From: a bacterium | GTDB taxonomy: Bacteria > Planctomycetota > SKW154 > DAOVDS01 | Assembly: GCA_030669415.1 (NCBI GenBank) | Contig: DAOVDS010000005.1 | Coordinates: 1 to 36,320, forward strand | Direction of reading: 5' to 3' | DNA length: 36,320 bases | In this document: one piece after another, positions 1 to 36,320 of the stretch | Layout: every line of letters begins with the position of its first letter | How positions within the stretch are numbered: position 1 is the stretch's first letter | The notes under the pieces: generated by a model | Database searches by the model: none | Seen by the model: the letters and a program-made list of their open reading frames with translations, nothing else | Told to the model about the DNA's origin: nothing | Program-made: the position numbers and the translations under genes

Positions 1-1
1 C

Positions 2-529
2 AATCTGCTCGGCCGGGAGCAGTCGGGGCACATCGCGGCGATTGGCTACGACCTTTACTGCCGCCTCCTCGCCGAGGCGATAAGGAAATCCCGCAAGGAG
101 GCCCGGGAGGAGGTGGCCGAGGTGGAAAGGGACCTGGAGGCCGAGGCGTACATGCCGCAAGAGTACGTGCCGGCCGGCCGCCAGCGCATTGGGTTCTACC
201 GGAAGGCGAGCGCGGCCCATACCCTGGAAGAGCTTGGGGAAGTGGATGCGGAACTCAAGGACCGCTGCGGCCCGCTGCCGCCGGAGGCGCAGAGCTTCTT
301 CACAAAGCACCATCTGCGCATAAGGGCGCAGGAGATGAGAATCACCTACATCGGTATTCGCGAGAAATGGCTGGCACTTCGCTTTGATGGGCTCAGGAGC
401 CTCAAGCCTCTTTCAGACAAGCTCGGCAGCAGGGCGCGTCTGGTGGGCGAGGATTTCTTGTACATCGACCTCCCGCGCCGCAGGCCGGTGTCATTGCTGA
501 AGTTCGCGCTCAGGATACTTTCTGTGTGA
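2..529 (+). CDS. mfd: Transcription-repair coupling factor Mfd, C-terminal part (5' truncated by window edge)
   Basis: Frame 2 is open from the window start: NLLGREQSGHIAAIGYDLYCRLLAEA..., then a TRCF C-terminal domain; stop at 527-529. Confidence 0.93.
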   Translation, partial: NLLGREQSGHIAAIGYDLYCRLLAEAIRKSRKEAREEVAEVERDLEAEAYMPQEYVPAGRQRIGFYRKASAAHTLEELGEVDAELKDRCGPLPPEAQSFFTKHHLRIRAQEMRITYIGIREKWLALRFDGLRSLKPLSDKLGSRARLVGEDFLYIDLPRRRPVSLLKFALRILSV

Positions 530-538
530 AAAGAACAA

Positions 539-562
539 GGCCGACTCCGCTTGGAGCCGGCC
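539..562. terminator. Probable bidirectional terminator between convergent mfd and VWA gene
   Basis: GGCCGACTCC-GCTT-GGAGCCGGCC, 9/10 paired stem, T-rich downstream and A-rich upstream, between convergent stops. Confidence 0.65.
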
Positions 563-585
563 CTGGTTTCTACTTCTTCCGACTG

Positions 586-1692
586 TTACTTCGAGACCTC
601 GCGGTAGTGTCCGCCGGTTGCCTCCGCCAATTGCGTAAGGAACTGGCGGCACTTGTCGCAGTATACGTTCCCTTTGTATGCCCAGTTCATGGTGGCCGGG
701 TTCCAGTCGTACATGTTCGCGCAGGAGTTGTCCATGCCGATGCCGAGCGTGTATATGACGGCCCTGTGGACGTTCTTGGCAATGATATTCGCCTTGGTGA
801 GGTCAAGACCGTACTGCTGCCACGTGCCATCGCCCCAGACCGAGGTGTTGAGAATCCCGGTAAATGAGTTGCGTTTCCCGCCCACTCCGGTAGGCGCACC
901 GTCGGTCAGGAGGTAAATCGCGGTGGGCGATTTCTTGGGCTCGCCACCCGGTCCCACGCCTGGTGGGGCGGGGGTAATCATCTTCATTGCCTCGGCCATT
1001 CCCGCGTCCGTGTCTGTCCCTCCGTGGATCGTGCTGAGGGTAAGATAGGTCTGGGCCCACGCAATGGCCGAAGTCTTGTTGGGCTGTGTCGCTTTTACAA
1101 GCGACTTGGTGGCGGGCCATACGGGAAGGTCATTCACGTACTGGATATGGTACCCGAACGGCGCGGGCACGCCGTTGGCGGGCGGCCACTTCGTCCAGCG
1201 GCCGCTCCAGTTGGCGTCAATCGAGTAACTTGTGGACCTCCCGGTGGAGAATCCGACCATCGCGAACTTCATGCTGTCCGAGAGGTCGTTGAGCGCCTTG
1301 ACAAGCTCGATGCGCGCAACATCAATCTTCGCGGCGTTGTTGTAAACTTTGCCATCCTTGTCCACCACGGACATCTTCGATGGCCACTCCATGGAGCTTG
1401 TGCGGTCAATTACGAAAATAACCTCGCCTGCCTCGATAGGTTCGTCGAAAAACTCCGGCGGCGGGTCCTGCGGCGGCTCTTCCGGTGGTTCTTCTCCGGG
1501 CGGTTCTTCGCCTGGCGGGTCCGTGGGTTCCTCTTCCGGTGGTTCTTCGGGTGGGGCTTCTGGTACGGGTTTTTCAAGGGGGAGGTCTGGCTTCAGGCCG
1601 TCGGCTTTCTCCGGTGTCTCCTGCGCCGGTGCGGACCCGAGCAGCAGCATCAGAAGTCCCGCCGACAACACAACTACGATAAACAGTCTCAT
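586..1692 (-). CDS. Secreted von Willebrand factor type A domain protein with Pro/Glu-rich linker
   Basis: Signal peptide, PEEPPEEEPTDPPGEEPP linker, MIDAS-like VIDRTSSM, IYLLTDGAPTG; RBS GGAGGGG upstream of ATG. Confidence 0.85.
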   Translation of the reverse strand: MRLFIVVVLSAGLLMLLLGSAPAQETPEKADGLKPDLPLEKPVPEAPPEEPPEEEPTDPPGEEPPGEEPPEEPPQDPPPEFFDEPIEAGEVIFVIDRTSSMEWPSKMSVVDKDGKVYNNAAKIDVARIELVKALNDLSDSMKFAMVGFSTGRSTSYSIDANWSGRWTKWPPANGVPAPFGYHIQYVNDLPVWPATKSLVKATQPNKTSAIAWAQTYLTLSTIHGGTDTDAGMAEAMKMITPAPPGVGPGGEPKKSPTAIYLLTDGAPTGVGGKRNSFTGILNTSVWGDGTWQQYGLDLTKANIIAKNVHRAVIYTLGIGMDNSCANMYDWNPATMNWAYKGNVYCDKCRQFLTQLAEATGGHYREVSK

Positions 1693-2055
1693 AAAAACCC
1701 CTCCTTAAGTCTTGGCAGCCATATTGCAGTATTTCGACTTATCTTCCTGATGACAAGACGCATTCCTACGCCTTGTCTTTCGCTCATTTCTGATTTTCTT
1801 GAAAATTCTTTTTTCGCCCCTCTCACTGAAGCACCAGACCATAATAAGGCTTGCGGCCCCTTATTCCTACATATTTTCCGGGATTTCGCACAGTATTTCG
1901 CGTGAGCCGGCAGGGGGGCTCATGCACAGTCCAGTGTCAAGAAATCTGGCTATTGATGATTTCGCCGGATAGTGCAATAATCCCGAAGGCTGAAGCGTTA
2001 TCTAAGCATAGTAAGAGAGATATTTCTGGCGTCAGTTTGCGGAAAGGAGGATGGT

Positions 2056-3510
2056 GTGAGAAAGGTTCTACTGGTGGCGCTTGTGCTGGTGGCGGTGGCA
2101 AGCGTGCTGTATGCACAGGAGCGCATACGTGTGAAGAGCCGCATTCAGAAGGAATTCGACGAGAACAGGGATGGCTGGCTGGACGGCGAGGAGCAGGAAG
2201 CTCTTGAGCGGTTCATGCGCAAGCGCAGGGAGAAAGAGGGACACGGAGAGCTTGAGGAACTCAAGGAGAGAATCCACGAGCTTCTGAAAGCTGGCGAAGA
2301 AGCCAAGCGGGCGGGAAAGCACGAAAAAGCTGAGAAACTGCTCAGGGAGGCCGAGGAGCTCAAGCGGAAGTTCCACGGCAAGCACCGGGAAAAGCCCGCG
2401 GAGCGCGGGGGCCCTTCGCCGGAAGAGATTGAGAGGATGAAGCGCGCCATTGGAGAACTCCTGGACCGTGCGGAGAAGGCCGAGAGAGAAGGCAGGCTCG
2501 AGGAAGCGCTCGAGCTTGTTGAGAAGGCCGAGGTGCTGGAAAAGGAACTCACCAAGATGCTCAAACGCGGCGTGAAGGAAAAACCCAAAACGGAGCCGTT
2601 TCCTCCGGAGATAATGGAAAAGATTGAGCAGGCCAAACGAGAGATTGAGAAGTTGCACAGGATGGCGGCGCAGGCCAAGGAGCGGGGAAACCACGACCGC
2701 GCCCACGAACTGCTTGAGAAGGCTGAACGCATCGAGCGCGAGGTCCGCGAGCAGATAGAGAGGTTCAAGCGCGAGCACCACGGCGAGCGCGAGGGTGAGC
2801 GCCCGCATCACCGCCCCGAGAAGATGGAGTGGGTTGAGAAAGCGAAGCGGGAGGTCGAGGAGCTGCGCGAGGCGGCGCACGAGGCGAAGGAACGCGGTCA
2901 CCACGACAAGGCGAGAGAGCTCTGGCGCGAGGCTGAGGCGCTTGAGCGCAAGATTGCCGAGATGATAGAGAAACACGCCCGCCATGAGAAGCCGGGCCTG
3001 CCGCCGGGACTGGAGAAGAAGGCTGCCCGGATGAAAGAGGAAATAGAACGGCTGCGCGACAAGGCACATGAGGCCAAGGAACGCGGCGACCATGACAGGG
3101 CGGAGGATCTGTGGCGCGAGTCGGAGAAGCTCGAGGAAAAGCTCAAAGAGATGCTCAAGCCCCATCACGGCGACGAGCCGGAGCATGACAGGGAAGCGGA
3201 AATCGAGGAGATTGAGCGGCATATAGAGAAACTCGAGCGCCTGGCTGACGAGGCTGCAGAGCGAGGTGACAGGAAGAAGGCCAGGCAGCTTCGGCGTGAG
3301 ATAGAGGAGTTGAAACGCAAGCTCGAAGGGCTTGCCGAGCGTGAAGAGGAAGAAGAAGGTGAAGAGCCCTCGCTGGAAGAGGAGCTTGAGCATATCCGCC
3401 GCGAGCGCGAAGAGATAATGCGAGAGCTAATGGAGATGAAGAAACATCTTGAGGAGCTTCGCAGGCTGGAAGAGAGAATAATGCGCGAGCTGAAAAGGCG
3501 CGACAAGTAG
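2056..3510 (+). CDS. Secreted highly charged helical-repeat protein with a single EF-hand loop
   Basis: GTG start after GGAAAGGAGG; signal peptide MRKVLLVALVLVAVASVLYAQ; EF-hand loop DENRDGWLDGEE; six repeats of the type A..AKERGxHDxAxxLxxEAExLE. Confidence 0.85.
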   Translation: MRKVLLVALVLVAVASVLYAQERIRVKSRIQKEFDENRDGWLDGEEQEALERFMRKRREKEGHGELEELKERIHELLKAGEEAKRAGKHEKAEKLLREAEELKRKFHGKHREKPAERGGPSPEEIERMKRAIGELLDRAEKAEREGRLEEALELVEKAEVLEKELTKMLKRGVKEKPKTEPFPPEIMEKIEQAKREIEKLHRMAAQAKERGNHDRAHELLEKAERIEREVREQIERFKREHHGEREGERPHHRPEKMEWVEKAKREVEELREAAHEAKERGHHDKARELWREAEALERKIAEMIEKHARHEKPGLPPGLEKKAARMKEEIERLRDKAHEAKERGDHDRAEDLWRESEKLEEKLKEMLKPHHGDEPEHDREAEIEEIERHIEKLERLADEAAERGDRKKARQLRREIEELKRKLEGLAEREEEEEGEEPSLEEELEHIRREREEIMRELMEMKKHLEELRRLEERIMRELKRRDK

Positions 3511-3527
3511 CAGCAGCGACACAGCGG

Positions 3528-3563
3528 GCGAGGGGCGTATTGTACACCCCTCGCTTCCTTTTT
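3528..3563 (+). terminator. Rho-independent terminator
   Basis: GCGAGGGGcGTA-TTG-TACaCCCCTCGC stem followed by TTCCTTTTT. Confidence 0.85.
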
Positions 3564-3651
3564 AGCAGTCGGATGCAGGCGGGCAAAGTCCTCACGCTGC
3601 CACGCCGATTTGCCGATAAAAGATTCGGAGGAGTCTCTCTATGGAAAGGCT

Positions 3652-3681
3652 TTGACTCTGTTTCGGGCCGTCTGCTATAGT
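3652..3681 (+). promoter_or_regulatory. Sigma70-type promoter for eno
   Basis: TTGACT-18 nt-TATAGT upstream of eno. Confidence 0.6.
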
Positions 3682-3684
3682 TGA

Positions 3685-4995
<1,311 letters not shown>

Positions 4996-5003
4996 CGGGG
5001 TAC

Positions 5004-5081
5004 AGGCTTGAAGCGTGAGGCATGAGACATGAGGGATAAAAAAATAAGACACTCAAGCCCCAAGTCTCAAGCCTCATGCCT
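5004..5081. repeat. Heptad-period repeat arranged as two inverted arms
   Basis: Left arm AGGCTTG AAGCGTG AGGCATG AGACATG AG (5004-5033); right arm (5052-5081) reverse-complements to AGGCATG AGGCTTG AGACTTG GGGCTTG AG; arms match 22/30. Confidence 0.85.
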
Positions 5082-5385
5082 TTTTGAGGACACGGAACTG
5101 AGAAACGCGGCGTGCTTTCTGCTGTTTGTGTTCCTGTGTGTGGCGGTCGCACTCCTTACGACCACTTTCCCGAACCACAGGCGCAACTGCGAACTGGTTG
5201 CCAAGAGCGCGCAGCTCAGGCGGGAGATTACAGAGCTGTGTGAGGACAACGAGGCCCGCAGGGCCCAGATCGAGGCGCTCAAGTCCGACCCGTTCTACAT
5301 GGAGGCTGTCGCGCGTAAGAAGTACAAGCTAATCAAAGCCGGCGAAACGCTCATTGAGCTTACTCCCAGTTCCGACTCCCGGTAG
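5029..5385 (+). CDS. FtsB/DivIC-like septum formation initiator
   Basis: Short protein: N-terminal TM (FLLFVFLCVAVALLTT), coiled coil, then DPFYMEAVARKKYKLIKAGETLIELTP. Confidence 0.8.
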   Translation: MRDKKIRHSSPKSQASCLFEDTELRNAACFLLFVFLCVAVALLTTTFPNHRRNCELVAKSAQLRREITELCEDNEARRAQIEALKSDPFYMEAVARKKYKLIKAGETLIELTPSSDSR

Positions 5386-5491
5386 CCCACTGGCACAGGC
5401 CGGTGTCCCGACGGCCTATGGATAGAATAGGGACTATCTATAGGTAAAAGCGACCTTGCGGCAGTCTAATAGTGTGAGGGATGGTGTGAGA

Positions 5492-6811
5492 ATGAATCTG
5501 CGAACCCCGGCTCTCATCTCGATTCTGGTTTTGCTGGCTCTGGGCACCGTGAGGGCTGATGTCATTGTGCTCAGAGACGGCAGGAGTCTTGAGGGGAAGA
5601 TTATCAAGGAGACTGACGAGACTCTGACGCTCCGGCTCAAGTACGGCGAGGTTGAAATCAGCAAGTCGCACATCATTGAAATCAGGCGTGGCTTGACGGC
5701 GCTTGATAAGTACAAGAAAAAGGCGGCCAAGGTAGAGAACACGGCCCAGGCGCACTACGAGCTGGGCCAGTGGTGCGCGGGCAAAGAGTTGAGGGAGGAG
5801 GCGAAGAAGCACTACGGAAAGGCTCTTGAGATTGACCCTTCCTTCTCGCTTGCGGGAAAGGCGCTCGGTTACGAGAAAGCTGGCGGGAAATGGCTGCCGC
5901 CGGACGAGGCGAAGAAAGCGCGCGGGCTGGTGAAGTTCGAGGGCAAGTGGATACCGAAAGAGGAGCGCGATGCCAGGCTCGCGGAGCGGGATGGAAAAAA
6001 ACAGGAGGAGTTTCGCAAGGAGTACGGGGTTGGGCCGGCGTTCTTTGTCTCGAAGCGAAAGAACTTCATCCTCGTATGCAACCTGCCTGAAAAGAAGAGG
6101 AAGGAGCTGATAGAGGCGGCTGGCGCGCTGTACGCGGCCCACAGCGAGCGTTTCAAGGAGCTTTTCGTGAAGGGCCGGAACTGGCCGCTTGTCATTTTCG
6201 CCTTCAGCAACAGAGAGGAGTACAGGGAGTGGGTCAAGAAGGAGGGACTGGAGAAAGCGGTTGACTGCTTCGGCTTCTACTCCGGGAGGAAGCAGAGGGC
6301 ATACCTGTTTGAGGGTGCTTCTCCGGATGTTGTCCACATGCTGCTTCACGAGTTCACACACCAGATATATGTTGAAAGAATGATGGAACGGGGGGCGCGG
6401 TCGAACGCCTGGATTTTCGAGGGATTTGCCGAGTTCTTCGAAGGTCACGATATCAAGGATGGCAGGCTCGGCAAGTCAAAGCCGCACATCACGAACCGGT
6501 ACACTGCGAAAAACGCCGCGAAGGAAGGCAAGCTTATTCCGATTGAGAAGATGATAGCGGCCGACCAGATATCGGAGCTCTTCGGCGGGGAGTACAGTGC
6601 GCAGGAGTGTTATATCGCTTACGCGCAGGCGTGGGCGATGGTGTACTACCTGCTGGAGGGCGACGGAGGGAAGCACAGGACCAAGTTCATGCGGTTTATG
6701 AAGAAGGACCTGAGGGGCGAGGGAACGCCGGAGGAGTTCAAGCGGATATTCGGCTCTGACCTCGACAAGTTTCAGAACAGGCTGAAGAGATTCCTGAAAG
6801 GACTCAAGTGA
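5492..6811 (+). CDS. Secreted gluzincin-like (DUF1570-type) protein with N-terminal LSm/SH3-like domain and TPR-like region
   Basis: Signal peptide; ADVIVLRDGRSLEGKIIKETDETLTLRLKYGEVEI; HEFTHQ plus EGFAEFFE metallopeptidase motifs; ATG at 5492 chosen over the ORF-track start 5456. Confidence 0.75.
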   Translation: MNLRTPALISILVLLALGTVRADVIVLRDGRSLEGKIIKETDETLTLRLKYGEVEISKSHIIEIRRGLTALDKYKKKAAKVENTAQAHYELGQWCAGKELREEAKKHYGKALEIDPSFSLAGKALGYEKAGGKWLPPDEAKKARGLVKFEGKWIPKEERDARLAERDGKKQEEFRKEYGVGPAFFVSKRKNFILVCNLPEKKRKELIEAAGALYAAHSERFKELFVKGRNWPLVIFAFSNREEYREWVKKEGLEKAVDCFGFYSGRKQRAYLFEGASPDVVHMLLHEFTHQIYVERMMERGARSNAWIFEGFAEFFEGHDIKDGRLGKSKPHITNRYTAKNAAKEGKLIPIEKMIAADQISELFGGEYSAQECYIAYAQAWAMVYYLLEGDGGKHRTKFMRFMKKDLRGEGTPEEFKRIFGSDLDKFQNRLKRFLKGLK

Positions 6812-6840
6812 TTCCGGCGGAGCCGCACGGGTCCACAGAC

Positions 6841-7398
6841 CTACCTGCCGGCAGTCTCACGCTGCAGAAAGGGAACAACCTCGGCGACTATCTTGCTCGC
6901 AAGGCTTGTGAGCGTGTCTGTGATTGCCTTGGACTTGCCGATGCCGGCACCTTCGGAAAGCGTCTCGCGGTAGAGAATAAGGCGGTGCCCATCAACCCGG
7001 ATGACCTGCCAGGCAGCCTGCGCGCTGTAGCAGTGATAGTCAAGCCCGATGCGCCGCTCTGAACGCAAGTGCTCCAGCTTGACAATCCCGTGAATCAACA
7101 GGTCGGCTTCGCCTGAGGTTCGCGCAGTCTTGATGCCGGCGTTTTGGAGCGCCTTCTCGAGGATGGGATATACGACCTTCCCTGTTACTTTGATGTCCTG
7201 CCCGACCTCGTTGAGCTGGATGTGCACCGCACCCGTTCCGGGAGGCTGACCCGGGGGCTGGCCGTTCGTTTTTTTCGCATTCCCGTTGCAGCCGCACACA
7301 AGGAGCGTGGCGAGAACTGCCGCAGCGAGAAGGCGAAGTGCGTTAGCACCGGCACCTTCTGCTTCCCGCACCGGAGGGCTCTTCTGTGAGTGATGCAT
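6841..7398 (-). CDS. Predicted lipoprotein, unknown function
   Basis: Lipobox LLVCGC after the N-terminal hydrophobic stretch; ends convergently with 5492..6811. Confidence 0.7.
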   Translation of the reverse strand: MHHSQKSPPVREAEGAGANALRLLAAAVLATLLVCGCNGNAKKTNGQPPGQPPGTGAVHIQLNEVGQDIKVTGKVVYPILEKALQNAGIKTARTSGEADLLIHGIVKLEHLRSERRIGLDYHCYSAQAAWQVIRVDGHRLILYRETLSEGAGIGKSKAITDTLTSLASKIVAEVVPFLQRETAGR

Positions 7399-7423
7399 GT
7401 CAAGTCCTGCTCAAACAGTAATC

Positions 7424-8929
7424 TTACTTGATTCTGACAATCACTGTGCCGGCGGCCTTTTCGGTGCACGCCAGGGCAGGTTTCTGCAATTGGCCAATAG
7501 TGTTGTCGCGGACGTAGCGCTCGACAGGCCATTCGAGGAAGGTCACCAGCTCCTCGGCGCTTACTGCCTTGTCGGCGTCTATGTCGGCCGGCCCGGCGAG
7601 GGCCTTGATAAGCTGCGAGGTGAACACGCCATGGCCGAGCTTCTCGAACTCGTGGCCGCCCTGGCTGGCGCCGCAGGAGCTTACAGTTGCGACAGAGGCG
7701 TTTTCAGTCAGGGCCTTCGGGAAAACCTGGATGGCGGGCCCGCTGAGCACGAGGCCGCGGCTTCCCTCGCCCGCGAAGCCGGTGTCGAGGACAATCACGC
7801 GGTTCTTGGCCTGGACGCCCTCAACAAGAGAATGGAGTTCTTCAAGTGTTAGCATGGAGTTCGCGTCCGTGCTGTCGGGGAAGGCGAGATAGTGTTTGCC
7901 ACCCACGCTCGCGCCGGGTCCTGCGAAGTAGACCATAAAGTCGATTATCTCAATGTGTTCCCGGGCGGAGAATTCTTCGACAGCCCCGCGCAAATCCTTG
8001 AGAGTCGCCACCTCACCCGTAAGGAGCTTCACTTCCGAGTAATCGGAGGCGGAATTTTTGAGCAAATCCGCAAATCCGGTCGCATCGGCCTGGGCGTATT
8101 TGAGCTTCGGCAGCAGCGGGACCCCGGACTTGTTGACCCCGACCACAATTGCGAAGGACTTCTTCTCCGGGGGCGGCTGGGGGATTTTGTACATCTCGTC
8201 AATCAACTTGAGCTGCAGGTCCTGCATGGCGTGAGGTCCGACGACGGCCGCGGCTTTCTGGTAGTTGCTTTCGTCGAAGGAACCGGCGCCCGTCAGAATG
8301 CTTCCGATAAAGTACTCGTGTGTCTTCAGGCCCCTCTGGATGTCATCGAGCTCGCGGGAGGCCTTCCCATCAATGAGCTTCTGCCACAGGATGGAGCTAT
8401 TTGTGGTTCGCTTCAAGGTCATAAGGATGCCAATGTCTGCGGAATAGACCTCGTCCCCGACCAGCCAGGAGAGCCAGGGACTGAAGAGCCACACAATGAC
8501 TGTCCCGCCGCCGCGCGTGCCGTGGTCGTAGGCCACGTTGTAGCGGACCAGGCTTGCCGTAAGGAGCAAATCCGCCCCCTCGTTCCTTGCCAGCTCCAGC
8601 GCCAGCGCCTCGTCGGAGGCATCGATGGTCTGAAGCTCCTCGAACACCTCGAAGTCACGCAGGGCCTGGGCGATTTCAGCTCGCAGGGCGCCTGTATCAG
8701 CTTTCACAACGGCGCCGTGCTCCCCCTCGGGCTTCCGGGTTCGCCGTACGGCGAATTCGTCCACGACAGGGGCGAATGCCACCGAGTAGCGAAGCGGGCG
8801 TTCGTGGCTGCTCCTGAGCTGCGATGCTCCGGGCGCCTCTGTCAGCTTGACGGGTGCCGTGGCGCCACAGCCACCTGCCACGGTTAGTGCAAGAATCAGC
8901 GCAATCAACAACAAGCTTCTCCTGGGCAC
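7424..8929 (-). CDS. Lipoprotein with C-terminal caspase-fold (peptidase C14-like) domain, predicted catalytically inactive
   Basis: GTG start after AGGAGG; lipobox VAGGC; KKSFAIVVGVNKSGVPLLPKLKYAQADATGFADLL, YFAGPGASVGGKHYLAFPD, VIVLDTGFAGEGSRG, GHGVFTSQLIKAL. Confidence 0.8.
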   Translation of the reverse strand: MPRRSLLLIALILALTVAGGCGATAPVKLTEAPGASQLRSSHERPLRYSVAFAPVVDEFAVRRTRKPEGEHGAVVKADTGALRAEIAQALRDFEVFEELQTIDASDEALALELARNEGADLLLTASLVRYNVAYDHGTRGGGTVIVWLFSPWLSWLVGDEVYSADIGILMTLKRTTNSSILWQKLIDGKASRELDDIQRGLKTHEYFIGSILTGAGSFDESNYQKAAAVVGPHAMQDLQLKLIDEMYKIPQPPPEKKSFAIVVGVNKSGVPLLPKLKYAQADATGFADLLKNSASDYSEVKLLTGEVATLKDLRGAVEEFSAREHIEIIDFMVYFAGPGASVGGKHYLAFPDSTDANSMLTLEELHSLVEGVQAKNRVIVLDTGFAGEGSRGLVLSGPAIQVFPKALTENASVATVSSCGASQGGHEFEKLGHGVFTSQLIKALAGPADIDADKAVSAEELVTFLEWPVERYVRDNTIGQLQKPALACTEKAAGTVIVRIK

Positions 8930-8948
8930 GTCGGTTCCTCCTGAGCAT

Positions 8949-9070
8949 AGAATCTACAATAGAGAATACAGAACACAGTAGACAGAATACAGACGGGATG
9001 CGGATGCGCGAAGCGCGACAATTTCCATTCTGTATCCTGTATGCTTCATTCTGTATTCTTATACTACATT
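8949..9070. repeat. Heptad-period (AGAATAC consensus) repeat with inverted arms
   Basis: AGAATCT ACAATAG AGAATAC AGAACAC AGTAGAC AGAATAC AGACGGG at 8949-8997; inverted arm 9025-9070. Confidence 0.85.
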
Positions 9071-9074
9071 GGGC

Positions 9075-12000
9075 TTACGGTGTAAAGTATCCTTCGTCCC
9101 ATTGCACATAACCTTTGTCGCGGTCCATGAGGACCTCGCCGCTCCAGGAAGACATGCCGAATCCCGGCACGATGTTCCCTTCTATCTGGAACTGCTGTGT
9201 TTCGCCTATTTCAGGCTGGTTGAATACCGCCGGCAGCACAGGTACCGTGATGCTTGCAGAGAGGCCTGTCTGGGGTATGGGCTTGATAATCATCCAGAAA
9301 AAGGGGCGCGGATGAGCAAAGCCGCGTGTAAGACCTATCATGTAAACCCCACTCTTACCCTGCTCGCTGTTTGTCCATATCATATTCGTGGGCAAGCCGA
9401 CATTGGTCTGCATGTGAACGGGGTTTATCGGGTAAGGGATGTCCGGCAGGGTCGCGTCATACCTGCGGGGGTAGGAAGTTAGGTCGCGAAGGCTGATAGC
9501 CGATTCCCATTCCGTGCCATCCGGGTTCTGCCCGTCCGCCCTTAACCACAGCCCAAGAGCATCGATAGTGAAATTGGGAGGGTTGGCAAATGTGATACCA
9601 TAATGGTACAAAGTCGGGTCTATCGCATCTATTGCAGTTGACCCCTGGCCCAGCTTGACGAGCACCTGTTCAGACCATGAATTATCGGTCGAAAAGCCGT
9701 ATGGTTCAGCATTGACCCAATCCACTGTGGCGCCAGCCGTAAGGTTGCTCGGCAGCCGGATGTCACTTGGGTCTGTGCTGTGCCGGATGGGAGACAGGGG
9801 AGTTGTCGATGAAGTTGAGAAGTCAATTATCGGCGCCTGCAGGAAAGGCGGAGAACCGGCGGGATTCACCTGAAAATGGCCTGAGAAGTAGGCGTACTCG
9901 AACAGGTGATTGCCTGACTGGGGTCCGTAGAAACCGGTAACAGCAGCGTAGTCTTCCCGGTCGCTTGCTATCAGGGAATAGTTTTCCAGGCTCGGGCCGT
10001 CGAAAGGCGTGTTGGGGACCGTCTGGTCGTCCGAAAGACCGGAGGCGAAATCATCTTCGATGTTGAACCACTGCCCCCGGTAGTCGCTCACTTCTACCCA
10101 CCCGGAGTTGCCGGTCGGCAGGTTCATCACTTCGCCGTATAGAGTGAAGTTATTGCCATCCATATCATTTGGGTCAATAAGAGGTATCGTCGCATATGCA
10201 GACTGTACCTGGTCTATGGTCATGTAGGGATATCCGGTATAGCATATTGTTACCTTGGCAGGAACCGGAGGGTTGTTGAAGACTACCTGGCCATCGGCAT
10301 CGGTGAGCAGGTATCCGGTAGGGTCGTCGCCAAGGAAGACCACGACACCCTGAACCCCGACCTGGGTCCCGAAGTCAACTACCGTTACTGTCAGGGTGCC
10401 GCTCTGCTTGCCAGCGGCGCCGAAGACAGGCACGCGCCCCTGGGTGTCCTGGGGGCTCCACAGCCAGAATTCCCGCCACTCGCTCTCGAGCATGTACTGG
10501 GTTCCGAGCTCGAGTTCACTCAGGGCGAAGTCATCGTAGTTCAACGGGCCTGGGGTGTGGTTGGACTCAATGCGCCACACCAGCTTGATGGCGGGGTCTG
10601 CTGTCGGGTCGTCAGTGTACTCCAGTACCTTGAACGGGGCTGTGTTGGGGATTCTGGGCAGCGTTGCGGTGTGGATACCTCCCTGCCTGACGATTATCCA
10701 CTCTTCGTTGGTTTTCGTGTTCACTATTTCAAGGGTGTGTATTCCGAAGGTGTTTGAATCGGACCATTCGAAGGTCGGTATAAGCGAAGTGACAACACCG
10801 CCGGTGCCTGGTTTGTCCAGTACCGGCGTGTCAGGGAAGACGAAATCAGGCAGGTCGGTGTTATAGTCGAACTTCTTCATGCCTATTATCTTTCGGCCGT
10901 ACATGTCCCTCAGGTGCAGGAGCACCCAGTACTCATCGGAGGTGACGGCGAAATAGCCCGGCTGGATGGACGAGTAGGGGAAAGGTCCCCCGTATATCGC
11001 GGTGAGGGGGAACACGCCGTAGCCGCACATGAACCGGTCAACCTCAGCGCGGGTCCGGCCCATGATGAGACAGCCTTCACCGCCCCGCCATATCAGCCCG
11101 TCCGGCGGGTAGAAACCGCCGGGCAGTGTCACGTCACCCGAATCGACCCGAATTGCAGTGGGCGGTGTCAAAGGGAAACCGATGTCCTCAGTATAAGACA
11201 AGCCCCCGGTTAGTGGGCCGAGGTTGTCTCTCACGGCGAAGTTGCTGAAAGCGCCGCCCGTGTTGTCTATTGCGGAAAGCGTGTAGAACTTGTTGGGCTG
11301 CACCCGGACAGTGTAATCACCGTCAGTTATGTTGATGTCGGTGCCGGCCCAGTCCACAAGCTCGGACCCGTGGAGGAAACCACTCGTGGGCACCGGGCTT
11401 ACCGAACCCGATACAGTGCCGAACTGCGGGCTCTTTTTGTCGGAGAGAGGGATGCTGAGCCGTGCAGCATCGACGTCACAGATGGTGAACATGGGATAAC
11501 CCGGGCAGATGACGGTTACGGTCTGCGGGCCGGAAACGCCGTTGAACGTGACCTCGCCCTGCGGGTCGGTGCTGCTGACAGCCTCGGTGTTGTAGCCGCG
11601 CACGACCATTGCGCCGCTTACCGGCGTCAGGTCGCTTTCCAGGTACACTGAAACCTGAAGCGCGCCGCTTGCAGGCCCACCCCCCGCGCCGCCGCGGTGG
11701 ATGATGCTTTTTTGGATGTAAGTGGATTCGTTTCCGGCGTCGTCGCGTGCGTATATGTCAATGTCATTGCTGTCGGCGACCTTCAGGTCGTAGTCTATCC
11801 GGTATGTGCCGCTGCTGAGGCCGTTGTATGACTGGCTGGAGCTGCCGCCTTCCAGATACAGGTTGCAGTCGGAGTCCACGGTTATGCTCATCTCGAGCGT
11901 GCGCAGTTCGTAGTACTGGGGCAGTTGCGGCGGGGCGGCAATGCTGATAGCCGGCTCTGCTGTGTCCTTGTCTGCCGAGCCGGTTGTTATCTCGGAACAG

Positions 12001-13115
12001 GAATCTCCCCGCCAAATCATGGCCTCCAGCGTGATGGGGCCATCATTGAGGAGTGAGGCGTCGATTCCTGTTATAGTAATCTCGGACGGCGCGGGGATCG
12101 AGCTGACTTGCCTGTCGCCGTAAGTGTAGTTTGAACCATCCGAAAGAACTACAACGACCGAGTTCCCGAACTCCACGTTCGAGTTGAGGCCCACCTTCAC
12201 AGTGACGCTGCTTTCTGTGGCGATGTTTATCCAGTCTGCCGGGTTGCTAACACCTGCCGGAATCATCACATAGGTAGGTGTGATATCTATTGTATGGAAG
12301 GAGCTTGTGAAATCGCCGCCATCCAGATTATATCCATCCGTGGACTGAACACTGCCCAGGACGTGGACCTCGTAGTGGTCGCCGGCTACCAGGGCGTCGG
12401 TGGGGTCGAAGACAAACTCGCGAAAATCGGCATCCCAGGAGACACTGCCGTTAAGGGAAACGCCGGAACCCACATGGTAGATATAGAAGCTGGCGCTGGT
12501 TATCGTGGCCGTGTTCATGGGCTTGGAGAAAAGCACGCGAGCCTGGAGGTATGTCTGAAACGGTACTGTGGAACTATCCTGCGGCACTACGCTGACAATA
12601 TAGGGAGAGGATGTCGAGCTGCCTGCGGTCCTGAACGATGAGACGAAGTTGTTGATGACTTTGCCTGGCATCCCGCCCTGGCTGACGTTGTTTATCCTGA
12701 CCGTGATGTCTTCGTTGCCGGGATAAGCGCCGCTTGGAACGAATATCACCTTGGTGCTGTGGTCGTAGAAATAGAAGTTGCCACTGACGGGACCGAACGG
12801 GGAGCCAACCGCGAAGTTCGTACTGTGGATTGTAGACTGGTCTACGCAATGACTGAAGATAACAGTTATAGGCGCGTAAAGGTCCACTCCGTTTTCGCCG
12901 TCGAGGGGCTCGATTGACACAACCACGAAGGGTGGTTCCTCGTGGTCATCACCACCGCCACCCGCGCCGGCTGCAATTCCTGCCAGTGGTATAATCCCGA
13001 ACGGGCCGCAGCCGCCTGCGGCGGCAGAGCAGGAGAGCAGGAGACAGGTGAACAGTAGATATAAGAATCCTGCTCGACTGCGGTCACCTGTTCTACTGTT
13101 CAGCTTTTCTCTCAT
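9075..13115 (-). CDS. Giant surface lipoprotein with Big_5/SbsA-like Ig domain and duplicated carboxypeptidase-regulatory-like modules
   Basis: ATG at 13115 with GGAGG RBS, signal peptide FLYLLFTCLLLSCSAAAGGC; N-terminal PFVVVSIEPLDGENGVDLYAPITVIFSHCVD Ig-like region; the ORF-track start 13241 lies in repeat sequence. Confidence 0.8.
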   Translation of the reverse strand: MREKLNSRTGDRSRAGFLYLLFTCLLLSCSAAAGGCGPFGIIPLAGIAAGAGGGGDDHEEPPFVVVSIEPLDGENGVDLYAPITVIFSHCVDQSTIHSTNFAVGSPFGPVSGNFYFYDHSTKVIFVPSGAYPGNEDITVRINNVSQGGMPGKVINNFVSSFRTAGSSTSSPYIVSVVPQDSSTVPFQTYLQARVLFSKPMNTATITSASFYIYHVGSGVSLNGSVSWDADFREFVFDPTDALVAGDHYEVHVLGSVQSTDGYNLDGGDFTSSFHTIDITPTYVMIPAGVSNPADWINIATESSVTVKVGLNSNVEFGNSVVVVLSDGSNYTYGDRQVSSIPAPSEITITGIDASLLNDGPITLEAMIWRGDSCSEITTGSADKDTAEPAISIAAPPQLPQYYELRTLEMSITVDSDCNLYLEGGSSSQSYNGLSSGTYRIDYDLKVADSNDIDIYARDDAGNESTYIQKSIIHRGGAGGGPASGALQVSVYLESDLTPVSGAMVVRGYNTEAVSSTDPQGEVTFNGVSGPQTVTVICPGYPMFTICDVDAARLSIPLSDKKSPQFGTVSGSVSPVPTSGFLHGSELVDWAGTDINITDGDYTVRVQPNKFYTLSAIDNTGGAFSNFAVRDNLGPLTGGLSYTEDIGFPLTPPTAIRVDSGDVTLPGGFYPPDGLIWRGGEGCLIMGRTRAEVDRFMCGYGVFPLTAIYGGPFPYSSIQPGYFAVTSDEYWVLLHLRDMYGRKIIGMKKFDYNTDLPDFVFPDTPVLDKPGTGGVVTSLIPTFEWSDSNTFGIHTLEIVNTKTNEEWIIVRQGGIHTATLPRIPNTAPFKVLEYTDDPTADPAIKLVWRIESNHTPGPLNYDDFALSELELGTQYMLESEWREFWLWSPQDTQGRVPVFGAAGKQSGTLTVTVVDFGTQVGVQGVVVFLGDDPTGYLLTDADGQVVFNNPPVPAKVTICYTGYPYMTIDQVQSAYATIPLIDPNDMDGNNFTLYGEVMNLPTGNSGWVEVSDYRGQWFNIEDDFASGLSDDQTVPNTPFDGPSLENYSLIASDREDYAAVTGFYGPQSGNHLFEYAYFSGHFQVNPAGSPPFLQAPIIDFSTSSTTPLSPIRHSTDPSDIRLPSNLTAGATVDWVNAEPYGFSTDNSWSEQVLVKLGQGSTAIDAIDPTLYHYGITFANPPNFTIDALGLWLRADGQNPDGTEWESAISLRDLTSYPRRYDATLPDIPYPINPVHMQTNVGLPTNMIWTNSEQGKSGVYMIGLTRGFAHPRPFFWMIIKPIPQTGLSASITVPVLPAVFNQPEIGETQQFQIEGNIVPGFGMSSWSGEVLMDRDKGYVQWDEGYFTP
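13024..13104. repeat. Octad-like repeat copy lying inside the signal-peptide coding region
   Basis: Shares TCCTGCTC(G/C)ACTGCGGTC (17/18) and flanking AGAGCAGG, TGAACAG and CCTGTTCTACT segments with 19376..19460. Confidence 0.75.
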
Positions 13116-13193
13116 TACTCGTCCTCCGTGCAAATCCCCACAAGGTACATTATATACGACGAGTGTTGGCGGGGAGATATTCTCTCTTTGCAA

Positions 13194-13281
13194 AGAATAC
13201 AGTATACAGAAGGTCAGGATACAGGTTCCTGCATTCTGCATTCTGTGTTCTGTATTCTGTATCCTTCATTCTGTATTCTAC
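13194..13281. repeat. Heptad-period (AGAATAC) repeat, second copy
   Basis: CTGTATCCTTCATTCTGTATTC (13257-13278) matches 9037-9058 at 21/22; the left arm AGAATAC AGTATAC is inverted relative to the right arm. Confidence 0.85.
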
Positions 13282-13305
13282 ATTCTATTAACCGCCGCAG
13301 GCGGG

Positions 13306-16300
13306 TTATTTCTCTCTTACACACCTGAAACCGATGCCCGCACCTTTCATGTCGGGGTCGGTCTGGTGGCGGAAAGAGACGCGGGCCGCCTGTGGGTCGT
13401 TCTCGTCGAACATTGAGCCGCCCCGAACCACATACTTCCCATCGTCCGAAGTGGTCCACTCAGCGACGTTGCCTGCCATGTCGTAGACCTCGAGCGGGCT
13501 TATGTCGGATTTGTTTGCGCCTGCCTTCACGGTCTTCCCGCCGCTGAGGTTCGCGTAGGAGCTGTCGAACTTGTTGCCCCACGGGTATGTGGATTTCTCG
13601 CCTTTCTCGGGGTCATAGGATGCGGCGTACTCCCATTCAGACTCGGTGGGCAGGCGGTAGGTCGCCCTTTCCTTCTTGGAGCGCCACTTGCAGTACTCAA
13701 GCGCATCCTTGCAGGTTACCCATGCCACAGGATGGTCGCCCTTGCCCCTGGGCACACGTCCGCCTCTCCAGTGGCGGGGTGCTTTGTAGCCCTTGTCTCG
13801 CACGAATTCCTCATACTGGGCGTTGGTCACCTCGGTTTTGTCCATGTAGAACGGCTTTATCTCGACCGACCTGGAGGGGTTCCTGTCTCGCGCATCGTTC
13901 GAGCCGATGGGAATTTTGCCCCCATCAATGAAGATGAGGTCCTTTTCGAGGAAACGCTCCTTGCGAATCTGCTTGGTTTTCTTCTTGCTCTCTGTGGCAA
14001 AGCTCGTGTTCTCGCTCTTCTCGTAATTCCTGGCAATCTCCAGCGCCTGGGTGTATTTACCCTCGTTACGGAGGTTGTCCACTCTCTTCATCTCGCTCCA
14101 GAAGTTCTTGTAGCTGCGTATTTCATCACGCAACTCGCGGGCCGGTTCTTTGATTTCAGGAGGATTCTCATCCCCAACATAGGAGCCTATTACCTCAAGG
14201 GCTTTGTCGTAATCACCTGAAATGCGCAGGTCTTTTGCCGATTTGAGCGCAGCCTTGAACTGCTCGCTTGCATATATCTTCCGGGCTGCTTCTATCTTCT
14301 CTATCTCGCCAGCCGCATCATCTCTAATCTCAGTCAGGTACTTCTGGCCAGTGAAAGGTATGTACCTGTCCCTGGCATCCTTGTAGTGGTTCTTGCTGAG
14401 AAGTCCCCGCGCCTCCGCTTGGGCAGTGCGGTAATCTGCCCACTGTCTTTCCTGCTCCGTCTTGCGCTGGTCGAGGATTGAATCAATCTCCGCCACGCGC
14501 TCCTGGGCCTTGTTTGCTATTTCGCTTACATCACTTGTGAGGAAGTCCTTGTAGACGTCCTTGGCATCGGTGAGCTTGTCCTGTTTTTTCAGTTCCTGGG
14601 CACGCTTGTCAGCTTCTTCAAACTCGGCCAGCTTGCGCTTATGGGTCTCGTCTGCTGATTCCATGGCTTTGAGCTTCTGGTCCGCCTCGCTTGCCACAGA
14701 GGCGAACTGCTCGTCCGGCTCCAGGTCTTTCATGGCGGTCGCTTCCTGCAGGGCTTTCTGGAGGTCTTCCTTCTTGCCGCTGGCCACCCACTCCTTTATT
14801 CGCTCCAGCGCCCGCTCGAGAATCAGTGCCCGCTCGATGTCAACCTTATCCTGCCAGGGGTCCTTGCCCCAGGTGGGGACGAAGTCCTTCCATTTCGCCA
14901 TTGCTTCTGAAAACTTGTCTTTGTCAGCCAGCTTGTTGGATTGCATCTTGGTGCGCTCGAACGCCAGTTGGGCCTGTTTTAGGTCGGTTGGGTCAGGCTG
15001 GGGATCGACCACTACCGGCCCTTCGCCGTTCTCCTTTTCCTTGGGGCCGCTCAGGAGCAGAAAGGCAAGCAGGCCCGCGACCACAACAACCAGCACAACT
15101 GCCGGGATGATTATTACCAGAGCGCTCTTCTTCTTTTTCGGGGGAGTCGGGGCCGCTTTCTTGCCCACCACCTCGGGGGCGGTCGCCTGGATGGTCGGGC
15201 CGATTTCATCATCTTCGATAATTATGAAATCACCGGTTGCTATTGTCCCATCTTCGAAGCCGGCCATTATCTTGTCAATATCTGCGATTGCCTCCTCGCA
15301 GCTCTGGTACCGCTGTTCCCGGTCGCGCGCCATCATCTTTCGCACGAACTGCGAGACAGCAGGATAAATGTCCTCCGAGAGGTTGCTCGGATCCACAAAC
15401 TCCTGCTGCAGATGCCCCTGCATTATCTGGTACGGGGTGGTGCCGTCGTAGGGCCTCTGACCGGTAAGCATATAGTAGATGGTGACTCCGAGCGAGTATA
15501 TGTCTGTGCGGTGGTCGATTATTTTGCCCTCGAACTGCTCCGGGGACATGTAGTGCGGCGTTCCCATAAGCATGGACTGGCTCATGCCGGTCAGGTCCTT
15601 CTCAATCTCGGTACTTTTTACAAGGCCGAAATCGGCGACCTTCACCACGTTGTCACTGGTGAGCATGATATTGTCCGGTTTGATGTCGCGGTGTATCATG
15701 TGGCGCTTGTGGGCGAACCCGAGCGCGTCTGCCGCATCGCGGATTACCCGCAGGGATTCCTTCTGGCCGAACTTGCCATCCCGGCTTATCTTTCTCTGGA
15801 TACTCTCGCCATCGATAAACTGCATCACGATGTAGTTGAAGCCTTCCGCCACGCCTGTGTCGTGTACGGCAACGATGTTCGTGTGCTCGAGCTGGGCCGC
15901 GGCCCGCGCCTCGCGCAGGAAGCGCTTGCGGTGAATCTCGCCCATAAGGGCGCTGGACATGACTTTTACCGCCACTACCTTGTTGAGCGTGATGTGCCTG
16001 GCCTTGTACACCGAGCCCATACCGCCCTCGCCCAGCTTCTGCAGGATTTCGCAGCCCCCTATCTCCGTGCCGACAAACCTGTCATCCATGCTCTGCTTGA
16101 CAGTCTGCGAATCCACTGCCGTGCCCTGGACTATCAGCGAGGAGACATCATCAGGAACGGAAAGCGGACCCCCGCAGTTCAGACAGGTGTACTCCTTGTT
16201 GGAATTGTATTCCCTGACATTGTACTGGTGCCCGCATTCAGCGCATTTGAGAATCCTCTTGCCCTGGGATTCCAGAATCTCCTTGGCCTGGGTAAGCGCC

Positions 16301-16677
16301 AGGGTGCCCCGCTCAACAAGTATCTGGCCGAGCCGTTCCTGCGCTGCGCCCTCTCCCTTTCGGGATTTCACCTCTATCGCATCCCAGATGTCTACGTTTT
16401 TCGCCAGACCCTTCTTAACCACAGCCTCGCCGAACTGTATCGAGCCAGGGTCCGACTCGTCCGGCACCATCTCGCCGACTGTGAGCCGGTACTCCTTGAG
16501 CATCTCGCCGAGCTGCGTATCGCCGAGATACCCCTTCTCCAGAAGGACCCGGGCCAGGGACACGGTCGGTGAAGACGAAGCCTTGAGCTTCTTACATTCC
16601 TCAAGCTGCTGGGCGGTGATGAGTTGCTTTTTCAGTGCGAGGTCGCCTACGTAATTCTCATCATACTCGTTGGCCAT
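13306..16677 (-). CDS. Membrane Ser/Thr protein kinase: tandem T2SSE_N-like region, zinc ribbon, kinase, TM, coiled/TPR-like region, C-terminal FGE-sulfatase-like domain
   Basis: CAECGHQYNVREYNSNKEYTCLNCGG; GEGGMGSVYKA...VAVKV, HRDIKPDN, DFG, GTPHYMSPEQ; TM SALVIIIPAVVLVVVVAGLLAFLLL; FGE-like FIDGGKIPIGSND...TNAQYEEFV...RLPTESEWEYAA...GNVAEWT...VVRGGS...GIGFRC. Confidence 0.93.
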   Translation of the reverse strand: MANEYDENYVGDLALKKQLITAQQLEECKKLKASSSPTVSLARVLLEKGYLGDTQLGEMLKEYRLTVGEMVPDESDPGSIQFGEAVVKKGLAKNVDIWDAIEVKSRKGEGAAQERLGQILVERGTLALTQAKEILESQGKRILKCAECGHQYNVREYNSNKEYTCLNCGGPLSVPDDVSSLIVQGTAVDSQTVKQSMDDRFVGTEIGGCEILQKLGEGGMGSVYKARHITLNKVVAVKVMSSALMGEIHRKRFLREARAAAQLEHTNIVAVHDTGVAEGFNYIVMQFIDGESIQRKISRDGKFGQKESLRVIRDAADALGFAHKRHMIHRDIKPDNIMLTSDNVVKVADFGLVKSTEIEKDLTGMSQSMLMGTPHYMSPEQFEGKIIDHRTDIYSLGVTIYYMLTGQRPYDGTTPYQIMQGHLQQEFVDPSNLSEDIYPAVSQFVRKMMARDREQRYQSCEEAIADIDKIMAGFEDGTIATGDFIIIEDDEIGPTIQATAPEVVGKKAAPTPPKKKKSALVIIIPAVVLVVVVAGLLAFLLLSGPKEKENGEGPVVVDPQPDPTDLKQAQLAFERTKMQSNKLADKDKFSEAMAKWKDFVPTWGKDPWQDKVDIERALILERALERIKEWVASGKKEDLQKALQEATAMKDLEPDEQFASVASEADQKLKAMESADETHKRKLAEFEEADKRAQELKKQDKLTDAKDVYKDFLTSDVSEIANKAQERVAEIDSILDQRKTEQERQWADYRTAQAEARGLLSKNHYKDARDRYIPFTGQKYLTEIRDDAAGEIEKIEAARKIYASEQFKAALKSAKDLRISGDYDKALEVIGSYVGDENPPEIKEPARELRDEIRSYKNFWSEMKRVDNLRNEGKYTQALEIARNYEKSENTSFATESKKKTKQIRKERFLEKDLIFIDGGKIPIGSNDARDRNPSRSVEIKPFYMDKTEVTNAQYEEFVRDKGYKAPRHWRGGRVPRGKGDHPVAWVTCKDALEYCKWRSKKERATYRLPTESEWEYAASYDPEKGEKSTYPWGNKFDSSYANLSGGKTVKAGANKSDISPLEVYDMAGNVAEWTTSDDGKYVVRGGSMFDENDPQAARVSFRHQTDPDMKGAGIGFRCVREK

Positions 16678-16913
16678 GGGATCAAGTTCCTAAAAAAACC
16701 AGGCAAAAACTCTGCTGATAACCCGCGCGGTATTCGCCCTACGGCGAACCGCCGCCACAGATACAAACGCATAAGTTAATCTTGGCAACTGCTGTTGTCA
16801 AGGCATTTTTGGCCTCAACTCGGCCATACCGTTTGCTTTCCCGGCCAATGATTCACAGGTCTTGTGCAACATTGCGCACCACTTGTACGTCAGGTTAATT
16901 GGAGGGTCACCTG

Positions 16914-16942
16914 TTGACGCCGGCGCAACGCGGTGTTATACT
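16914..16942 (+). promoter_or_regulatory. Sigma70-type promoter
   Basis: TTGACG-17 nt-TATACT upstream of the gene starting at 17001. Confidence 0.65.
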
Positions 16943-17000
16943 TAGGCGAAATGCTCGCCGGTGTGGGGTCGAGCGGTTCTGTTTGCTCAGGAGGTCGTCT

Positions 17001-19349
17001 TTGCCTGTTGTTTCGAGATACTGCAATATCTGCAACCGGCTCATAACTGCCCGGGAGATTGAGTCGGGTGAAGCTATTGTCTATCAAACCTATTACTACT
17101 GCCCCAAATGTAAGAAAGAGGCCATGCCCATAATAGACGCAATCCGCAGGCGCCGCGAAAGGGAACAGGAAAAAGAGGCACCGAAGGCTGAGCACAAGAA
17201 ATCTTCCACCCGGTTGGGTCTTTCTCCGAAGCATAAGCCCACGCCAAGCTCTATCAGGAGTCGCAAGACAAAGAGCGGACTCTATCACTCACACAAGCCA
17301 ACTCCCGCCAAGCCACACAGGCCGCCCGCAGAGCGGCGGCCTCGGCCTGGCCCGGACCGGCCACATCGCACACCTAAGCCTCCTGCTCACGATGCAGTGA
17401 AGCAGCGCCCGTCCCACAAACCTGCCGCGGAGTTCAAAGAGGTAGTGGAAAGGTCCTCTCGCCCGCGTCCGCCGGCAGCACCGGCACCGCCTGAGAGACA
17501 GGCAACTGCCATGCCTGAACCGGAGACGGAGCTCGTCCCCGGTTCAGAAGGCATCGAGATTGTGGAAGAGCTGGTGGCAGACGCGGCTGACGTAGAGGGC
17601 ATGGCCCTGGAGGAAATCGTCGCCGCTTCCGAGCCGCAACCGGTAGATTCCGGCACGGAGAAACGTCTTGCCGACAGCGGTATCACATTCGAGTCAATGA
17701 GTCCAGTCGCAGCCGGCGGTGTCGATGAGGGCCCCGTTGCCGAAGTGGTCGAAGAGGTCCCCACACAACCTCCTCACGACGAAGAACGCGCACCCGGGAG
17801 CGATGAGGAACCTGCCATGCAGGTTGAGCTAACGCAGCCCATGGTTGTCCAGGTTGAGGGTGAAACTGGTGAGGGGCAGCCGGTTGAGGAGGGACCTCCG
17901 GTCCAGAAGCCCCCTGGTTCCAGACCTGCCGCACTACCTTCGAAACATGCACCCGGCAAGGGCAGGACAACAATCGCCAGGTTCCAGAGACACGTACACC
18001 CGGGGAAGAGGCATACCGCGCTTCGTCCCCCGGAGAAGAAGAAGCCCTGGCTGCTGATAGTCATCATTGTCCTCATGGCGCTTGGCGGCGGCGGGCTCAT
18101 TGCATACAAGCAGTTCTTCATGCCTCCCGCTGAGTCCGACACCGAGCAGGATGCCCAGGACGACAAGAAGCGCTACGCACTGCTTGAAAAAGATATCGAT
18201 GCCCTCGTAGACAAGGCGAGAGGTGTCGCCGACAATCCCGGCGATTATGCCGACTTCGCCAAGAAGGCTGGCGAACTGTCATCAGTTGCCCTGCCCAAGA
18301 GACTCCGCGAGAAGCTTACAAAGGCGCAGGAAACCGCCAAGGAAAGGTTTGCGGCAGCAGCGAAGATGGCCTTTACAAAGGCCAGGGACGCCTGCGCGAA
18401 AGCCCTTTTGGAAAAGGACCTCAAGGCTGCGATGAAGGCGCTGCAGGAGTTCCCTGAAGTATTCAAGGACACCGACTACGCAACCGTCGAGATTTCCAAG
18501 CTCAGAGGCCCGGTCGAGAAGACGCTCGCAGTGCTCGATGAATTCAACGAGAAGAAGCTGGATACGGCCCTGCTCGAGCAGGAACGCAAGTTCGACGAGG
18601 CAATCGCGCTTCTTGAGGGCATCTCGTATAACCTGGAAGAAATCCTGCAGGAGTATCTTGCAGACATGACCTCTGAGTTGGCGCGCCTGCGTGCCCTGGC
18701 CAGGGAGGAAAAGGAACGCGTCGCAGCGCAGGAGAAGAAGGTCCGCAAAGCGTTCGAGCAGGCGAAGGTGCGCGCGCACGAGATGGCTGTTAGGGGCAAG
18801 TACAAGGAAGCTATCGACCTGCTGCGCGGCTTCCGCACGCAGTATCCCGACTCCATCCACGACCGGGAGGTACTGGGGCTTCTCGAAGAGTTGGTTGATG
18901 AGAAGCGCCGGGCCGAAATCAGGAACTTCTTCAACGGCAAGGATCTCAAGGGCTGGAACACTCTGGGTGACTGGAAGGTGTCCGGCTCGGAGATTGTCGG
19001 CGTCTCGGCTGGAGAGAAGATATGGCTTCTTAAGGGCGACCCGGCCTGGACAAACTACTGCATGGAGTTCGACTTCAACCGCAAGAAGGGCACCCTCGTT
19101 ATCTGCCTGCGGGCCGCCTCGGGAGAGCCCGAGTCAGGCTTCACTATCCCGCTCTCGGAGCGCCCGTTCCAGGAGAATACCTGGTATCACGTCAAGTGCG
19201 AGGTCACGGGCGAAAAAGTCTACGTAACAACCAGTTTCAACAACCAGAGAATGCTCTACACCACCAAGCGCCCCAGCGGTGTTGTCGGCTTCCTGCTCGC
19301 CCCGAATTCCGAAGTGCGCATAAAGAAAGTCACAATGGACTTGCCCTGA
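17001..19349 (+). CDS. Zinc-ribbon / Pro-rich / TM / coiled-coil protein with C-terminal DUF1080-like (LamG-fold) domain
   Basis: TTG start with CAGGAGG RBS; CNIC...CPKC; TM WLLIVIIVLMALGGGGLIAY; C-terminal FFNGKDLKGWNTLGDWKVSGSEIVG...NTWYHVKCEVTGEKV. Confidence 0.8.
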   Translation: MPVVSRYCNICNRLITAREIESGEAIVYQTYYYCPKCKKEAMPIIDAIRRRREREQEKEAPKAEHKKSSTRLGLSPKHKPTPSSIRSRKTKSGLYHSHKPTPAKPHRPPAERRPRPGPDRPHRTPKPPAHDAVKQRPSHKPAAEFKEVVERSSRPRPPAAPAPPERQATAMPEPETELVPGSEGIEIVEELVADAADVEGMALEEIVAASEPQPVDSGTEKRLADSGITFESMSPVAAGGVDEGPVAEVVEEVPTQPPHDEERAPGSDEEPAMQVELTQPMVVQVEGETGEGQPVEEGPPVQKPPGSRPAALPSKHAPGKGRTTIARFQRHVHPGKRHTALRPPEKKKPWLLIVIIVLMALGGGGLIAYKQFFMPPAESDTEQDAQDDKKRYALLEKDIDALVDKARGVADNPGDYADFAKKAGELSSVALPKRLREKLTKAQETAKERFAAAAKMAFTKARDACAKALLEKDLKAAMKALQEFPEVFKDTDYATVEISKLRGPVEKTLAVLDEFNEKKLDTALLEQERKFDEAIALLEGISYNLEEILQEYLADMTSELARLRALAREEKERVAAQEKKVRKAFEQAKVRAHEMAVRGKYKEAIDLLRGFRTQYPDSIHDREVLGLLEELVDEKRRAEIRNFFNGKDLKGWNTLGDWKVSGSEIVGVSAGEKIWLLKGDPAWTNYCMEFDFNRKKGTLVICLRAASGEPESGFTIPLSERPFQENTWYHVKCEVTGEKVYVTTSFNNQRMLYTTKRPSGVVGFLLAPNSEVRIKKVTMDLP

Positions 19350-19375
19350 CCATTTTGCCGCATCCGGCAAAATGG
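19350..19375. repeat. Perfect hairpin immediately after the stop codon (possible terminator or mRNA 3' structure)
   Basis: CCATTTTGCCG-CATC-CGGCAAAATGG, 11-bp perfect stem, no T-tract. Confidence 0.75.
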
Positions 19376-19460
19376 TAGAGCAGTGGAGCAGGAGAACGGA
19401 TGAACAGGAGACAAGACTCCTGCTCCACTGCGGTCTACTGCTCTCCTGTTCTACTATCTC
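19376..19460. repeat. Octad-period repeat with inverted arms
   Basis: CAGTGGAGCAGGAG (19381-19394) perfectly inverted as CTCCTGCTCCACTG (19417-19430); 8-bp units AGCAGTGG AGCAGGAG AACGGATG AACAGGAG. Confidence 0.85.
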
Positions 19461-19480
19461 GCGCGGAGCGCGCCTCCTGT

Positions 19481-20626
19481 TCAGTGGGATGCTTTTTCCC
19501 TGACGACTTCTTCGTAAAGTGCGATTACCTCGCGGGTATTGCGCTCAATCGTGAATTCTCTCACGCTCTGCGCAGCATTTTCCGAAAACCTCTTTCGGGT
19601 CACCGGGTCGAGAAGATCAAGTATGCACTTGGCCAGCCGCCTGGTATCCTCCGGGCCGGGCAGCACGAAACCGTTGCCCTTTTCCTCGATAACCTCCGAG
19701 CCTCCTGCGCAAGCTGTGGTGATAACCGGCAGCCCCGAGGCGAGCGCCTCGAGGTGTACGTTGGCGAACGGGTCGTAGAGGGTCGGGAAAACGAAGATGT
19801 CGGCCGCTCCGTAAACCTGCGCAATCTGGCTCGTTGCGGGGGCAAATGTAATCGAACTGCCCACCGACAGCTTCTGCGCCTGCAGCCTGTATTTCTTCGG
19901 GTTGTCGTTGCCCACGACAAGGCAGTACACGTGTTCGAGTTCCTTGCCCAACTGACCCAGCGCATCAATCAGGTAGGCCAGGCCTTTTCTCTTGAAATCC
20001 ATGCCGACAAACAGGAGCACAATGCGGTTCTCCGACACGCCCAGGCGCGAGAGCACTTCCTTTCTGAACTCCCGGTTGCCGGGGTTGAAGCGGTTGTGGT
20101 CAACACCGTTGTAGATGACTCTGATTCTTTCCTCAGGCGTGCCGTAGTAACGCTGCAGGAGTTGGGAGTCGAGCCGGCTTATCGTGATAATCCGCCGCAG
20201 CGTAGGAGAGCGAAATATCTTCTTCTCAATGGAAAGCAGCGTGCGCTGCTTGGGGTTCAGGCGCCCAATAGTACGGTCGATTATGTTGGGTGGATGCGAG
20301 CGCAGCCAGTGGATAAAAAGCGGGTCGCCAACACGGTAGATATCCTGGTGCCATATTCTCGAAAGGCCGTTTACTATGTCGAACTCTTCCTCGCGCAGCA
20401 TCTTCTCCACGCTCTTGGCGAACCAGACGTGGCGCATGAATGTGCGAAGCCTCGGCACGGGCACCTGGTGGAAGGTTATCCCCCGGGGGGCATCGGTGTC
20501 GATGTTGTTGGCGAAGACGTGGATTTCGTGACCCGCTGCGGCAAGCTCGCGCGAGAGCGTTACGACGTAGCCTTCCGCCCCGCCTTTCTTGAGCGTATAG
20601 TCTTTGCGTACGAGGGCTATTTTCAT
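19481..20626 (-). CDS. Glycosyltransferase family 4 protein
   Basis: MKIALVRKDYTLKKGGAEGYVVTLSRELAAAGHEIHVFA...VYNGVDHNRFNP...HLEALASGLPVITTACAGGSEVI. Confidence 0.92.
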   Translation of the reverse strand: MKIALVRKDYTLKKGGAEGYVVTLSRELAAAGHEIHVFANNIDTDAPRGITFHQVPVPRLRTFMRHVWFAKSVEKMLREEEFDIVNGLSRIWHQDIYRVGDPLFIHWLRSHPPNIIDRTIGRLNPKQRTLLSIEKKIFRSPTLRRIITISRLDSQLLQRYYGTPEERIRVIYNGVDHNRFNPGNREFRKEVLSRLGVSENRIVLLFVGMDFKRKGLAYLIDALGQLGKELEHVYCLVVGNDNPKKYRLQAQKLSVGSSITFAPATSQIAQVYGAADIFVFPTLYDPFANVHLEALASGLPVITTACAGGSEVIEEKGNGFVLPGPEDTRRLAKCILDLLDPVTRKRFSENAAQSVREFTIERNTREVIALYEEVVREKASH

Positions 20627-20630
20627 CGTT

Positions 20631-21596
20631 TCAGGGCAGCTCTTTCCTGGCCTTCTCTTCCCGGGCCGGGTCGTGGTAGAGGTTTGCCGGAGGCACTATC
20701 TCCATCGGGAACCTGTCCGAGGACCAGTAGAGCTTTATCGCCGCGACTCCGCCGTTCTCGTAGAAGTCCAGACGCAGGGAATGGTAACCTTCCTTGAGGT
20801 GAATCGCGCCTGTGTTGAACGTGGCGGCGTGGTCGCCCCAGTTGTTTATCACGGGGCGCCCGCCTATCCAGAGCCTGACCCCGTCGTCACTGAGAGTACG
20901 GAAAGTATAGTTCGCCTCGCGGTCGATCTTTACGTAGCCCTGCCACCGTATGGAGAAGTTGTCTTCGACAATTATCCTGTCAGGCGACCGGTCCGCGAAG
21001 TCGAAGTCGACCTCGTAATCCGTCATGACGAGCTTCAGGCTGTCGAACCGTTTCCCCTGGTAGTAAAGCCCTAACAGGCCCCCGACGTAGCGCGGCCCTT
21101 CTCGAACCGTGCTGCCTGCTTTCTGGGCCTCACTGCCGTCTTTGCGGCCCTTGTCTCTCTTTGCCGTGCCCGCTCTTCTAACTGAGACGGGCCGCACGGG
21201 TGATAACCCGCCTGCCTCCCTGCCGGCCTGTTTCTGGCCGGCGCCGCGCACCCTGCCGGAGCCCCGGGCACTCCCCGGTGCCTGCGGAACGCCCTGGTGG
21301 GACCTGACAGGATAGCCCAGCCGCTTCAACCGCTTGAGATAATACTGCGGTACCTCGTCCTTATGGTAGCTCTCTTCCCACTGCGCCAGGCGCCGCTCGG
21401 ATTCCCCGAGTCTTGCGGTAAGCTGCCTCGCACGATGCTCAAGCTCTTCGATATGCATACCTGAAAAGTTGGCGCTGAGTGCCGAATTGCGGCCTTCGTG
21501 CCGTGCGGGGCTGCCGGGAACGGAAATGGAAAAGACCAGCAACGCGAATGCCGCAATCGCTGCAAGAATGCTCACGCTGAATATCGAGACTTTCAT
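20631..21596 (-). CDS. Membrane-anchored or secreted PA14 domain protein
   Basis: N-terminal TM; GLLGLYYQGKRFD...FSIRWQGYVKIDREANYTFRTLSDDGVRLWIGGRPVINNW...YHSLRLDFYENGGVAAIKLYW. Confidence 0.88.
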   Translation of the reverse strand: MKVSIFSVSILAAIAAFALLVFSISVPGSPARHEGRNSALSANFSGMHIEELEHRARQLTARLGESERRLAQWEESYHKDEVPQYYLKRLKRLGYPVRSHQGVPQAPGSARGSGRVRGAGQKQAGREAGGLSPVRPVSVRRAGTAKRDKGRKDGSEAQKAGSTVREGPRYVGGLLGLYYQGKRFDSLKLVMTDYEVDFDFADRSPDRIIVEDNFSIRWQGYVKIDREANYTFRTLSDDGVRLWIGGRPVINNWGDHAATFNTGAIHLKEGYHSLRLDFYENGGVAAIKLYWSSDRFPMEIVPPANLYHDPAREEKARKELP

Positions 21597-22930
21597 GACT
21601 CTCGGGCAATCTTCAGTGCCAGGTCAATCGCCTGGCGCCGCTGTGAAATCTCGCCGTCAAGCTGGGCATCGTAGACCCCGCCGAGTATTACGGAGAAGAG
21701 CTCCGAAGGTTTGAGCCCCATCTCGATAAGGTCAGTACCGTCAAGAAGCGGCTCCGGCTCGATTTCGTCCCTGCTGAGCTTGGAAAGGAGCCGCCTGACG
21801 TACGCGCAGTCCTGCTTCCTGGCGCACCCCACGCGCGCCTTCGCCTCAAACAGCGCAAGCAGCTTGCCGAAGTGCTGATGCGCAAACAGCCGCTTCAGGT
21901 GCGAGGGCCTGCGGCCTTCAGGGTTCTCGAGCGCGTACTGGTTGAGTACCAGCCACACGGCGCATGAGCGCTCCGCGTTCGAACACTTGAGCCGGCGTGC
22001 GCCTACGGACGCTATCCGCGCACTCTCGTTCACCGTCGCCCTCTCATCCGCTCCGCCGGCGCAGTGATGCAGCGCCGCAAGCGCCAGGTCAAAAGCCGGC
22101 TCCGAGAGTGCCTTGAGCACAGACACCGCGTGCTCAAGCAGCGACTCAGTTGCCAGCCTCACCTGCGCCATCGAGCCTGCCCCGGGCAGGACGTGGTTCA
22201 GAAGGCCCAGGTCGCGCAGCTCCATGACCGCCATGGCGCCCGCTTGGCAGGTCAGTATCTGCTCAATCTCCGCCTTGATTCGCTCCTGGCTCACCGCCAC
22301 AATCTGGGGCGCAAGCTCCTCGATAGCCGCGCGTGTCGCAGGCTCAATCTCGAAACCCAGCCTCGAGGAGAACCTCACGGCACGCAGCATGCGCAGCTTG
22401 TCTTCCGAAAAGCGCTCGAACGGCACGCCGATGCAGCGCACGATTCGGTCTTTCAAATCCTTCTGGCCGCCAACGTAGTCTATTATCTTCTTTCGCTTGG
22501 TGGGGTCCAAGAGCATGCCGTTTATGGTGAAGTCGCGCCGCATAACGTCGGCCTGCGCATCGCCGAACGTCACGGCATCGGGATGGCGGCCGTCCGAGTA
22601 CGTCGAGTCGACGCGGAACGTGGCGACCTCGAACTGGCGCCTGCGGTGCATCACCACAACCACGCCGAACTGCGCGCCGACCGCGTACGTCTTGGGGAAA
22701 AGCGCCTGAACCGCCTGGGGTGTCGCGTTGGTGGCAACGTCGTAGTCCTTGGGCTCCACTCCCATGAGCATGTCGCGCACGCAGCCGCCGGCGAAGACAG
22801 CCTCGTAGCCGGCCTTGGCCAGCTTCTCGACAAGCTCTTCGGCCGCTTTCCTGAGAGACGACTTCCCGGCACGCCGCTTTGTGCCGCTTCGCTTCTTGAC
22901 TGCAGGTTTCTTCTTGCGGGTCTTAGCCAA
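21593..22930 (-). CDS. CCA tRNA nucleotidyltransferase / poly(A) polymerase family protein
   Basis: AGYEAVFAGGCVRDMLMGVEPKDYDVATNATP...MRRDFTINGMLLDP; TTG start at 22930 preceded by AAAGGAGG (ORF-track start 22987 less likely). Confidence 0.88.
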   Translation of the reverse strand: MAKTRKKKPAVKKRSGTKRRAGKSSLRKAAEELVEKLAKAGYEAVFAGGCVRDMLMGVEPKDYDVATNATPQAVQALFPKTYAVGAQFGVVVVMHRRRQFEVATFRVDSTYSDGRHPDAVTFGDAQADVMRRDFTINGMLLDPTKRKKIIDYVGGQKDLKDRIVRCIGVPFERFSEDKLRMLRAVRFSSRLGFEIEPATRAAIEELAPQIVAVSQERIKAEIEQILTCQAGAMAVMELRDLGLLNHVLPGAGSMAQVRLATESLLEHAVSVLKALSEPAFDLALAALHHCAGGADERATVNESARIASVGARRLKCSNAERSCAVWLVLNQYALENPEGRRPSHLKRLFAHQHFGKLLALFEAKARVGCARKQDCAYVRRLLSKLSRDEIEPEPLLDGTDLIEMGLKPSELFSVILGGVYDAQLDGEISQRRQAIDLALKIARES

Positions 22931-23141
22931 AGTTAGGGCCTCCTTTAGGACAGAGGAAATGCTACCATACGGGGCGACTGGTTTCAAGCGGGTTGACTGC
23001 TAAAAAATGATGGGGGCAAAGCCTCCGGTTGAGAGGGGAGAGACCAAAGACCTTGCCCACCTTCAACTTATCTATCGGCCTGACCCGCGCCGTTCTTGAC
23101 AGAATACTGCCCCGGAGCCCGCTGGCACCAAAATTTCCAGC

Positions 23142-23170
23142 TTGACAGCCCGCTTTTTCGCGTCTATATT
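23142..23170 (+). promoter_or_regulatory. Sigma70-type promoter for tRNA-Ala
   Basis: TTGACA-17 nt-TATATT just upstream of the tRNA. Confidence 0.8.
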
Positions 23171-23182
23171 CCCGAAAGCCGC

Positions 23183-23254
23183 GGGGGTGTAGCTCAGTGG
23201 GAGAGCGACTGCCTTGCACGCAGTAGGCCGTCGGTTCGAATCCGATCACCTCCA
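23183..23254 (+). tRNA. tRNA-Ala (anticodon TGC)
   Basis: Cloverleaf: GGGGGTG/CACCTCC acceptor, GCTC/GAGC D-arm, ACTGC-CTTGCAC-GCAGT anticodon arm, GTCGG-TTCGAAT-CCGAT T-arm; CCA not encoded. Confidence 0.97.
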
Positions 23255-23270
23255 TTCTTTATTCTCCTAC

Positions 23271-23299
23271 TTGATTTCGCCCGCACATTGTGGTATAAT
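23271..23299 (+). promoter_or_regulatory. Sigma70-type promoter for ankyrin lipoprotein gene, possibly giving leaderless mRNA
   Basis: TTGATT-17 nt-TATAAT; the -10 box ends 8 nt before ATG 23308. Confidence 0.65.
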
Positions 23300-23307
23300 A
23301 TGGCGAA

Positions 23308-25632
23308 ATGAGAAAGCTGCCCCGCATCCTGGTGATATTATTCCTCCTGACCGGTTGTGAGGCCAAGCAAGAACAGGATATTCAAGAAGTCCGCAGCGCC
23401 AAAGAACACATCACCGCTGGTGCTGAAAAAATGTCCCCTGCCAGAGAGAGTTTGCAGGTTGACCCTGAAAAGATTCGCGCGCTCTTTGCGGCGGTGGCGT
23501 CTGAGAACCTCGACAGGGTGAAAGAGCTTCTTGCCGGCGGCGTTGATGTGGATGTAAAGGATGCAGGAGGGCAGACCGCCCTTGCAAAGGTGTTGAGTAC
23601 AGAATACTGGGCAAGCACCAAAGAGCAGCTAATCGAGCTTCTCATCAAGGCAGGCGCTGACCCGAATACGGCGGGTGCGCAGGGAAACACAGTTCTACAT
23701 ATAGCTGTATGGTGGGGTGAAGCTGGTTTGGTCAAGCTGTTGATTGAGAAAGGTGCGGATGTAAACGCGAGGAACGCGGACGGGGAAACACCCTTGCATA
23801 ATGCCTTCGAACATGCGGGTTGGCACGGCGAGTTGCTGCCAGTCGTCAGGTACCTGATCTGCGCAGGGGCGGATGTAGAGGCGAGAAACCCGGAAGGAAA
23901 CAAACCCCTCCACATAGCTCTTGGACTGGACGAACCAGAACTGGTCAAGCTCATCCTCGAAAAAGGCGCTGATGTTGTAGAAAAAGATTCTAAAGGAAAA
24001 ACGCCCCTGCACCTCTCTTTGGAAGAGGAGGATATGGTTGACCCGGATCTGGTCCAGCTTCTGGTTGACAGGGGTGCAGATGTAAAGACGAAACACCCGG
24101 ACGGCTCAATGCCTCTTGCGATAGTTGCCTCATACGGCAGAAGACAGCTCGTTGAGCTTTTCCTTGACAATGGGGCGGACGCAAAGGCCAAGAGCGAATG
24201 GGGCGGAACTGCTCTCCATTCGGCAGCAGGAGGCGGACATACCGAAATCATCAAGCTCCTTGTTGCCCGCGGCGCCGACGTAAATGCAAAAGGACAGTGG
24301 GGACAAACAGCCTTGTTCGCAGTGCTTGACCAGGACTCGGATTGGGGTGGAGCGAGCCGGGCGGAGGTGGTCGAGACCCTTCTTGCGTGCGGCGCCGACA
24401 TGACCGCTAAAGATGAGTACGGGGATACCGTTCTCGTACGGGCGGCAGAAGACGGTGATGAAGGGCTGGTCAAGATTCTCCTTGCCAACGGTGCCGGACA
24501 GGATGAGAAAGACAGGGAAGCGGCGCTCTACGGGGCTGCATACGAGGGCGAGCTGGAGGCTGTCGAGGTTCTTGTCGCTGCCGGTGTGAGCGCGGACTCC
24601 GCGCAGGCCCTGCACGTCGCGGCGCAGATGGGCCACGCTGACGTGGTGAAATTCCTTATCCGCAAGGGCGCGGACCCGGCAAGACGCGCCGAGGACGGGA
24701 CGACACCTCTTCACTCCCTGGCGCGGGGCTGCGAGAGACACGGATATACGAAGATACAGGAACACCTGGAAGTCGGGCGGCTTCTTCTGGCCCGGGGTGC
24801 GGACATAAACGCGAGGGACGAGAAGGGCATGACCCCGCTTCACCGGGCGGCGGGCGCCGGGTACGACGAAATGGCTGAGTTCCTTCTCGCCAACAGCGCC
24901 AGCGTGAACACGGCTGACAAGGAGGGCCGCACACCTCTTGATATCGCGATGGAGCGCGCCGACATCACCCTGGCGGCCCTGATTCGCAACCGCGGCGGGA
25001 GAACGCGCAAGACCTCTCCCGGGACCATGCTGGAAGCCGCCATGCACGGTGATACTGCCGGAGTGAAGAAGTACCTCGAGGCGGGGACGGATATCAACTC
25101 GCAGGACACGCACCGCAGAAGGGCTATACACTATGCCGCCTCAGATGGTAACAGGGAGCTGGCAGTGCTTCTTATTGATGCGGGCGCGGAACTCAACACC
25201 AAGGACTCCTGGGGGCTGACACCCCTGCATTACGCCGCGCTGTGCGGGCGGGACGAGATTGTCAGACTCCTTCTCGACAAGGGCGCCGATATCAAGGCTT
25301 ACAGCCGCCACGCGGCCGGCTCGGGCGGGTTCAGAGCCCTGCATTTCGCTGCCGCGAACGGGCACAGCAAGACTGCCGCCCTGCTGCTGCGCAAGGGGGC
25401 GGACATAAACGCCCAGCCCAAGCAGGGCGGGAGAACAGCGCTTCACCTGGCGGTCATGGCCCGGCGCAAAGGTGTTGTTGAGCTTCTGATTGGCAAGGGT
25501 GCGGATGTGAACGCGAAGGATGGTTACGGCTACACGCCAATGAACCTGTCGACTTCGAAGGAGATAAAGGACCTGCTTCGGCGCAGTGGCGGACTTACGT
25601 CAAAAGAACTGCGCCGGACGAACGGGGAATAA
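23308..25632 (+). CDS. Ankyrin-repeat lipoprotein
   Basis: Lipobox MRKLPRILVILFLLTGC; many ankyrin units such as DGETPLHNAFEHAG and GWTPLHxAAxxGHxxIVxLLLxKGADVNAK-type. Confidence 0.95.
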   Translation: MRKLPRILVILFLLTGCEAKQEQDIQEVRSAKEHITAGAEKMSPARESLQVDPEKIRALFAAVASENLDRVKELLAGGVDVDVKDAGGQTALAKVLSTEYWASTKEQLIELLIKAGADPNTAGAQGNTVLHIAVWWGEAGLVKLLIEKGADVNARNADGETPLHNAFEHAGWHGELLPVVRYLICAGADVEARNPEGNKPLHIALGLDEPELVKLILEKGADVVEKDSKGKTPLHLSLEEEDMVDPDLVQLLVDRGADVKTKHPDGSMPLAIVASYGRRQLVELFLDNGADAKAKSEWGGTALHSAAGGGHTEIIKLLVARGADVNAKGQWGQTALFAVLDQDSDWGGASRAEVVETLLACGADMTAKDEYGDTVLVRAAEDGDEGLVKILLANGAGQDEKDREAALYGAAYEGELEAVEVLVAAGVSADSAQALHVAAQMGHADVVKFLIRKGADPARRAEDGTTPLHSLARGCERHGYTKIQEHLEVGRLLLARGADINARDEKGMTPLHRAAGAGYDEMAEFLLANSASVNTADKEGRTPLDIAMERADITLAALIRNRGGRTRKTSPGTMLEAAMHGDTAGVKKYLEAGTDINSQDTHRRRAIHYAASDGNRELAVLLIDAGAELNTKDSWGLTPLHYAALCGRDEIVRLLLDKGADIKAYSRHAAGSGGFRALHFAAANGHSKTAALLLRKGADINAQPKQGGRTALHLAVMARRKGVVELLIGKGADVNAKDGYGYTPMNLSTSKEIKDLLRRSGGLTSKELRRTNGE

Positions 25633-25750
25633 CAAGCCGCGGACTAAAGTCAATAGCTTGCCTATCTCTCTTGCCAACATTGGATGCATTTCGTAGTATA
25701 AATGATAAGTCGCTTCCTGATTCATTCCGGGGCGCTGCGAGGGAGAGGGC

Positions 25751-26998
25751 GTGTTCGCGCTTATACGGGTATTCGGCGTTTTCGCGATAGTGGTCTTCAT
25801 GATTCGCATGAAGGCGGGGCTCGGGGTCTCGCTCATTACAGGCGCAGTCCTCGTGGCGTTCCTCTTCGGCATGGGGCCCGTATCCACAGGTACGGCAATC
25901 TTCGATATCTGCTCGCAGCCGGAGACGGGCGCGTTCGTGCTGCTTATCGCGCTGGTGCTGGCGCTCTCGATGGTGCTGGAGAAATCCGGCCAGATAGGCC
26001 GCCTGACTGAGTCGCTTCGCGGGTTCGTCACGAACCGCAAGCTCGCCGCCGCCATCCTGCCCTCGATAGTCGGCTTCCTGCCCATGCCCGGCGGTGCGCT
26101 CTTCTCCGCCCCCATGGTGAAGGCTGCTACCGACGACATGATTCTCGACAACCACAAGAAGGTCGAGGTCAACCACTGGTTTCGCCACGTCTGGGAGTAT
26201 TCCTGGCCGCTCTATCCCGGCGTTATCTACACCGCGGGCCTGCTGGAGCTTGAAATCAAGGAGCTGCTCGTGATGCAGTTCCCGCTTACCGTAATGGCGA
26301 TTATCATGGGATTTGTGTTTGTGATGCGCGGCGTGCGAGTCTCACCAGAATCTGTGGCACCTTCGGCATCCGCGCGGCACAGGGCAGTCGGCAGGTTTCT
26401 CTTCGACTTCTCGCCGTTCCTGCTGATAATTGCGCTTTACCTTTTCGCCGGGGTTCCGCTCCTGCTGTCGCTTCTTATTGCACTGGTCTTTGCAGTTGTG
26501 GTCAACATAGTGCGAAGGAAAGTGAAGCTGCTGCCTCTCACCCGCGGCATACTGACTTCGACCCACTACCTCAGCTTCATTGTCATGGCCTACGGGGTGA
26601 TGCTCTTCGGCGAGATGCTTCGCGCAAGCGGCGCAATAGGGCAGATGTCTACTTTCTTCGACGAGTCGCAGCTTCCCGTGATGCTCGTCGTGGTTATTCT
26701 GCCGTTTATCATCGGCTTTGTCGCCGGAATAACAATCGTCTACTGCACGGCTACCTTCCCGCTTCTGCTGGCGTTTCCACAGGTGAGCGCCAACCCGGTT
26801 CCCTACATCGTGCTCGCGTTTGCCGCCGGGTTCATGGGAACGATGCTCTCGCCGATACACGCGTGTCTTGCGCTCTCAAGCGAGTACTTCCAGGGCGGTC
26901 TGGGCAGGGTGATTCTAAGGCTTACGCGCCCCGCAATAGGCGTGCTTGCGATGGGATTTGCACTGTGGCTGCTCTATTCCTACTGGCAGCCGTTCTGA
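25751..26998 (+). CDS. DUF401 family integral membrane protein (putative transporter)
   Basis: GTG start; ~10 TM segments; PSIVGFLPMPGGALFSAPMVKAATDDM...FVAGITIVYCTATFPLLL...SPIHACLALSSEYF. Confidence 0.85.
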   Translation: MFALIRVFGVFAIVVFMIRMKAGLGVSLITGAVLVAFLFGMGPVSTGTAIFDICSQPETGAFVLLIALVLALSMVLEKSGQIGRLTESLRGFVTNRKLAAAILPSIVGFLPMPGGALFSAPMVKAATDDMILDNHKKVEVNHWFRHVWEYSWPLYPGVIYTAGLLELEIKELLVMQFPLTVMAIIMGFVFVMRGVRVSPESVAPSASARHRAVGRFLFDFSPFLLIIALYLFAGVPLLLSLLIALVFAVVVNIVRRKVKLLPLTRGILTSTHYLSFIVMAYGVMLFGEMLRASGAIGQMSTFFDESQLPVMLVVVILPFIIGFVAGITIVYCTATFPLLLAFPQVSANPVPYIVLAFAAGFMGTMLSPIHACLALSSEYFQGGLGRVILRLTRPAIGVLAMGFALWLLYSYWQPF

Positions 26999-28066
26999 TT
27001 AGAAGTCTCCCGGTGGTTCGGGCTTCGGCTCCGGTTTCGGCTCGGGCGAATCACCGGGCTCGGCCGGCTTTTCCGGCTCAGCAGGTTTTTCCGGTTCCGC
27101 GGGCTTCTGCGGCTCGGCCGGTTTTTCTTCCTTCTCTTCTTCCAGCGGCGGAACGGGCTCGCCAGCCTTGAGCTTCGCTACCCGGTCCTCAACCTTCGCA
27201 TCCGTGGTACTCTTCAGATACTTCTGGTAGAAGAAGATAGCTTTGTCTATGTTCTTTAGCTCGACCTCGTAGAGCTCGGCTGCACGCCTGAGCGAGTCGA
27301 GCGCGAATATCGAGTCGGAGTCGCCGAGGCGCTTGTATTCACCTATAGCCTTGTTGAACTCCTCGATTTTCTCGTATGCTTCGGCCAGCTTCGCCCTGGC
27401 GGCGTAGAACTTCGTGTCTATGCGAAGCACCTTCTTGAAGTAGTCAATCGCTTCTTTCCAGCGCTCCTGCTTCTCGCAAATCAGGCCCAGCCGGTAGTAG
27501 GCGGTAATAGGCTTCGAGTCGAGCTTCGCGGCCGCCTTGAGCTCCTCTTCCGCGTTTGCGAAGTCGCCCTTCTCGAAGTACGCTATGCCGATACCCAGCC
27601 GCGCCGCGTAGCTCTTGCTGTCCATGGCCGCCACCTTGCGGTAGAGCTCCAGCGCCTTGTCCCATTTCTTCATCTTCTCGTAGGTGCGCGCAAGCCAGAG
27701 GTTCGGGTCTTCCTCTTTGCCCTTGAGGTTGTGCGCTTTCCTGAACCGCTTCAGAGCTTCACCGTAGTTGCCCAGTTCGTAGTACACCTGCCCGAGCGCC
27801 ATGTGCGCCTCGTAGTAGTTCTTCTTCACATCAATGGCCAGCTTGAACTTCTCGGCGGCATCCTCGTACTTTTCCTTCTTGACGAGTGCCAGGCCTTCAG
27901 CGTAGTACTCTTCCGCAGTAAGCTTCTTTTCCTGGTTTTCAGCCCGCTTCTTCCAGTTCCTGCCCACACGGCGGGGCCTCTTGACCTTGGGCCCGGCAAG
28001 TACGTCCGCACTCGCGACGAAGCAGACTGTCAGCACCAGCAAACAGCTCAGCAACTTTTTCATCAC
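26999..28066 (-). CDS. Secreted TPR-repeat protein with Pro/Glu/Lys-rich C-terminal tail
   Basis: Signal peptide; repeated units like AHMALGQVYYELGNYGEALKRFRKAHNL; tail EKPAEPQKPAEPEKPAEPEKPAEP. Confidence 0.9.
   Translation of the reverse strand: MMKKLLSCLLVLTVCFVASADVLAGPKVKRPRRVGRNWKKRAENQEKKLTAEEYYAEGLALVKKEKYEDAAEKFKLAIDVKKNYYEAHMALGQVYYELGNYGEALKRFRKAHNLKGKEEDPNLWLARTYEKMKKWDKALELYRKVAAMDSKSYAARLGIGIAYFEKGDFANAEEELKAAAKLDSKPITAYYRLGLICEKQERWKEAIDYFKKVLRIDTKFYAARAKLAEAYEKIEEFNKAIGEYKRLGDSDSIFALDSLRRAAELYEVELKNIDKAIFFYQKYLKSTTDAKVEDRVAKLKAGEPVPPLEEEKEEKPAEPQKPAEPEKPAEPEKPAEPGDSPEPKPEPKPEPPGDF
27057..27128. repeat. Four imperfect 18-bp tandem repeats encoding (E/Q)KPAEP
   Basis: GGCTCGGCCGGCTTTTCC / GGCTCAGCAGGTTTTTCC / GGTTCCGCGGGCTTCTGC / GGCTCGGCCGGTTTTTCT. 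Confidence 0.9.
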
Positions 28067-28407
28067 AATCCTCCCAAAGATTCGCAGATATAGTTCTCCT
28101 GTATCTTAATAAGTATAACCTGCCTGAACTGTTTGAGTACCGCGGAAAATGATAATTTTTTGGCCTGGTTCAAATCCGGGCTTTCTACCTCTGGACTGAA
28201 GTCCGGGGCTTCCATATTCGAAGTAATTATAAAAGACGAATCAATGCCTGTTAGTCACAAAATGGGAAAAACCACCGAAATCCACTCCCCGGCCCTCAAC
28301 CCTTTGGCGTGAAACGACTTCACAGTGTAAAAAAATTCTTCGATAAGCATAACCTATAGCTCTGTATAGAGTTATGGCAGAAAACCCGTATTGTGTCCCC
28401 GGATTAC

Positions 28408-29691
28408 TTATTCCTTCTTCATCTTCTCAGCGCTTTTAAGAGTATCGTCCAGCAACTGCTCATGTTGTTTGCTGAGATCAGGGTCTTTTCTGATTTTTTT
28501 CACGAACTCCCTAAGAAGCTGAAACTCATGCATGTCTTCTGGTAGTCTCTGAGGCGGGAAATTGCGTTTTTCTTGGAGCCACCACAACCAGATACGTTTG
28601 ATCCTGTTACTTGAACACATAGCGTCGTCTACGGAAAGCTGTTTCAGCAGGTCTGCAACGTTTTTCGTAATCCCTTTCTCCTGAAATACTGCTTCTGACC
28701 AGAGCTGAATGGCATGTATTGGGGTAGTTGTTCCGTGGTTCAAGACTCGAATCCATGTTTCGTAGAGAAAGGCCCCAAGGCATGCAAGAACAGCACTGCT
28801 ATCACCTTTGCTGCAGTCGTCCAGAAGCGTGATAATAGTGTCTTGGCCTTGTAATCCCAATATCCGTATACGAAGCCAACGCGCGTCCTCGTAGAACGGC
28901 CATTCGGAGCAGCAACTCTCGTATTGCTTGAGCAGTTTCTCCAGCATTTTTCTTGCACGGGAGTGGTTACTCATTTCGAAGAGAATTCGGGACTCTCTAA
29001 ACAGTGCAATTGCTTTGTAGAGAGAAGGAGCAAGAGAATTTTCTCCAAGGTTATGGTACACCCTCAAGCCCGATTCCACGTAGCCTTTCTGCTCCTTACC
29101 ATCCGCGAAGTCGTATTTGCCTTCATAGAAGTGCCCGAGGATTAGAAGGAGAATCGCTTTCAATTCAGGTTGCTTGTTACGCCCGTTATTCGCAGCCTTC
29201 CTCAATACCTGCACGAGAGAGTCAAATGCCGAGGTCTCGTGAGGCCATTCCCAAGATTCAAATAGCCTAACAAATTCACTGAAATCATCACCCGGCTTGG
29301 CTTTCCACGCTTGCTCGCTGAGCAGAAACCCAACACTTTTCACTTGCTCCAAAACGGACAGGTTTGGAACAGTGGTTATATCGGAATGCAACGTGCCCGC
29401 TGAGGACGTAATAAACGGGTCGAGAACTGCGTAAATCAGGTGGCTGAGGGTATCAGGCTCTATGGGGGCATCGTTCTCAGGAAGCTCATATAGATATGAC
29501 TTGTTTTCTACATCGCAAACGAAAGAGTAAGATGATCTCGTCACCATCTCATTACCGGAAACACACCGAATGGAGTGGCTTGTAGAACGGCAACCAAACG
29601 CGAACACACAGAACGCCAATCCAAGGTATAAAAGTCGGGGGACACCATACTTAATTCTCCTCGCTGGCATCGTTTTAGTCCACCATCCCAT
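28408..29691 (-). CDS. Predicted lipoprotein, no recognised family (start may be 29670)
   Basis: Lipobox-like LAFCVFAFGC after a hydrophobic run; 427-aa ORF in a lower-GC region. Confidence 0.65.
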   Translation of the reverse strand: MGWWTKTMPARRIKYGVPRLLYLGLAFCVFAFGCRSTSHSIRCVSGNEMVTRSSYSFVCDVENKSYLYELPENDAPIEPDTLSHLIYAVLDPFITSSAGTLHSDITTVPNLSVLEQVKSVGFLLSEQAWKAKPGDDFSEFVRLFESWEWPHETSAFDSLVQVLRKAANNGRNKQPELKAILLLILGHFYEGKYDFADGKEQKGYVESGLRVYHNLGENSLAPSLYKAIALFRESRILFEMSNHSRARKMLEKLLKQYESCCSEWPFYEDARWLRIRILGLQGQDTIITLLDDCSKGDSSAVLACLGAFLYETWIRVLNHGTTTPIHAIQLWSEAVFQEKGITKNVADLLKQLSVDDAMCSSNRIKRIWLWWLQEKRNFPPQRLPEDMHEFQLLREFVKKIRKDPDLSKQHEQLLDDTLKSAEKMKKE

Positions 29692-29848
29692 ACTAGAATT
29701 ATATCACGGGTTTTCATCTCAGGCAAGTGGTTCCTGGGTGGGGAACATTTTGATTCGGCTGCATGTCAAAGATATTGCATAAGCATGCAATATGTTTGGA
29801 GCAGAATGCATATCATTTCGGGCCGCAAGCGGCCCGGTAAAATGACAA

Positions 29849-29878
29849 ATCCGTGTTCATCCGTGTTTATCGGTGGTT
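29849..29878. repeat. Three 10-bp direct repeats
   Basis: ATCCGTGTTC ATCCGTGTTT ATCGGTGGTT. Confidence 0.8.
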
Positions 29879-30114
29879 CCTGATTTTATTACACGGCGGG
29901 CAAGCCCGCCGGCTAACTATGGTTTAGATTTCCCCGGATATGAAATCCGGGGCTTGACCGGTCATAACGTGTTGCGGGGATTCGGGAACATTTTGAATTG
30001 CCGCCGGTTCCTCTTACAGCTAACAGTGGTGGTGAATTTGCTTGCCTCTGGCGCTTCTTTTAGATATGCTTGTCCACGGATGAAACAGGCATTGCTTTGT
30101 TGTGAGGTTCTGCT

Positions 30115-31551
30115 GTGCAGGTTGACTACCAGGAGTACGAAAGCCCCTTTGTGACGCGTTACGCCCCGGAAAGTATGCGGCGCAATTTCTCGGCCCTCAA
30201 AAAATTTCGAACGTGGCGCAGGCTCTGGATTGCGCTTGCTGAAAGCCAGAAGGAGCTCGGCCTGCCCGTTACCGACGAGCAGGTCGCAGAGCTGCGAAAA
30301 CACGCCGACGATGTGAACTTCGAGGCCGCCGCGAAGTTCGAGAAGGAACTGCGCCACGATGTCATGGCGCATATCCGCGCATACGGCCAGCAGTGCCCCG
30401 GGGCTGCCGGCATTATCCACCTCGGCGCTACCAGTTGTTTCGTCACCGACAATACGGATGTCATTGTAATCCGCGAGGCCCTGCGCCTCGTGCGGGTCCA
30501 GCTTCTGAGCGTCGTGAAGGCGCTTTCGGACTTCGCCCGGAAGTACGCGGGTACTGTCACGCTCGGCTATACCCACCTGCAGCCCGCGCAGCCCGTGACT
30601 GTCGGCAAGCGTGCGACCCTCTGGATTCAGGACCTGCTCATGGACCTCCGGCAGCTTGACTTCGCCGCCGCGGGGCTCAAGTTCCGTGGTGTCAAGGGGG
30701 CGACAGGCACTCAGGGCTCCGCGCTGCTGCTCTTCGACGGGGACCAGAAAAAGGCCGCCGCGCTTGATGAGCTTGTCACCGCGAAGCTCGGATTTGAGAG
30801 CAGCTTCCCCGTAACCGGCCAGACATACCCGCGCAAGGCGGACTTCTACATTCTCGCGGCGCTCTCCGGGATTGCGCAATCGGCCAATAAGTTCGCCACT
30901 GATTTGCGCCTGCTCAGCAACTTCCGGGAAATTACCGAGCCCCGCGGCAAGTCGCAGGTGGGCTCGAGCGCGATGCCGCAGAAGGCTAACCCGATGCGCA
31001 GTGAGCGCATCTGTGCCCTCGCACGCTACGCGATAAACTCTACTCAAAACGCGGCCTTCACGGCGGCCCAGCAGTGGCTTGAGCGCAGCCTTGACGACAG
31101 CGCTAACCGCAGAATTGTAATCCCCGAGACCTTCATGGCGGTGTCGGCCATACTCAACATATATCTGAACGTGGCAGAGGGCATGCAGGTCAACGAGAGG
31201 GTGATTGGCGAGCGGCTCGGGGAGCATCTGCCTTTCCTGACTTCCGAGGCGATTCTCATGGCTGGCGTGCGCGCGGGCGGCGACCGGCAGGCGCTGCACG
31301 AGCAGCTTCGGGTGCACGCGCTGGCGGCCCGCAAGCAGGTCGAGCTCGACGGAACCAACGACTTCCTCACCCGCGTAAAGAGTGACCCGTTGTTTACCTC
31401 TGTAAAGCACGATATTGACTCCCTGACAGACCCTGAGAAACTCGTCGGCCGAAGCGCCAGCCAGGTAGCCGAGTTCCTGAGCACCCACGTGGAAAAGGTG
31501 CTGTCTGCTCTTGATGGCGCTGAGTCGGTTTCGGAAGATCTTGAGGTCTGA
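30115..31551 (+). CDS. purB: Adenylosuccinate lyase
   Basis: ESPFVTRYAPESMRRNFSALKKFRTWRRLWIALAESQKELG...LGATSCFVTDNTD...TLGYTHLQPAQPVTVGKR...GSSAMPQKANPMRSERI; GTG start. Confidence 0.95.
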   Translation: MQVDYQEYESPFVTRYAPESMRRNFSALKKFRTWRRLWIALAESQKELGLPVTDEQVAELRKHADDVNFEAAAKFEKELRHDVMAHIRAYGQQCPGAAGIIHLGATSCFVTDNTDVIVIREALRLVRVQLLSVVKALSDFARKYAGTVTLGYTHLQPAQPVTVGKRATLWIQDLLMDLRQLDFAAAGLKFRGVKGATGTQGSALLLFDGDQKKAAALDELVTAKLGFESSFPVTGQTYPRKADFYILAALSGIAQSANKFATDLRLLSNFREITEPRGKSQVGSSAMPQKANPMRSERICALARYAINSTQNAAFTAAQQWLERSLDDSANRRIVIPETFMAVSAILNIYLNVAEGMQVNERVIGERLGEHLPFLTSEAILMAGVRAGGDRQALHEQLRVHALAARKQVELDGTNDFLTRVKSDPLFTSVKHDIDSLTDPEKLVGRSASQVAEFLSTHVEKVLSALDGAESVSEDLEV

Positions 31552-31561
31552 GACTGCACAG

Positions 31562-33253
31562 ATGAAGGCGCGCGAAGAGCTTATCCAGATACAGAAGAGA
31601 ATTGTCGCCAAGCTTGAGGCTGAGATACGCCAGTGCGTGGTTGATGACTCTCCAATGATGCGCAAGTACCGCCAGGAGTACGAGCGGGAAATCAGGGACT
31701 ACTCCAGGACCGCCACGCAGCGCGAGCTTGTGGACAGGGTAATGGAGGCGGATATCGTCTTCTGCGGCGACTACCACACCCTCTCGCTCTCCCAGCGCAT
31801 CCCCTTGCGTCTGCTGCACCAGGTGGTTGACCGCAACCGAAGCGTCATAGTGGCCATGGAGATGGTCTACGCAGCCCACCAGGATGCGGTAGACGAGTAC
31901 CTTTCGGGCGAGCTCGATGACGAGGCCTTCCTGAAGGAGATTGACTACCGGCATACCTGGAACTTCACGTGGGAGAACTACAAGCCCATCTTCGACTTCG
32001 CCCGGGAGCACGGCATCCGGGTCCTCGGCATAAACACCGCGGGCCGCTCGGGTCGCAACCACCTGAAGGAAAGGGATGTCTTCTCCTCCGGCGTCATTGC
32101 TGAGGCGTCTGCGAGCAACCCCGGCACTCTCATATTCGTCATGGATGGCGACTGGCACATTGCCAGCACACACCTGCCGGCCGAGGTGAGAAAGAGGCTC
32201 AAGGAGCGCGCTGTTCGCAGGAAGTTCCTGACTGTCTTCCAGAACAGCACGCACATCTACTGGCTTCTGGCCGGGCGCCGGCTCGCCCACAGGATAGATG
32301 TCGTGCAGACGGGGAAAAGCACATACTGCATCATAAACGCGACGCCGCTTGTCAAGCTGCAGTCGTTCCTCAACTGGGAGCGCGGGGTCGACGAGCTCGG
32401 ATACTCGAACCTCTGGGAGACGGGAGTCACCCAGATAGACTACTCCGACCAGATAGCCCAGATAATCAGCACCATAACTTCCTACCTCGGGATTGAAGCC
32501 AAGGGGCTTGACGACTTCACCGTCTACTCGACGGCGGATTTGGATTTCCTCGAGGTGCTGGCCAGGCAAAGAGAGTTCACCCCTGCGGAAATCAGGCAGA
32601 TAAAAAGCCAGGTAGAGCACGACGAGTCCTACTTCATCCCCAAAGGCAATATCATCTACCTCGCCAACCTGTCGCTGAACCACGCCGCCGAGGAAGCCAC
32701 TCACTTCGTGAACATCGCCTGCAGTGGAAAACCGCCAGGTGTCGAGGATGCCATAGACGAGTTCTACCACCGCACGCTGACGGAGGCGCTCGGCTTCCTC
32801 GGCTCCAAAATCATAAACCACAAGCGTGAGTGCTACCTCATACGAGACTACCGCCAGTTCCTCGAAGAGCACAGGAGCCACAAACTCCCGCCCGAAATGG
32901 AGTCAATGCGCCAAATCAGCAGGTTTATCCTGCAGCACCACCAGTATGAGCACACCTTCATAAGCACCCGCAAGACCACGGGAAAGGTCTCGCTTCGCAA
33001 AATCTACCGGCAGGATATCGACATTCACCTCGGCATAACCCACGGGCTTGGTTACATGCTCGGAAACCAGCTCTACCAGGCCATGGTTGCCGGGGCGATA
33101 CCGCGAAGCGAAGTCCGCGACCTGTTCTTCGTGAAGTTCTACGAGCCGGGTGTCGCCGTAAAAATCTACTTCGAGCTCTGCCGCCGACTCGGCGAGCTCC
33201 AGCCCTACTGCCGCGAAGAAGGCGACCACTGGGACAAGATACTGGACGACTAA
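31562..33253 (+). CDS. ChaN-like domain protein with additional C-terminal region (start 31511 or 31562)
   Basis: DIVFCGDYHTLSLSQRIPLRLLHQVVDRNRSVIVAMEMV...EIDYRHTWNFTWENYKPIFDFAREHGIRVLGIN...VMDGDWHIA. Confidence 0.78.
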   Translation: MKAREELIQIQKRIVAKLEAEIRQCVVDDSPMMRKYRQEYEREIRDYSRTATQRELVDRVMEADIVFCGDYHTLSLSQRIPLRLLHQVVDRNRSVIVAMEMVYAAHQDAVDEYLSGELDDEAFLKEIDYRHTWNFTWENYKPIFDFAREHGIRVLGINTAGRSGRNHLKERDVFSSGVIAEASASNPGTLIFVMDGDWHIASTHLPAEVRKRLKERAVRRKFLTVFQNSTHIYWLLAGRRLAHRIDVVQTGKSTYCIINATPLVKLQSFLNWERGVDELGYSNLWETGVTQIDYSDQIAQIISTITSYLGIEAKGLDDFTVYSTADLDFLEVLARQREFTPAEIRQIKSQVEHDESYFIPKGNIIYLANLSLNHAAEEATHFVNIACSGKPPGVEDAIDEFYHRTLTEALGFLGSKIINHKRECYLIRDYRQFLEEHRSHKLPPEMESMRQISRFILQHHQYEHTFISTRKTTGKVSLRKIYRQDIDIHLGITHGLGYMLGNQLYQAMVAGAIPRSEVRDLFFVKFYEPGVAVKIYFELCRRLGELQPYCREEGDHWDKILDD

Positions 33254-33290
33254 CACCGCTGGCATCCATATCGGGGATAATTTCAGGAAG

Positions 33291-33378
33291 CCCCACGCGC
33301 AAGCGTGGGGAGAAATGCAAGCCGCGCAATTCATTGCGCGGGTCTATTTGCCGCGGGCTGAATCCGCCGTACGGCGGA
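33291..33378. repeat. Cluster of three perfect short inverted repeats
   Basis: CCCCACGC-GCAA-GCGTGGGG (33291-33310); CCGCGCAAT-TC-ATTGCGCGG (33322-33341); TCCGCCGTACGGCGGA (33363-33378). Confidence 0.85.
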
Positions 33379-33494
33379 CGCGGCTTTGTAACCATCGACA
33401 CGCCGCAGGCGGCGGGGCCGCGCCTCTTCGTATCTGGTTTTGGGTTGCGGGGAGTGTGCCGCGTCTGATAGTATCTTAGAGGGAGGAGGGCAAC

Positions 33495-34124
33495 ATGCGC
33501 ATAACATGGCTTGGGCACGCGTCGTTTCTGATTGAGAGCGGGGCGGCGAAACTAATTACTGACCCGTTCGACAAAATAGGGCTGGAGTTTCCCCCGGTCG
33601 ATGCGGATATGGTTACGGTTAGCCACTCGCACTTCGACCATAACGCCGTGGACAAGGTCGGCGGGAGCCCGAAGGTGGTTTCAGGCACGGGCGAGTTCAC
33701 CCAAGAGCTGTTTGCGATAACGGGTCTGGCGACGTACCACGATGAGACGCAGGGGAGCCAGCGGGGCGAGAACACTGTCTACGTGATTGAGGCCGAGGGG
33801 CTGAGGGTGTGCCACCTCGGCGACCTGGGGCACCAGCTTTCAGGCGAGCAGGCGTCGCCGCTGGGCCGCGTCGATGTGCTGATGGTCCCCGTGGGTGGTA
33901 CTTATACAATAGATGCGGCCGGGGCGGCGCAGGTGGCGGAGGTTCTCAAGCCGAAGGTGATACTGCCTATGCACTACAAGGTTGCCGGCCTCTCGCTGGA
34001 GATAGCGGATGTCGGCGGTTTTTCGAGCCGCTTCAGAAACGTCAGAGAGGCGGACTCTCTGGACATAGCCGGCGGGCAACTGCCTGAAGAGACCGAAGTG
34101 GTAGTTCTTAAACGGAAGAGCTGA
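33495..34124 (+). CDS. Metallo-beta-lactamase-fold metal-dependent hydrolase (UlaG/UPF0173-like)
   Basis: MRITWLGHASFLIESGAAKLITDPF...VTVSHSHFDHNAV...VCHLGDLGH...VILPMHYK; RBS GGGAGGAGGG. Confidence 0.9.
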   Translation: MRITWLGHASFLIESGAAKLITDPFDKIGLEFPPVDADMVTVSHSHFDHNAVDKVGGSPKVVSGTGEFTQELFAITGLATYHDETQGSQRGENTVYVIEAEGLRVCHLGDLGHQLSGEQASPLGRVDVLMVPVGGTYTIDAAGAAQVAEVLKPKVILPMHYKVAGLSLEIADVGGFSSRFRNVREADSLDIAGGQLPEETEVVVLKRKS

Positions 34125-34126
34125 GA

Positions 34127-35392
34127 GTGTTTTTCTGGAATGCCGTCTTCTACCTGAGCATCGCGGCGCTTGTGCTATGCGGCAATGCGGTTGTGTACAT
34201 CGTGCGCAAGTGGCGCAGGAAGGCGGACCGTATCCGGGCCGCGCTCCAGCAGGAAAGGCTGTTTGAGGAAGCGGGCGACCCGGGCGCGAACCCGGGCGGC
34301 GGACAGCACGAGTTTTCCGCGCTGCGAACGGTTGACCCCGAAACGGGCAGGGTAACCTACGATGTGCACCCTGTATCGCAATCGCGCACCGAGGTGGGTA
34401 CTTTCGCCTACATTCTCGCGCTTGGCGGTATTGTGTCGTTCTTCCCGGTTTACGGGCTGCTGCCGGGGATTGCGGTACTTGTTCTTGCGCCGCTGGGGGC
34501 ACGCAAGTTCAGGCCGTCGCTGGAGCGTGTGGTGGGGTTCAAGCTGATACTGTTCTCGGTTATGGCGGCCGGTATCGGCGCGGCTGCGTCGCTCTTCTCG
34601 AGCCTGGCGTACTTCCGGGCCGGGCCGCCTGCGCCAGCCGTGCCAGTGGAGATGGGGCAAATGGCGAAGCTTCCGGTGTATGTCCCGTTTGCGCTGCTTG
34701 GTGTTCTTATTTTCTCGGTGATTATGCACGAGTCTTCGCACGGGCTTGTCGCGTACTGGTGCGGCGATTCCACGGCCAAGAAGGCGGGCAGGCTGACGCT
34801 GAACCCGCTCAAGCATTTCGACTTTTTCGGGTCGTTCATACTTCCGGCGCTGCTGTTCTTCACGACGGGTATCGCGCTTGGGTATGCCAAGCCTGTGCCG
34901 ATAAACATGAGCCGTTTCGGGCGCCAGCCGCGTGACAAGATTTTCGCCTCGACCGCGGGAGTGGCTGCCAACTTCATGCTTGCTTCCGTGTCGCTTGCGC
35001 TGCTTGTGGCTGTCGCTCTTGTAATAAGCCTTGCGTGGCCGGCTGGGAGCGTGACGGGGTTCTCTGGGTTTCTGGAGGCGCCGGTCCTGGAGGGCGTTCC
35101 CGCGCCCTGGCTGTGGGCTGGCCTGGTACAGGTGCTCAAGTCGTTCTTCGTGGTGAACCTGGTGCTGGGAGTTCTCAACATGGTGCCTGTTCCGCCTCTT
35201 GACGGCTCGTACGTGCTGGAGAGCGTGCTGCCCCGGGAGATACGCCTGTACTTCCGGCTGCTGCGGGTCTTCGGGTTCCTGATAGTCCTGGTTGTGCTGG
35301 CTACCCTGATGTTCACCGGTGCGTTCGGGGTTCTGATGAGGCTGGTGCTGAGGACATCCGTGCTCATCCGCTTTGTCACGCACTTGAACTGA
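34127..35392 (+). CDS. Site-2 protease-like M50 family membrane metalloprotease
   Basis: HESSH (HExxH) in a TM segment; NPLKHFDFFGSFILPALL; NMVPVPPLDGSYVLE; GTG start 2 nt after the upstream stop. Confidence 0.88.
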   Translation: MFFWNAVFYLSIAALVLCGNAVVYIVRKWRRKADRIRAALQQERLFEEAGDPGANPGGGQHEFSALRTVDPETGRVTYDVHPVSQSRTEVGTFAYILALGGIVSFFPVYGLLPGIAVLVLAPLGARKFRPSLERVVGFKLILFSVMAAGIGAAASLFSSLAYFRAGPPAPAVPVEMGQMAKLPVYVPFALLGVLIFSVIMHESSHGLVAYWCGDSTAKKAGRLTLNPLKHFDFFGSFILPALLFFTTGIALGYAKPVPINMSRFGRQPRDKIFASTAGVAANFMLASVSLALLVAVALVISLAWPAGSVTGFSGFLEAPVLEGVPAPWLWAGLVQVLKSFFVVNLVLGVLNMVPVPPLDGSYVLESVLPREIRLYFRLLRVFGFLIVLVVLATLMFTGAFGVLMRLVLRTSVLIRFVTHLN

Positions 35393-35497
35393 CCGGTGCG
35401 CCGGCGCGGCAGACGCGGTCCGGCGGGCTTTTGCGGTTGACATCCCCGCTGGAGGTTGTAGTATAGTAGAGGGAAGTTGGCACGCTGGAGGTTTGCA

Positions 35498-35878
35498 GTG
35501 AGCCGCAGGAGTTCCGGGAAGGCGGCCGAGGATGCGGCGGCGCGGTACCTGCGCGGGTGCGGCTACAAGATACTCGAGCGGAACTTCTCGACGCCGCTGG
35601 GCGAGATTGACATTGTGGCGCTCGAGGGCGAGGTGGTTTGCTTCGTCGAGGTCAGGTCGCACGCGTCGGCGGATTTCGGGAGCGCGCTGGAGGCGCTTAC
35701 GAGAGATAAGCAGCGGCGAGTGACGAGAGCGGCGTTGACCTACATGAAGGCGAGGCGTCTCGAGGAAGTAGAGGTGCGGTTCGACTTCGCGGCGGTCGAG
35801 GTGCCCGCGGAGGGTGCCGCGCAGGTCAAGCTGATAAGAAACGCGTTCTGGCCGGAGGAGGTCAGGCGGGGCGGATAA
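35498..35878 (+). CDS. YraN/UPF0102 family endonuclease-like protein
   Basis: GKAAEDAAARYLRGCGYKILERNFSTPLGEIDIVALEGEVVCFVEVRSHA; GTG 35498 preceded by GGAGG (ORF-track start 35477). Confidence 0.9.
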   Translation: MSRRSSGKAAEDAAARYLRGCGYKILERNFSTPLGEIDIVALEGEVVCFVEVRSHASADFGSALEALTRDKQRRVTRAALTYMKARRLEEVEVRFDFAAVEVPAEGAAQVKLIRNAFWPEEVRRGG

Positions 35879-35916
35879 ATCCTGTTCTAATTGCGCTGGA
35901 GATGGCTGTGTCCGCA

Positions 35917-36320
35917 ATGGGCATGAGGATGGACCTGATACTGAGGCAGAGGCTCGAGCAGAGGCTCAAGCTGGCGCCCCAGATTATCCAGTCTATCCAG
36001 ATTCTCCAGCTTCCCGCGATAGACCTGAGAGAGCTTGTGCAGAAGGAGCTTATCGAGAATCCCCTGGTCGAAATCAAGGAGAACTCCGAGGCGGAACAGA
36101 TACCGCCCCTGCCGGAGGAAGCTGTGCATGAGCGCCTCGCAAGACTTGCGGAAAACGAGGGCCGCACCGATGGCAGCTTCTCCAAGCTGGAGGACCTTCA
36201 GGACTACTTCGAGAAGCAGCAGGCGGTGCGCAGGCCCTACAGGTTCGACGGGAAGGACAAGAAGCAGGAGGCGATGCAGAACACCGCCGCCAAGCCTGTC
36301 TCGCTGCAGGGGTACATGCT
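35917..36320 (+). CDS. rpoN: RNA polymerase sigma-54 factor, N-terminal part (truncated by window edge)
   Basis: MGMRMDLILRQRLEQRLKLAPQIIQSIQILQLPAIDLRELVQKELIENPLVEI is a sigma-54 region I; frame open to window end. Confidence 0.93.
   Translation, partial: MGMRMDLILRQRLEQRLKLAPQIIQSIQILQLPAIDLRELVQKELIENPLVEIKENSEAEQIPPLPEEAVHERLARLAENEGRTDGSFSKLEDLQDYFEKQQAVRRPYRFDGKDKKQEAMQNTAAKPVSLQGYM

Follow-up and report, generated by a model that had tools for sequence, protein, structure and literature searches.

The locus and its product

The window, namely the whole stretch of 36,320 nucleotides that we analyzed, comes from an assembly of 4.15 Mb in 448 contigs that is 92% complete. Four of its genes lie on the minus strand in the order kinase-FGE, Ig-like protein, pseudo-caspase and small lipoprotein, with the kinase-FGE gene near the pseudo-caspase gene and not adjacent to it (Table 1). 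Both domains of the candidate kinase-FGE partner are detected by Pfam (E-value 3.7e-53 for the kinase and 2.2e-44 for the FGE-sulfatase). The strand and coordinates of the pseudo-caspase open reading frame were re-checked and are correct. Its start codon at position 8929 is preceded by a perfect AGGAGG lying 7 nt upstream (approximately 8937-8942).

Table 1. Features of the pseudo-caspase locus in the window
Feature	Coordinates	Strand	Description and evidence
Candidate operon partner, 1123 aa	13306..16677	-	Ser/Thr kinase at residues 210-461, one TM at ~520-538, C-terminal FGE-sulfatase-like domain at 912-1121
Large Big_5 Ig-like protein, 1388 aa, lipobox-like GGCG	9075..13241	-	Pfam E 6.1e-21; between the kinase-FGE and pseudo-caspase genes
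Pseudo-caspase lipoprotein gene	7424..8929	-	501 aa, GTG start; translation and family alignment
Signal peptide and lipobox, last residue Cys21 (AGG/C)	8867..8929	-	Gly20/Cys21 nearly invariant, 12 relatives
N-terminal CsgG/PelC-like alpha/beta domain, ~residues 22-248, family-defining	8186..8866	-	AF2 model and Foldseek
Caspase-fold (Peptidase_C14) domain, residues 259-488	7466..8155	-	Pfam; Foldseek to MALT1, GSU0716, Yca1
Asp282, counterpart of the first metacaspase S1-pocket Asp	8084..8086	-	D in 92% of pseudo-members
Pro338 at the catalytic His position	7916..7918	-	Motif YFAGPGA; alignment
Asp382, counterpart of the second S1-pocket Asp	7784..7786	-	D in 98% of pseudo-members
Gly384 at the catalytic Cys position	7778..7780	-	Motif DTGFAG; alignment
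EF-hand-like loop DIDADKAVSAEE, residues 449-460	7550..7585	-	Sequence and family alignment
Small putative lipoprotein, 185 aa	6841..7398	-	Same strand as the pseudo-caspase gene, 25 nt downstream of it; no family above cut-off

Elsewhere in the window lie a DUF1570/Peptidase_MA-like protein with a HEFTH motif (5456-6811) and a 774-aa putative lipoprotein composed of ankyrin repeats (23308-25632). The former resembles by eye a protein encoded beside one of the paralogs described below (C284; L115:796-2193), which has neither an HExxH motif nor a Pfam match. In addition, an intergenic heptad element, AGAATACAGAATACAGA, which is dispersed and in part palindromic, flanks the Ig-like gene on both sides (8958-9059 and 13194-13282). 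With at most one mismatch allowed, it has 52 matches in the genome versus 0 for the reversed control, and some of these form opposite-strand pairs approximately 78 nt apart.

The pseudo-caspase has the signal of a bacterial lipoprotein, a hydrophobic N-terminus followed by the lipobox cysteine, and from its sequence it is predicted to be extracytoplasmic and lipid-anchored. Peptidase_C14 (PF00656) is the sole Pfam family in the protein, with 36.2 bits against a cut-off of 21.4 (E-value 6.6e-9), and the N-terminal domain has no Pfam match. The caspase fold that the initial annotation had assigned to the C-terminal half was borne out by this profile search, by the family alignment and by the fold comparison. 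A sequence search of the PDB with the window protein alone returned weak EF-Tu noise only, and the alignment profile reached metacaspase-1 at an E-value of 0.02.

Two AF2 models were built from a two-sequence alignment; their mean pLDDT is 52 and 53.5 and they are weak beyond the p20 core, although the core of the N-terminal domain reaches approximately 70-85 and the p20 core is also better than the rest. With the full-length model, Foldseek retrieved CsgG (4uv2) and PelC (5t10/5t11) at E-values of approximately 1e-6 to 1e-7, matches of a medium-confidence model with high rmsd and no sequence-family match, as well as MALT1. The model of the caspase half, confident only in the p20 core, retrieved MALT1 (best E-value 1.9e-7), GSU0716, Arabidopsis metacaspase 9 and Yca1. 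Since the query-normalized TM-scores are below 0.5, these comparisons support the fold class alone.

When the window protein is aligned with dyad-intact homologs, YFAGPGA and DTGFAG fall at the expected sites, and the Pro and Gly codons read exactly as the initial annotation had them. Both members of the His-Cys dyad that defines an active orthocaspase or metacaspase are therefore replaced. The EF-hand-like loop, which had been listed among the signs of a retained fold with a non-proteolytic role, is real and conserved (D449 in 94%, E460 in 87%), but it is common to the inactive and intact groups and equally present in dyad-intact relatives.

Dyad loss and pocket conservation across Planctomycetota

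A protein search of the same genome identified 6 further paralogous genes, one of them cut at a contig end; none of them has the dyad. Their YFAG (YYAG in one) is followed by L, V, Y, R, C or C, and their Cys motif is either D-x-G-F or D-x-S-F. With PF00656, this 92% complete assembly yielded hits in four places, all members of the same pseudo-caspase family, and no active caspase homolog.

We then considered approximately 90 caspase-domain proteins, obtained from their loci through searches of the phylum that covered 41 and 296 genomes and sorted by the presence or absence of the N-terminal domain. The conserved loss of His and Cys that the initial annotation had proposed to look for extends from the paralogs to 64 aligned proteins in all, which lack both residues. 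Of these, 63 carry the N-terminal CsgG/PelC-like domain, and the remaining one, with no visible N-terminal domain, is a contig-edge fragment. Conversely, 20 of the 21 dyad-intact proteins are caspase homologs without the N-terminal domain. The association between this domain and dyad loss is strong (P-value 3e-17, Fisher test, on counts not corrected for kinship). Because the search profile was built from inactive members and at most five candidates per genome were scored in the phylum search, intact proteins with the N-terminal domain may be under-sampled. A scan of genome contigs with a closer family alignment retrieved one named locus, in the Planctomycetota MAG SKW154; another alignment of the family contained no stretch of sufficient conservation for such a scan. 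Pairwise identity to the window protein within the family is 25-33%. Overall, pseudo-caspases with this N-terminal domain form a family spread over Planctomycetota, of which the window gene is one paralog. A relic or recently broken gene was rejected as an explanation, as full-length open frames with a replaced dyad recur in many genomes.

The sole N-domain protein with an intact dyad is a 709-aa frame (L019/L140; L140:9998-12109, G011:C136), which groups with the other intact proteins in the tree and is without a kinase-FGE neighbour. Directly downstream of it, on the same strand, adjoins another intact caspase homolog. N-domain relatives without an evident caspase domain also occur. One of 254 aa (L131:1012-1773) lies directly behind an FGE-domain protein (L131:1924-3498), an arrangement that suggests that the N-terminal domain may be the constant partner, and two similar relatives were seen at other loci (L136 and L130).

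In a tree made without the two catalytic columns, the clustering of inactive and intact proteins greatly exceeds that obtained with shuffled labels, and many forks are weak. Holding the 64 inactive proteins as one clade gave a likelihood 33.9 above that of the free quick tree (p-AU 0.854). These values are compatible with one origin of the inactive proteins but do not prove it.

To describe the conservation of individual columns, we relied on 52 non-redundant inactive members. Among them, Y is the most frequent residue of the His column (37%), ahead of R, V, L, N and other residues, whereas G and S (40% each) fill most of the Cys column, followed by P, A and D; no member scored as inactive has His at the His site or Cys at the Cys site. 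The acidic pair of the S1 pocket is retained instead (Table 1), and together with Gly337, Phe385 and Arg391 these two Asp residues are 87-98% conserved, far above the family identity to the window protein. In particular, Phe385 (87%) and Arg391 (92%) are more conserved in inactive members than in intact homologs. The column of Asp382 is 100% Asp in active homologs too, and this residue may be kept for folding. Asp282 was placed by profile alignment to Yca1, and Asp382 is the Asp two positions before the catalytic Cys; the corresponding residues of TbMC2 are Asp95 and Asp211, respectively (PMC6426788).

The initial annotation had also named the Cys of VSSCGAS and the His of GGHEF as residues that might take the place of the dyad. 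We rejected them as substitute catalytic residues: C419 is Cys in 12 of the 64 members and H426 is His in 2, and in no member does a His lie within three columns of the His site.

Linkage to kinase-FGE genes

The N-domain proteins are distinguished also by their gene neighbourhood. An FGE-sulfatase-like domain is encoded directly upstream on the same strand at 43 of the 68 scorable N-domain loci and at none of the 20 loci without the N-terminal domain (P-value 1.3e-7), which leaves 25 N-domain loci without it. According to the domain coordinates of the 43 loci, the FGE domain ends 57 to 662 nt before the N-terminal domain. These linked loci span 15 family codes, and 18 of them belong to a single family (f23). 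In the genome of the window, 47 matches to kinases and 15 to FGE were counted, so single adjacencies could be due to chance. This genome also has two kinase-FGE genes that no pseudo-caspase follows (C323 and C373). The loss of the dyad is family-wide and tied to both the N-terminal domain and the operon partner, which goes beyond what the initial annotation had seen in one gene.

At loci with a sufficiently long flank, the upstream FGE protein usually also bears a Ser/Thr kinase, and Pfam confirmed both domains at ten loci (L110, L112, L116, L117, L122 and L125-L129). Nearly all partners that we inspected have one hydrophobic segment between the kinase and the FGE domain, which places the FGE domain outside the cytoplasm, on the same side of the membrane as the lipoprotein. 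In 11 partners the FGE-like domain was inspected in the segment that carries the catalytic cysteines of active FGE, and none of them has a Cys pair there. Three kinase partners of family f23 (L126, L127 and L128) show HRDLKP and, by a simple pattern, no DFG motif; they are possibly altered or inactive kinases. In the window and at other loci from several families (L111, L114, L116, L120-L122 and L125-L128), large propeller (Kelch/NHL/BNR), Ig-like or beta-helix proteins are encoded next to the pair or next to the pseudo-caspase gene.

Interpretation and relation to known systems

We lean towards a reading in which the window gene encodes a non-proteolytic, lipid-anchored envelope protein that partners a transmembrane kinase-FGE receptor from outside the cytoplasm. 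Such a partner is probably a sensor of peptides or proteins. Its CsgG/PelC-like domain would serve to anchor the lipoprotein at a membrane or to oligomerize it there. A peptide or protein, perhaps with a basic residue in it, would be bound by the caspase fold and left uncut. By touching the outside FGE-like domain, the lipoprotein could then set the activity of the kinase inside, and the large propeller or Ig-like surface proteins may act together with the lipoprotein and the receptor. The role in binding, scaffolding or regulation at the membrane suggested by the initial annotation fits the lipobox, the N-terminal domain and the kinase-receptor neighbourhood.

The main rival assigns the function to the N-terminal domain and a structural role to the caspase fold. 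The protein would then be a pure scaffold: its caspase fold would be a relic without ligand-pocket function, and its CsgG/PelC-like domain would pair with the FGE receptor as a ring or an anchor. The N-domain proteins without an evident caspase domain agree with this picture, especially the 254-aa one just behind an FGE protein, and so does the free drift of the catalytic columns. We nevertheless hold it to be rather unlikely, as it sits poorly with five caspase-fold residues conserved at 87-98% in a family with 25-33% identity.

A component of conflict or cell death, resembling the caspase/FGE/EAD systems of multicellular bacteria, appears improbable. No PADLOC model matches the window protein, which has a lipobox and a predicted extracytoplasmic placement, and a non-exhaustive scan of the neighbourhoods recognized no STAND, MoxR or EAD proteins. 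This has to be set against the fact that such systems repeatedly contain caspase, kinase and FGE (C-type lectin fold) domains (PMC7159879, PMC10907252) and against the PADLOC kinase models that match the partner kinase, mainly via the generic kinase domain. We give slightly less credit still to a principle like that of cFLIP, by which the protein would act as a dominant-negative regulator of active caspase homologs in another part of the cell. Although a dominant-negative role has been proposed for the inactive caspases of bacterial conflict systems (PMC7159879), the PF00656 search of the 92% complete assembly offers no active partner to inhibit, and the protein is predicted to reside outside the cytoplasm. 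Finally, that the protein is still an enzyme through Cys 383 or Ser 384, as in some paralogs, or through C419/H426 is the least credible of all, for even though a Cys lies within three columns of the lost one in 27 of the 64 members (mostly right in front of it) and the Cys position often holds Ser, none has a His near the His site, C419 and H426 are poorly conserved and the window protein itself has Thr383-Gly384.

With a non-proteolytic partner of a receptor kinase as the preferred reading, a single odd gene becomes a defined family with a testable partner, as gene order names the receptor kinase as the likely one. To our knowledge, bacterial pseudo-caspases are mostly without assigned function. 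The drifting catalytic sites and the fixed pocket residues allow a direct mutational test of a dead protease as ligand sensor. Moreover, this reading proposes an input for some of the 47 kinase matches of the genome. More speculatively, outside-in signalling of this kind might be widespread in Planctomycetota: lipid-anchored pseudo-caspases would recognize peptides, leave them uncut and gate the Ser/Thr kinases of receptors bearing an outside, dead-enzyme FGE-like fold. A genome would then hold several paralogous sets of such receptors, and every set would have a large propeller or Ig-like surface protein to itself.

Several known systems resemble the locus in part. With CsgG/PelC-like lipoproteins the protein shares the lipobox and, as the Foldseek matches suggest, may share the N-terminal fold, but it has no sequence-family match to them and a caspase-fold domain is appended here. 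The best NCBIfam match of that domain is caspase_w_EACC1 (NF047832; E-value 3.3e-16), whose curated cut-off of 140 bits is not reached (59.4 bits), so that by the NCBI rule the protein is no member. Many caspase domains in the vWA component of vWA-MoxR ternary conflict systems are inactive, with a presumed role in regulation or binding (PMC7159879). Those inactive caspases sit in conflict systems, whereas the protein described here is predicted to be a lipoprotein and its gene is linked to that of a kinase-FGE receptor. No MoxR or vWA genes were seen in the non-exhaustive scan of neighbours, and a VIT/VWA protein is encoded near one locus (L110) on the opposite strand.

A survey of prokaryotic metacaspases (Asplund-Samuelsson et al. 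2012) reported that the dyad is kept in only 64% of planctomycete homologs and noted metacaspase-FGE-sulfatase fusions (PMC3501461); its passages on these points mention neither the domain pairing seen here nor a separate kinase-FGE operon partner. There is a likeness, too, with the pseudo-orthocaspases described in 2019 by Klemencic et al. (PMC6426788), p20 homologs with a substituted dyad. The window protein shares with them the bacterial caspase fold, the substituted His and Cys and the retained acidic Asp pair of the specificity pocket, and it is predicted to be a pseudo-orthocaspase without proteolysis. Known pseudo-orthocaspases are 90% alphaproteobacterial or cyanobacterial and typically carry Tyr/Ser or Tyr/Asn, and the text does not name Planctomycetes (PMC6426788). 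Unlike them, the family described here has widely varying sites, a fused N-terminal lipoprotein domain and, often, an adjacent kinase-FGE receptor gene. We found no description of the pairing of such a lipoprotein with a kinase-FGE gene in the open-licence papers searched. Pseudo-orthocaspases were already known; the clade of lipoprotein, kinase-linked pseudo-caspases looks new.

Follow-up and report, generated by a model that had tools for sequence, protein, structure and literature searches.

A dispersed octamer palindrome as the probable source of a lipoprotein signal peptide in a planctomycete

Introduction

Signal peptides derived from repeats and palindromes within coding sequences are already known. 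In Yersinia pestis, the predicted signal peptide of YPO1552 is made up in part of the RU-2 repeat (Delihas 2007, PMC2759123), and Rickettsia palindromic elements (RPE) of ∼150 bp lie in frame within protein-coding genes, according to the work of Ogata (2000/2002) as it is cited in PMC10969869. Other dispersed families comprise the REP elements with RAYT transposases, which are GTAG/CGTC tagged (PMC2817692, PMC3733652), and the TAACTGA heptamer direct repeats of Beggiatoaceae, which are tandem arrays of one 7-mer (PMC4679880).

Here we analyse a repeat at the start of a lipoprotein gene in a window of 36,320 nucleotides (GenBank assembly GCA_030669415.1, contig DAOVDS010000005.1, here C225, positions 1 to 36,320), from a bacterium of the Planctomycetota. 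While RU-2 is a different, enterobacterial family of 168 nt that gives part of a signal peptide, the window element covers residues 2-35 with the whole core and the lipobox. RPEs, to which it is not known to be related in sequence, resemble it in behaviour as in-frame palindromic repeats of unrelated coding genes (here TrpCF, CobN, a pseudopilin and others), but the present family is mostly intergenic and built of 8-mer units. The family shares with REP elements a dispersed intergenic palindrome and a conserved tetranucleotide at the foot of the stem; its tag, however, is GGTC/GACC and not GTAG or CGTC, stem and octamer arms together reach ∼100 nt, and the gene linked to it elsewhere encodes a four-helix-bundle protein. 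The Beggiatoaceae repeats are likewise short-unit repeats concentrated in intergenic regions, whereas the window family consists of palindromes of degenerate octamers. New here are the different repeat family, the full lipoprotein signal and the presence of unmodified paralogs in the same genome.

Materials and methods

The source genome is a MAG of 4.15 Mb in 448 contigs with 5.6% contamination. Genes were called with a purpose-written gene caller. The segment 13019-13125 served as the query for repeat copies throughout the genome, and the lipoprotein N-terminus and the CGPFG codons as queries for paralogs in it; intragenic repeat copies were found within the examined genome stretches.

Results

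The gene starts within a few bases of the repeat, and the features of the window used below are as follows.

9075..13115, minus strand: lipoprotein gene, 1346 aa, two Big_5 (bacterial Ig-like) stretches, ATG at 13115
13123..13127, minus strand: ribosome binding site GGAGG, 7 nt 5' of ATG 13115
13008..13010, minus strand: codon 36 (Cys), by paralog comparison the counterpart of the paralogs' lipobox Cys; directly abutted by the element
∼13011..13113, no strand assigned: entire dispersed palindromic element (GC mini-hairpin and octamer palindrome), from homology search and alignment; minus strand encodes residues 2-35
13011..13025, no strand assigned: GC mini-hairpin GCCGCC-TGC-GGCGGC, with equivalents in other members; minus strand gives A31-A-A-G-G35
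13026..13060, plus strand: purine arm AGAGCAGG AGAGCAGG AGACAGGT GAACAGTA GA; minus strand gives core and lipobox LLFTCLLLSCS
13072..13113, plus strand: pyrimidine arm GCTCGA-CTGCGGTC-ACCTGTTC-TACTGTTC-AGCTTTTC-TCTC; minus strand gives the basic n-region REKLNSRTGDRSRA
13078..13085, plus strand: invariant signature CTGCGGTC (GGTC tag beside the covarying stem of the family)
19374..19455, plus strand: second window copy of the family, between convergent genes

The gene caller independently chose the ATG at 13115, which outscores every other in-frame start of the gene. Translation from this ATG gives MREKLNSRTGDRSRAGFLYLLFTCLLLSCSAAAGG followed by CGPFGIIPLAGIAAGAGGGGDD, and the minus-strand peptide quoted in the preliminary description is indeed this in-frame product, including its hydrophobic core and lipobox. 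Residues 2-35 are the repeat element and the first residue outside it is Cys36. All parts of a lipoprotein signal are recognisable, namely a basic n-region ahead of the core (R2, K4, R8, R12, R14), a hydrophobic core (the top seven hydrophobic 13-residue windows of the whole 1346-aa protein start at residues 15-21, all within the repeat) and a lipobox with its Cys, YLLFTCLLLSC matching the general lipobox pattern. Two observations count against the repeat as the source of the signal: residues 39-51, right after the native Cys, are mildly hydrophobic themselves, and coding statistics inside the repeat were uninformative. Heptamer-type repeat hairpins of a different family (TATTCTG units) lie on both sides of the gene, at 8949-9059 and 13182-13292. 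An Rfam search of the window returned a tRNA only.

It had been proposed that the repeat spans 13024-13104 and is homologous to 19376-19460. Both segments are present as quoted, but this extent is too narrow: since homology to the copy in C179 continues up to ∼13113 and the mini-hairpin ends at 13011, the element covers ∼13011-13113. Homology to the second window copy was confirmed (19374-19455, 75%, E 1.7e-8), although the closest relatives are C179:3152-3243 (83% over 93 nt, E 7e-20), at the 3' end of a gene, and C121:1226-1297 (89% over 71 nt, E 1e-19; C121 identity 87-89%), outside genes. Members of the family consist of a GC mini-hairpin and 8-nt purine (GARCAGNN) and pyrimidine (CTGYTCNN) units that flank the invariant CTGCGGTC. 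Most aligned copies of this genome run from a GC-rich mini-hairpin through AGAGCAG-type purine octamers, a short loop and GCTC-NN-CTGCGGTC to pyrimidine octamers. In octamer context CTGCGGTC occurs at 11 places of the genome, at nine of which the purine arm is present too. The genome has 89 matches to the adjacent pyrimidine octamer pair CTGYTCNNCTGYTC and two to the reversed pattern, an excess far larger than chance would give. The homology is thus genuine, and the repeat forms a dispersed family, as had been claimed. Octamer arrays are intergenic in 33 of 46 cases in the own-genome stretches examined, though 86% of that DNA is predicted coding.

The window copy belongs to this family by homology of its arms, the loop edge and CTGCGGTC. 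In its stem GA faces GA, a tandem mismatch at the NN of GCAG-NN-GAGC / GCTC-N'N'-CTGC-GGTC. A one-base deletion in the core-encoding purine arm, GAGAACAG to GAGACAG, is absent from the aligned own-genome copies; such a deletion is expected if the reading frame was selected, but represents one event only.

The paralog search identified three other lipoproteins of the genome with the mature start CGPFG, all with conventional signal peptides of 21-22 residues ending in LCS/CGPFG. They are aligned here with the window protein at the mature start (slash).

C356: MVNLSKLSFAVLLLLALLTLCS/CGPFGLIPLLGG, longer form MVNLSKLSFAVLLLLALLTLCS/CGPFGLIPLLGGAAGGGGGG
C186: MKMPRSSLAVLAAILLLGLCS/CGPFGAGPWY
C411: VVRLFRYVFACVFLFALLGLCS/CGPFGAGPWY
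Window lipoprotein: ..LLLSCSAAAGG/CGPFGIIPLAGI

No octamer pairs were found within 400 nt of these three paralog genes. The remaining four places with the CGPFG codon pattern were considered as further paralogs and rejected, being no lipoprotein starts. The paralogs have the N-terminal lipoprotein module in common, but not clearly the rest of the protein, which counts against the repeat having replaced a native signal. Big_5 proteins of relatives also begin with ordinary lipoprotein signal peptides. Searches of GTDB r220 and 59 relatives gave no ortholog of the lipoprotein, only shared domains, and thus no direct before/after comparison; timing and direction of the change consequently rest on the paralogs and on the mainly intergenic location of the other family members. 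The expected relatives lacking the repeat-derived N-terminus were hence seen among paralogs of the same genome.

Beyond this genome, the signature pattern was present in at least 112 stretches of GTDB r220, nearly all of them from Planctomycetota among the 80 listed; in these listed matches the family is mainly one of this phylum. Signature copies of other genomes are intergenic in 111 of 114 cases. A strongly covarying stem is indicated by two dinucleotides, one following the first GAGCAG and the other preceding CTGCGGTC, which are complementary in 72% of copies vs 22% after shuffling (z 13). Simple nested pairing of all octamer units was rejected, because clear covariation is confined to the unit-1 stem. 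Matches to a three-octamer pattern were also numerous in a scan of viral contigs.

Thirty-three of the 114 copies are preceded, at a distance of up to 350 nt, by a tRNA of the same strand, most often tRNA-Pro, and 19 are closely followed by the start of a four-helix-bundle gene or of what remains of one. This linked protein matches PF05635/TIGR02436. Seen from the protein, of 20 loci that share at least 58% identity with it, 18 have a CGGTC-tagged palindrome upstream and 14 a preceding tRNA, two of the 20 rows possibly being one locus; more distant PF05635-like loci (n=11) have the palindrome upstream once and no tRNA. Loci with the order tRNA, palindrome, PF05635 gene include L450-L480, L219, L242, L306 and L313. 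The linked subfamily is absent from the genome of the window in a search at E 1e-15.

Several features of the family favour secretion signals. Repeated CTCCTGCT is free of stop codons and yields LLLSCSPA whichever of the three frames is read. Arg-rich peptides result from the complementary purine units of GGA type. Among 106 family members, lipobox-like patterns occur on the antisense (GACC) strand in 7.9% of frames vs 1.0% in dinucleotide shuffles, and the strict lipobox form in 10.4% vs 0.6%. Due to its stop-free octamers reading LLLSCSPA, the antisense strand is thus ∼8- to 17-fold enriched for such patterns over shuffled sequence. By chance, ∼32% of the frames of the elements stay open, and a fully open frame together with a lipobox-like pattern is found in ∼10% of elements vs ∼2% of controls. 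The repeat is, modestly, pre-adapted as a source of signals.

Other copies are in frame as well. In a TrpC-TrpF fusion (C23; L110:2754-4262) a repeat copy forms the interdomain linker, residues 271-298, between the domains 10-262 and 301-494, and the solved TrpCF chain 1pii lacks such a linker. In a T2SS J-type pseudopilin (C83; L119:4898-5629) the repeat encodes the leader, residues 1-27, ahead of GFTLIEV. CobN (C409; L145:4613-8575) contains a copy at residues 257-280, and its PDB alignments cover residues 172-280 poorly. A 1138-aa protein (C377; L142:2535-5951) has two in-frame copies, and C-terminal tails in C179 and C157 contain further ones.

Discussion

The repeat lies at the expected site of a signal peptide, its junction is exact, the element stopping at the codon of the cysteine (13008-13010), and of a native hydrophobic core nothing remains ahead of the native Cys. 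Replacement is therefore a better description than simple insertion. We consider it probable, with good confidence, that this lipoprotein gene of the CGPFG type lost its native signal peptide to a dispersed octamer palindrome with the GGTC tag, and that the palindrome now encodes the signal. The exaptation of a dispersed repeat as a predicted secretion signal, as suggested in the preliminary description, finds support in the paralogs without the repeat and in the exact Cys junction.

The repeat could instead be neutral passenger DNA, tolerated in a dispensable cleaved presequence without acting as a signal. Such a role would fit the other in-frame copies in tolerant places, namely the TrpC-TrpF linker, the pseudopilin leader and the C-terminal tails. 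With the native core gone, however, any export of the protein would have to depend on the core encoded by the repeat, and we regard a mere passenger as unlikely. Slightly less probable still is that translation starts at GTG 12926 (codon 64), so that the repeat would be untranslated 5' DNA, open by luck, and the protein no lipoprotein. This start has a weak ribosome-site-like GAGG upstream, an open frame is no rare accident in these elements, and copies in other genomes lie almost entirely outside genes. But the paralogs share residues 36-55 (CGPFGIIPLAGIAAGAGGGG) at the protein level, directly after their signal peptides; these residues are hence translated here also, which requires initiation within the repeat or ahead of it. 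ATG 13115 moreover has the better ribosome site and was the choice of the gene caller, and lipoprotein signal peptides are found at the N-termini of Big_5 proteins in relatives. A misjoining of contigs across the repeat is very improbable despite the fragmentation and contamination of the MAG, since repeat copies of ∼100 nt that are at least 11% different should not collapse and a misjoin would hardly produce the frame, the ribosome site and the exact junction at the Cys by accident.

If the repeat did replace the native signal, its pyrimidine arm would, in antisense, provide the arginine-rich n-region, the purine arm the Leu/Phe/Cys-rich core ending in LLLSC, and the GC mini-hairpin the AAAGG directly before the native lipobox Cys. 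We infer export of the lipoprotein, presumably via Sec, and a lipidated cysteine, predicted to be C29 or C36. Signal peptidase II would then remove the repeat-encoded presequence. As the presequence is cleaved off in the lipoprotein pathway (Lgt, signal peptidase II), such a change of the signal peptide may well be tolerable. At this locus the path from non-coding repeat DNA to a putative complete targeting signal is well resolved, with donor family, exact junction and unmodified paralogs in one genome. The origin of signal peptides becomes directly testable with a repeat library.

The link to tRNA and a four-helix-bundle gene may be a sign of a mobile element that works without a transposase, and is possibly more novel than the signal peptide case; searches of the open-access literature yielded nothing relevant on this association. 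Mobilisation of the repeat by the PF05635 protein is our guess. As a tentative and rather doubtful extension, the repeat might be a non-autonomous copy of an undescribed planctomycete element (tRNA, terminator-like hairpin, GGTC-tagged octamer palindrome, four-helix-bundle gene) that spreads via the PF05635 protein instead of a transposase. It would then supply secretion signals, linkers and tails time and again, because its antisense arms encode Arg-rich and then Leu/Ser/Cys-rich peptides. Two candidates for mobilisation within the source genome were rejected. Its three PF05635 genes do not belong to the linked subfamily at E 1e-15, and an octamer pair is present in one of these loci only, ∼440 nt from the match; the loci of its seven Y1_Tnp matches, considered for a REP/RAYT mechanism, have no octamer pairs or signature.

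Repeats within predicted genes also occur in other genomes. In G040, a genome of the same phylum with an octamer family of its own, 12 of 27 octamer arrays overlap predicted genes (loci L192-L202), sometimes with several octamer copies per predicted gene, as in L201:6299-10063. In a distant genome, a predicted membrane protein (L309:6204-6704) carries the signature repeat in its N-terminal tail, ahead of a hydrophobic segment.
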